The position numbers were made by a program, and so were the translations under genes. Shown here one piece after another: positions 1 through 64,000 of a stretch of 64,000 bases of DNA. Numbering within the stretch: position 1 is the first letter of the stretch; the number at the start of each line of letters is the position of its first letter. This DNA comes from Hericium rajendrae (taxonomy: Eukaryota; Basidiomycota; Agaricomycetes; Russulales; Hericiaceae): the NCBI GenBank assembly GCA_033439255.1, contig CM065882.1:2232001-2296000 (forward strand). Direction: 5' to 3'. A model generated the notes under the pieces. That model ran no database searches. It had not been told where the DNA came from and saw only the letters and a list, made by a program, of their open reading frames with translations.

Positions 1-417
1 AGGTATGCCGTCGCGATTGTGAATGGCAAGCGAAATGTATGGTATTGGGTCGTCATCGAGGACATCCGAGAGGCCATCTTGATCAAGAAAGCCGATGCAG
101 AGTCGAAGGCCATCTATCGGACGAAGGAAGATCAAGAACTCAGGCTCGAGGCAGCATACAGGGCCTGGGATCAGCATGGAGGCGTGTGGGCTGCAGCTGC
201 ACCCAGGGTAATTGTCCGATCCCTTACACTGACTATGTGCTCCCGTACTCACAAGCTCCATAGGTCCATGAAGCTCAGATGAACCATGTTCGGAAAGGCT
301 GCCTCGCGCGTCACCGCCAAGACATCGCGACCGACGGCAGCCGCATCGAGGGCACCCACAAAGGATGGAACTCGATCATGAGGTCGCACGCCTGCGGCCT
401 CGAAGTCTTCCTCGCGC
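1..417 (+). pseudogene. 5' half of a host gene split by the retrotransposon (enters from the left edge)
   Basis: The gene is already open at base 1 in frame 1. Exon 1-207 is followed by an intron at 208-263 (GTAATT..TAG) and a second exon from 264, which runs to the retrotransposon at 418. The second exon holds the motif TDGSRIEGTHKGWNS, preceded by GCLARHRQD. Removing 418-12568 together with one target duplication joins this exon in frame to 12569 (LAL-GHDFVLRRN), so the two halves were one gene. I recognise the D-G-S-R-x-E-G-x-H-K block only loosely, as like the C-terminal catalytic region of fungal DDE-type transposase relatives. The exact family is not named here. Function is unknown and the insertion should abolish the normal product. 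Confidence 0.75.
414..417. repeat. Target-site duplication, left copy (GCGC)
   Basis: GCGC directly precedes the TGATG start of the left LTR and recurs directly after the right LTR at 12569. The next base, T, is shared by the LTR start and the right flank, so a 5 bp GCGCT duplication is equally possible. Confidence 0.75.
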
Positions 418-1436
418 TGATGTGTGGACCCTGGGAATGGAGGCGGCAGCCAAAACCAAAACCAACAGAGTACCGGGGGGTGCGAGGGGACCAAGTATCT
501 CAAGAGGGGAGCGCCGAGACGTGTAGCTGACGGGTGATCGTACTACGGGTAGGGGAGCAAGGCCGCGGAGGGCGAGCTTGCTGCGCGCGGGCGACTTCCG
601 ACACGGCTCTGCTAGGGACGATGACGGTACGACAAGACTCACGGGTCTTAGGTGATACGGCTTGTAGATAACGGCGCGGCGACGAGTACGACGAATATGA
701 TGAGCGACACGAGAAAGTGAGAAGAGCTACGTCTGAGACGTGCTTAGAGACTGGGGTGAGAACGTCAAACGGCGGGCTTTGTGAGATCTGAGCTCTGAGG
801 GGAAAAAGGCAGATTCCGTTCCCATTCTCTAAGTCAGTAGCTACGGTACAAATGGGCAAGGCCGCCTCTGGCGGCCCGGCGCGACTCCCTACGACAACCT
901 CCCGCTGACCGACCCAATCTCCAATTCCTTCCTGATCCTGCCTGCTCCGGGTCCCTTGGCGAGTGGAGTCGTTGCGACTCGGCCCGTGCAGGGCAGAGGG
1001 CGTGCGCGTGGTACGAACGAATCAAAGGTGCCGCCTTACAACGTCGCCCGGGCGTGCGTCGGGAACGGCGGGCACGTCGAGCTTGAATGGCTGGGATGAC
1101 ATCAGTAGCGCACTGTCGCGGGCGCCGCTCGTGATCCGGGGGCGTGTGGGCGTTCGAGGGCGCGTTGATTGAGCCGGCTGGTTCTCTGGGCGCGCTTCTG
1201 TTCCTGTGCCGCTGACTCGTCCGGCCGGTTGATCTCCTGCCCGTTCGGTGCATCGGACCACGGGACGCCGGCTTTAGTCCAACCCGGTCGGTCCCGAACC
1301 CGTGGGGGCGCTTGTCCTGTGCGGGGAGCAACGTCGCGGTGGGCGGACTTGGTGCGGCTGAGGTGAAGTGAAGCGGGACGGGCAAGGAGGCGGGGAGTGG
1401 GCAATGCCGTTGCAAGGCGCGCTAAAGGGCGCATCA
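418..1436 (-). repeat. Left LTR (3' LTR in element orientation)
   Basis: 1019 bp, bounded by the inverted ends TGATG...CATCA. It matches 11549-12568 except at 445, 676 and 1336 (G here, A in the right copy) and at one missing G in the run near 1050. All three differences fall in CpG dinucleotides. Open reading frames on both strands of the LTR occur identically in both copies and look fortuitous. Confidence 0.95.
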
Positions 1437-1475
1437 TTCTCCCCCTAACTGAAAATTTAGACTCTCCGTAGTCTA
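1437..1475 (-). promoter_or_regulatory. Polypurine tract beside the 3' LTR
   Basis: On the minus strand the sequence TTAGGGGGAGAA ends directly at the TGATG start of the 3' LTR. This is where the plus-strand primer of an LTR retrotransposon is expected. The same tract and about 25 bp before it recur imperfectly at 4908-4947, directly behind the pol stop codon. Confidence 0.75.
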
Positions 1476-1562
1476 ATCTGGAGCCCCACGAGGGATTCGG
1501 GCGCGGACATGCGTGAAGCCGATTGTGCGACGGCGCCCTGGGCGGGTGTGCTGCAGCAAGCC

Positions 1563-1569
1563 TATAAAA
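1563..1569 (+). promoter_or_regulatory. TATA box of the antisense module
   Basis: TATAAAA in CCTATAAAAGG lies 71 bp before the ATG at 1634, on the plus strand, opposite to gag-pol. It is followed by a pyrimidine-rich leader. Its position suggests the accessory genes have their own promoter and are not read from the LTR. Confidence 0.55.
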
Positions 1570-1633
1570 GGCATCTACGCCCCGGGAGGGCACTCAACTC
1601 CGAGCCATCTTCGCGCCCGGCAGTCTTGTCCCG

Positions 1634-2385
1634 ATGAACACCTTCCTTGATCAAGTCTTCCGCCAGAAAGTGACCTGGCTCCTTTCGGAGCGCTCGTGGA
1701 CCCCGCTTGATGCGTCCACGCTGTCCAGCGCGACGCGGTCATCCGGGAACGCGAGATCTGGGGTCGAGACCTCATGGTCGCCGTAGTACGTCCAAGCTCG
1801 TTTGCGGCGTTGTTGCGTACCTGCTAATTCTCGGGACTCCAGAAGGACTACCAGCGCTACGCTGGCGCCATCGACGTGGGTCTGCAGGATGACATCACGC
1901 AGATGTCGGACCACTTCCTGTCCGAGGCCGCCCGCGCGTCCGGGAAAGTCCGCCGTTGGCTCGACTGGGGTTGGTACCTCATGCCGTCGCTGAAGCGCGA
2001 GTGGCTCGATTCCCTGGAGCACCATCAGGTAGATGCCGCGGACCGCCTGTCCGTGGCCGAGTCCGAGCTGTGGGAGACGCGCCGCGCGGTGGCCCTGGAG
2101 GAAATCGATATCACCTGCCGCAAGTACCAGTATGACGTCATAGACGCGGAGGCCTGCAAGCGGGCTCTGGAGCCGTTGTTCGCCAGGCTGCATCAAGCGG
2201 TCTCCGCGCCGGAGTTGCCGTGGGAAGACGCCGGGGGAGAGGTGAGCGAGGATCCGCATGAGCTAGAGACGATGCACCGCCTAGTGGCGGAGGCACTCGA
2301 CTTGGCCGAGCTGCTGCGGCTTCCGCCCTACCGAGCAGACGAGGAGGGCGCCCGTGACAGGGTCGCGGGAGGGGCCGCGGATTAG
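1634..2385 (+). CDS. Antisense accessory gene 1 (hypothetical, inside the retrotransposon)
   Basis: Not recognised. The ATG at 1634 opens MNTFLDQVFRQKVTWLL. A second frame (VIREREIWGRDLMVAV) takes over near 1720, so a base seems to be missing between 1709 and 1732. An intron at 1786-1842 (GTACGT..CTCCAG, branch-like TGCTAAT) keeps the frame and leads to KDYQRYAGAIDVGLQDDI and on to a stop at 2383. The product, about 230 residues, is charged and predicted helical, with a Trp/Arg-rich stretch (VRRWLDWGWYLMPSLKREW) and an acidic, leucine-rich C-terminus. No signal peptide or membrane segment is seen. It lies 306 bp upstream of the second accessory gene, in the same direction. Exon-intron structure and coding-like composition support a gene. 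The role is unknown. Confidence 0.55.
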
Positions 2386-2690
2386 TATAGTACGATGTAC
2401 GCCGGTGGCGAGCATGCCTCGCCGCTCAATTGAACTATTCTGGTGCCAAGGCGCACTATGCTGTCTGTGGGACTTGCCCGTCGTTGAATAGGCTTCCTGT
2501 TCGCGAGACGCGGCTGAAATGACAAATGGGCGCCAATCGGGGCCTGAGATCCTGATTGAGTCCGAAGCGACAACTGTTTTGGCCGGGTGCCCGCGTCGCG
2601 GGCTTCTGCGCGAAGCTGCGAAGCTACCTGTACGCGGGGGCTTCTCCGGAGGCAATTCGCCAGGCGCTTCCGTCTTGTCGCGGAGTCCTT
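2386..2690. other. Spacer between the two accessory genes
   Basis: 305 bp with no convincing gene. A frame open from 2556 runs into the ATG at 2691 and reads plausibly (WPGARVAGFCAKL...), so the next gene may start upstream through an unrecognised exon. Confidence 0.4.
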
Positions 2691-4478
2691 ATGAACACTG
2701 AGTTGCGAGGCGACTCGCTCCTCAGCACCTCGTCTCCCATGGCTCGCGCATACGTCGACAACCGCCCCAAGGGTATTCAGGCCCTCGAACGCCTCTTCGG
2801 GTCAGGCCACCCGCGCGAAGGCGACCCCGGCAATGTCTGGGCAGAGTGGATCACCCAGGTTGCCAGTTGCTTGGTGAGTCCGCCGGCGCACGTTTTGCTT
2901 CCGTCCCCGCTGACCACCACTCCTGACAGGGCCCTCTCTTGAGGTCGAATTCGACCCACCTCGACAACGATTTCTTCCGTCGCGGGATCGCCGACGCCCG
3001 TGTAGTCTTCAGCCGCCTCGAGCTGAAGTCCGACCGCAAGTGGGGTGCCAAGGTGCTCGACGTCTTCGAGCCCCCCGAAGACCCGACCGAGACAGAGGAC
3101 CGGGAGACCGACGAGCTCGAGGAGAGCGACGACGACACCCTGCTCGCGGCCGCGACACCCAAGGGCAAGGGGCCCGCGCAGGTCGCGCCCGTTTCAACGC
3201 GCAAGACAGGGCCCCCTAAGGGCAAAAGGGCAGCCGCGCCAACCAACGAGACCCCGCAGGCCTCGTCTTCCACGCGCACCAGGGCTCCGTTGCCGCCCCG
3301 CTCGCAGACCGGTGAGCAAGACCGCCTCGAAGTCGCCGCCCTGTTGACCGCCACCGGTGTCGTAGACGCGTCCACCGAGCGGGACGTAGACCCGGCTCTG
3401 GACGCTCCAGTGTCCGCCGCGACTCGCGCGGCCAAGCGCAAGGCCGTAGCACCTGTCGAGGAGGAGGAGGCGGGGGACGAGATTGTCGAAGTGCCCCCGC
3501 CGGCGAAGAGGGCGCGTACGGGGCCGGCTGGCGCCGTCGCTGCGAACGAGGGGAAAGGGAAGGCCAAGGCCAAGGAGCCCGATGAGAAGTGGGGTCCGGT
3601 AAGTACCCATCTCCTCCACCTGTGCTCGACGCTAATTTTCTGTTTGCGTAGTGCCTGCCCGAGCAGTGGTGCACCGCGTGCATCAACGAGGGCAAGGAGT
3701 GCCTCCGCCGGGTCCTCCCTGCGAAGAACGTCGGGCGCGCGAAGCACGAGCGATGCTGCGAGTGCAGCGAGAAGCGCACTTCCTGCCTCGCCTGTGTCGA
3801 CCTCAACGCGCATCTGACGTGGATGGGTGCGCCCGTCGTGGATCCTGTTGCTGCGCGCGCCGCCACGGCTTCTTCTGGTCGCGACCAGGTGGCCGACTCC
3901 CCCGTGGTCTTGCCGGGGATACCAGACTCCGCGGGCGCGCTCCGTAAGTCGCTACCCCACTGTTGCTACGCGTTTGCTGACCGGGTGACCGTCCTACAGC
4001 CCCGTTCGAGGCGCTCGCATCTCGCCTTCCGTTCCCGGTCTCCGACGGCTTCCGTCCAGGGGCCTGGGACTACGTCGACCCCTACGCGTGCATTCCGCGC
4101 GATTCGTCGCTCCGCCGCACCCTGCTCACGGAGACCGAGCGGCAGCTCGTCGGTTTGTACCTCCAACGCATGTCGAACCACGGCCAGATCCTCGCCGTCG
4201 AGAGGCTCGTCACGGCCCTCTATACGGGCACGCGCGGCGAGTATATCGCGGCGGAGGCGGATGAAGAGGGCAAGGTCGCCAAGGACAAGCCTGCGGACGC
4301 CGCTAGCGACGCAGAGGAGGAGGCCGCGGCGAGTCCCACCGCGGGTCCGTCTTCGCGCCCGCTCGCGAGGGAGTCCCCCGTTCCTTCGGTCGAGGGTCCT
4401 GGTGAGCCGTTGGAGCCGGCGGCGGCTCCTGTCGCTGAGGTGGCCGTGTCAGAGGAAGTCGTGCCGGCTGACTCCTGA
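2691..4478 (+). CDS. Antisense accessory gene 2: nuclear-type protein with Zn2Cys6-like cysteine pattern
   Basis: Four exons: 2691-2873, 2930-3598, 3652-3943 and 4000-4478. All have GT..AG introns of 53-56 bp and no stop or frameshift, giving about 540 residues. The N-terminal third (HLDNDFFRRGIADARVVFSRL) is folded-looking. It is followed by a long acidic and basic disordered stretch with nuclear-signal-like AAKRKAV and PAKRARTG. Exon 3 opens with two half-clusters, C-x2-C-x6-C and C-x2-C-x6-C, separated by about 17 residues. This resembles the fungal Zn(II)2Cys6 pattern, but the linker is longer than the usual 5-12. The C-terminus is Ala/Pro/Glu rich. A DNA- or chromatin-related role is inferred from composition only. 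Sitting inside an LTR element on the opposite strand to pol, it is unlike the common gag-pol plan. Being fully open while pol is broken, it may be under constraint. Confidence 0.7.
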
Positions 4479-4907
4479 CGAGCGGGGCTGTCGCTTTGCG
4501 CGGGGAGGGAAAGACCCTCCCCTTTTAAATTTGCTATCTTGTTTTGTCGTCGTGGAAGTTGTCGCATACGTTTTGTGTTGCCCGGGCCTTAGGCCCGGCT
4601 TTTTACTATAGGTCGCTCGTAATCGGGACGCCGAGTCCTACTGTATCGTTGCTCCTGCCGAATGGGAGCCCATCTTGAAGTCTGAACCTGTGTGAATCTA
4701 AAGGGGAAAACCAGAAAGAAACAAAGTCGCCCCAGGCGATCTTGTCAGGGCCTATACGATTGGTGAAGGTAACATCTGAGTGGTGGATGGTATGAAGATC
4801 GCCCAAGGCGAGTTTGTCGAAATGCAAGTAACAATAGATTTATTTCGTGCGTGTGGGTATTGGTGGGGCGTCCAAGGTCGTCGACACGCTTTGACTGACG
4901 GCCTCTA
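4479..4907. other. 3' flank of the antisense module
   Basis: 429 bp without a gene, AT-richer than the module. It holds the GC hairpin at 4582-4598 and probably the 3' end of the accessory transcript. Confidence 0.5.
4582..4598. repeat. GC-rich hairpin followed by a T run
   Basis: CCGGGCC-TTA-GGCCCGG is a perfect 7 bp stem with a 3-base loop, followed by CTTTTTA. It sits about 105 bp after the stop of accessory gene 2. Confidence 0.5.
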
Positions 4908-4947
4908 CTCCCCCTAACTGAAAAATGGACTGCCCTCAGTCCTCCTC
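4908..4947 (-). repeat. Duplicated polypurine-tract region behind pol
   Basis: CTCCCCCTAACTGAAAA (4908-4924) is identical to 1439-1455, and the similarity continues imperfectly through the next 20 bases into the end of pol. On the minus strand it forms a second purine tract 25 bp after the integrase stop. The accessory module therefore lies between two copies of the pol/PPT junction. Confidence 0.75.
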
Positions 4948-6610
4948 GCTAGTCGAGTGGTCAGAGGACGCCGCGGGCGAACTTGGTCGGGACCTGTCGA
5001 ATTCGCCGAGGTCGCTGCCGGCGGTTTCGTCATCCGGGTCTGTGACGGTGGAGGCGAGTAAACGTTCAAACTGCTCGATGCCGACATCGAGGAAATCTTC
5101 CAATGGCGGGTGATCGAGGATGGTACGGGCGAAATACGGGACAACGCGGTAGGCTGCGGTGGGCCGGTCGAATAACGTACCGTCGAGCTCACACAAGAGG
5201 TAAGCACGCCCCTTGTTGCGGCCGAGGACGAGGTACGGGCCTAGGTAGCGCGGTTTGGTCTTCCGGGAATGGCTGGTGCTGTACGCGGAATTGCGCACAA
5301 GTACCAGTTCGCCGCGGCGAAAGTCAAAGTCGCGGATCGTGCGTTCATGTTCCAGTTCGAATTTTCGTGCTGCCTGGAGGCGGGCCTCGTAGACGCGGCT
5401 GTGAAGTCGCTGAAGGTCCTTTTGACGCTTCTGCAGGGCAAGAGCGCGGGAGGCGATCAGGTCGGTAGAGGACAAGATCGCCTCGGGCGGCGGTAGCAGG
5501 TAGGTGGCTTCCGCGATATCGAGCGGCATCAGGGGGTGCGTACCGGTTACCGCGAAGTATGGGGAACAGCCCATGCGCCGGCGGATGGTGATACGTTCCG
5601 ACCAGAACACGGAGTGGGCTGAGTAGCTCCAATTCTTCTCCACGCCGTCGGCGGCCTTGATCAGGGCTTGGCGTACGTCAAAGTGTGCACGCTCAGCGAT
5701 GCCGTTGGCTCTCGAGTTATAGCCCGAGATGCGGATATGCCGGACGTGGTACTTCTTTTCCAGCTGCGTCAAGGCTTTAACGAACGGGCCGCCGTTGTCG
5801 GACACGATTTCGGTGAGCATACCCCAGCGGCACAAGATGTCTTGGTAAATCCAATCAGCAATGTGCTCGCTGCGTTCTTTGCGCAGCATGCGCCATTCGG
5901 GAAAGTGGGACACCGAGCAGCGCCCTTGGACCAGGTATTGCATATTGTTGGATTTCGGCAGGTGCATGGTATCCATGTACATTTTCGCAAATAAAGGCGC
6001 GGGCACCGCAACCGTTGGCGGGATAAGAACTTTGCGGATCTGGAACGCTTGGCAAATATGGCACGAACGGACGAACCAAGCGACATCCGAGCCCATAAAA
6101 GGCCACCAGAAACGGACCGCGAGCAGGAGGGCGGTTGCGGCGACGCCACGGTGTCCCGCGGACTCGTGAGTCTCAATGAGAGCAGCCCAGCGGCCGGTCG
6201 GCGGGAGCACTAGTTTGTGCGCATTTGTCTTGTCGCGCTTCCAGAGGCGGCCACCTTTCATGAAGAAGTCGCGGCAATAACGCAGGAAGCGAGCGTATTC
6301 CCGGTCCGTCAGTCCGTCAGGGCGGATCGGATGGAGCAGGAAGTCGGTGACGGCGCGCAGTCGGGCATCCGTGAGGAGGGATTTTTCGGACCTTGGAACG
6401 TCTGCGTAGGACGCCAAGTGGTCTTGCGGAGGAGGCGTGACAAAATCGCCGGCGGCGACATTGGTCGAGATGAGCTGTTGGGCCAGCTGAGGGCGGTCGT
6501 GGCCGATCCGAGGCACATTTATTATGTGTACAAAGCCATAAGCACGGTCGACCCAGTCGTCGAAGTCGTCGTCGGGTTCGGGCGCATCATTGTCCTGGGG
6601 CGGCGCCGGG
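4936..6610 (-). CDS. Integrase part of pol
   Basis: About 555 residues that splice DNA copies of the element into the host genome. A zinc-binding HHCC region (HESAGHRG ... CHICQ) is followed by the catalytic core with D in YMDTMH, D in IVSDNGGPF and E in NGIAERAHFD. A C-terminal GPY/F-type module (GPYLVLGRNKGRAYLLCELDG, shifted slightly from consensus) follows. The tail is acidic and ends SEED. All catalytic residues are present. The frame differs from that of RT/RNase H, and the switch near 6605 needs one base more than is present. No chromodomain is seen. Its stop lies 11 bp from the duplicated purine tract core. Confidence 0.93.
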
Positions 6611-8640
6611 AGAGGCCATCCGGCCCATGCTTCTCGCCAGGGACGTGGACCAGGGTAAATTGAAACATGAGGATGCCGACGATCCACCGGTTCATGGACG
6701 CACTAGGGGCGAGATCGGGATTATTCAGCATGCCGGATATATAACGGGCGTCGACTTCGATAATCAGGTTGCGAACGCCAATGAGCCAGAGTTTGAGTGC
6801 GCGAAGGCTCCGGTATAGGCCATATAATTCCAGCTTTGGTTGGGAGAAGCGCGCCTCACGGTCGTTCAGGGCGATAGAGCCGAAGCGAGCATACCGGCGA
6901 ACTTTGGGGTCGTCCACATCCTGTTGACAGAGTAGGTAACCGATGGCAATATAGGAGGTGTCGACGCCCAGGATCACTGAGGCGGGAGACTCGTAATCTA
7001 TCGCGCGCAGGGCGGGTGATGCGAGTAGCGCTTGTTTAAGGTCTTCCTGCGCAGCCAACTGGTCTGGGCCGAACTCGAATGGGGTGTCCTTGCGCGTAAG
7101 CCGTACCAGATGGTGAGCACGTTTTGCAAAGTTCTTGATGAAGATGCGGGCCACGCCAATGGTCCCGAGGAAAGCGCGAACGTCCGAGAGGTCGGTACAA
7201 GGTTGCCAGTTGCTGACCTTGGCGAGGTTGCTGAGTTCTGGCAAACGGCCCGCCGGCGTGCATCTATGGCCGACGACGATGATTTCCGGCGCGCAAAGGA
7301 CAGTCTTTTTCCCTGAGAAGGTACCACCGCAATATTTCATGCGTTGGACGACACGGTTCGCGCCCTGGAAGTGTTCCCAGACAAAGCGACGAATACCTGG
7401 GTTCCAGGGTATAGTTTCAAAATTTCCACCGGGCAACTCGTAACGGGTAGCTGGGCCTTTAATGGGGACATCATCGATATAGGGCATGGTGACAGCTGGG
7501 ATTTCTGGCCGGAGGATTTCGGTAACGTCGTCGTGGAAGATAGGCACGGAGTTCGTCCACCCCATGGGCAGCGTAACGAGCCGTTTGGGCCCGAACGGGG
7601 TTTGGAACGTGGTCATGTCGCGGGACTCCTCCGCCAAGAGTCGCTCGTCGTAACCAACGTAGAGATCGAGGATGCCGCCGCAAGCACGCCCGGCGAACTG
7701 CTCGGCGAGCTGGTCGGTAAAAGGCGGGACGCCCGAGTGAGCGATGGTGACCTTGTTGAGTGGTTCGAGACTGTGCACAATGCGCAGGCTTGTACCATCC
7801 TTTTTGGTGACGCAGAACCAGCGTGAGCGATATGACGACGACGAAGGCTCATATACGCCGGCGGCGATCTTGGTACGGATAATCTCGCAGACCTTGTCAT
7901 GGATGCCTGGCGGGATTGGACGGTTCTTCAAGACCCAGGGGGTGTGCGGTATCACCGGCATAACCACTGAGGGGAAGAAGTCTTCGCGGAAATGTCCCCG
8001 CTCTGAATCGTCCCAGGCGAAGGCGGTATCGTGGAGACACATGAAATGGTGGAGTAGGTCGCGCTCGGAGGGCCAGAGGAAACCTTCTGGATGGGCGCGA
8101 TCGATAACCGCTTTTCTTTCTTCGGTATAGCGGGCGGTGGGAGCGAACGGGGGCGGATTGGGAGATAACTCCGGCAGGTCTTGGAGAGGGTCGCCTTTGA
8201 TGTTACGGAGAACCCGAAAACGCTCGGGGAGGTCCGTAAATACTGGGCGGACTTTTTGGGCAACTGGCTTGTATTTCTTTGCGGCGTAAGAGGCGACAGG
8301 AGGACCGGTATCCGTCGCGCCAGGAGGCGGCGGACCCGGGCGACCTTGCTTGGAAGCGGAAGCGGACTTGCAGGCTGTAGCGGAGAGAAAGGCGGACAAC
8401 AAATTAGATTTATCGGGGGCATCCGAAAGCGAAGGACCCCCCGGACTAGAGTCGAGAAGCGAGGCATCACAGGCATAGAGATAAAGAGATTGAAGATGAT
8501 CTTGGCATTTTTCTGGGTTTTCGGAACATTCTGGGGGTATAGCGGCATAAGCCGTGATTTGCGGCGTCTCCGAGTCGAAATCAACGATGAAGGCGACCTC
8601 TCCTTGATCTTCGATCAAATCATCGAAGCGCGAAAATCCT
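6611..8640 (-). CDS. Reverse transcriptase and RNase H part of pol
   Basis: Copies the genomic RNA into DNA. The RT core shows LRIVHSLEPLN, then FQTPFGPKRLVTLPMGWTNS, then the catalytic YIDD in MPYIDDVPIKGP. The RNase H region begins at VILGVDTSYIAIGYLL and ends with FTLVHVPGEKHGPDGLSRR. An N-terminal linker of about 170 residues is proline-rich and poorly conserved in appearance. The protease frame ends at a TGA overlapping this frame near 8615. Shifting one base near 8640 gives a smooth join (FSRFDDLIEDQGE), so a base is probably missing from a GGAGGA run. Confidence 0.93.
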
Positions 8641-9680
8641 CCTTTGCCGCGAGCGTATACTGAATGTCAGTGCGCGGGTGGGTGGGGATCGTGGCTGCTT
8701 CGCCGGTGTTTGGGTCGAAGATGGTGATGGTCTGTGTTTCATTGCGGTAGCTGCGCACGACTGACTCGGTAAGCACATCGAAGGGGCGTCTGAGTAGGAT
8801 ATCGTAGGCGGGCGACCGGAGGACGTGTATTTGGAGGTAGAGAACAATGTTGCCGAAGACTGCAGGCACGTTTCGGCACAGGCCCAGCGAGTCATCAAGT
8901 TCGCCGTTGGCGGATTGCATAGTGAGGATAATCGTGGGGTCATACGACAGGCCTAAGGTGTAGCAAACGCTCTCTGACATGGAGATGACCTGAGAACCTG
9001 GGTCCAAGATGCACTCGACCGGTTCTTGATGATCTATGAGTGCTGCAATAGAACGCAGCGCCGCAGACTCGCGCGAGACGATCAGGGGTTTAGGCTTTTC
9101 GTCCGGGCGGAGTTGCTTGAGGTACTGCTCGTAGGGATCCGGGAGGACGACAGCACCTTCCGGCGGCTCGGCGCACTGGTGCGAAAGGATAGATACTCGT
9201 GGATGAGGGGGCGAGGCCGGATGCTGCACACGGTCGCCTTCGGCGGGCTCGCTCGCGAACTGGATACCTGCAGCGAGCTCTACTTGACGCGCTGGCGAGG
9301 CCAGCTCCTCGACTGCATCTTCACCTGGCAGCTCGGAGAGCAGGTCAGTCTCGTTAAGGACTTCCAACAGGTTCTGTCCCGCCACCGGACGCGTGTGACG
9401 CCGTGAGACTGCCTCCTTGTATTTTGCGCGTAGTGCAGGAGCCAGGGACCAGAGCTCGCCCTGGGTGACCTCGATAGGGAGGGACATGGCGCGCGCGAAC
9501 ACGCGGTCCAGTACGTCTTGCCCGACTGAGTCTTGCGCACGACGGGTTGGGCCCGTCTCTTCGACTACTTCGATCACTGGGACTTGCGCGGGCCTTGCAC
9601 CGTCGCGGGCTCTGGCAAATGGGTGGATGGGACCATCAGGGTCGCGGAGGTCGTCGCGCACCGCAGGTTGAGATAGAAGG
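8641..9680 (-). CDS. Retropepsin-like aspartic protease part of the polyprotein
   Basis: Cleaves the Gag-Pol precursor. The active-site loop reads VECILDPGSQVISMS, that is D-P-G rather than the textbook D-S/T-G. I recall D-P-G as common in this group of basidiomycete gypsy elements. The flap side has MQSANGELDDSLGL, and the second conserved block reads AYDILLRRPFDVLT, where LLGRPFD is usual. A long acidic linker precedes the domain. The frame joins Gag through a switch near 9680 at a run of six C (minus strand), which could be a missing base or a real frameshift signal. Confidence 0.85.
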
Positions 9681-11634
9681 TGGGGGGACGTCTCGTTCCG
9701 GGCCTGGGGCCGGTGAAGCTTGCGGAGGGGGCAGGGACGCCCGCGGCGGCTCTGGTTCGTCCTCGATGGTCGGGCGCGGCGGCGCACGGGGCAATCGTGG
9801 AGGGGCTGGTTGGCGGGCAGGCTCTTCCATCCTGCGAGCTCGTTCCAACGCCCGGTTAGCTCTATCACGGCTGGCCGCGGCATTGGGTGGGGGCACAACC
9901 GAGGCGTCCTTCAACTGGTATAACCGCCGTAGCTCGCCCTCCAGGCTCTCGATCCGCGCGTCTGTGGTGAGCTGGTACAACCCTGCCTGGACCTGGGTAT
10001 AGGGGGACGCGGTGGTCTGAGCGTATGCCGGCGCGACGCGATAGCCGTAGGGAGGGAGCCCCGCCCGCGGCGAACTTGCCTGGTGGGTACCGGCTACACC
10101 CATCATAAGCTGACCCGTGGCTCGCTGATTGGGGTTCATACGGTGGTATTCGTCGATCCGTTCGGCCATAGTCGCGCCTGGGGGTCCTTGCGGGAGCAAG
10201 CCCCAGAGGGTAAGACCATCTTGCCTTGGACGTCCTTCTTGCACTTGCCGGCGGCCATGTATTCCCGGGCTGTCATGCATTCGCGCACGAAATGCCCCAC
10301 GTTCCCACAGAAGTTGCACTGATCCGACCCCATTCGCCCGCGCATTGGCGCGCCTTGATTACCTCCGGAGACCATCGGTTGACGCGACGGCTGCTGCGCG
10401 CTCCTCAAGAGGATATCGGCCAGTGACGCTAACTGCTCACTCTTAATCTGGATAGTCGTCCCTGAGCCTGCATCGGCGGTTGATGACGACGCGGTGGCTT
10501 GAGTTGACGACGGTCCACGCAGGTACGGGTCGGGGGTGATGGCAGTGCCATACATGCACCACTCTGCAGCCCTATAGACGTCGTTGATCGGGTGCGGATC
10601 GTCGGGATGGTGATCAGGCTTGGTAAGAGCAAGGCGGTCCTCTACCCGCAGGCGAAGACGTTCGGGGAGCGCCGCCAAAAACCAGCGTTGTTCCTCATAT
10701 CGGAGATGCGGTTCTTGCCTTTCAGGTAGCGCGTGATGACCGTGAACTCGCGCGAGAACGCACCAAGTTCGCCGACGGAACTGAGGGTGGACTCGGCAGT
10801 TCGGTGGACGAGTGACTCCAAATCTTGACGCGAAAAGGTATTCTCCTTAGCCGAGCCCGGGTAGAGTTCGTGGATAGCTTTCTTGAATTCGTCCCAAGTG
10901 CCGGCGGCGTACTTGGCCTCGGACCGCCACAGCTCTTGTGCGTCAACGTCTGAGAGGAGACGGACCGCATGACTCTTTTTCTCCGCGTCATCTGCCACGG
11001 AGGAACGCTGAAAACAAAATTCGAGATCGAGGAAGTAACGGCCCAGCTCGCGGGGGGAGTTGGTGTCAAACTTGGGAGCACCGCTCTCGCCGCGCATAGG
11101 CATGGAGGGGGGCGGCATGACTGGTTGGATACTTGGTGGCCTGGGGAAGGGGAAACGTGCAGGGGCTAGCGGGCTGTGTTGTTGAGTAGGAGAAGGGGGA
11201 CGGGGGGTAGCAGGGAAAGTCGCCTGGTGCGGCGTTGTCCTAGGACCCGCGGTAGCAGAGGGGCCGGCAAGGGGTCGCGGCGCCGGAGTTGGCGATACGG
11301 GTGGAGTAGGAACGATGAAGGAACGCTCGAGCTCGGGAATTTCGAACTCTTCGTCGATGGGAGTAAGGGGACTAGTGGGAGTTGGAACCGGCGGGAAAGG
11401 TGACGGTAGGTCGGGGGAAACTTGCTGAGGGTCCTGAGTCGCAACACGGACTTCTTGTTCGAGGGTACGATCTGGATTCGACCGTGCGCTACTCCTAGTA
11501 CGACGCGGCTCTATTTTGAGTATGGAACCCTCGCGGTGGGCTCCAAAATGATGTGTGGACCCTGGGAATGGAGGCAGCAGCCAAAACCAAAACCAACAGA
11601 GTACCGGGGGGTGCGAGGGGACCAAGTATCTCAA
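9681..11634 (-). CDS. Gag (capsid and zinc-knuckle nucleocapsid)
   Basis: Forms the particle and binds the RNA. A Pro-rich N-terminal segment is followed by a Ty3-type capsid region (RYFLDLEFCFQRS ... WDEFKKAIHELYPGS). A single CCHC knuckle, CNFCGNVGHFVREC, and a coiled, Pro-rich C-terminus follow. The frame shifts at about 10685 (T run, GF-LAALPER) and about 10195. The reading frame is open from a Met at 11634, 85 bp inside the 5' LTR, straight through the primer-binding site. The first Met inside the internal region is at about 11118. The true start is therefore uncertain. If translation begins in the LTR, the first 28 residues are LTR-encoded and hydrophobic. Confidence 0.85.
11530..11545 (-). 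promoter_or_regulatory. Primer-binding site candidate
   Basis: On the minus strand the 5' LTR ends CCACACATCA, then TTT, then TGGAGCCCACCGCGAG. It starts with the TGG expected to pair with a tRNA CCA end. I could not match it to a particular tRNA. Confidence 0.6.
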
Positions 11635-12568
11635 GAGGGGAGCGCCGAGACGTGTAGCTGACGGGTGATCGTACTACGGGTAGGGGAGCAAGGCCGCGGA
11701 GGGCGAGCTTGCTGCGCGCGGGCGACTTCCGACACGGCTCTGCTAGGGACGATGACGGTACGACAAGACTCACGGGTCTTAGGTGATACGGCTTGTAGAT
11801 AACGGCACGGCGACGAGTACGACGAATATGATGAGCGACACGAGAAAGTGAGAAGAGCTACGTCTGAGACGTGCTTAGAGACTGGGGTGAGAACGTCAAA
11901 CGGCGGGCTTTGTGAGATCTGAGCTCTGAGGGGAAAAAGGCAGATTCCGTTCCCATTCTCTAAGTCAGTAGCTACGGTACAAATGGGCAAGGCCGCCTCT
12001 GGCGGCCCGGCGCGACTCCCTACGACAACCTCCCGCTGACCGACCCAATCTCCAATTCCTTCCTGATCCTGCCTGCTCCGGGTCCCTTGGCGAGTGGAGT
12101 CGTTGCGACTCGGCCCGTGCAGGGCAGAGGGCGTGCGCGTGGTACGAACGAATCAAAGGTGCCGCCTTACAACGTCGCCCGGGGCGTGCGTCGGGAACGG
12201 CGGGCACGTCGAGCTTGAATGGCTGGGATGACATCAGTAGCGCACTGTCGCGGGCGCCGCTCGTGATCCGGGGGCGTGTGGGCGTTCGAGGGCGCGTTGA
12301 TTGAGCCGGCTGGTTCTCTGGGCGCGCTTCTGTTCCTGTGCCGCTGACTCGTCCGGCCGGTTGATCTCCTGCCCGTTCGGTGCATCGGACCACGGGACGC
12401 CGGCTTTAGTCCAACCCGGTCGGTCCCGAACCCGTGGGGGCGCTTGTCCTGTGCGGGGAGCAACGTCACGGTGGGCGGACTTGGTGCGGCTGAGGTGAAG
12501 TGAAGCGGGACGGGCAAGGAGGCGGGGAGTGGGCAATGCCGTTGCAAGGCGCGCTAAAGGGCGCATCA
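11549..12568 (-). repeat. Right LTR (5' LTR in element orientation)
   Basis: 1020 bp, TGATG...CATCA. It differs from the left copy by A at 11576, 11807 and 12468 and by one extra G at about 12182. It should contain the promoter for gag-pol. I see no clear TATA box on the minus strand. Confidence 0.95.
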
Positions 12569-12572
12569 GCGC
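12569..12572. repeat. Target-site duplication, right copy (GCGC)
   Basis: Directly follows the CATCA end of the right LTR and matches 414-417. Confidence 0.75.
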
Positions 12573-15083
12573 TGGGCCACGACTTCGTCCTTCGGCGGAA
12601 CATTCGCGTGGCTATCGCTCGCTTGCCGGAGCCACCGGAATTTATAGCATCGGCCGAGGGCTCCCACCATCTCCGCCTCGTCGACCACATTGCCAAGCTG
12701 TGGAACTCGCTTCTCGACATGCGACAACGCCGCGGTCACAACACCACTGGTCTGATTCGCCTCCCTCACTTCCCGAGTGTCGCGGCGAGTGGCAAGTCCT
12801 TTGGGGTTGTCAGATCTTTTGACACCGAATCGTACGGAGGCCTGCTCAACACAAACGAAGATGACCTGGAAGTGGACTTGATGGACATGATTGACCAGAG
12901 TGAGATTGACATCCAATCAGTAAGCAGCCAGCTGCAAATCGAGCCGGATCTTTTTCTTCGCGAGGGTGCAGCCTCAGTAGGCACCATCATCAAGAATGCC
13001 GTCGCTGCCCAATCTGGCGCAGCGCCAAGCGTGTCGCCTTCATGCACGTTCCCCATCACCGTCATCGACCCGGCACTCCTCGACGTACACCAACCATTGA
13101 CGTCCAACTTTCCAAGCGCATACATCTCGGCACCCGTCGACTCGGAGGATGCGCCGACGCTCGGAGAAAGTTCCCAGAGTAGGAAGCACGCTGGCGCTGG
13201 GTCGTCTTCACGTGAGGGCACCGACTCGAGCGATGTGGTGGTGAGTGCCGCTCTGTGCTGCTGCTCTGTGCTGCCACTTCTGGCGCGGTGCTGACTTTTC
13301 CTGCTGCCAGGACCTGACTCTCGACGATGAGTGCGAGCGTGAAGCCCGACTCGTCAAGCGCTTGGGGAAGCAGCCGCTTCGCGATGCTCCTGCTGAAGCC
13401 CATCTGAAGAGGAACAGGGCCGAGGATGCTGGAGCCCAGGCTGAGCATGGACAACAGCCGGTCAAGAAAGCCCGCTTCGCTGAGAGCGAGGCTGTCAACA
13501 TCCGGGTACGTTGTGCCCTGTCCTTGAACCTCATTCATGCGTTGAGATTCGATGTCCCAGCAATCGACCATCGTCGTGCGGGGCACGCAGCTCGGGCGCA
13601 CCGCTGGTGCCAGCGGTGCCGTCGACGACTTCTTCAAGTGCTACAAGCCACCCTCGCAAGGGCGACCAGCCACCAGCGCGGCACCATCCAACTGCAAGTC
13701 CCCGCTGCCGACCACGCAAGGCCCGACCGCGTCCCCCGGTGCTGCTTCGCCCGTCAGCACTCCAGCCCATGCAGATGCCACCAACGAACCTGCAGCAGCA
13801 CCCGCCCACAGCGCGCAAGCAGGAGCGGCACGCAATGGTGCACCCACATGCACGCAGAGAGGTGCCGCACGCGCACGCAACGGCGCTGCCACAAGTGTGC
13901 CAAGGGGTGCCGCATGCACACGTAACGGCGCCGCTTCAAGCGCACAGAGCGGAACAGCAGGCAATGGCGCCGCCCCATCGTCATCACCAGCGAACATGGC
14001 ACTGCCCCCTGCGGCTGCGCAAACAGCATCCCTCATGTCCCCGCTCCCCCTTCCGTCATCGCCGGCAGGTCTCACACGCACGGAGCGCATGTGGTCGTTC
14101 CTGTCAGCGATGGATGCACACTTGATGGTCATCGAGCGCGGCACGGAGTACCTCGTCTTCATGGAGGTACGCGAAGTGCAACAATGGTCGATGGCCTCAA
14201 TGACGCCACGCAAGTGGGTGGTCGCGACGCAAATCTACAACGAGAAGCTGCACGAGAAGTACAACAAGTACAACCTCCTGCCGCCGGTCTTAAAGCACCC
14301 TCGCGCGCTCGTGGATCACCTCGATGAAGTCGAGGACAAGATCATCGCTCGCATCCTCAAGGATGACTACATGAGCCGGCCCATTGATGGTGAGGGTTTC
14401 CGATCTTTCTTCTTATTGAGTTGTTGCTAAGCCCTTCCCTCACCAATGCAGGCCGAGAGCCCACGGATATCTTCTGGAGAAGGCACTGCCATGCAGTGCC
14501 GGGTTTGCTCAGAGATGGTGCAACACCCAAGGTACGTCGTCGCCCGACCTTTTGCAATGCATTTTCAGCTGACGCTGTGCATCACACGCTGCAGCACCGG
14601 CCGCCGAAATGCGGGCGCTGCCGCATCCTCAAGTACACGACCGGTGTCCGCGGCGCCTCGAACCACCGGCGCGACTGCTGTTCGGACGGTGTGCGCTCGC
14701 GCATCGAAGGCGACAAGCTGCCGCCGTGGCCGCAGCCCCCGGGCATCTTCGAGAATGGCACCACATTCAGTGTGCCTGCTTTCTTCAATGCCATATGCAA
14801 GCTGTACGACCACACCGTGCTGCACCGGGTGCACGCCGTCGAGTTCCCGCTCGAGTACCAGGCCTTCATGGTCTTCCTCATGGACCGTCTGATCATCCGC
14901 GACGACGGCGCCGTGCTCTTCCCACTGTACGAGCACACCACAAATATCAAGCCCGAGCCCCAGCAGCTGCCGCCGGGCCTGCTCGTCGAGTTCTCAGGCG
15001 CAAGGTGCCTCAAGGTGCCGCAGTTGTCGCACGACATCGGTCCCGTCGCTCGCCCTGTAGCGAGCTACCTCTCGGTGCCACGA

Positions 15084-15260
15084 CCGGCGGCGACAGACAC
15101 GGCAGCGACAAACATGACGGTGACAGACACGGCAGCGACAAACACGACGGCGACGGAAACGGCAGCGACTGACAGGGTGGCGACGGATGCGAACACGGCG
15201 ACGGACGCGGCGACGAGCGCACCAGCAGCGACAGACGAGGCGGCGATGGCAGGCGGGGCG
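15084..15260 (+). repeat. In-frame Thr/Ala minisatellite
   Basis: Degenerate units around GACGGCAGCGACA encode TDTAATN-, TVTDTAATN- and TATETAATD-like repeats at the C-terminus of the split gene. Similar GACGGACGCGGCGGC sequence continues beyond the stop to about 15360. Confidence 0.7.
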
Positions 15261-15284
15261 TCCACGTCGTCACAAGCCACTTGA

Positions 15285-16149
15285 GATGCCGGCGAGGGTG
15301 ACGGACGCGGCGGCGACGACAGCAGCAGCGACGGACGAGGCGGCGACTGCGACAGAGCACCGGGGCGTCCACATCGTCGCAAGCCGGTCGAGATGTCGTG
15401 TGTCGCGCGCTCGCCCGCCGTGCGCCGTGCGGTCTTGTCTTCACCTTCAGTTTTCTTCGAGCCCCGAGTCCGCGAGGGGTTCTTGCTTTTCATGCCATGC
15501 CATCCATTATGATTCACTTGTACTTACACTATCTACTTAATGCCTAATACATCCACCCATCGTGCACCCTTACCCGAGTTGAGCCAGCGAGCCGGCGGAC
15601 GCGAGCGCGAACAAGAACGACGAGCAAGAACGACGTCGCCGCCGCCGCCCCGTTCCCAGCGCGCGCGCGCGAGCGACCGAGCGTGGACCAGTGTCCCCCT
15701 TTCGACTTAGCGAAAATCTGGCGTCGGTCCCTGCGGCTGACGGAAAAGAAAAAAAAAGGTCACGTGCCGGGCTCCACGGAAATCGGTCTCTGGTCGCAAT
15801 CGGTCGCATCGGTCGCGTTTGGTCCCGCCTCGCGCGGTCGCAACTGGTCGACCGTTTGGCCCCTTGCTATGACGGTGTAGCTGGCTATTGCTTCGCGCGC
15901 TTATCCGCCATTCCCCTGCTCCTCCTCGCTTTCTGGTTCAGCATTTCGTACAGGGTCTGTCGCTAACAATATTCCCCCATGGCACGAATTCCACCTAGTC
16001 CAGGATGAAACGCAGTCAGATCAGGGTCTCGTATGGATGAGACCGTTCCGGCGATGACGTCGGAGTGGATGCAGATTCCCCACTTTTGAACCCGAGCGCG
16101 TCCTTATATTTCCAGACAGCAATTCAAGTGACTACCACCACGAACGCCC
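15285..16149. other. Spacer upstream of the molybdoenzyme gene
   Basis: 865 bp. No gene is seen. It contains GC-rich repeat debris to 15360, a CACGTG box near 15760, several GGTCGCA/GGTCGCG copies at 15780-15850, and a final 150 bp that should hold the promoter of the next gene. Confidence 0.5.
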
Positions 16150-17503
16150 ATGGTCACACAAGACGACCACATCTCTCGTTCCCTGCGCATCAAGCAGCGG
16201 GACCCGCTCAACGCCGAACCCGACGTAGCAGAGCTCGTCGAGTTCCCCATCACGCCCGAAAGCCTCATCTACACTCGGAATCACAGTACGTCCACCCACC
16301 TCTCCGCCATGCGTTTCTCAGTCTTGGCCGCAGGTGTCATCAACCAGTTCGACCCGACGACCTTCACGCTCCGTGTCGACGGCGAGGTCGCGCGGACCCT
16401 GCAGTTCACGCTGCACGACCTCATGCACGCCTTCGCACAAAGACACGTCGTCGCCGCGATGCAGGTACTTATCCCCTTCCCGTCGTCCGCTTGCGCGACC
16501 GATCGCTGACCTCGCCAGTGTGCAGGAAACCGGCGCAAGGCCATGGTCGACCGGCAGGGGAAGCCTGTGGAGGGCATCATGTGGGGCGAGGGCGTCGTCG
16601 CGAACGTCCGCTGGACGGGCGTCGCGCTGCGCGACGTACTCCTGCGCGCGGGCGTCATTCAGGCAGAGGGAGCGCCCGCCATGCATTCATGCTTCAGCTC
16701 GCATGCCGCGGCGTGCGAGGACGACGAGTTCTTCGGCGGCTCCATCGCGCTCAACACCGTGCTTGACGAGGAAAGCGACGTGCTGATCGCGTTCGCGGTG
16801 CGTCCCTTCCCTTCTTTTCCTCCCAGAATGGGGACTGTTCCTGCGTGGTGCTCATGGGGTGCGTTCATGGCCGCAGATGAACGGGCACCCGCTGCCTGCG
16901 AGTCACGGGTTCCCCTTCCGGATAGTCGTCCCCGGCTTCTCAGGCGTGCGCTGGGTAAAATGGGTAGACCGCATCACCGTCTCGCACGCCGAATCCCCCA
17001 ACTTCTATCAGCAGCAGGACTACAAGATCCTCCCCGCCTCCGTGCGCCCCCTCCGCTTCCCCCCACACGCTCTCTCATCCCTCTCCAGGTACAGACACAC
17101 GCGCAAGCGACCGCCGAGGCATGGTGGGCGCGCATGCCCCCGCTGCAATCGAGCCCCCTCAACTCCGCCATCGCCTCCGCGCGCGTGCTGCCCTCCGCGC
17201 CCGCGCCGACCGCCTTCGCGAAGGGCTACGCCGTGCGCGGGCCCGGCGGGCAGGTGCGTAGTGTCGCGCTGAGCGCGGACCGCGGGCGCTCGTGGGCGCC
17301 CGCGCACATCACGTACCAAGAGGGCCGCTGGAGCTGGACGCTGTGGGAGGCTGCGCTCGTCGTGCCGCCGCCGGGCTGGGGGCAAGCTTGTGCTGTGGAG
17401 CCGCGCGACGGACGAGAGTGGGGTCGAGCAGATGCCGGAGTGTGACTGGAATTTGCGGGGGATGGCATATTCCGCCGTGGGGGAGTACACGATTGAGCTG
17501 TGA
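16150..17503 (+). CDS. Sulfite oxidase-type molybdopterin oxidoreductase
   Basis: Predicted to oxidise sulfite to sulfate using a molybdenum cofactor. Five exons, with introns at 16286-16333, 16465-16518, 16798-16876 and 17042-17088. The cofactor-binding signature CAGNRR (the Cys that ligates molybdenum in this family) opens exon 3. [16 protein letters not shown] and [20 protein letters not shown] follow, then the C-terminal dimerisation domain ([34 protein letters not shown]). There is no N-terminal cytochrome b5 domain, so this is the short form found in fungi and plants. Near 17383 a run of five G shifts the frame. With four G the protein continues through [15 protein letters not shown] to the stop at 17501. 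No clear mitochondrial presequence or peroxisomal SKL end is seen. Confidence 0.88.
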
Positions 17504-18067
17504 GCGCGATGCGTTGAGGGGATGGGTTCATGTAATGAGGCCAGGTTGGTGTCCCGCGGAACGTGCGTGGATCTGCTAGCGTAGTGTACTTTTACGGGTG
17601 TGATGATATCCATACTCATGTTTCATTAACAGTACAGTTAAATACAGCGTGATGTGGAGCAAAGCGCAGCGAGAGCGAGCCCAAGAGAAGGACGTGCATG
17701 TCCGGTATCGAATGCGTGGGATATAGATAAGCAGAGTGCATGAGGCCAAGAATGAAAACGGGAGGCATGGAATCGAGACATGAGAGTGCAAGACGAAATG
17801 ATGCGATCGTGAGTAGGCGCAGACCGGATGCCTATGGCGAATAGAGACCCTTGGCTTACACCTCCAGTGCATTATCCGTGCGGTCGATCTATGCCATAGA
17901 TCGATGACCGCACGGAAAGCATGCGGCTCTCAAGCCCCCGATCTGACATCGCAACAAGCCACGAGCGTGGGGTATACGGGGTGGTCCTATAAGAACCCAT
18001 TAGCATCCGCTCATAGAAAGGACAGGACCTTCCTATCACACTCACTTTTAGCTTCGACGAAGCAACC
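17504..18067. other. Convergent 3' intergenic region
   Basis: 564 bp between the stops of two converging genes. It holds the hairpin at 17876-17915 and nothing else convincing. Confidence 0.5.
17876..17915. repeat. Long palindrome between convergent genes
   Basis: Outer arms CCGTGCGGTC / GACCGCACGG and inner arms GATCTATG / CATAGATC around a single C, with a 3-base bulge between the arms on one side. It can fold into an 18 bp-stem hairpin. Confidence 0.75.
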
Positions 18068-19783
18068 CTACAAAAGCTCCTTCACGCTCTCCAACAGCAC
18101 CTTCGGCTTCAGCAGCAACGTGGTGTCCAACACGCCCTTACTCCGCTCCGCCTCCTTCAAATGCTGCTGCTCCGCATCGTCCTCCTTCCGCTTCTTCACC
18201 ACCTTCAGCCCAAACTCGACCGTGCACAGCACAGCACGCGCGCCGTCTCCGTCCCATACCCCGCATACAGATTCTCCATCGTCGCGCCATCGAACATCTT
18301 CCCCCACACGCGGCCCTCGTCCTTCCACTCGCCCTTGCCCTTGAGCAGGTCCGGCCGCACGAGCGGGCGCGCCAGCGGGCGCTCGACGACGATCTCGAAC
18401 CAGCTGCTCTTCACGCCCTCCTTCATCGCCCGTGCGAGCGCCTCCGCGCGCTCCGCGATGCGCATCACCGCGTCGCCGAAGCGCGCGCGCAGCGGCTCGC
18501 GGTGGATGCCCTGCTCGTCCGTGCAGCCCGCGACGGCGAGCACGGCGAGCAGCCCGCGGACGTTCGTGCGCGCGCTGCCGGCCGCTGCGTCGCTCGCGGG
18601 CGGCGGGAGCGCGTACGTCTGCGAGGCGGGCGTGTTGTTGAGCGTGCTGTTTGGCGTCGGGTATGGCGGCGGCGAGACGGGCGACGCCAGCGAGGAGGTC
18701 GAGGACGAGCCGGGGTAGGCGGGCGCGGGGCCGGGGTAGGCCGCGAGCACGCTGCGCGCGTGCGCGTGGGTGAGTGCGCGCCATTGCGATGTCATCGGGA
18801 GCGGTTCTGGTGAGTTGGTCAGCATTGGCCCTGCTGACGACAAGAACGTGCCTACCGGAAAGCTGCATCTCGCGGAACACCTCCGTCAGGAATCGGTCCG
18901 CCTCGGTCGGGGCGCCGAAGCAGAACGAGCTGAGGATCTCGCGGCAGCACCACACCTCCCAGGCCTGCACCGCCAGCTGCACGACGGTCGGATCGGCCTC
19001 GTGGTCGCCCTCGCGCAGCAGCTCGAGCATGCCGTCGCCAATCGAGTTCCGCAGGATCTCAAAGTCCGACTCCTTCGACAAATCGGCGCTCCGTCTGCTT
19101 AGCGGGAACTCCTCGCTGACGGCTGCGGCGAGCTGCATGATCTCCGTGTTCAGGTCCTGCACGGCCTGGAGGATCTGCGAGCCCGTGAATTCGTCCGTCT
19201 TGTCGAGGAAGGACTTGAGCGCGGCGAGCTCCTCGTTGTGCGTGCCCGCGGGGCGCAGCGACGCGGCGAGATTCGCGTAGGACGCGCGTAGCTGGTCGAG
19301 CTCGCCGTGCTGCGTCTGGCGCGCGGTCTGTGCCTGCGAGAGCTCGCCCTCGAGCTTGCTCTTCTGGGACAGTAGATGGCTGTTGCTTGAGCGCTGATGC
19401 TCGAGCTCAAACTTGGTGGAGGATACGTCGGACTGGAGGTGCTCCAACTGGCGCTGGAGCGAGACGACCTGGGACTGCAGGCGTTGGTTGAGCAGCTCGA
19501 GCTCTTTGATGCGCTGAGCCTGCTCGTTCTCGATGCTCTTGCGGCCCTCATTCCCTCTACCCTGTCCTTTGTCATTGTTGTTGTTATTGCTGCTGCCGTC
19601 CATAATGCGCAGTGGCATCCGATCATGACGCTGCCCTGAGGCCCGGGCGTTCGTGGTGGGGTTGGTGGTGGGTAAACGGTACAGCTCGTCGTCGTAGTCG
19701 GACTCTGGGTAGTCCTGGTCGAAATCGTTGTATATGCGGACGGATGGCAAATATTGGGATATAAGGCTCCAGAACGCGTTCAT
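18068..19783 (-). CDS. Coiled-coil family protein (paralogue of the gene at 46868)
   Basis: Function unknown. Start at 19783 (MNAFWSLISQYLPSV) is preferred. An upstream Met at 19858 is in frame. An acidic, disordered N-terminus with an Asn run is followed by about 130 residues of coiled coil (RIKELELLNQRLQSQVVSL...). The conserved module follows: FLDKTDEFTGSQILQAVQDLNTE, then REILSSFCFGAP. A phase-1 intron lies near 18863-18813. Exon 2 gives SQWRALTHAHARSVL, a Pro/Ser insert, SSWFEIVVERP and YAGYGTE. Near 18240 the frame shifts before LCTVEFGLKVVKK, and the end is LLKPKVLLESVKELL. The same module order and the same intron position and phase occur in the second gene, so the two arose by duplication. 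It is divergent to the small gene at 20174. Confidence 0.75.
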   Translation of the reverse strand: MNAFWSLISQYLPSVRIYNDFDQDYPESDYDDELYRLPTTNPTTNARASGQRHDRMPLRIMDGSSNNNNNDKGQGRGNEGRKSIENEQAQRIKELELLNQRLQSQVVSLQRQLEHLQSDVSSTKFELEHQRSSNSHLLSQKSKLEGELSQAQTARQTQHGELDQLRASYANLAASLRPAGTHNEELAALKSFLDKTDEFTGSQILQAVQDLNTEIMQLAAAVSEEFPLSRRSADLSKESDFEILRNSIGDGMLELLREGDHEADPTVVQLAVQAWEVWCCREILSSFCFGAPTEADRFLTEVFREMQLSGRHVLVVSRANADQLTRTAPDDIAMARTHPRARAQRARGLPRPRARLPRLVLDLLAGVARLAAAIPDAKQHAQQHARLADVRAPAARERRSGRQRAHERPRAARRARRRGLHGRAGHPPRAAARALRRRGDAHRGARGGARTGDEGGREEQLVRDRRRAPAGAPARAAGPAQGQGRVEGRGPRVGEDVRWRDDGESVCGVWDGDGARAVLCTVEFGLKVVKKRKEDDAEQQHLKEAERSKGVLDTTLLLKPKVLLESVKELL

Positions 19784-20173
19784 CGTCAAATGCTCGTGGA
19801 AAAAGCCTAAAAATGTGGAACCGACGGTCCGGGGCGCATGGATTGATCTGGACGTCACGAAGAACAGCGCGGGAGTCGACGGCGATGATGGCGACTGGTT
19901 AGGCGAGAACGGAAGGGGTATGAATGTGCGTCAGCGCTATCGGGAGATAGGGAGATAAGTAAGTCAAGAGAGGAGAGTGCGATTCATGGGTGGGCAAGAC
20001 GAAGGGAAGAGTGGATAAAGCGTGCTGGCCGCATGTCCAACGCCGCGTGTCCAACACAAAACACTCTGCCCGTGCGAATCACGCGCCTTTTTCTTCTTCA
20101 ACCGCAGGCCTGCTATATCCAGCTTCCTCTCCTCCCTGCACACTGATCATCCATCGACAAAGCAAGGTCCGCA
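19784..20173. promoter_or_regulatory. Shared promoter region of two divergent genes
   Basis: 390 bp between the starts at 19783 (minus) and 20174 (plus). A pyrimidine-rich stretch with TATATCC at about 20113 precedes the plus-strand gene. Confidence 0.45.
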
Positions 20174-20513
20174 ATGTCCCAGCAGCCTCTTAATTACTCG
20201 ACCCACACCTACCTTGCCATCACCTTTTCCCCGTCGTCCCCGTATCTGACAGATCCATCGACCCTGCACCCTGGGCTCCAGCATACTGGTCAGGTCATAT
20301 TCGATCTCACTTTGCTTCCATGATCGCCAAGGATACTGACCCACTGCAAAGGTCGGACAGCTCCCTGATATCCAGCTCTTTGCGGTGTCAAACAATGTAT
20401 GGCAGCAATCGGGCGAACAGATAAGAACAGCTCTAGACGCGAAACGCGGCGAGGGCGTCCTCAGGGTTGACGTACAAGAACCACGGGGACGTGCGAAGAG
20501 AGACGAGCTGTAG
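20174..20513 (+). CDS. Small conserved-looking protein ending in KRDEL
   Basis: Two exons. ATG 20174 opens MSQQPLNYSTHTYLAITFSP. The best join runs from HTGQ (20293) over a 58 bp intron (donor GTCATA, unusual; branch-like CTGAC) to VGQLPDIQLFAVSNNVW and a stop at 20511, giving about 93 residues. It reads as one compact domain with an alternating beta/alpha look and a basic end (PRGRAKRDEL). I recall similar small fungal proteins ending QRAKR..DEL but no assigned function. The C-terminal RDEL resembles an ER retrieval signal, but there is no signal peptide, so that meaning is unlikely. An alternative acceptor at 20360 would remove three residues. Confidence 0.6.
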
Positions 20514-21043
20514 CTGCTTCGAGGCTAGACATTCTCACAAGCTCTTCCATGGATGGTCTCATGCTGCGGAGCTGTTCTTCTGTACAGGTCTCGTGCACTA
20601 GTCTGGGACGATCTGCAGAAGTATTTTTGTCGGCTGACAGGTATGAGATGCTGTACGGGTGGTATGTTTGCACAGTATGTTATTATAAAATAACAGCGCC
20701 TTCTCTTGGATGTCCAGATGCTCCGGGACTGACCTGGTCTCTGCGCGCCTGCGGGATTGATAACAAGTGTATGTTCTCCGTGACGTCATGGCATACTCTG
20801 ATCTACACCTGGATATTGAAGTCTAACAGCTAAACATAAACATCGACAGTCATGGAGTGGACCGTGCGCATCGCTGAGCGTCGCCGACTGGAGATGGAGT
20901 CCAGGTTATGCTTCCGCACGGCACGTGCTCCTCGCCGAGGTATGGATGACATCACGGCTTGCGCCCTCGCTTGAGCACTCAGCCAAGTACAAAACCCCTC
21001 TTCGTCCGCACTTGCTATCTTTCTCTCATACCTCTTCCTAACC
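20514..21043. other. Spacer and promoter of the mitochondrial small protein
   Basis: 530 bp, no gene seen. The last 60 bp before the ATG are pyrimidine-rich (TTTCTCTCATACCTCTTCC). Confidence 0.45.
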
Positions 21044-21784
21044 ATGTTTGCCGCCACCCGCATCACCCGCACCCACCTCGCCAAGCGCGCCGTTAGACCC
21101 ACCGCGGTCGCGTCTGCGATGTTCCACTCTACCAGGTGAGCGTAGGCTTATGCCACCCCGGATAGCCCTATTCTAACTTCCGAGTTTAGACCTTCGTACA
21201 GGTTTGTGTCTCGTCTACCCAGGCGTGCATGCTTATCTGACATCTCACAGCTCTGCAAGTTCTATGCACGACAATGACCCAGAGGTATGTATCGCCGAGG
21301 CAACCGCAGTCCGTCCGCTTATGCATACACCCGCCCCAGGTCCTCGAGAAAGAGAAGAAGCGGAGCCTCGCCCGCGAACCCTACCAGACCTCAGCGCCCC
21401 TCGATAACTGCGATGACTGGAACGAGCGCCTCGCCTCCACCTCCGAGGCCAACGTCAAGGTTTGTCCCGCCCTATCTCACTCACCTCACCTCCCATCTCA
21501 CGACACCCGCAGGCGGACCGCACGAACGTCGACAAGGACGATCTCATCCAGGCGACGGTCGAGCACCTCTCAAGAAGCACAACCCGCTCCAGCCCGAGGA
21601 CCAGACCGACCGCCGTGAGGCCGTGTACGCCCGCGACGAGGTCTCGGGCCCGCTCAGGGGTGCCGGATCCACGGGCGGCGGCGACGTCGACGAGGACACC
21701 TTCGAGGAGGAGGTCGAGAAGGTCGAGGGCGAGTGGCACCGCAGCAGGCACACGGAGACGCGCCATGTCCCCAGAGATGCGTGA
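21044..21784 (+). CDS. Small mitochondrial-type protein of unknown function
   Basis: Five exons: 21044-21135, a 12-base micro-exon at 21190-21201, 21251-21284, 21340-21459 and 21513-21784. The N-terminus (MFAATRITRTHLAKRAVRPT...MFHSTR) is Arg/Thr/Ala rich with no acidic residue, a good mitochondrial presequence. The mature part has KEKKRSLAREPYQTSAP, then WNERLASTSEANVKADR, then an acidic tail (DVDEDTFEEEVEKVEGEW). At about 21571 the frame needs one more C (CTCTC-AAGAAG) to continue into KKHNPLQPEDQ. The pattern resembles small fungal proteins annotated as hypothetical, with the same TSAP...WNE..AS.SEA core. The role is unknown. Confidence 0.72.
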
Positions 21785-22348
21785 ATGTTTGCCGCTGCGG
21801 TTGAACGTTGAATGATGACTCGGGGCAAGGTTGGTTTTGTAAACATCATCCCGAGCACGGTTGTTGTTCCCCACTGTACTTATATCGCAATGCATCTGTA
21901 CCAGAGTAAGGACTTTACGATAACACTCCATGTCCAAATGTATTTTGAGAGGTCCTGGTCAAGCTTGAATTTTTGACTCAAACGTCCAGGTGGCATATTG
22001 CTTCAATCATCTACATTCATTCCCTTTTCTACTACCATTACTCTACAGTCCGTAAGCCGATATATGGCACAGGAAAAGAATGGGCGGACAACCCTGTATG
22101 GTTGTTCAAGTGGAAACGCGAACACCAGGTGCAGAACGGAAGAAGCTAATATATGCGTCGTGGGCGTGCGGGCGTGCAGTCAGCAGACGAGCAAACGAAG
22201 GGATGAAGGCAATCATAAATAGTAGTGGTGTCGATTCGTCGGCACTTACGGGTCGGGTCGGGCGGGCGGGCGGAGGTATATTGAAGGATTTGCTACAAGG
22301 GGGAAGTAGTGGTACGGTGTATGTGTACAGTACGCCGGCGACGCCACA
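21785..22348. other. Convergent 3' intergenic region
   Basis: 564 bp between the stops of the small mitochondrial protein and of PP2A. No gene or notable structure seen. Confidence 0.45.
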
Positions 22349-23743
<1,395 letters not shown>

Positions 23744-23939
23744 GTTTTGTGCGTGAGTTTGTGTCGCGGGCGGTGCGGTATGGTGATGGAGCGGTAGAGG
23801 GGATGCGGAGGAGATGATGAGCTGAGGTTATCCGTGGGGCTAGCTGCTTGAGCTGTGACTCATCTGTCACATCGCTCCGTCACGCAGATTGCGACGCGTC
23901 GCGGCTCGAATCCCACTTTTCAGTCTAGCTCTCCACATC
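23744..23939. promoter_or_regulatory. Bidirectional promoter of PP2A and CCT5
   Basis: Only 196 bp separate the two divergent start codons. The region is GC-rich around 23895 (GCGACGCGTCGCGG, partly palindromic) and has no TATA box on either strand. Confidence 0.6.
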
Positions 23940-26177
23940 ATGGCTGGACACCAGGCTGTTTACACTACCGATGAGGTATGTCGTTCGTTATTTTGCTGGA
24001 TAGAGAGCTGACCTAGAGCCTTATACCAGTACGGCCGACCGTTCATTATCCTGCGGGAACAGGCCAGGAAGACTCGGAGCCATGGCATAGAAGCAATCAA
24101 GGTAGCTGCTATGGTTGGTTTCGTTGGACTGGATGCTGAAGTACAATAGACACATATCCTTGCTGCGCGTACCGTGTCTAACATCATCCGGACATCACTG
24201 GGCCCTCGAGGTGAGTGCACGACGCCCGCGGAAGAAACGCACACGTGCCTACTCATCCCTGTCTTGCAGGACTCGACAAAATTCTCATTTCGCCAGATGG
24301 TGAGATCACAGTGACGAACGATGGTGCGACCATTCTGGCCAGATGGAGGTTGAGCACCAGATCGCAAAGCTCCTCGTGCAGTTGTCCAAGAGTCAGGATG
24401 ATGAGATCGGCGATGGGACGACTGGTGTTGTCGGTGAGTTCCGTGGTTGATTTCTCTTCCAGTCAATATGCTCATCACTTTGCGTCTCGTCGCAGTTCTT
24501 GCCGGTGCTCTTTTGGAACAGAGCGAGGCCCTGCTCGACCGTGGTATTCACCCCATCCGAATTGCGGATGGCTTCGATCGCGCATGTGCAATTGCGGTCG
24601 AGCACCTGGACAAAATCGCGGATCGCGTCGAGTACACGAAGGACAACACCGCCAACCTGCTCAAGACGGCCATGACCAGCCTGGGTAGCAAAATGTGCGT
24701 TCCGCACCGCTACCTTACGACGCCTCATCTCATCTTCGTTTACGTCATGCAGCGTCTCGAAAGAGCACCAGCAGTTTGCCCAGATCGCCGTCGATGCCGT
24801 CCTGCAGGTCGCGGACCTCGAGCGCAAAGACGTGCTGTTCGACCTCATCAAAGTCGATGGCAAAGTCGGCGGCTCGCTCGCGGATACCCAGCTGATCAAG
24901 GGCGTGCTTATCGACAAAGACATGTCGCATCCACAGATGCCGCACACGGTGCGCGACGCGCGCATCGCAATCCTAACATGTCCATTCGAGCCGCCGCGCC
25001 CGAAGACGAAGCACAAGCTCGACATCACGAGCGTCGAGGAGTACAAAAAGCTTCAGGCGTACGAGAAGGAGAAGTTCCTCGACATGATCAAACGCGTGAA
25101 GGACAGCGGCGCGAACTTGGTTATCTGCCAGTGGGGCTTCGACGACGAGGCGAACCATCTGTTGATGCAGAATGATCTGCCTGCGGTCCGGTGGGTGGGC
25201 GGACCAGAGATCGAGGTATGTCAAACAGATGAGCGACTATTTCAAGCTGGCTCACATGGCTCTCGTCTGTCTCAGCTCATCGCCATCGCCACCAATGGTC
25301 GTATTGTCCCCCGCTTCGAAGACCTTACGTCCGCGAAGCTTGGCAAGGCCGGTATTGTCCGTGAGGTCACGTTTGGTACTACGCGGGATAAGATGCTGGT
25401 GATCGAGGATTGCTCAAACACTCGTGCGGTGACGATCTTTGTCCGTGGAAGTAATAAGATGGTAATCATCTATCTATCTATGGAAATCTATTCTATCTCA
25501 CATTCTTTAGATCGTCGATGAGGCAAAGCGAGCCCTCCACGATGCTCTTTGCGTCGTCCGCAATCTTGTTAAGGACAATCGTGTCGTGTATGGTGGCGGA
25601 GCGGCAGATATCAGCTGCTCAATAGCAGTCCAGAAGGCTGCTGATGAGGTACGTAGTGACCATCCAGAAGTTAGGTCATCGCATTAAACTGGGATCACCA
25701 TAGATCCCGTCGATCGAGCAATATGCTATGCGCGCATTCTCATCGGCTCTTGATGCCATTCCTCTGGCTCTCGCTGAAAACAGTGGTCTCTCTCCGATCG
25801 AGACCCTGGCCGAAGTCAAGAGCAGACAGGTGAATGAGGGCAACTCGCAGCTCGGCATTGATTGCGCAGGCAGGGGAGAAAATGGTGAGCGATTTCGCTT
25901 CTCCTTTGGGAGCGGCTGTATGAATTACATCACCATAGACATGAAGAAGCAATTCGTGTACGATCCGTTGATTTCGAAGCGTCAGCAATATCTGTTGGCG
26001 ACGCAGGTGTGATCCTTCCTTCATTGTGCATGGCCCTACAATTTACCATCATTGTCTCATCTAGCTGGTTCGTGCCGTGCTCAAAATAGGTGTGTTACTC
26101 CGTTATGTTGTCAGACTACGATGCTGATGTCTTTCTCTTCAGACGATGTCATCACTGCGGGGGAGGCAGAAGAGTAG
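23940..26177 (+). CDS. CCT5: T-complex protein 1 subunit epsilon (CCT5)
   Basis: One of eight subunits of the cytosolic CCT/TRiC chaperonin, which folds actin, tubulin and other proteins using ATP. It starts [20 protein letters not shown]-site motifs are [18 protein letters not shown] and the C-terminal GGAADISCS. The apical region includes [29 protein letters not shown] and [17 protein letters not shown], typical of the epsilon chain. About ten exons, with stop at 26175 after ITAGEAEE. At about 24342 a C is missing (CTGGCC-CAGATGG). Restoring the expected frame gives the usual [14 protein letters not shown] short exon with [11 protein letters not shown] near 24150 is read through a small intron. 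The length matches the family. Confidence 0.95.
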
Positions 26178-26511
26178 ATCCACATTAATGTAATATCACC
26201 ACGATCGTAATCACACGACATACAACTCTTGACATGGACAGATTATCTGTTGACAGTGGTTGGCTTTGGGTGATCCATTTTCACCTTCGTTCTTGAAGTA
26301 TGCAAACCGAGCCCATGCGGTCCGTGTGATTGGGCTCAGTCCCCCTAAGTCCGCGCCAAAGTCAAAGACCCAACTATCCCTTCGTATATAGTAGAATGTT
26401 CAAATTTAGCCCTAGCTGTTCGTGTTGCATTTACTATCCAGCATCCGAGCGTGCGACCATCCCACACCATCCAGGCCCGACAGCATCGCGTAATCTCGAT
26501 CTGCACAATCG
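26178..26511. other. Spacer between CCT5 and the RidA gene
   Basis: 334 bp. No gene is seen. It should hold the CCT5 3' end and the promoter of the next gene. Confidence 0.45.
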
Positions 26512-27130
26512 ATGTTGGACTTACCTGCAGCCCGCATTCTTGCTCAAACAGCGTGCCGCTCATCTCATTTCTCCTCGACCGTGTCTTTATCTTCCCAAGT
26601 CAGGATACGATCAATGTCTTCGGTTACTACGCACCCGTCTCTCAAGAAGGTCTCTACCGAACGTGAGTGCCATTTCTGCACATCCTTACACGAACGTTAT
26701 CAAACTTCATCATGCTCTCAGATGCACCAGCTGCCATCGGGCCATACAGCCAAGCGATTGTCGCGCCCCCGTTCGTCTTCATCTCCGGCTGCCTGGGCTT
26801 CGACCCCAAGACGGGAGCCTTCGTCTCCGGCGGCGTTGAAGAGCAGGCGAAGAAGGCGTTGCAGAACCTCAAGGCCGTCGTAGAGAGCAGCGGCAGCGAG
26901 GTCGGGAAGGTCGTCAAGACGACGGTGAGTCGCGCCGAGTGCAGCTGCATCGTGTCTGATCGCGACTCGCTGTCCAGGTCTTCTTGAAAGATATGAACGA
27001 CTTCGTTGCTTTTAACAAGATCTACGAGGAGTTTTTCGGGACGCACAAGCCGGCGCGCTCTGCTGTCGAGGTTGCGCGCTTGCCGCGCGACGGTCTCGTC
27101 GAGATTGAGGCCATTGCGTCTGTCGCCTAA
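26512..27130 (+). CDS. MMF1: RidA/YjgF-family 2-imino acid deaminase (Mmf1/Hmf1-type)
   Basis: Hydrolyses reactive enamine/imine intermediates made by amino-acid dehydratases, protecting mitochondrial metabolism. Exons 26512-26662, 26722-26924 and 26978-27130. The core has [56 protein letters not shown] and the active-site Arg region [23 protein letters not shown]. Two in-frame starts exist. That at 26512 adds 34 residues rich in Arg, Ser and Ala, like a mitochondrial presequence. That at 26614 ([10 protein letters not shown]) gives a cytosolic-length protein. Yeast has separate mitochondrial (Mmf1) and cytosolic (Hmf1) genes, so one gene may serve both compartments here. Confidence 0.93.
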
Positions 27131-27615
27131 GAGCGCGCAGATTTAGAAGATATTCAAAGATTTGTATGATATCCAGCATCGATGCAGGCTGGTTTGCATC
27201 GATGTGCATCCCGGCTCTCGCAGTATGAATTCTTGCCGACATTGGCGCCAAATTGGTGCAGCAGCGACAATTGGTGTGGCAGCCATTTTCCAAAGTTATC
27301 TGTCACCTTACTCTATTCGTAAGTTGCGGTGCTCGAACTGACAATGTCAGGTCCTCGTTATCGGAATCAACGCGTGGTTGACCATGAAGCGATCTTATCA
27401 CCTCACCTTCACAGAAGCCAGCCCTTCATGGAGGCATCGGCGTTACGCCTTTCAGACTGCTCTATCCGGAATCACCACGAGGCGTGGGCCGGGAAAAGGA
27501 TATAAGGTGAGTACACCCTGTACGAGGGTTCCCTTCCAGCGAGAAGCCAACCTGCGGCGTCTGGTAAGCAGTCTTTCCATAAATCGTCTACCGCTGAATC
27601 TTCCTGTAGCATTGC
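27131..27615. other. Spacer upstream of the first BTB gene
   Basis: 485 bp. A short open frame (27378-27626) lacks any recognisable feature and is taken as leader or chance. Confidence 0.4.
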
Positions 27616-29501
27616 ATGTCTTCTAGCGACTTTTCTGAAGTTGATATTGAAGAATTCGACGATCTTGTCGCCTCCCCTCCATTTTCTCCGCGATCACGAG
27701 GGACTTTAGACTTGTCCAACCACCATCCAGTTGATATGGCACCTGCCTTGACGCCGTCTCTTCCCAAGCTTACCACTTCCGGTGATGAAAAAGTGAAGGA
27801 GCCATATGTCAGGTCCACGGCTAGCGAGCGGAGCAGTTCTGCCTTTCCTCCGGATCTGTCGGCAACTTATAAGAAACACGAGCGCTTTTACTTCGATGAC
27901 GGAAACATTACCTTCCTGGTAGGCCTGTGACGCAGTATACCAATCATCCATCGTATTTACTGATGTCCTCGTAGGTGGAGGACGTGCTCTACAACGTCCA
28001 CCGCTATTTCTTCTGCCGGGATTCACCTTATTTCGTCAATCTCATCAGTAACCGCTGTGGCGATATCTCGATCTCCTTCTCCCAGCCATTCGTTTTGAAG
28101 GACATCAAAATCGAGGAGTTGATGCGCTCCTACGCATTTTGTATCCATTGTGAGTCCTATGCTAGTGCATGTTGAACCAATACCAATCACATCGTTTTCA
28201 CTAGGAACTTTGATGAGTGCGAGGTTAAAACGGTCGCGGACTGGACCTCCGTCCTTCGCCTCGCAACTCAATGGTCTTTTACATCAGTCCGGAAGCTCGC
28301 AATCTCGCATCTAGGACCCATCGCATCCCCCGTTGACAAGATTGTCCTTGGTCGCACGTACTCCGTCGATCCGTGGCTCGTCCCAGGATTCGTTGCCATG
28401 TGCCAGAGACAGCAGCCTTTGACCAGGGACGAAGGGCGCCGACTTGGGGTGGATGACGCCGTATTGGTGGCTTGTCTAAGGGAGAGCTTACGTGCTTGTT
28501 CAACTAAGCCAAGGGCCGAGGATATAACCAATGCGGTTCAAGCTTGCCTAAAGTCACCAGAGATTGCGGATAAAAGCCCCATTCTTTTCACAGTTTCCAA
28601 CGCTCCATCCACCAAAGGCCTTCACGCTGCCATTCCTTCTGAACCGGAGCCATCTGGTTCGTCGCATTCGAAGCCTATGCCATCATCGACAGCCGACGCT
28701 GATATGCGCAAACAGCTCCCGTCTGTGTCAACGAAAGCCTCGAGCAAGATTGGAACGGCAAAGGGCACTGCTAAGCCGAAATCGGATGGCTTCGCTGCCT
28801 CTCCCTTCGTTCTATCTGAGATGCCTCCTGCGCCTGCAGATGGTACTATAAGCGAATCTGCACCTGCACCTGCAGCCAAGGCACGCAAGGAAGAAGAGAT
28901 TACATCTGTCACTAAATCTGAGGCTCTCGCTCATATGAAACCGACCAGAGCTGCTGAGCCAACGCCGGTTGGCACTGCAGATGCCCCGTCGCCATTGCCT
29001 GATCCCACCGAGCCCGACGCACTTGCCACGGGCGAGTCTCTCACCAGCTCGTTTTCGAGCCTCCTTGCTACCGCAGACAAAGTGGCCTCTGGGTGGGGAG
29101 GATGGGGCGGAGGCGCGAAGGTGCCAGCTGCCGCTCCCAGTGCCGCAGGTGGATGGGGCTCTCCAGCGAAGACGCCAGGGTCGGGATCAACGGGATCGTC
29201 AGCGAAGAAGGGCGCCACGAGACGGGGAAACCAAAGCAAGGCACCTGCCGCTGCCGGTGGATGGGGATCGACGGGCACTGCCGCCGGGTGGGGATCAACT
29301 GAAGGTGCGGAGGAGAACAAGGACGCGGATTCATGGAACTTGTTGGACAAGTCCAAGGCGAATGAAAGTAACAATGCTGGATCTAACAAAGGGTTGGGCT
29401 CAGGAGGATGGGGCGGCGGTGGGTGGGGCGGTGAGGGTGATGCTGGCTCGGGTGAGGACAAGAAGTCAAGTGATCTGCTTGAGCTGGACAAATCCAAATG
29501 A
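27616..29501 (+). CDS. BTB/POZ protein with Gly-Trp-rich tail (copy 1)
   Basis: Exons 27616-27918, 27975-28149 and 28205-29501. A short acidic N-terminus leads to a fungal BTB domain (HERFYFDDGNITFLVEDVLYN, VHRYFFCRDSPYF, then LRLATQWSFTSVRKLAI and PVDKIVLGRTY). BTB domains mediate dimerisation and cullin-3 binding in general, but members of this large agaricomycete family are uncharacterised. After about residue 290 comes a Ser/Lys/Pro-rich linker, then a GW-repeat tail (KVASGWGGWGGGAK, GGWGS, AAGWGST, SGGWGGGGWGG). The tail is nearly the same as that of the Hsp70-like gene at 41597. The stop at 29499 is followed by sequence still homologous to that tail (NHAEA...), so the tail is truncated here. 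A base seems missing near 28205. Whether the GW repeats bind Argonaute is untested inference. Confidence 0.78.
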
Positions 29502-30798
29502 ACCACGCTGAGGCCGCGCCGGTGATCACCGAGGCTGATGCAAAGGCAACCCCCGAAGGATTCTACTCCTGCAGATGGCGGCGCTGCACCGGAAGCAAAG
29601 AAGCATTTGAAGAAGAAAGGAGTGCGGAGGTCGTTGGAAGCTGGGCACGAAGTTTGAGTCGAGTATAATCCTCTGTACACTCGATATGACATACAATGCC
29701 GTTACTACCTCGAATCGAACTGTGCGATTGTAAGAGCTCATACCGTGTCCGCGGTCGCAATCTATGCTAATTCCATGGCCTGCTTTGAACTCAGAGGTGG
29801 ACTGGAACTCGGAGAGTTGACCTTTTGTCGTCGATGACATGTTATTTACAGTGTGACGCCATCGTGTCGAAGTGTTAACGACGTGCTCCGTCACTTGCTG
29901 ACATTTGCTGATCGCCGTACTTCTGCATTTGCTTGGGCTTGTTATTCAATCTAAGTGCATTGGAAATGGGCAACGCGCAGATCTGCAAGCTGCAAACTTG
30001 TAGATAGTGATGAGCGAGATTTGCGGGCCACATTTTTTTCCTGAAGCTTTTCTACGTCTCGTGGATTGGAGTACTTGATCTATGAAACCACACACCCAAT
30101 GCCGTCGCCATCAAAATGGCCGCTGTATATTCGTGTCGCGTATATGAACCCGCATATACATGCATATAAATTCTGAACGAACAGCTTCCAAAGCTGCATA
30201 TGCATTATTATTCGTTCTTGCGAGATACTGTCGTCAAGGGCCCGGGCGTCCATCGATCCCACATCAGAACGGTCAACAGCATTTAATAGTGAGTACTTCT
30301 TTTGAACAGGGGAGAAACGAGCATCTACGGACCTCCGGGGACGTGTATGGGCTGGCGTGTGAGATGCAGTAATGAGAAGGTTACTACCTTTCCTGATTCC
30401 CTAGGTCTTGATCTTGATTCAAATGCGATGGTCGGCGTAGATAGTTTCAAGCTTGTCGGCAGTCAATGAGACTGGACATGAGCGAAAAAAAATTGCGACC
30501 GTTAGAAGGCTGAGCTCAAGGGCTTTTCGATTGGAGAGTTATGAGAGCTAGGTCTGTTGGGTTCCTTACACGGACTGGGAAGGAAATAGCGCCTGCGAAC
30601 CTTCGCACACGCAAGACCGGTGGGCCATTGCAGAGAGAGCTTCCACTTATACAATTTCGCATCGATCGTTCGGCCAAAACAGTCTCCTGCATGATACGAT
30701 AGCTTGGCGGTATAAATTCATTTCTATCATCAGTGTCAGATCTACAGATCAGCAAACTTGTCGGTGGCCTGGTCCGAAATCTCAGCATGATTCGAAGA
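29502..30798. other. Intergenic region after BTB copy 1
   Basis: About 1.3 kb. The first 130 bp are decayed tail homology. The rest holds no gene I can support. Confidence 0.45.
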
Positions 30799-32592
<1,794 letters not shown>

Positions 32593-33121
32593 CGTCCTGA
32601 TCAGGCTACGATGCTGCGAGGCGCTTGTCAGAAGGAGCTTGCAGCGGTGAACTACAAGCGGGCGACAGAAGGAAAGAGAAGAAGAGCTGGGAATGGTGGG
32701 GATATATATCGTTTCCGGAAGGTGGAACTGGCAGCTCGCCGCATCTGGTTCTCAGATCGCGCGTTATCGTCCTCTCATCCTGGATGCAGCGTGCAACGAT
32801 GTTCAAATGGAGACAGTACGTTGCCGACATCGTTGATGGTATTTTACAAAGCAAGCAAGACCAGTGTCGATGTGCGCACTATAGAGCAGGTGCGAGACTA
32901 TACAGATAATTGACCCGATATTGTGAGGGCAAGACGTCAGATATGTCGATCCTGGGCCTGAGGCACGAAGGTCGAGTCAAGTATCTACTCTGCCTCTGGG
33001 AGGCCAGAGAGCTGCGGCCAATCATCAAACCGACCAATAGCGGAATATCTATTACCCTACCACTCTGAAAATCTAGGATATGTGATCGTGAACGTAGATA
33101 TGGTGTCCCTCTATACACCCT
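32593..33121. other. Spacer between two minus-strand genes
   Basis: 529 bp. No gene is seen. It contains the promoter of the peptidase and the 3' end of the Sec14-type gene. Confidence 0.45.
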
Positions 33122-34363
33122 CTAAATGCCTGAATCTATGCACCAGCTCACCACGGTATCCTCAGCCTGACGCGCAGGCTGCTCCGTCACGCCCACCTTG
33201 TAATCCCACTCGCTCAGCCCGACCTGCCCACCCTGCGCCCTCCACCGCTCGAGATGCTGCTCCCGAAGCGTCGCGCATGTCTTGAGCAGATGCGGCCAGT
33301 ACTGCTCGTGCTCCCATTCGAACTCGCGCGCGCCGCCCCACCCGCCCTCCTTCATGAGCTGCTCTGCGTCGAACAGGCCGTCCTCCACGGGCTTCGGATT
33401 GAACTTCATTTTGGTGCGCGTGACGGGGTCGATGAAGGGCGTGATGAGCTTGAAGAACGCGTTCACGAGGAAGGGAACGTTCAGGATCAGCGCGGCGCCG
33501 AGACGCTCGGGATAGTGCGATTGTAGGATGTTAAGGACCTGGGAACGGACTGTCAAGAGAGCGATCTGTGATACAGAAACATGCAACGTACAGTTTTTGA
33601 CGTGTGGAACGACGGATTTTTGGCCCGGTCGGCCATGTTAATCATAAGCACGACCGACCTAAGTAACACAAATATCATTGACCAGCTGTTTCGGAGTTGA
33701 CATGGAGGGAGGCGAAACGTACTCAACACCAGGACCCGCAAGGTCCAGGGCGCGCTCCAGCATCCACACCGCAAACTCGATCTGTCTTTTGCCCTCAGTG
33801 GTATTTTGTCGGCTGGGTATCATGTAGAGGGCAGGCCGGCGCTGCTTGTCATAACCAAAGATGACTTCTTTACCTGTCACAGACTAACGTGCGCCCTATA
33901 AAAATTAATTTCTCGTACGGGGTTGGAATACGACTTGCCTCGGGTTCTACATGTGCGGGCGTGAGGTCATAGAGGCCAAACTCGCGCCTCCATCGGAGGG
34001 TGCTCTCCAACCTCTCAATGGCCTGCTCGACATGCCATTTTGTGGCACGCAGATACCTAACAAGTATCGTGAATGTCAAACACAAACGCATGTTCTGCCC
34101 TGCAAAGAAGCATACCTGAGCATGCATTCGCGCGACTACCATAGGCTCGTCAACCACGGTCTCGCACAACCCACAACAACTCACCACCCAGAACTTCTCG
34201 TCATCCGACAGCGCGCCCTTCTCCTCCTCCGGTATCGCATAGTCCGGCTTCCCGAAATGCTCCAGCACCTTCGCGAGCATGTCCTCCTGGTTGGCCGTCA
34301 GCGCGTCGGAGCGCGTCGCGTCTGCGGGCAGCGGTGGCGGGGGAGGATCGTGTAGTCTGGCAT
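33122..34363 (-). CDS. Sec14-like CRAL-TRIO phosphatidylinositol-transfer-type protein
   Basis: Predicted to bind and move phospholipids between membranes. The start at 34363 gives MPDYTILP. One C is missing near 34345 before PPPLPADATRSDALTANQEDML, where the frame otherwise changes. The N-terminal CRAL-TRIO helices contain YLRATKWHVEQAIERLESTLRW. The lipid-binding domain shows FGYDKQRRPALYMIPSRQNT, then QIEFAVWMLERALDL, a short exon with NMADRAKNPSFHTSKTVLNILQ, and YPERLGAALILNVPFLVNAFFKLITPFID. The acidic/basic C-terminus ends SWCIDSGI. It looks closest to the Pdr16/Csr1-type branch rather than to Sec14 itself, on the basis of the long N-terminus and the NTTEGKRQIEF segment. Five to six exons. 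Confidence 0.9.
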
Positions 34364-34804
34364 GGCGGCGTCGTCTAAGAAGAAAAGAAAGATGAAGAGG
34401 GTATATGACGAGCAGAGCCTGGCACTGCTGGTGGGCTGCGCGTTGGGCAGAGTCTGAGCTGTGATCGACTGGCGGTGCGAGCGTCGATCGCCGCCGGCAG
34501 ACGCGCTCCCAAAATAGCAGGTTCTGTGAAACGTCCACTCGAGATTGCATTGTGAAAGCGAATACACATGTATCGAAATCGTGCGTGACGACACAACGAC
34601 CAGTTCAAAGCTGAATACCAAGTTACCATAGGAAGAGAAATAGATTAAAGGATTGGAGGCGGTTGAATGTGGAAGGAGGGACAAGAATGAGAAGAATAAA
34701 TAACTATTTAGACAGCATATACGTGACGGGGTCATGGGCTGGTCATAAGCAGATGCAGATGCAGATGCAGTGAGTATGGATGCGAATGGGTTATAGCATG
34801 CGAA
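34364..34804. other. Spacer with short GATGCA repeat
   Basis: 441 bp between the SUN gene stop and the Sec14-type start. It includes four units of GCAGAT at 34747-34770. No gene is seen. Confidence 0.45.
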
Positions 34805-37800
34805 TCATGGGGCCGATGCAGCCTCGAGCTCCTCCAACGCCGGCAGCGGCGTCTCCTCCACCTTCCGCCCATGCACGCGCAGCCGGTACAGACACGTAAA
34901 CTCCTTCCGCCCCCAGTTATTCTTGATCCGCAGCACGACGACCCCAAAGTCGATCCCGAGGTCGCGGATCTCCTGCTCGACGGGAAACGTCTGCACATTG
35001 TGCGGCGCATGCACGTCGTACGAGAACGACGCGATGCGCACGTACTGCGGCGAGCGCGGCAGCGTCCGCGGGTACTCCTCGCCATCCTCGACAAACTCCA
35101 GCCCCATCGCCTCCGCCTCCTGCCGCGCGATCGTGCGCCGCCGCTCCTGCTCGGCGCGCCACTCTCTCACCTTCTCGATGTTCTGCTGGCCCTCGACCAG
35201 GCCCCAGAGCTCCATGTCCCGAGGCGCGGAGCGCATATCCCATGCGACCTCCGGCGCGACGTGGTCGATCGTGACCTCGTCGATGTACACAGGCAACGCG
35301 AGCTGCACGCCCAGCTGGCCCTCTGATCCCGCAAATGGCCAGCAATGGCCGTTATGCGTTTCGTGATGGAGCGCCGTGATCGGGGGCCGACCGATAGCGT
35401 AGCCATTGCCCGTGAGGTACCCAAGCATCTGCATCCGGAAGTTGTCTGGACGCAGTTCAAGGGTCGGCGACGTGAGGGTTGGCACAACCTGGGCGCCAGT
35501 TGAGTGCATCGCAAAGTCTGGCTTAGCGAGGCCGTCCTTCAAGTGCATGGACATTGACGAATCGACGAGATGGCCGATGAGCGCGGTGACATCCTGGCCA
35601 TCGGCCGACTTGATCGTCACGCCCGGTGAGCTGCTGGACATCAGCTTGCTCCACCAGGCTGCGGCCGCCATTCCGCCAACCTTGGAGGTGGTCTTGCCAA
35701 GCTCCAGGGCCTCCTTGACGCCACCTTCGACGCTGCCGACACGCTCTTCGAGCGCCTCCAGCTTCGCCCTTGCATCTGCATCAGAGACAGGTCTGTCTGC
35801 GGCGCGTTGCTGTTCATCCTTGAATAGCGCCTGGAGCGCCTCCATTTCCTTGCGAACGGCCTGAAGATCCTGGCTGGCCGATGCGCGAGAAAGTGTCTCA
35901 GCCTCGATCGCGCGGGTGCTCTCCTTCTGCACCCTGACTCCAGCGCACCAAGCCGGCCGACAAGTTCTGATCGCTACTGCGAGAATCGAGGTCGTGCGAG
36001 GCCTTCGTGCGCTGTGAGTCAGCGAAAGACCCGCAAGGGCATTCTCCAGAGCTTGTAGCCGTGCGGACAGCTCCGCCATATCCGCAGCAGGAACGTCAGG
36101 TGCTTGGTACGGTGCACGTGATCGCGCAGGAAGGGGGAGAGAGGGAATGAAGTTCGCCAGATTCCGGTCTTGAATAGCCAGCCACCCGACGTATACAACG
36201 GCAGCCGCGACGACGTATTTGAGCAATGTGATTATGGGTCCGGGATTTGCTCGCATTATGAATCGCGCCGGTTGGTTGAAGAGGACATTGATGGTCACAC
36301 CGAAGGCCCGACCAACCACGGCCAGAACGAACAGGATGCATTGGAAGAAGAACCCCAGTATGCCGGCGACAAGGCGATATCCAATGTTCACCAGCCGGCC
36401 TAAGAGGCCACCGACCGAGAACAAGGAGGAAGATGTATGTTCTCGCTCTTGCTCGTCCAAAAGCGGAGGCTGCTCTTCTTCGGCTTCCGATATTGACGTC
36501 AACCCTTGTTCGGCATCTTCCAGCGATGTGTCGCCAATGGGCTGCTGATACTCTGTGTGCGGTTCTGGAGGTATGGATCCGCGGGACACAGATGCTCGGG
36601 ACACTGGTGGAACCGAGGTACGGGTGACGGACTGTCGGGAACGCTGCAGTTTGTATGTCAGTATATAAGACGGAAAACTATAGGAGAACATCAGGTACCT
36701 GTTCGCTAACATGTCCCTCGCTGCCACTATCCTCGTCTGCCTCCTCCCCTTCGCCTTTCGGACCCTTCCTCCGTCTCCTACGTTTGTCGTAACTCGTTAC
36801 AGGCAGCGTCAATAATGGCCCGCCCACAGAGTTCTTTTTCGACTTCCTCCTGCGGACCTTTCTCTCGCCATCCGAGAAATCCTCATCGTCGTCATCGAGA
36901 TCCGAATCCGTTGGGCGATATGCCTTGTTGTCTACCGACATGCGATTGCGCTTGTGGCTTGTGTTCGCTCGACGGTTGGCCTGGTACTCGCGCTCCTCGG
37001 CCTCGTAGTCGTACGACCCATCCTGGCCGTTCGCGTGCTGATCTGAAGGACCTGCTGCCTCGGGCTCCTGCGACCGCTGTCGGAGGTAGAACGCTGTGCG
37101 CTTCGCCATATCGACGACGGACTCGAACGGACTCTTGCCCCGCCCGTTGGCAGCAGCGCGATCTTCGACTCGCTCTTCTTCCGAATCCGGCACGGTGTTG
37201 ACGGACTGGGTCTTGGCCAGCGGCTGTCGCGATGCGCCCGTAGAGCGCGCTGGAGGTGCGAGACGGTTGGGAGGAGCGCCCAATCGGCGGACGGTCGTCG
37301 ACTGGGTCTCCTTCTCGTACTCAACGGAGGTGCTCCGCGGTACATTGTTGATACTTCGTGAGCCAGAGGCCCACGAATCGTTGGGATTGGAAGCCGTCAT
37401 GTCTTGCGACGAGGTGGCGGCTTGGTAGAATGCGTTAGCGATCTGCACGGACGTATCCTTGACAGACCACTTGGTGGGGTTCGGTGGGGATGTGATGGTG
37501 CGAGGGCCGAGATCGGCAGCTTTGCCCGTTTGCTCGCGCTGTTTCAGGCGAGCGAAGCGGACGAGGGCGGTATCTTCACGGCTGTTGTCCGTGTCGTTGT
37601 CGTCGTGTGCGGTATCGAGTTGGGTATCGTGCGATGCGGTAGATAAGTGTTTGGGTGGGGAACGTGTAGCAAGCGTGGGTGCCCTAGGAGGCGGTGAGAT
37701 AAACGTTGTGATGGAGATGCCACGCGAATCGACGTACCCGTAAGCGTAGGATGCAGGAATGGAGCGCTCTGCTTTCGGAGGAGAGTTTGGAGGGCGCGTC

Positions 37801-37889
37801 TGATGAGGATGGTTCGGATTTGGTCGGTTAAGAAATGTACGGTGATCGAGACGTCTGCCTTGACCTAAAGGTGTGCCCGAGAATGACAT
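34805..37889 (-). CDS. SUN-domain nuclear envelope protein (Sad1-type)
   Basis: Inner nuclear membrane half of the LINC bridge that couples chromatin or centrosomes to the cytoskeleton. Exon 1 (37889 to about 36700) encodes a disordered basic nucleoplasmic region with DLDDDDEDFSDGERKVRRRKS and PSDQHANGQDG. A 55 bp intron joins it to exon 2. Exon 2 has two hydrophobic segments (VAGILGFFFQCILFVLAVVG and LKYVVAAAVVYVGWLAI), a lumenal coiled coil (MAELSARLQALENAL, AKLEALEERVGSVEGGV), then the SUN domain. The SUN domain runs from SPTLELRPDNFRM through GHCWPFAGSEGQLGVQL and VYIDEVTIDHVAP to RVHGRKVEETPLP. About 1000 residues, longer than yeast Mps3 because of the N-terminus. No frameshift was seen. 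Confidence 0.92.
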
Positions 37890-39031
37890 GTACGGGACGC
37901 ACGTTAGCAGGAAGATGATGCACGCGAAGTCGAGAGAAGAAGCAAGTCAAGCCTCGCGGCCGTCGCGTTTATGAGGCGTGCAGCTCCGCGTGAACAATCC
38001 GTGGCCTTTTTTGTTTACATCGTGTTTGGCTTTCAGGACAATGGGCGCTCTCCGCAACAATGCACGTCTGCGACAATGTCCCATTCATTTGCCCCCATCT
38101 GGTATGCAGCTTTGAGACCACCAGCACCTCTGGCACTATTGTCAGAATCCACGCCAGCCCACGCCCCGTTGCTAGGCAGACGATGCTAACAACGATCTCC
38201 ATAAACGGCAATCCCAAGCGAACCGAAGCGAGCGTTTCGACGACAACAAGATATCAGTCGCTGCAGCGCTCCCTTCGCTGCGATCTCGCGGAAACGGTTC
38301 GTACATATGTGAGTGGGATGGTGCTGAAATACATGCATATAATAGCCACCAAAATTGAGGCGGCCTGAGACTCGTGCTTGTGGCCACGCTCGTGAGCCCC
38401 GCTCAGTATTTCTTTTTACCAGCCCCCCAGATAGATGTGCCACCATTGTCTGCACTCTCACAGGGAAATCTTTGTTCTAGTCCGCAGTGCATCTTGAATA
38501 TCCAATGTGTCGGTCCTCATTCTCAGAGGTTCGTGGATATTCTTCTCTCCTCTGCCTACTAATTCATGGGCGATAGAGTTGAATAGGCGAGTGGTCCCCT
38601 GAATCTGGCTCCCATACCATTGAAGAGGCTAGCTGGAGCTCCGCCTTCTAGCTAGAATCGCAAAAGCAGACATATGCCCCGCAGCCCTCGCTCACAATTG
38701 TAACTGTCGGTAAGCTTGAAAATGTGCGCCTTACCTATTGTCGATGCACTTGGATTGGACATTAAGTCCGAGCGAATTCAGCTCAACCATCACTTTCGAG
38801 GAGCAACCATCGACTACGAACTTCAGGGAGTCTCATAGAGCACGATCATCGCAAACATGGCATGAAGTCATATAATAGCAGAATCTAAGGTAGTTCATTT
38901 CAGCTCAGAGATAGGTCTGCTCAAATACAAGAACAATACATCCAGAAAACCCTGTGAATCGTGACCTACCATGCGGAGGCCAACCACTTTCTCACAGGCT
39001 CAGGGCACCTGAGCCCTGCCGGCACTTCCGT
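37890..39031. other. Intergenic region containing a duplicated 3' flank
   Basis: 1.14 kb without a gene. The last 160 bp (from about 38870) are homologous to 41400-41596, the 3' flank of the Hsp70-like gene. Confidence 0.6.
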
Positions 39032-39060
39032 CTATTTCTTCCCTTTGCCTTTTTTCGCTT
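38870..39060. repeat. Segmental duplication of 41400-41620 (3' end plus flank)
   Basis: Shared blocks include GGCATGAAGTC, ATCATATAAT/GTCATATAAT, ACAAGAA.AAT.CATCCAGA, GCGGAGGCCAACCAC and the coding end GTCTATTTCTTCCC. Order and orientation are the same, so the end of BTB copy 2 and the end of the Hsp70-like gene, with their downstream DNA, come from one source. Confidence 0.75.
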
Positions 39061-40333
39061 TCGGTTTCTTCCCTTTGCCTCCTCCGCCTCCGTAGAGATC
39101 GTCCGTTTCATCTTCTTTGCCATCATCGTCATCGACGCCGCCGCGGCTCTCCTCTTCAGCCGGCGTATCGATCGCCGAAGCCACGTGAGAAGCAATGATG
39201 CTAGTCGTCGATCCAGCCGCCGCGTTGGCAGTCGTAGTATCGAGCCTCAACCGCTCCTTCACCATCTCATTCCCATCCTCGCAGTCGGTATCACGCCCAC
39301 CACCCAATCCTCCTGAACCATGACCTTTGTCAGATCCGGCAGCTTCAAGTTGTCGAGCATAAAAAACTGCCTCAGGCTCAGCGGCAAGTGTGGTCTCCTC
39401 TAAGCTTTCCAGGTTGGGCGTAGTGGCTCCCGCGGGCGTGAATATCTCGAAGGAAATAAGACCGTGATCTGCAATATCTGGTGATCGCAAGCAAGCTTCC
39501 ACCCCCGTATAGATCTCGTCGGCTGTCGTCTTGGTTGGACAAGCAGACAGGCTCTCCCTGAGGAAAGCCACGAGTACGGTATCATCTATACCCAGCCGAT
39601 GTCCCTCGGCCCTGGTCAAAGGCTGGGATCTCTGGCACATGTCGACGAACGCTGGGACAAGCCACGCGTCGCCGCGGTCGCGATATGTCCGACCGAGAAC
39701 AATCTTGTCAACGGGCGATGCGATCGAGTCCAGGTGCGAGATGGCGAGCTCTCGGATTGATGAAAAAGACCATTGGGTCGCAAGGCGAAGAATGGATGAC
39801 CATTCTTCGACTGTTTTGATCTCGCACTCATTAAATTTCCTGAAGAAAAAAAACGACTCGTTAGTGATATGCTGCTCTTGACTGTATACCACTTACAATG
39901 GGTAGAGAATGCATAGAAGCGCGTCGAACTCGGCACTTTGGACATCTTTCAAAAGAAATGGCTTTAATAAGGCGGCAGAAGGGTCACGGGCCTCGCCTGC
40001 TGAGGTCGACCTGTTGTTGACGAGATCGCTGAAAAAAGACGAATCTCGACAGAAGAAATAGCGATGGACGTTGTAGAGCACGTTCTGCACCTGCAAGATG
40101 TCGTCTGTCAAGGATATGGCTGATATTTACACTGCACGATGTACCTACCGCGAAGGTAATATTTCCGTCATCGAAGTAAAAGCGTTCGTGCCTTTGTAGG
40201 TAGATGAGGATTCGGGGGATCGAGTGGGACTGCTCTGCTGAGAACCGGTCGGGTTGACCGATCGCCAATCGAATCTTGTGTCACCGGCGGTGTTGCTGAG
40301 CTTGGACAGAGGTGAAGTCAAGGTAGGCGTCAT
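39032..40333 (-). CDS. BTB/POZ protein with basic tail (copy 2)
   Basis: The start at 40333 (MTPTLTSPLSKLSNTAG) leads to a BTB domain: RHERFYFDDGNITFA, VQNVLYNVHRYFFCRDSSFF, FLLKDVQSAEFDALLCILYP, then FNECEIKTVEEWSSIL and PVDKIVLGRTYRDRG. Two introns lie at the same places as in copy 1. One A is missing near 40185 (TACAAA-AGGCAC). The C-terminal part is short and lacks the GW repeats, but it keeps the outer ends of the tail: SAIDTPAEEE and the basic end KGKKPKAKKGKGKK. These match the end of the Hsp70-like gene. About 390 residues. It is tail-to-head with the Hsp70-like gene, 1.26 kb away. Confidence 0.78.
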
Positions 40334-41596
40334 TTTAATTTGGTGCACGTTGGATCAGTCGGCGATAGTCCGTGTTCGCGGAGAAGACGGAGACGAGTCT
40401 GCGAAGTGATCACGGAATTCTTCACTGTTTAGTTCAGAAAAGTAGCTAGAAAGAAAGCGACGGCGATACTGCAGAACTGTTCAGCGCTCCATGTTGTAAA
40501 TCATGGGTAAGTACTTACGGGACGTTGTGGGTTAGCTTCTTGCTGAGGGGAAGAGACTAGCGTCCAGGATATACTCATCTTGTATCTTGTATCCTTTTCA
40601 TAGCTGCGCGCCTCGTGGTGACTGCGGACCAAGCAGTTTCAGAAGGCGTAGACCAGATACCTTTGAAGGGTGGGCTTCTGTGAAAGCGAGGCCTTCCTAC
40701 ACCTATAGAGAAGGCGTCAAGACCTGTCCATGGTCCGCCTCGTGAACGACGCGTGCCCATCCCTACGAAGACTTGGAGGACCTGGAAGCGCGGACAGCCT
40801 AGGCGAAGGAGGGCGTCGTGTCGGCAAAACATAAGTAGTCGGATGAGATGGCTGCCTACAATGCGTTAAAGCAACTTAGGCCGAAACTTCGACAGCATAG
40901 GCAACAGCTTCAGATAATAATATTTTATAGCACCTGTGCGTTAAATTTAAGTAGCCTCCAGGCAAGTCAAGGCAGAAAAGACAAGTACCTTACTCCACCT
41001 TCGTACCCCAGGATCATTGAAGAAGTGTTTGGAGGTGCATGATAGTCACTACTCGAATTGAAATCAAGCCAATAACTGGCATGATCTTTGACCTCTTCAG
41101 ACAACAAGCGTACTAAAGCTGGCCCATGTGCGCATGGCCATAAGTACTTCAAGTTATAGTAGGTGTCGAAAGTTGTAATGATAGCCATAGCGATCAGCGA
41201 ATACTAGAGAAGCGAGTTCGACATGATGAAGGAAGAGGAACTCGCAGAATCGTGAACGCGTGGTGACACCAGCCGACTGTCAATGAAGCTCATGGCACCG
41301 CACGCGAGGCACTGCTCGACTCCGAGTCTGTGATTAACGGAATTTACAGCACTTATCATCTTGTCTTGAAAAACATCTCCCGAATCTAGGACCAAATCTT
41401 CGAGAACAAGGCATGAAGTCGTAAAATCATATAATCTGAGGTAGTAAACAAAAAAAGTATGCTATATCGAGCGTAGAGATATAATCTGCTAGAGTACAAG
41501 AAAAATCCATCCAGAAGAGTGGATCGTAACCTGCCACGCGGAGGCCAACCACCTTCCCGCGAGCAGAGGGTATTTGAGTCTCCTCGAGACCTCCAT
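40334..41596. other. Intergenic region between BTB copy 2 and the Hsp70-like gene
   Basis: 1.26 kb. No convincing gene. The right 200 bp (from 41400) is the second copy of the duplicated 3' flank. Confidence 0.5.
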
Positions 41597-44500
41597 CTAT
41601 TTCTTCCCCTTCCCCTTTTCGCTTTCCCTTTCTTGCCTTTGCCCCCCTGCTTGTTGTCCTTGGATTCCTCCTTCTCCTCTTCCTTGGCATCATCGTCTCC
41701 ACCACCGGCCTCCTCTTCAGCTGGCGTGTCGACCGCCGAGGGCAGCTGAGAAGCACCGGTACCAGTCGTCGGTCCAGCGGATGCATCAGTCGCAGTATCA
41801 AGTTTCAAATGCTCCTTCGTCTTCCCCTTCGTATCCTCGCCAGTGGTGACGACCTCTGCCGCACCCGCCTCTCCCACCTCTCCCTCTGCCGACGCATCCG
41901 GTGCAGCATCACCATCCGCAGGAGTAGCATCTGTCGGCGGTGCCTCTGCAGCAGCCTCAGTGGTCGCCGGCACAGCCTCTGCGTGGTTCGTTTGGACGGT
42001 GTCCAGCTCAAGCAGGTCACCCGACGACTTGTTCTGATCCGAGTCACCGCCCCACCCACCGCCGCCCCATCCTCCTGAGCCCCACCCTTTGTTAGCCCCA
42101 GTACTGTTGTTTTCACTCGCCTCGGGCTTCGCCTCGGACTTGTCCAACAAGTTCCATGAATCCGCGTCCTTGTTCTCCTCCGCACCTCCAGTTGATCCCC
42201 ACCCGGCGGCAGTGCCCGCCGATCCCCATCCACCGGCAGCGGCCGGTGCCTTGCTTTGGCTTCCCCATCCCGTGGCGCCCTTCGTCGCTGACGATCCCGT
42301 TGATCCCCACCCTGCTGTCTTCGCTGGAGAAGCCCATCCACCCGCAGCGCTGGGAGCGGCAGCTGGTGTCTTTGTGCTTCCACCCCATCCACCCGCGGCG
42401 CTGGGAGCGGCAGCTGGCGCCTTCGCGCCTCCGCCCCATCCTCCCCACCCAGAGGCCACTTTGCCTGCGGTACCAAGGAGTCCCGAAAACGAGCTGGTGA
42501 GAGACTCGCCCGTGGCAGGTGCATCGAGCATGCCGCCTGGGGGCGTCGCCTCCCTCGTCTCCTGCGCAGGCGCAGAGTCAGCCTCTGTGCTCGCGGAGAT
42601 TTCTGGCGCTGCTGGTGCAGGCGCCTCTGACGATGTTGTCGCAGCGTCCACCACATGAGCAATGGGCTCAGCAGCAGGCGGTGAAGGCGGAGGTGGGGCG
42701 TCTGCAGTGACAGCCGGCGCCGTCGTCTCAGCAGCTGGAACTGGTTCGGTAGGAGCGGGAGCATGGGGCTCAGTGACAGGTGTGGTCTCTTCTTCCTTAG
42801 GCGGCTCAGCTGCAGGCTCGGGCACAGGCTCGCTGGTGATAGCCTCTGCAGGTGCAGGAGGCGCCTCGGGTGGAACATAGGGCGAGGGAACCAAGTCCTC
42901 TGGCTTCGGTGTTGCGGTCCCCTTGGGCGTCCCGATCTTGCTGGCGGCCTTGCTGGCGGCCTTGCTCGCAGCCCTGGTGGCGGCCTTCGACATCTTGGGC
43001 GTGCCCTTCGCCGGGGTAGCCGCAGGCGTCACGCCCTTCGCGGTGGCCGCGGCAGATGTGCTGTCGGCTTCAGCTTGCGCAGGGGCGTTGATGGCTTCGG
43101 CGTGCTGGAACCAGCGTCGGCCGGCGCGGCAGGGGAGCTTCGACGACCTGAGGAACAGCGGGCTCCGGCGGCGCCGTCGGGGCTTTCGAGGTTGCCTTCG
43201 GCGTCGGCGCCTTTGACGCTGCCTTCGGCGTCACAACGGCTGGAGGAGGCGGGGGCGAATGGTCCCGCGCGAAGGGCGCGACCTCCGATGGAGGTGTGCA
43301 GAGCGCGCAGTCCCAGGCAGCATGGAAGCGACACCACCTGGCTTGGGCATGCCGATTCCTCGTGGCGAGGCGACGGCCTCGGGGATGCCGCTCCTCCGTG
43401 TGGGTGCGCCTGCAGGATGAGGTGATCGAGTAGTTAACGCAACGGTCTCCCTTTCGCGCGGCGGCGACCCACCGGCTCGCGGAGTTGCTGCCTTTGGCGT
43501 TTTCGGGTGCGGGACTTCGAGCACGGTCGCAAGCGAATTCTGGAACGCCTCGCGGAAGCCTGCAGGAGGCTCAAGCGGTGAAGCGGCGACAGATGCGTTT
43601 GCAGATGCAGCAGTCGACGATTCTGTGCCCCATACCGAGGTCAAAGCATCTGCTAGCCGTCCAGAGCCGCTGCGTCGCGAAGATGAAGAATCACTAGGTG
43701 TTATTGGACCAGGCAGGTCGAACGACCCTGGAATGCCCCGAGACACAGGCCGCGAAGCACCGCTGCTGCTATGACTGTTGATCAGACTCTCTCTCTGCTT
43801 CCCTTTCTCCCGCCTCTCCATCTCTGGGGGCGACGGAACCTTCGAAGAGCGTTGGGATCGCAGAAGCTCGCTCCTCGACTCGTCGTTAGGGACATCAAGG
43901 AAGACTTTCTCGGCAACAGGTAGCTGTACCTCTCGAGGCTGAACAGGGCCTGGATCACCCCGTGATGGGACCCTCGACACAGAAGCAGATGCTTGCCCAG
44001 ATCCCGCGTCGTCTTCAGTATCATCGTCATTTTCATCTTCATCTGCACGGTGTCCACTCTCGTTATATACGATCGATGCAGGTCCGCTGTGAAGGATTAG
44101 TCAGAAAAAGTGTATGCAATCTAAAGAGGATAAACTGACTATCGCGTCTTGCCCTGCATGTCATACGTAAAAATGTTATTAAAGTAGATAGACAGGGATA
44201 TATCAAATCTCTCACATTATCGACCCATTTAATCCTGGCCTTGAATTCCGTCAAGCCAAAGTGGATCTCCACGCTGAAGACAATCGTCCAGTACATCTTC
44301 CCACCTCTCCCTGGCTTCGGTTGAGCACTGCCACTCAGTGGCGACAAGTCGGCTTGAACCACGCAAAGCGTCGAGAAATCGTCCCGCCGCCTCATGATCC
44401 ACTTCGGGATCTCGCCGCTACCGCGATAGCACCAGACCTCGACTTCGAACACCGACAACGTGGACAGACTCGTGACCTCCGTGCAGTACTTCCTGCTGAA

Positions 44501-46461
44501 CACGGTTGATTCTTTGACCCGGACGCTCTGGGCACATGACCGGCGTCAGCATGACAGGTGCTGAGATTATCTATGAAAAGACCACGCACTCGTGCAAGAA
44601 TACAATCGAAGGCATCGGCCAGCAACTTGGGTCCGGATGGGAGCTCGCAGAGCCGATCCTTCCTCGCCACATGCTCCGCATCTTCTGGATCGAACTCACG
44701 GAGATACTCGACACCGTACATGAACTTCGACATGCGTGCTGAAACATGGTGATCGCAGTAGAATCCGATAGCACCGTCCGCAACCGCTTTCGAACTGACG
44801 CGGAGATTAATCGAGATGCAACGCAGGAGAAGAGATCGTAAACGTACGTTTGACTATCCGGACGGCTCACAATGATACCTAGCGGCCCAAGTCGCTCTTG
44901 AAGTTGACTAAACAACCATGGGCTAGCCGCAAATCCACCGACTAGCCATACCGACTACAACAACAAAATGAATGAAGTTCGGATTTGTAGATGAAACAAC
45001 TTACTTTGATAGGTGCACGACTTGTGTCGATCTGCGCGCGGATTGACGCGATAGCGGCTTCAACGGACGGTTCGAAGAGTCCAGCCACTTGTTCCCTGCG
45101 ATTCCTGTGTTAGTACAGAATCAGATAGAAGCAGTTGAAAAATCAAGGCACCCTGTCAATTTCAACGAACCGCCCCGAATGCCGACGCTCAGGTCCTTGT
45201 CCAAGGAGACCCAAAAGGAACGAATTGGACGTCTTTTTTGTCCCGGAACAAGCGCTTCGTCGTCTCATCGAAACGTTTCGTAATATGGTCCAGCGAGTCA
45301 GGAGTGCCGTACTTGGACTTCTGGAGCTTCTCTGAACGTAGTGGAGCCGGTGCTGAGCTCTTATCAGCTCAAAAGATAGGGGTGATCGTACCTTCGAGAA
45401 ATTCTCGAGCTCGGCGGCTCACGAATACGGATCCAGCGAATACACCTGATAGAGATAAGATCGCATCCAAAACCGGATACGGTAAGAAAATATGCACTTA
45501 CAGTCTGGAGGCGCGATTTCCTCCATGACAAGAGGCGATGTACCACGTATTGCATACGAACTGATGTCGAGTGTACCACCTCCGGCATCCGCTACGAGGA
45601 AACCATGACCTGAGGGATCCTGTGAACCAGAGGAACATCAGCTCCGCCCCAAGCATTAGAAATAGAACGCACATTGAGAACGTCCTTCGCCAGTCCGTTG
45701 AGGACACATGCGTGCAAGCTGGCCTCGCCTTCCGTAACGAAGCGTATTCGCGACTTGCCCTCATCGTTGTCAGGAATCAACCCTCCGAGCACAGCCGCAC
45801 GGCGCATCTTCGACTGTTGCGCGCCCTCCCATCCATTCGGGTGGCTCAACACAAACTGGAGATCGTTCTCCACGGCTTTCCACATCGCCGCACCGCCCGC
45901 ATGTGTATCGATAATGAAGCTCTTCGTACACCGGTAGAGGTATCCCAGGAAATCACCAAATACGCGCGTGGAGCTCTTGCCTCGTGGTAGTGGCGGCAGC
46001 TTCATGCCGTTCATCTTGAGCACCATGCTCTTCGGTCGGAGGCGCAGTTTGAAACTGCACAACGTCAGGATGAGACGTTCAGAAGTAATTCTAAGAGTGT
46101 GCGTACAGTTCTGCCCTCAACCATTCTTCATCCTCTGCGAGGTCCATGATTGCTGCACTTTCTGCCTCCGCTCCTGCAGCCATCATTTTGCCCTCCTTAT
46201 TATAATACATGATGGTTGGAATCTTGGAGTTGCCTGCGACATGCTCCTGGCCAGGGAAGCTTGCATTCGATACGAAGTCAGTGTGGGGCCACTCATGCAG
46301 TCTGAAGAAACGCGTACCGGGTGACACCATAGATTTTTGGAACCTCGTCGGGTTCCAAGATTGCGTATGATACGCCGCTGAATGTGGTCCCGACATCGAA
46401 GGCGATGACCAAGGAGCGCTTTGTGCCACTATAGGGCTTACGTGTGTCGCTGGTAAGAGTC
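41597..46461 (-). CDS. Hsp70-like (HSPA12-type) ATPase with long Gly-Trp-rich tail
   Basis: The start at 46461 gives MTLTSDTRKPYSG. ATPase motifs of the actin/Hsp70 fold are IAFDVGTTFSGVSYAIL (phosphate 1), LVADAGGGTLDISSY (phosphate 2) and FAASPWLFSQL (adenosine). SHPNGWEGAQQSKMRRA and VEIHFGLTEFKARIKW are typical of the fungal HSPA12-type group, which lacks a standard substrate-binding domain. Many short exons run to about 44050. Coding sequence then continues as a low-complexity extension of about 800 residues: acidic DENDDDTEDD, Ser/Pro-rich, Ala/Pro-rich, then about ten GW/WG motifs and a basic end. Frame changes near 43300, 43110 and 41612 are needed, the last by one A. The extension could instead be a separate gene, but I see no stop in the inferred frame or promoter between the parts. 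Confidence 0.75.
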
Positions 46462-46867
46462 ATAAACACCAAGAAGTGGACAAATCCAAACGATAGCAAG
46501 ACAATACGAGAGACGAGATGGAAAGCGATAAGGTGGAGAGGAAGAGGATGAAGGTGTGGAATGGAGGGTATATGAAGAAGTTTGCCGCGTCAGTTCATGT
46601 GTAGGCTGAAAAAGCAAGGAAGCATGTCCCGGAGAATGAAGACACGAGGCGAGGACAATACAGCTCGGAGGAAAGTTGACGTACAGCCAAACGCGCGGAT
46701 GGAGCATGGCTGATCTGCCCGTCCGCCTCGAGGCAGCTCATCCGGAAATCGACTCACACACCATGTCTGCCGCCGCACTGCTGCACACCGCTCTGTCACC
46801 CCACAGACAGCCAGAATAACCCCAAACACCATACCCGTACTGTTCTCTTTTCTGCCCCTCTGCCCGG
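46462..46867. promoter_or_regulatory. Shared upstream region of Hsp70-like and coiled-coil genes
   Basis: 406 bp between divergent starts. No TATA box is seen near the plus-strand start. Confidence 0.45.
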
Positions 46868-48571
46868 ATGTTTCCCATCACTAACATACATGTCAAGGAC
46901 GACTACGAAACTTCCATCGAGTTCTTCACCTTGCGCACTCAGATCCCCCCATTACAGGGCTGCAGCTCTGGCGATAGGGCAGGTATAAACGACCCAGAGT
47001 CGCGTGAACAGTATCTCACTCCCGTCCCAATCCGATCCGACAAACTGACGCGCGGACGTGCATCACGACGTCGCAAGACGGACGCAGGCCAGTCGGCTGA
47101 GCGTCGGCCAGCGATCAATGGTACCAACAACTCTCCTCAGGCACGTCCAGAGCCTCCCGCATCCGTGATCGCATCCGTACGGAGCGAACTTGAGATCACC
47201 CGGAACGAATTGTCTAGATCACAGGCCGATGCCATCAAACTGGCGGAACAATGCAAGATGTTGGATCGGATGTTGAAGGAGACAACGGAAGCCTTGCGGA
47301 CACGAGAGAAGGAAGTCGATGACCTCAAGAAGGAGAAGGAGCAGCTCGTTGCGGATCACCAGTCTCGAGGTCAGAGTTACGATCGAGAGCGCAGGTTGAG
47401 ACCTGAGACGAGAAGACAGCAAGAGATGGGTAGCATGGACACCAGACATGACCCGTATGTGAACGGCGGCGGCCATGACGATTCCACCCAGCGGAAACGT
47501 AGATCTTATCCCGGCCGCAGACCCAAATCGACACCTCCAGCACCTAGGTCGTCCGTAGTGGTGGCGGAGGAGAGCTGTGCGCCTGTCAAAGACCTAGAAA
47601 CTTTCTTCACAAAGACGGACAGCTGGTCTGGGGCGCAGGTCATAGAGGCGGTCCAGGATCTGAACACAGAGATCCTCCAGCTGGCGGCCGCAGGGACGGA
47701 GCTCTCCACAGTCGACAAGCAAGCCAAGTTGCCCAAAGTTAGAATCGCCCAAGCCACGAAGGAGATCGCGTCTGGACTCGGCCAGACTTTTGCCCGTATC
47801 CTCGCAACACGAGACCATTCCCAGGATCCGTCGCTGATCCAGTTCGGCCTGCAGGCGATCATCGCCATGCACACGACGCGTCTGCTGTCCGCGTTCTGCG
47901 CGGGTCTGTCTGCGGGCGCGAACGACCTTCTCGCGCAAGTATATTACCGTATGCATGCAATTGGTATGTCCTGACTTTCCCTGCCCCACCCAGCCAATCT
48001 ACTAGTCCGGCGTGCTGAAAGCGGATTGGTGCCAGAGCCTCAAGCAACGTCTTCTCGGTGGAGGGCCTTGACGCTCAATCACTTGCGCGCGCTGCATCCC
48101 CAGCTCGAGCAGCAGGCCGTCAACGACTTCGTAGACACCATGGCCCGGGTCTGCGCTGACATCTTCGCCTTGTGCTGCTGCAAGAGCGCGGACGTTACCT
48201 TGACGTCCAAGGAGGCAGTGAAGGAGCGATTTGGAGACCAGGCCCGGCATATTGCGCAGGCGGCGTCCAAGCTAGCGCATATCGTGAAGGAGCAAACCAT
48301 GTCCACGAGCTTCGAGGTTGTCCTCGTCGAGCAGGCCAAGACATTCGATCCCGCCACGATGTCGAACGCATACGCCGGATATGACGCTGCTGGAGGAGCA
48401 GTGCTCTGCACGACCGAGCTCGGCTTGCGGTGCTCCACGCGAAAGACCGACAAGGTGTTGCCGTTGGCAGGAGGCGGAGAGGCGATAGAGCGGACGACGT
48501 TGTTGCAGCCGAAGGTTATTCTGGAGTCCGTGGCGCAGCTTCTCGACCACACCAGTGAGGCGGATGCATAA
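46868..48571 (+). CDS. Coiled-coil family protein (paralogue of the gene at 18068)
   Basis: Two exons, split by a phase-1 intron of about 70 bp (GTATGT at about 47965, acceptor GCCAG just before GCCTCAAGC). A basic N-terminus (RGRASRRRKTDAG) leads to a coiled coil (RSELEITRNELSRSQADAIKL...EVDDLKKEKEQL). The family module follows: FFTKTDSWSGAQVIEAVQDLNTE, LLSAFCAGLSAGANDLL. Exon 2 has SRWRALTLNHLRALHP, STSFEVVLVEQAKTFDP, NAYAGYDAAGGAVLCTTELGL and LLQPKVILESVAQLL. No frameshift is seen, so this copy shows what the broken C-terminus of the other should look like. Function is unknown. The N-termini of the two copies are unrelated. Confidence 0.8.
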
Positions 48572-49981
48572 TTTATGGAAGAATACTCATAGACAGTCAT
48601 GGCAGCAGTGCTATACATATTGCAGGAGTGCTCACCTACGCCGTTTGTATTTCCACGGCCTAATGTATGCGGAGGCGTGTGGCACACCGTCTCCCTTATT
48701 TACAATCTACCTTTGTACAACTTACGCAGCAAAGCATTGCACTATGTTATTCTGGCTTGCGATTCTTGTAGCTTGACTGGAACATCTTTATAATCGAAAG
48801 TCAAATCGGAGTAAGAGGCGGTTGGAGACAAGCTGGAGGGGCTGCGGACAGGATCGCGACATGTCGACTTCACGTGGTCAGGAATATGAGGGGCGGCAGC
48901 GGACAAAATAACCAGGTTTTGGAGGACAGCTTGGGCTTTGGAAACAGTGTTAGGCTTTGCGAACAGCGTGAGTTTAGCACTAGAACTGCATGACTTTTCG
49001 TTTTCGGCGTTGAAAATTCCGCTTTGGGTGCGCGGATCAGGCTTTCGGCGACGTACTTTGGCTTTCAACTTTGACTTTGAAGCACAGACTAGTCTTTGGG
49101 ACGTGACTTGTATTTGGAACTAGAACTATAGCAAGGGGACATCCCCTCGCAGGTAACACACGTCTTTGGAAAACATATCCTGTCTGAGCAACGGCTTCAA
49201 CCGGCCAGAGCGGCCGGACTCAGTTGCCTCAAATAGTGCCTTAGATAAGCGGTGTCTCCGGGCGGTCGGCCACAGTATGTTGCGGCATCTCGTACCTCTG
49301 ATGCAGAAGAGAGCTTTTAAAAATACCACAATAATCAAGTCTTTTAACTCATTAGATTACTGAACGTATGAGACCTTCTGTAGTCAGCTTCCATGTCAAG
49401 CAAGCAATATCAACCGTGGCGCGCTCGGTGCAGAGCGCCGTGACCTGCCACAACGGGAATCCCGGGATGTGTCCGGCTATTGCCGAAAGCCAAAGCCAAA
49501 CGGTGGAAGTCAAGTCACATCCACAAAAGTCCAAATTCCGTACGAACTTCCAACCACAGGGCCATCATACTTTTGTCCGCTCCTGTACGCTATACAGGAA
49601 CGCCATCACTTGATGTAGCAAGCCGGCGGTTGGCCGACTTCCGAGCAAAGTGTTTTCTTGCTCTTTCGATCTATTGCTTGCTACTGTAATATATACATAA
49701 CGGTGAGCACCCGTGTTCACTCCGTGTTCTAGCAGCTCTATGTGCCCAGAGCGCAATCTGTTTGTTGGCAAAATCAGACCATGCGATTTGGCGCCTCATC
49801 GACATCAGTGGCGCCCACGACGCCCGGAACGAGTCAAGAATGGCACTGAGCCGGCGGCAATTATCTGGTGGTCAAGACAAAATGATTACCCTCTTCTATA
49901 AAGCCGGAGGGAGTGATAGACGTGCAGATCGCTGCTTTGACTCCCTCTCACTCCAGCGCCTGTATTTTTCCCTGCACGACA
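48572..49981. other. 1.4 kb intergenic region with transporter promoter
   Basis: No gene is supported. At 49897-49903 TATAAAG lies 79 bp before the transporter start and is a good TATA candidate. Repeated TTTGG words (48950-49120) give a skewed stretch without coding features. Confidence 0.5.
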
Positions 49982-52004
49982 ATGTCGAACGACACCAAAA
50001 CGCAAGTCACAGACGTGCCCCGTTCGGCATCGCTCGACGGCTCTTCACTGCGCGAAGATGCGGAGAAGGGTCGCAACTATCTGAAAGAGGAAAAAGAGGT
50101 TACAGAAGTGGCCATCACGCCTCCAGAGCAGTTGGGCGACGATGACTTCCCTGACGGCGGGCTGGAGGCGTGGTTAGTGGTCTTGGGGGTAGGTGGTCCG
50201 TTTCGTGCGTGCGCCCTTACTGACAGTCTTTCTTACAGGGATTTTGCACAACCTTTTCAACGTGAGCCTGCCCCCGTACGCTTTAAATCCCCCTTAGTTT
50301 TCGTTTGACTGATACTATGTCCCCCAGGTTCGGTTACGTCAACACGTGGGGTGTACGTTCCGTAATGTAATGGAGTGGTGACGGCGCAGTTCTAAACGTT
50401 TCCTTTTTACAGACTTTCCAGGCATACTATGAGACTGTACTCTTGCCAACGACCTCGCCGTCGATGATGTACGCGACCCACTCTTTTCCCTGATTTAGAA
50501 TATAGCTCATCACTCGTTCACAGCGCTTGGATTGGATCCGTCCAGGTTCATGTCCTTCCACGATCCATTTTTAGCTTCTGCTGATTCCACTTCTGATAAA
50601 CAGTATGCTCTGACTTTCACCCCTGCGATTTTCATAGGGCGCATGTTTGATCTGGGATACTTCAAAATCCCTCTGCTCTGCGCGAGCGCGCTCTTGATAG
50701 TCGCAACATTCTTAGTCGCGGAATGCACAGAATACTGGCACTTCCTCCTTTGCCAGGGCTTTGCTATTGGGGTAGGACTGCTATCTTGTATAGGACGGGG
50801 GAACGTGCTGAAGACATTGATCCAGCTTGCTTCCGGATTCTTGTTCGGTCCATCGACCGCAATCCTCTCGCATTGGTTCAAGAGGCGTAGGGGCATGGCC
50901 TTGGGAATCATGGCTTGCGGGTCTTCTCTTGGCGGAACGATGTTTCCCATCGCATTCCATCAGCTACAAATACACGTCGGGTTGGTATCATTAAACTCTG
51001 TCTCTTGTACGATGATTGATCCACGGTAATAGATTCAAATGGACGATGCGAATAATTGGCTTCATCTTGCTGACTTTCACCGCCATCGCTAATCTGGTGA
51101 GCAGCATACATCATCGCATTGTCCTAAAGGAGGTCTGACTTGCATCTATCAGACTTTGAAGCGTCGTCTACCTCCTAAACATGTACAAGGAGGGCTCTTC
51201 AATTTCAAAGTCTTCAAGTCCGCCGCCTATACGGTGTATACGGCTGCAGGCTTCGTCGCTTTCCTCGGCCTGTACACAGGTGAGACTCGTCGTCACATCT
51301 CATCTGAACTTTTGCTCATCTATTTCCGTAGTCCTTACATACATTGATGCCAGCGCCCCGAGTCAAGGCGTAGATGAGAACCTGACTTTTTACCTCGTAT
51401 CTGTCGCCAACGCAGCGTCTGGTTTCGGTCGTCTGGCCAGTGGATTCGCAGCCGATCGCTTTGGTGAGCACGTATGTTCTCAAATTGATCGCATCTTTCT
51501 AACAATCGTCCAGGTGCCATGAATATCATGGCTCCGATGACCGCCCTGGCTGGCATCATGACCTACATCTGGCCCTTCGTACATGGCCAAGGCCCCGTAG
51601 CGGCTGTTGCCGTCATTTACGGGTATGTACGACCTACCCTTTCACGCTGGCCAGGCATTTACCAGTGAAACCTAGGCTTGCATCTGGCGCATTTGTCAGT
51701 CTCCTTGCAGCGCCTATGATCGCCTTCGGAGAAGCAAGTGACGTCGGGCGCCGCACTGGGATGTTCATGACGACGTTGTCCATCGGTGCGCTTGCCGGGC
51801 CGCCTATTTCTGGTGCCATCAACACCGCGACGGGTGGATATAAGGCTGTTGGCATCTATGCAGGTCAGTATCTGGAATTGTATTGTCGCCTTTCGTAAAG
51901 TTATGAATTGATTTGGCACAGGCTCAGCAGTTATGGTCGCGACTGCGCTGATGTATCTCGCCCGGCAGCTAGTCCTGAAGGGCACAACATCTAGGAAGTT
52001 CTAG
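49982..52004 (+). CDS. Monocarboxylate transporter-type MFS permease
   Basis: Predicted plasma-membrane carrier for small carboxylates. The acidic, cytosolic N-terminus (MSNDTKTQVTDVPRSAS...) leads to the MCT signature region DFPDGGLEAWLVVLG. Twelve membrane helices are spread over about eight exons: FGYVNTWG, YALTFTPAIFIGRMFDLG, LIQLASGFLFGPSTAILSHWF, KRRRGMALGIMACGSSLGG, SVANAASGFGRLASGFAADRFG (the loop between helices 8 and 9), VIYG-LASGAFVSLLAAP, RTGMFMTTLSIGALAGPPI. It ends TTSRKF. About 440 residues, normal for fungal MCT homologues. Introns are short. The substrate cannot be told from sequence. Confidence 0.92.
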
Positions 52005-52944
52005 GTCGAATATAATGGTTATGTATCTCATCTTTAGTTCGTTATACCGTCATCTCTGTGGATAGGGAATATTATTGCTTTCATTGTCCAAGTTAAGTGT
52101 GTCTTCCATTCGGACCGTGAGCAGACAGTATTCCATACCCTGTGCTAGAAGCACCTTCATCGACTCCAGCCATCGTCTTCGCTCCGTCGCTCCAGCAGGA
52201 TCAGATAATCCCATTTCTATCTCAGGATCGGCGTCCACAGTGGCAGTCTAGCTTTCTATAATCATGTTGTTTGTCGAAGACTGTGCACCGTGGAGGGTCA
52301 ACAACGGAGATGCGAAGTTCGACGAAATCCTTGCCTGGGGGTCCGACATTTCAAGGTGTCAGGTAAGCCCCGAGTTGGAGGCCGCGATCGTCATTCAGAA
52401 GGTTAGGTGCCACTCTTAGCTATAGCCTGCCTCGAGGTTGAGTGAGAATGCGCCGCAGTCGCCTTCGAGAACTTCTTAACTTGTGACTCAACGTTGCCCA
52501 GTGATGAGTACGCCGTCGGGATGTTCCGGGAGGCTGGCTCATCGACTCATCGACCGCTCCGGCAGGAATTGCTCAGGACCACTCGTGGTAACACCGAGGC
52601 TGTGATACCTGTGGTGATTGGCAGCTGGCATTGAACCACGAGCAGCCTCGGAGCGCTGAGCGCTGAAGTGCGATCTATGTACATACATACATCACTGAAC
52701 TTACATATCCACGAATCCGAGTTTCTGCAGGTCACTATCTGATCTGCACACGCTTAGCGCCGCGCATCATATACGTGTGTTTCTAGCCGTTACAATTGCG
52801 CCCACATACCACTGCGGAACAATGGACTGCCACGTTACGTGTGAGTTCTCTGGAACATTTTGGTCTATTGGTACTTACGAGCGCTTTGGCTGGCGTATAA
52901 AGCACCCCCTAGTAGGGAGAGTTTCTAGATCTCACAACCCCTTC
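52005..52944. other. Intergenic region holding a dynamin fragment and the dynamin promoter
   Basis: 940 bp. Apart from the minus-strand fragment at 52139-52238, no gene is seen. TATAAA at 52896-52901 lies 44 bp before the dynamin start. Confidence 0.55.
52139..52238 (-). pseudogene. Inverted remnant of a dynamin first exon
   Basis: On the minus strand MDADPEIEMGLSDPAGATER and RRWLESMKVLLAQG match the first exon of the neighbouring dynamin gene (VGIGLSDPAQAARRRRMLDAV..LRGTG). A donor-like GTATGG falls at the same place. Nothing of the GTPase domain follows. It looks like the leftover of an inverted duplication. Confidence 0.6.
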
Positions 52945-55900
52945 ATGGGCGATTCCGACACACAGAGTCTTCATTCTTTCCTCGCTGACGGCATGAGCTC
53001 GAGCGAGTCCAGTGTTGGTATCGGTCTTTCCGATCCCGCCCAGGCTGCACGGAGGAGGAGGATGTTAGATGCGGTCAATCGACTCCGAGGCACTGGGTGG
53101 GTTTATCTCCATTTGTGTTTGTGTCTTGGATTTAAACAACCCCTTGTTTCAAAGAGCCCAGCTGGACGTAGACCTCCCAGTCATTGCGGTTATAGGGTCG
53201 CAAAGTGCAGGGAAATCTTCACTCATCGAGTCGATTTCGGGTGTGAATCTCCCTCGCGCGAGCGGCACATGCACGCGGTAAGTGCTTTCCGAGCACTCAT
53301 CAAAGCTGTAACAAGGATCCAACAATACAACAACTCATTCAGGTGCCCCACGGAATGTCAATTATCGCATGTCGATGGACCGTGGCAGTGTCAAGTGTCT
53401 TTGCGTCTCCTCACAGACGTGCATGGCACGGCCCTTGGACAGCCACAGAACATCCTCTTCGGCGGGCCCATTACATTGAAGGGGGAGGTCGCAGCACGTG
53501 TCCGCAGAGCGCAACGCGCTATCCTCAATCCGAGCACTGATCATCAGACGTTTCTCCTCGGCCCTGATATAGACCCTCCCGAATGAGAGTCCTCCTTCTC
53601 CAGGAACTGCATTTGCCTCGCAATCGAGGGGAGAGATGTTGCCGATCTGTCATTCGTGGATCTTCCCGGTTCGTGAGCCCGAGCTGAATCCCTGCGTAGT
53701 AGCACATGCTTATAGTTCATCCCTACAGGCATTATCCAAAGTGTTGGCGTCGGTGGACAGCCGGGTGATGTCCAGCTGATCCGAGCACTTGCCATATCCT
53801 ATATCACCAAACCAAGCTGTATCATACTAGAGACCGTCGCCTGCGAAAGTATGTCTGCCATGCATTACAACAAATTACTAATGTGCTGATGCCCTGATTC
53901 CAGCTGATTTAGAGAACCAAGCCGCTCATGGTCTTGCCAGCCAACACGACCCCGACCATACACGGACAATCGGTCTGTCCAAATTTCACCCAATCCTTGC
54001 AACTGGACTTATTCTCTGTGTGCAGGTGTCCTCACGAAGCCGGATCGCATCGGGCCCGGTGATGAGAACAACTGGTTGCCTACGGTCAAAGGCATGCGTG
54101 ACGACGGGATTCGGTGGTTCTGCGTCAAGAACCCAGACACACAGGCCCTTCTGGCCGGCATCTCCTGGGAGGGTGCACGCGCTGCCGAGATGGACTTTTT
54201 TGAAAACCATGCGCCCTGGTCTGACCTGGAGTTCATCCATAGACAAAGCCTGGGTACTGCGCAACTGACTGAGCATTTGAGCAACAAGCTGGCAGATCTC
54301 ATTGCGCGAAGGTTTGTACATAATGGAGCTGGTTCTCGATTGACTGACTGTGTAACTTCTATCACAGGCTTCCTGATATCCAGGAAGAGTTGGAGAAGCT
54401 TTTGAAGCAGACCGAAGCTGCTCTCAATCGTCTGCCTCCACCGCCGTCCGATGAACCCGTGTCGGAGATGTTCAGCCTTATAGGAACCTTTACGCGTGCG
54501 GTCGAGCAGCACACGATTGGTGAGCCTGTTGAGAATGGGTTATTGCAGACATTGCGGCCTCTCCAAGAAGGCTTCCAGCGTACCATAAGGGCCACAGCTC
54601 CTGAATTCCTACCATGGGAGCGGCATGTCTCAAAGGGTAGTGCGTATGCAGCATCGCCACAGTTCCTTACATCAGCTAAAACGTGCTGAAGCGGTATTTC
54701 CTGGTGAGGAATGTCACGCGTGACCGAGCTTGTGCGACTGCAGAAGGACTTGGAAGGTATTAGCAGGGAGGAGCGTAGCCCACGGAAACCCGGTCGACCC
54801 TTGCCATACTCATGCCAACCTTGCGCGACCTTGGATTTGCCTTGGATGTCCATCGCAAGGATTTACCACGCATTGATGGCGGCTGGTAAGTGTCAAGAGT
54901 CTTTATCTCGCGCTGCCAAGTTGTCTAAGTATTTGCTTTGGCAGCTTAGCAGGTTCGCATGTTACTCCACTGGCACGTATCTATGGTGTCCACTGAGTTT
55001 AGGGAAAATCGCATGCGAAATATACCATCTGAGATGTGGCAGTGAAGCTGAATTATGTTTCGCAAAGTACGTACATCATCAGTTACAATGCTAATACTCA
55101 TCTTCATCGAATACCATCACCCTCGCCTTCGCCTTCGCCGTTGCCGTTGCCCTCGCCGTTGCCGTTGCCCACCCCGGATCCCAAGCCACTTTCTCTATGG
55201 TTTCTCAGGTTCGCTTTCGCTACCTTCGTCCTCGGCGCTATCACTTTAGTCTCCTCTGCTTCGTTTGCTCCTGCGTCGTCCCTAGCAGCTGTGTCCATCA
55301 CTACATCGCCATTCTCCGCATCGCTCAGGGGACCAAGATTGACTTATCAATGCTTCATCCTCAGGAAGTGCAACACTGTCATAATTGTGACCCACGCCGC
55401 CGATGCCCGCCGCATATGCACCTAGGCATGAAATGGAGAAATGACGAGCGCCCGGCCGGAGCTCAATCGCTCATACCCACCGGAACTAAATGCCGCGACC
55501 GTGCTCGACGGGGAACAGCATGTGAGTACCCATGTTGGCCGAGAACCCTGACAAATATGAGAAAATTTCGTAGGCCAGACAGTATAAGAATGGAGCCATC
55601 TGTCGCACCAACCCAACCTCTCCTCCCCTCTGGACCATGTCGGATGTTCTCTAGCTCTCGCTCCCGTGTCCGTGGCAGCCACGGTCGGATTGAGACCCCT
55701 CGATACGCAAGATGTGGATTGGTTCCTTAAGGATGCTGCTAGTCTGGCAGGCCATGTCCGAAGATTTGGATTCCTGTCGAGTACGGTCTGCAGTGTCGAT
55801 GAGGCTGGCTCTGATAATGACGTGCTCAGAGTGTCAGGTCTGATGTCCTTGGTTAACTAGAATCCTCGGTCTGGCCTCCTCGGTGTCCCACTCCGTAAAA

Positions 55901-57517
55901 ATGCTTCAGCAGCTACGTTCGATCGCAACAGTCTTCAGGAGCTGCGCGCTACGAAGCGCGCTCGCCAGGATGGGCTGACGACATTTCCAGCCTGTCCAGA
56001 GTATCTCGTACCATAGCTATGTTTGTAGGTGTGTTGTAAGAGTGCGAAATATAGTCCTTGCATTACAAACCATTCGCGATAAGCCTCATTAAATGATGTT
56101 CAAAATGCCCCAAATAAACCGGTACAATAGCTATTAACAGAGGAGCCCTATCTAATGCAATATAGTACAATGCCGAGCATAGCCAGTGCGATGAAGAATT
56201 GGGCTATGAGTCAAGAGCGGTGAAGGCGGCCAAACGACGTAGGTTCGTTCTAAGGTACTATGATGATTGGGAAGATCAGCCGTACTTGCAAAGGTTGAGA
56301 ATGATGACCTGCCTTGTCATAAATTCCGAGCCTTGGCAGATGAAACTGTTGTGCTCTAAGGCTAGGCACCAGATTCCGGAATGCTCACCGCGCGTCGACG
56401 ACTGGTGACTCTCTAAAGCCTTCTAAGGCCTTCCCATCTCGAACCCATTTTGCTGATGTACAAGCGAGGAAAGTTGCATCCCCCCCGGCAATACAGAGCT
56501 TTACATTGACGAAGTCATGAGACGCGCCAACACGTAAGTCTCCCATTATAAGGTGATATGCCGCTGACGAGATATCGTGAATGCAGTGCTGTGACTCGCG
56601 AGCTCCCGGGCAATTTCCCATTCATTGTTATCAAACAATTCATATTGGAAGTCGTTCAGAAATGGCATGCCCCATCCAACTCCCTGTTCGACAGCACAAA
56701 GACCATCCTCCTAGAACATGTGCAAGACATAGTCGATGAGCACTTCCAAAAGTTTGGCCATGGTGGACTCAAGCAGCGCGTTTCGTGAGTGTCACATTTT
56801 CCTTTCTGCATTGATTTTTATCCTAAAGTGGAAGCTCCAGATCAATTGTCGCGACACACATTCGGGCTCATGCTGATCAGGCAGCGGAGCGGCTTGCTTT
56901 TCTCCTAAGACTTGAAGCCGAGCCTTATACCCGCAATCATCATTACTTCCAGGACTACCGAACCAAGTTTTTCAAGCATTACAAGGATCTGTGGAAGCGT
57001 GGTCCTCAAGAAGTTTTGGAAAAATTGTCTGGAATGTATCCTGCCCGTGAGCACAATTATGGACTGTGCCCTCTACAAAAAGCTTACAGTTTCAAGTAGA
57101 AGCTTCAGTGGCTTTCTCTGCAATCAGTTCTGCCCGTCCCGCCAGTCCTCCCCCCGATGTGATGGACCCTGCTTTAGGGATCATGGCAGATGTCAGAGCC
57201 TACTTTCAAGGTGCGTGAGACACTCATATAGTCAACGTGCGAAGTGTCAACGTGCTCACCTCTACCTCTTAGTTGCCTACAAGCGCTTCGTGGACAATGT
57301 CCCAATGACACTTGATCAGGCACTTGTTCTTGATATATCCAAGGGCCTTGACAAGGTGATTTTCCAGGGCCTCGGAGTCAATGGAGAAGATTTTGCTCAA
57401 AGCTGCTGTCGATTCTTGGCCGAGCCGGAGTCAATCAGGACACAGCGTCAGCAGTTGGTGCGGAAGAAGGAGCGACTCTTGTCTGCTCAAACCGAGATCG
57501 AGGATGCATTCCGTTAA
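52945..57517 (+). CDS. Dynamin-superfamily GTPase, Mx/Vps1-like, with disturbed middle
   Basis: Membrane-remodelling GTPase. Exon 1 (52945) encodes MGDSDTQSLHSFLADGMSS. The G domain has P-loop GSQSAGKSSLIESISG, switch 2 DLPG and G4 motif VLTKPDRIGPGD. The stalk begins LPDIQEELEKLLKQTEAAL...NRLPPPPSDEPVSEM and RATAPEFLPWERHV, a wording typical of Mx-like dynamins. The stalk resumes only at 56440-56536 (GNTELYIDEVMRRAN) and continues with TRELPGNFPFIVIKQFI. The GED follows (VAYKRFVDNVPMTLDQAL...ESIRTQRQQLVRKKERL) to the stop at 57515. About 1.6 kb between 54880 and 56440 does not read as dynamin. A TGA near 53582 and indels nearby also break the frame. It is either a decayed copy or one with an insertion plus sequence errors. 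Confidence 0.82.
54880..56440. other. Non-dynamin insert within the dynamin gene
   Basis: About 1.56 kb. It includes the minisatellite at 55120, a minus-strand frame rich in Gly/Asn/Glu (GNGNGEGNGNGEGEGEGDGIR) and short plus-strand frames such as TQDVDWFLKDAASLAGHVRRF that look like pieces of another gene. No terminal repeats or target duplication were recognised, so the origin is open. Confidence 0.4.
55120..55170. repeat. Six-base minisatellite (CTCGCC / TTCGCC / GTTGCC units)
   Basis: Eight or nine hexamer-like units of CTCGCC, TTCGCC and GTTGCC in tandem. Confidence 0.75.
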
Positions 57518-58585
57518 TGATGACCAACTGGGAGCTGTAAAGTAGTGCTTGGATACGAGTAATTTTCCCAGAAGAATGTACATGATGAAGGCACTTAAAT
57601 GTAGGATACCGGTCAAAGTCTCTAGGTTTCTTGATCTAAGTTCCTGCTCGAACAGCTTTTTTACTGGGCCAGACGAAAGATCACGAATCAGAAGGACTCG
57701 ACGAGGCTAGGCATTTTCTTATCCTCTGCATCCTTCAACAAATTCACGTTGATTGTTCCGTCGTACTTGGCTTCCAATGACGAGTATGAGTTTCTGAGGC
57801 ATGATACAGACTCTCAAGTGATGCGGTGTGCCAATGAGATACAGATATCCATACTTTATCGACTTTGAAGGGCCCGAATCTCGGGGGCATCGAGCACTGT
57901 TGGTGCGATTAGTGACGCCAAGGAAGAAACAGCTAAATGCCTCGGGTAGCGTTCGGACGCTTCTCAATATGTTCGTAAGCTGCTCCTCAATCAAGACGGC
58001 AAATATAATGCTCTTAAAGCAACTATGGACGTGACCGCGGCGATGGTCGCCGAAATCAAGAGCAACCTGGCACTAAGCGAGACGACCGTGCACAGGACTA
58101 AATTCTGTAGAACGTCAGGGATATCAATGACAGAATAAATGACGACCATCTGCCATCATCCATGGGTGAGACCCCTACCTATTGAATGACCTGCTGTCGT
58201 TCCGAGGCGTAAAATGCAGGCAACCAGCATCATGCAATTCAGGTAAAATCGGGTTCTCACTCACATGGCTCTAACTGAGTGTACGAAGCCAGGGTGTTTC
58301 TGGGCGTGGGGAAGCCATCCGGCCTCGGACAAATAGACAGAACGATTATCTTCTGTCTGAGGTCAGCTACGGAGACTACCTCGGACATAAGCTTATGTCG
58401 TTGAGTGTTCTTCTGTGAGACGATGACTGACCGAGGACTGCTGTATCCTGTTTGTGTTTGTTAAGATCCAAGGCCGCAGCCTAACACGTCTAAACAAACA
58501 CCTCGCGTCCATCGCGAGAAATGAAAGAATTTGAAATTTGAAATCAATTTCTACGTTCCCCACACAACCGGAAAGATAGAGGTGC
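57518..58585. other. Intergenic region after the dynamin gene
   Basis: 1.07 kb. A short plus-strand frame (57828-58034, FIDFEGPESRGHRALLVRLV) looks coding-like but stands alone. No gene is called. Confidence 0.4.
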
Positions 58586-61500
58586 ATGGCTTCACGTTAT
58601 GGAATACATCTTCCACAGAACCTCCTAGATCAAATAGGGGAAGCTTCTGGTGCGTACCTCGCCTTCATTGAAATGGCCCTTCATACCGACGATACATTTG
58701 ATTTCAGAGACTGCTGCGAGGCTGAGGGGAGGACCAGGCAGATTTCAACGGGTTCCACGCAAGGAAGCGCGAAAGCAGGACCGCGCGCAGAAAAAGCAGC
58801 GGAAAGCGGAACACTTTGGCAAGCGCGCACCCGCCGAAGTGGAACACCCCGATTCTCCTCAACGCAAGAAAGTCAAGCTATCCAAGCCGGAGTCAGATCA
58901 GGCTGATACCCGATCCACCAATTCAAAAACAAAGCGTAATGTGCATGTCGACGATTGCAAGGCGGGAGCACGGAAGGAGTCTGCTAAAGCGAACACCAAA
59001 GCGAAAAGTGCATTGGAAAAACTTGCGGCAGGCGAGGGCCCGGTAGCGCCCCCACGAAATCAGCGTGATAAGCAAGAAGAGGACTATATTGCGTTCTTGG
59101 AAGGGAAGCTAGGTGGAGGGAAAGGGAAAGGTCCGAGCAGTAAGGGCTTTGAAGATGATGGTCTTGGGGGTGCGTCTGCTTCTTGTTCTCCTCGTATATT
59201 CATGTTCAAATCAGTGAAATTCAGACCTCCTTGCGGATTTGGACTATATCGGATTACCTTCTGCGAGCAAAGTACGCTAACACTCTTGAACTTCGTTGCA
59301 GTTCCTGACGGATTCTACTAGGGGAAAGCACGGGTCGCATCTGAGGACTCGGATCTAGAGAGTGACGCGGAGAAGCGCGTCAGAAGTGTCAGGTGGAGCA
59401 TCGGAACCAGAGCCAGAGGAAGAGGAAGAAGAAGAGGAAGACGACGACGGAAAGGGCGACGAGTGGCATGGATTTGGAGATGACGTTTCTATGGATGTAA
59501 AGGTGCCTGAGGCATCATCCCAGGAGACCGCCACGAAGGATGAGTCTGCTCCAGGTGTGTGCATTCTATTCTCAAATATGCAATTTTTCTCACTCAATTC
59601 ATAGCTACCCGCTATATACCTCCACATCTGCGGGCGCAGGCTGCAGGCAGGGATGATTCGGAAACCTTGGCAAAGATTTCGAGGCAGCTGAAAGGCCTCC
59701 TTAACAGGTAAAGCCTGCGCAATGTCACTCATATTACCCCGTGGCTCATGTCCCTCGTAGATTGAGCGAACAGAATATCGCCAGTATATTGGACGAGGTG
59801 GAAGGCATTTATAGGAACCACCGAAGAAATGGTTAGAGACATTCACATTGACGTCATGGACGATATCTGACCCTTAGTCTTCAGACGTGACTTCGACGCT
59901 AACGTCGCTCATCATTAACGGGATCTCCTCGCATTCCGTCCTGCTTGATTCATACGTCGTTCTCCATGCGGCGTTCGTGTCTGCTCTCCATAAAATTGTC
60001 GGTGTCGAATTTGGTATGATAGATTCCCAATACTTTCTCTTCTGTGTACTAATATCAGGGCCGATCAGCTGCATCTTTCGTACAGAGCGTCGTATCGTTT
60101 TACGAGCAGCATCACGAGGCCCTTGTTCCCACCTCCGACCAAGCGGACCAGAATGATCACAACCGCGGCAAGGAGTGCTCCAACCTCATCGTCTTGCTTT
60201 CAGAGCTGTACAACTTCCAGGTTATCTCCTGCATCTTGATCTACGACATTATACGCAGCCTTCTGGCCGTTGACCTTACCGAGTTCGATGTAGAGCTTCT
60301 GTTGAAACTCTTACGAAGTTAGCAATCTTTCCTCACTTACTTCGTTCGTCCATACTAAGTAAATCATAGACTCAGGATCACAATTGCGTCAAGACGATCC
60401 ATCAGCGCTGAAGGACATCATTCAGATCATCCAAGACAAGATTTCAGACAGCTCCCGATCGACGAGGTACGTGCTTCCTTCGTCCGCCGTCGTCCTCCCT
60501 CTCAGAGAACTTTCACAGCTCGCGGACACGCTTCATGCTCGAAACCTTGGCCAATCTCAAGAACAACAAGACAAAACGATCTGCAACGCAGCACGCTGGA
60601 GGTGATGCCGTGGAGCGAATGAAGAAGTTCCTTTCTGGGCTAAGCAAAAAGAAGCACGGTAGGCCTGCCTGTGCTGTGCATTCGTGATCTGCCATCCATT
60701 CAACTTGACGTATACAGTCATGGCGCATGACCCGCTGCGTGTAAGCCTGGACGATCTGCACTCGGCGGAGACCAAGGGCAAGTGGTGGCTCGTGGGCGCG
60801 GCTTGGGGCGGCGATCCACTAGTCGACCGTCATGAGAATGCCAGACAGGCTGAAGCTGCTGCTGAACAGCCTGTTTCTGAGAACGCGCTGGTGAAGCTGG
60901 CACGGAAGCAGGGCATGAACACAGACATCCGACGAAGCATCTTCGTGGTTCTCATGAGCAGTGACGTAAGTCCCATTCATACTTGCTTTGACGGCATTAT
61001 CTTACTTGCGTTCAGGATTACGTCGATGCTTGTGAACGACTTGCTCAACTGAACCTGACGGAAGTACAGCAGCGCGAGATCATCCGCGTCATCCTGCACT
61101 GCTGTGGAAACGTAAGTCCTTCAATATACCACGAAGCATACCTTCTCAATGTCTTTCATGCAGGAGAAATCGTACAATCCGTACTATACTTTCGTCGGCC
61201 AGCACCTGAGCCGAACATCCCATTCCTACAAGATCACGTTGCAGTTCTGCCTTTGGGATTTCTTACGCGACCTTGGTGAGACGACCGTGGGCGGTGCCGA
61301 GATCATCAAAGGCCCGAAGGACGACGTCGATTTCGACGTCAAGTCGATATCCTCCACTAGGCGCAGGAACGTGGCGAAGGCGTATGCTTGGTGGATAGCG
61401 AAGGACAACATCACATTGGCTGTGTTCAAGGTTTGTCTTCCCGTCGTATGCCATGTATCAAATTCTCATCCGATCCGAATAGCCTGTGGATTTCATGGCC

Positions 61501-61809
61501 ATCAAGCCTCAAACGCATCGCTTTTTGACTGAATTCTGCAAGCAACTCTTTCTGTCCAGCCAAACACCGACGCCGATCCTCAGCTCGCAGGTCAAAGACC
61601 TCCCTTCCACACGAAACAGGGGAGCGATTGAGCAGATCTTCATCAAGGCGACGCGCATACAAGCGTTGGCGCTGGGACTCGTGTATTTCCTTACCGAGAC
61701 TTTTAGGAAGCAGGATGGAAGCGATGAGGAGGTCGCTTTCCTGAAGTGGGCGAGCGGCGTTGCGGTAGATACCATGCGCACGGGAATGGATATCATACCT
61801 ACGCTTTAA
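58586..61809 (+). CDS. SGD1: Nucleolar MIF4G/MA3 protein, SGD1/NOM1 homologue
   Basis: Needed in yeast and animals for small-subunit ribosome biogenesis in the nucleolus. It starts MASRYGIHLPQNLLDQIGEA. A basic N-terminus (RKEARKQDRAQKKQRKAEHF, KRNVHVDD) is followed by an acidic patch EEEEEEEEDDDGK. A MIF4G domain begins at ATRYIPPHLRAQA and holds LIINGISSHSVLLDSYVVLHAAF and ECSNLIVLLSELYNFQVI. An MA3 domain begins NTDIRRSIFVVLMSSDDYVDACERL and includes NPYYTFVGQHLSRTSHSYK. The last exon ends RTGMDIIPTL. About ten exons with short introns. The order MIF4G then MA3 with this basic N-terminus is diagnostic. A frame change between exons near 59360 may be an intron or a sequence error. The stop lies 47 bp from that of the convergent methyltransferase gene. 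Confidence 0.92.
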
Positions 61810-61856
61810 AAGTAATGATACATTGCGCAACTATATAATTGCGAGATAGTAGGCGT

Positions 61857-62785
61857 CTAAGTTTGAGGTGGTGAGGGCTTTTGGAACGCAACTGTTGCGT
61901 ATGAACTTCCACTATGACCACCGAAGGAGAACGTTGGATGGGAGACGCGCGAGCTACGATATCTTAGATTGACACAAGATTTGAGATCACTATGAGTATG
62001 AACTCACTGGTATACGAGACCAGTCTCGGAAGTCGCAAAACTGGTTTTTAGCTCTTCTTCGGTGAAATTGCATGCTATATACCACAGTCCGTCATTCGCG
62101 AACTTGCTTCGGGAGCATTGCGACTTACAGGTAATGAGGAAATGCCCGCCTTCCTTCAGCAGTTGGGAAATTCGTGCAGGATACCCAACCGCAGGTGACC
62201 GACCATGCTCATCCTTCTCGCCCAGTGCAATGGCATCATACGTTCCCTTGTCCAACACAAGATCCCATCCGCCAACGCTGCTCGCCTGTCCTTCCAGCGA
62301 CAAGGGAATTTCACTCAGGAAATCGCACACGCAAAGAGAAATGGCATCCCTGCCCCGAGCTTCGGCGATCATCTTCGACAGCTTGACAGCGTCCGCGCTG
62401 TAATCGATTCCCGCGAGACGCTTGGCGTCATATCCCGCATCGAGCAGAGCAAAGAGCAGAGTCCCATTGCCGCTACCGACCTCGACGATGAAGGGTTGTG
62501 TGGACGGTGGGACGTTCTCCACAGCCCAATCGACCATCTTCTTAACGCTGTCTTCGCCGAACCTGCAGATCTCCAGCACGCCGTCAGTGCAGCTATAAGG
62601 CGAAATGTGGTACAGGTACACACCAAATCTCGCCCTCGTCTCCCGTCTCCTCAAAGTTCGCAACTTCTCTCTCGTAAACATTTTCCCAGCTGATGTCGAT
62701 GAGCGGCAGATGAGTATATCGGTCAAGCGGAGACTCACTGATCTTTCGTACCGAGCTCTGAAGGTGGTAGCTCAGTGGATGCCAT
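61857..62785 (-). CDS. EFM4: eEF1A lysine methyltransferase EFM4 (METTL10 type)
   Basis: S-adenosylmethionine-dependent enzyme that methylates a lysine of translation elongation factor 1A. The start at 62785 gives MASTELPPSELGTKDH. An intron splits H/W, then WENVYEREVANFEETGDEGEIW follows, a family hallmark. The Rossmann core has IVEVGSGNGTLLFALL (motif I), LAGIDYSADAVKLS and DLVLDKGTYDAIALG (the DKGTYDAI motif). Near the end GLVYH is joined over an intron to SRVSHPTFSFGGHSG, and the frame ends at 61857. Four or more exons. The length of about 250 residues fits. It ends tail-to-tail with SGD1. Confidence 0.92.
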
Positions 62786-63366
62786 AGCAAAAGATAAGTT
62801 GCGGGCGATCGTCCAGAGTCGAATCGCAACAGCCACTTGCTCAGCAATGAAACCGGAGAGACGGAATGTATCGCCGTTGCTCAAGTTCTGTAGAGCGAGT
62901 CGCAGGAGGAAAACCGGAGATTAGTCAGCAGCCCGGACCGACGAGCCGCTTCGTATCCAAACAAAATATCTGCCCACCAGGAAACAGAGGAGACCAGACT
63001 CACTGCGCGGGCATCGGGGTGATGCTATGAGGGAGACATAGAGACATACGCACCAAATGATGAGAGGAGGACCGGGGAGCTTGCGGGTGCAATATGCTTT
63101 CACGTGTTCCAAGCAACTGCTGGGCGCAAGAGTCACTGGTTTCTCTAAATATCTGCAGCCTCCCTGCCAATGGTAGCCAGTAGGAGACAAGTATGTGGGT
63201 GTGAAGTGTGAATGGGGTCATTAAGGCCGGTTTGTGATGGTATGGCCGGGATACAATATATGGGTACGACGTTAAGACATCTAAAGAGCACTGCAGGGAC
63301 AGCAGTTAGCCTCAGCAGTCACCATCACCATGAACACTACGACTTACACAAGTAAACATAAGCATG
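62786..63366. other. Spacer between EFM4 and PAM18
   Basis: 581 bp, no gene seen. It contains the EFM4 promoter and the PAM18 3' end. Confidence 0.45.
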
Positions 63367-63732
63367 CTATCGCGACTTCAACTCCTTGTCCAGAAGATCC
63401 TTAGCCTCATTAATTTTACTGGCCAAGTAGGGAGCTCCTCCTCGATCGGGATGGTTCGCAAGCATGATCTGGCGATGCGCATCCTTCAACCTGTTACGCA
63501 GCGTAGGCCCTTCCCTACAATACCGTCAGACATCAGCTACATCCCAGAGGTGATAAACTTACTTGAGACCGAGAATGAGAAGCGCCTCTTTGCGGTCCAT
63601 CTTCGCTTTGAACCCTCCCTTGGCCCACTGCTCAGCCGCGCCCTTTCCGCCTATGATGCCTCTGCGGAGCAGTGTGCGTCCTGCAAGAGCTGCAGCGATG
63701 GCACCAACGCCGACGATGACTGGAGTAGCCAT
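63367..63732 (-). CDS. PAM18: Mitochondrial import motor J-protein PAM18/TIM14
   Basis: Stimulates mitochondrial Hsp70 at the TIM23 channel during protein import. The start at 63732 gives [20 protein letters not shown], whose hydrophobic stretch is the inner-membrane anchor. [17 protein letters not shown] and a 40-60 bp intron lead to [17 protein letters not shown] and the J-domain HPD in NHPDRGG. It ends [20 protein letters not shown]. About 105 residues, two exons, typical of the short fungal form. An in-frame Met at 63930 would add a leader of 66 residues (including LSFLSASSKC) that reads like 5' UTR. Confidence 0.95.
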
Positions 63733-64000
63733 GAGAGTATGAGGCAGACACTTGGAAGATGCAGAGAGGAATGACAGTCGATTGAGCCTGTTGCGCTGAC
63801 AAGTCAGCGGTGCCGAGAGATTGGCGGAGTTTACGTACGTTCTGTAGACAACGCCGCCCTGCGATGCCGCGTTGCAACTCAACAGCCGCCACTGAACGAA
63901 TGCTGGTTCAATATCACTGACTTCTCTCATCTTTCGTTCCCTGTCGACGGCGAAACGCGTCTTTTACACGCCACTTCGAGAAACGGTAAGATTCTGCTCA
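63733..64000. promoter_or_regulatory. PAM18 upstream region
   Basis: 268 bp to the window edge. GTACGT/CAG sites on the minus strand (around 63780-63840) suggest a 5' UTR intron. No other gene is seen. Confidence 0.4.

Follow-up and report, generated by a model that had tools for sequence, protein, structure and literature searches.

Why does an LTR retrotransposon carry spliced genes on the strand opposite to gag and pol, and do such genes belong to the element or only travel with it? The question is raised by a locus of the fungus Hericium rajendrae, which we analyzed in a window of 64,000 nucleotides (contig CM065882.1, positions 2,232,001 to 2,296,000). The original prediction, a Ty3/gypsy element with a TATA box and two spliced antisense genes between pol and the 3' LTR, was borne out by the LTRs, the protein domains, and conservation across copies. 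The element reads on the minus strand. Its 3' LTR (418 to 1436) and 5' LTR (11549 to 12568) are 99.6% identical and end in TG..CA, with GCGC on both outer flanks as a short target duplication. In reading direction, the coding parts are a gag N-terminal part (10642 to 11673), which is a stop-to-stop open frame that extends into the LTR and has no Pfam match; a gag nucleocapsid part with a CCHC knuckle (10136 to 10846; PF00098, E=0.00025, over the cut-off); an aspartyl protease (8615 to 9910; PF13975, E=0.00094); reverse transcriptase (RT) and RNase H (6522 to 8666; profile and structure-database matches); and integrase (4936 to 6702; PF17921, E=1.2e-14). The protease profiles and RVT_1 (E=0.0075) scored under their curated cut-offs. 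The RT is Ty3-like, matching 4ol8 best (E=8.6e-18) and the Ty3-G polyprotein 7q5b with E=6.7e-17. With this RT, a near-identical LTR pair, and the order protease, RT/RNase H, integrase, the element, judged from its sequence, is a young Ty3/gypsy retrotransposon of H. rajendrae; other gypsy families in the same genome have 47-50% RT identity. It had also been called complete, but the copy in the window has two defects, one indel in gene 1 exon 1 and pol split over two frames; several other copies have pol in a single frame of up to 1250 aa. Since the assembly was built from nanopore and Illumina reads, some indels may be sequencing errors.

The antisense module occupies about 3.4 kb on the plus strand between pol and the 3' LTR. 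It begins with a TATA box at 1562 to 1569 (CTATAAAA in 29/30 copies). Gene 1 has two exons: exon 1 (1634 to 1785) carries one indel in the window copy when set against each of the other 29 in the alignment, 28 of which read in a different frame there, and exon 2 (1843 to 2385) completes a protein for which the protein searches returned no relative. The 57-nt intron (1786 to 1842), whose donor was picked by reading frame, has GT at 1786 and its AG in 30/30 copies, with GTACGT in 28. A slowly evolving spacer with a low non-CpG change rate (2386 to 2690) is a candidate promoter for gene 2, which encodes 540 aa in four exons separated by introns of 56, 53, and 56 nt. Exon 1 spans 2691 to 2873. Exon 2 (2930 to 3598) encodes the N-terminal part, a charged linker, and basic runs that by eye resemble nuclear signals; exon 3 (3652 to 3943) holds a Cys cluster within 3652-3795, and exon 4 (4000 to 4478) a WDYVDPYA region and an acidic tail. 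Behind gene 2, a consensus scan found GC hairpins ahead of T/A-rich stretches (4479 to 4907); over 1437-4940 there were four such sites, compared with 2.6 expected by shuffling.

With moderate confidence, we read the whole as an integral antisense accessory module of the element, with spliced genes, a regulator among their products, and priming at an inner polypurine tract (PPT). The promoter immediately inside the 3' LTR would drive transcription antisense to gag-pol, and genes 1 and 2 would be spliced from that transcript. The gag-pol genomic RNA would hold only the complements of the introns, to which the spliceosome is expected to be blind, so that the module would be copied with its introns intact at every transposition. 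Gene 2 would yield a nuclear, probably zinc-binding regulator, as its Cys cluster, basic runs, and acidic tail suggest, whose most likely role would be to influence, in trans, how the element is expressed or integrates.

We compared the module across an alignment of 30 copies, including that in the window. The start codons of both genes and all six splice dinucleotides of gene 2 are retained in 30/30, in agreement with the predicted four-exon gene. The retention of all three gene 2 introns also fits the earlier proposal that their position on the strand opposite to the genomic RNA is what lets introns persist. The module had been expected to recur, and it does: at least 42 matches were found in the genome (40 of 78 candidates scored), in an element family of about 40 copies, and it adjoins 29 of the 34 complete pol ends listed. 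Gene 2 is fully open in 15 of the 30 aligned copies and broken in the other 15; three frame-changing linker deletions are common to 8, 3, and 6 copies. Thus, intact copies may supply the gene 2 product in trans, an element may do without the gene in cis, or assembly error may account for some of the breaks. A copy tree was set aside; it omitted L029 and L030, and L017, L025, and L027 lay on very long branches, probably owing to unrelated letters in their pol part.

We then asked how gene 2 has changed between the window copy and eight older copies. At non-CpG sites, the ratio of nonsynonymous to synonymous changes (N/S) in its own frame was 0.66 of neutral (p=0.004), while the other two sense frames gave 1.34 and 1.23; CpG changes were neutral (0.92). 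In four older copies, the non-CpG rates at the three codon positions were 0.029, 0.035, and 0.059, against 0.069 in introns and 0.025 in the spacer at 2386-2690. Among gene 2 variants common to at least two of 29 recent copies, N/S was 0.43 (n=35, p=0.012). The same kind of test on integrase gave 0.19 (n=9, p=0.013) in 23 copies, the six left out being L017, L019, L025, L027, L028, and L029. Gene 2 variants common to five or more copies had a ratio of 1.13 (n=6), and the last 85 residues are unconstrained (1.0, n=30). Selection on gene 1 is weak (0.56, p=0.058). One antisense frame of gene 2 is also lowered (0.75, p=0.033), which we take for a by-product of the codon-position pattern. As judged from these substitutions, purifying selection has preserved at least one gene of the module, gene 2, which supports the suggestion that it is an element-encoded factor. 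Frame-specific selection, together with the retained ATG, TATA box, and splice dinucleotides, makes the module more than a chance arrangement.

It could be argued that the antisense transcript itself is what matters, pairing with the genomic RNA to limit copy number or to feed small RNA silencing, with the proteins secondary. The orientation of the module and the slowly evolving spacer are compatible with this, and such a mechanism is discussed for plant antisense open reading frames in PMC7264820. However, a role of the RNA alone would predict neither amino acid selection confined to one frame nor the retention of every gene 2 splice dinucleotide in 30/30 copies, and we regard it as unlikely.

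The introns and the module's own TATA box also resemble an ordinary fungal gene pair, which might have been captured once from the host and have persisted as passive cargo inside an active element; gene 2 being broken in half of the aligned copies is in line with this. Selection in the correct frame argues against it, as does the search for relatives. No standalone host version of gene 2, such as capture would suggest, was seen among the genome matches scored (80 of 141 candidates, with 117 matches listed, down to 49% identity) or in protein searches, which detect only relatives with common short exact words. The only relative in the protein searches was EWM64_g5559 of Hericium alpestre, which in a protein-level comparison continues through the positions of the exon 2/3 and 3/4 junctions, as a product of splicing at both would. 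The most diverged gene 2 match fetched, L051 (61-64% aa identity), was considered as a host progenitor gene and set aside: both of its ends are cut off and it shows neutral CpG changes, so we read it as probably a decayed copy. Its non-CpG ratio to the window copy, 0.52, is no proof of a host gene, because such changes can stem from the element lineage. The idea of a captured host regulator, thus left without positive support in the scored genome matches and protein searches, and with it that of passive cargo, seems doubtful to us beside an integral module.

What gene 2 encodes can be judged from its cysteines. Zn2Cys6 (Gal4-type) proteins have the pattern C-x2-C-x6-C-x5-16-C-x2-C-x6-8-C, whose first half contains basic residues. 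The predicted Zn2Cys6-like pattern is real as a cluster, C-x2-C-x6-C-x17-C-x2-C-x6-C, whose Cys are kept in 35-36 of the 36 copies with letters there. Membership of the family did not hold up: the loop is 17 residues long, a single basic residue (K) lies between Cys 2 and 3, and neither gene 1 nor gene 2 had a Pfam match, even at E=10. A PDB search with the Cys cluster likewise gave no match, and the predicted structure of gene 2 (mean pLDDT 37) was too poor for a structure search, so the role as a regulator rests on the pattern. The gene 2 product is most likely a nuclear, possibly zinc-binding regulator, and it probably helps to control the element.

The module is bracketed by two copies of one 17-nt sequence on the minus strand, a feature absent from the original prediction and new in this analysis. 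The outer copy (1439 to 1455) adjoins the 3' LTR, and from this position we take it to be the PPT; it is exact in 28/30 aligned copies, while L021 and L030 each have a single change. The inner copy (4908 to 4924), 11 nt beyond the pol stop, is identical to it and exact in 26/30. Among the complete pol ends listed, the inner PPT is present beside all 34, and both PPTs occur at module spacing in 25/34, including a copy that is 12-14% diverged in gene 2. Predicted RNA hairpins score differently beside the two (inner z=-3.17, outer z=-0.14), so we claim no common structure, and a remnant of an inner LTR was looked for beside the inner PPT and not found. A second internal PPT occurs in lentiviruses (central PPT) and in Ty1. 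The second exact PPT of the Hericium element is of this type, but differs in its place beyond the pol stop and in enclosing a module of antisense genes. Its use as a primer is a prediction: synthesis of an extra plus strand over the module probably starts there. That the module is instead a separate mobile unit inserted in the PPT, with the 17-nt direct repeats as its target-site duplication and 15/44 module pieces without an adjacent complete pol end among those listed (12 of the 15 partial), is very improbable, since neither gene has a transposase-like domain (Pfam) and the repeats occupy the expected PPT sites and are exact even in the diverged copy, which looks like function rather than a scar.

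Elements of this kind are already known, in Boty with brtn, maize Grande, and Retand. The Hericium element belongs with them, having a coding module under selection behind pol in most copies (29/34 listed pol ends), and what is new is the two-gene, multi-intron, PPT-bracketed form. No pair of antisense genes with several introns and a PPT on either side was found in titles and abstract openings on LTR-element antisense genes, introns, and second PPTs, drawn mostly from outside the subscription literature. Boty-like elements of Botrytis cinerea are likewise fungal LTR elements with an additional antisense gene, brtn (Zhao et al. 2011, Virology), which PMC7264820 places among antisense open reading frames between pol and the 3' LTR, and a Monilinia transcript is similar to BRTN (PMC5987419). 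Compared with Boty as described, the Hericium element has two genes, four introns in all, and the PPT bracketing; one Boty-like element is described with a chromodomain, whereas the Pfam profile search of the Hericium element found none. Grande gene23 of maize, an accessory gene, similarly lies in antisense between pol and the 3' LTR and is described with its own promoter and a nuclear protein, while the promoter and localization in Hericium are predicted from sequence; Grande is a plant element, and Hericium gene 2 differs in its three introns and Cys cluster (PMC7264820). Retand, according to PMC11963269, also has a long region between pol and the 3' LTR, with antisense open reading frames in recent copies; its TRP28 frames are proposed to encode a DNA-binding regulator. 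TRP28/Transposase_28, which marks the Retand lineage, was absent from gene 1 and gene 2 (Pfam, E=10).

PMC7264820 and PMC11963269 describe the antisense genes behind pol in plant and fungal elements as having no known role. The value of the Hericium family lies in its approximately 40 copies and in introns that serve as an internal neutral yardstick. The evidence of selection points to the protein frame, beyond the transcript alone, and any intron-less copy of the module would indicate reverse transcription of the antisense RNA. A more speculative reading, which we put forward tentatively and think improbable as it stands, is that the two PPTs define a gene cassette space behind pol: inner priming would turn the antisense module into a separate piece of DNA. 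Intron-bearing antisense genes could then be kept, dropped, or swapped between the PPTs with gag-pol unharmed, and their expression could serve the whole family in trans. The doubled PPT itself suggests a concrete route by which gene modules may be added behind pol.

The Ty3/gypsy element on the minus strand of the window lies between a 3′ LTR at 418-1436 and a 5′ LTR at 11549-12568 and encodes gag, protease, RT/RNase H, and integrase, with a Ty3-like RT. The insertion is young, as the two LTRs differ by only three substitutions and one indel. The window copy is only partly intact. Its pol is broken into two frames, where several other copies have a single frame of up to 1250 amino acids, and exon 1 of its gene 1 shows one indel relative to each of the other 29 copies in the alignment and does not share the reading frame of 28 of these. 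Element copies with longer open frames than the window copy are present. At and beyond the 5′ LTR, the plus strand (12494-14430) has long open frames with no Pfam match above the cut-off.

A module on the plus strand occupies the interval from the 3′ LTR to pol (1437-4907); it has a TATA box at 1562 and two genes antisense to gag-pol. Gene 1 has exons at 1634-1785 and 1843-2385 and encodes 231 amino acids in copy L002; gene 2 has exons at 2691-2873, 2930-3598, 3652-3943, and 4000-4478 (540 amino acids); the introns are 53 to 57 nt long. The TATA box is kept in 29 of 30 aligned copies. The start ATGs of both genes and the six splice dinucleotides of gene 2 are found in 30 of 30. The original observation of an antisense module with a TATA box and intron-containing genes is confirmed. 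All covered splice sites are retained in six of eight older copies (L051, L054, L055, L056, L057, and L058); one of the six gene 2 sites is missing from L052, and one from L053. The Hericium alpestre relative of gene 2 (EWM64_g5559), available as protein sequence only, continues uninterrupted from exon 2 into exon 3 and from exon 3 into exon 4, as would a product of splicing at these junctions.

We investigated the distribution of the module in a genome of 46,767,965 bases in 19 contigs. For H. rajendrae NPCB A08, PMC10608310 reports an assembly of 46.77 Mbp, made up of fifteen pseudochromosomes plus four contigs and obtained from Illumina and nanopore reads, and 1462 Gypsy-LTRs. DNA search gave at least 42 module matches (40 of 78 candidates scored), and integrase search gave at least 40 matches (40 of 47 candidates scored), the pol end being reached in 34. 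The module lies within 600 nt of the complete pol end in 29 of these 34 listed cases. For three of the other five, module pieces lie farther off, no more than 60 kb away along the contig, which is compatible with later insertions; two have no module piece within 60 kb among the matches listed. We also compiled 44 module pieces, comprising 40 of the 42 DNA matches (two small fragments were excluded) and four exon 4 pieces. Fifteen have no adjoining complete pol end among those listed, and 12 of these 15 are partial matches. An element only about 7.5 kb long (G000 C12:950033-957574) has two LTRs, part of the module, and no listed pol match between the LTRs; it is possibly non-autonomous.

A 17-nt sequence beside the 3′ LTR (1439-1455) has an exact second copy at 4908-4924, where it stands 11 nt beyond the stop codon of pol. 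Because of their position, we take both as polypurine tracts (PPTs), and the inner one may serve as a plus-strand primer. The exact 17-mer occurs 81 times genome-wide, and its reversal does not occur at all. The 17-mer adjoins all 34 listed complete pol ends, 25 of which have a second exact 17-mer 3447 to 3519 nt off, on the far side of the module. The inner PPT is exact in 26 of 30 aligned copies (L017, L025, L027, and L029 have other letters there), and a copy on contig C10 with gene 2 diverged by 12 to 14% retains both PPTs. At one of the two complete pol ends for which no module piece is listed within 60 kb (G000 C11:1486689-1487842), the PPTs are separated by just 1137 nt; judging from this spacing, most of the module was likely deleted. 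At G000 C3:1705770-1705991, the PPT is duplicated, with a 99-nt LTR end fragment, adjoining an LTR, perhaps through a strand-transfer error of reverse transcription.

The gene 2 protein has the pattern C-x2-C-x6-C-x17-C-x2-C-x6-C, with each Cys retained in 35 or 36 of the 36 copies with letters there and also in H. alpestre. This spacing resembles Zn2Cys6, but the loop is longer and the basic signature is absent. Pfam search of gene 2 gave no match, and structure prediction of the H. alpestre protein was too low in confidence to be informative (mean pLDDT of 37). By eye, the protein has basic runs and an acidic tail.

Differences among copies are mainly CpG transitions, and these changes are neutral at gene 2 coding positions (211 of 372 nonsynonymous, 218.4 expected). 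CpG transitions likewise make up most of the differences between L051 to L058 and the window, in line with methylation-driven decay. For non-CpG changes between the window and the eight older copies, 104 of 174 are nonsynonymous where 120.5 are expected, a ratio to neutral expectation of 0.66 (p=0.004), which supports the proposal of an element-encoded factor. The same test gave 1.34 and 1.23 in the two shifted sense frames and 0.75 (p=0.033), 1.24, and 1.11 in the antisense frames. Single older copies gave 0.52 (L051, p=0.001), 0.49 (L052, p=0.001), and 0.59 (L053, p=0.027). In L051 to L054, non-CpG rates at codon positions 1, 2, and 3 are 0.029, 0.035, and 0.059, and the intron rate is 0.069. 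Along the protein, residues 1-115 have a ratio of 0.65, residues 116-280 of 0.67, residues 281-455 of 0.53, and the tail (456-540) of 1.0; the lowest belongs to the region holding the Cys cluster and WDYVDP. Gene 1 exon 2 points weakly in the same, purifying direction (0.56, n=33, p=0.058).

Variants common to at least two of 29 recent copies have a ratio of 0.43 in gene 2 (n=35, p=0.012), and those common to at least two of 23 copies have 0.19 in integrase (n=9, p=0.013). Singletons gave 0.83 (n=110) and 0.59 (n=20, p=0.17), respectively; gene 2 variants common to at least five copies gave 1.13, with n=6 only. Our reading is that a transposing lineage preserves the protein and that dead copies drift.

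An uninterrupted gene 2 reading frame is present in 15 of 30 copies. The broken copies include three frame-changing linker deletions, common to 8, 3, and 6 copies, none of which is present in L051 to L054, where all the sites are covered. At one site the same base stands six times in a row, so assembly error may play a part. In exon 2, 2-nt and 1-nt linker deletions about 120 nt apart occur alone or combined, a pattern that recombination between copies or an assembly error could give; three copies combine the 2-nt deletion with the later 1-nt one, and the frame is restored in two. Barring assembly error, a broken gene 2 did not stop elements from being copied, perhaps with help in trans.

Plant elements and the Botrytis element Boty are described as having antisense ORFs in the interval from pol to the 3′ LTR, and the antisense protein of Grande is described as nuclear, with its own promoter (PMC7264820). 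For recently active Retand elements, PMC11963269 reports that 97% of clusters have antisense ORFs whose TRP28 domain is likely to bind DNA. The Hericium element likewise has antisense ORFs in this position; its new features are the two genes, the introns in both, the PPT on either side of the module, and the frame-level selection shown for gene 2.
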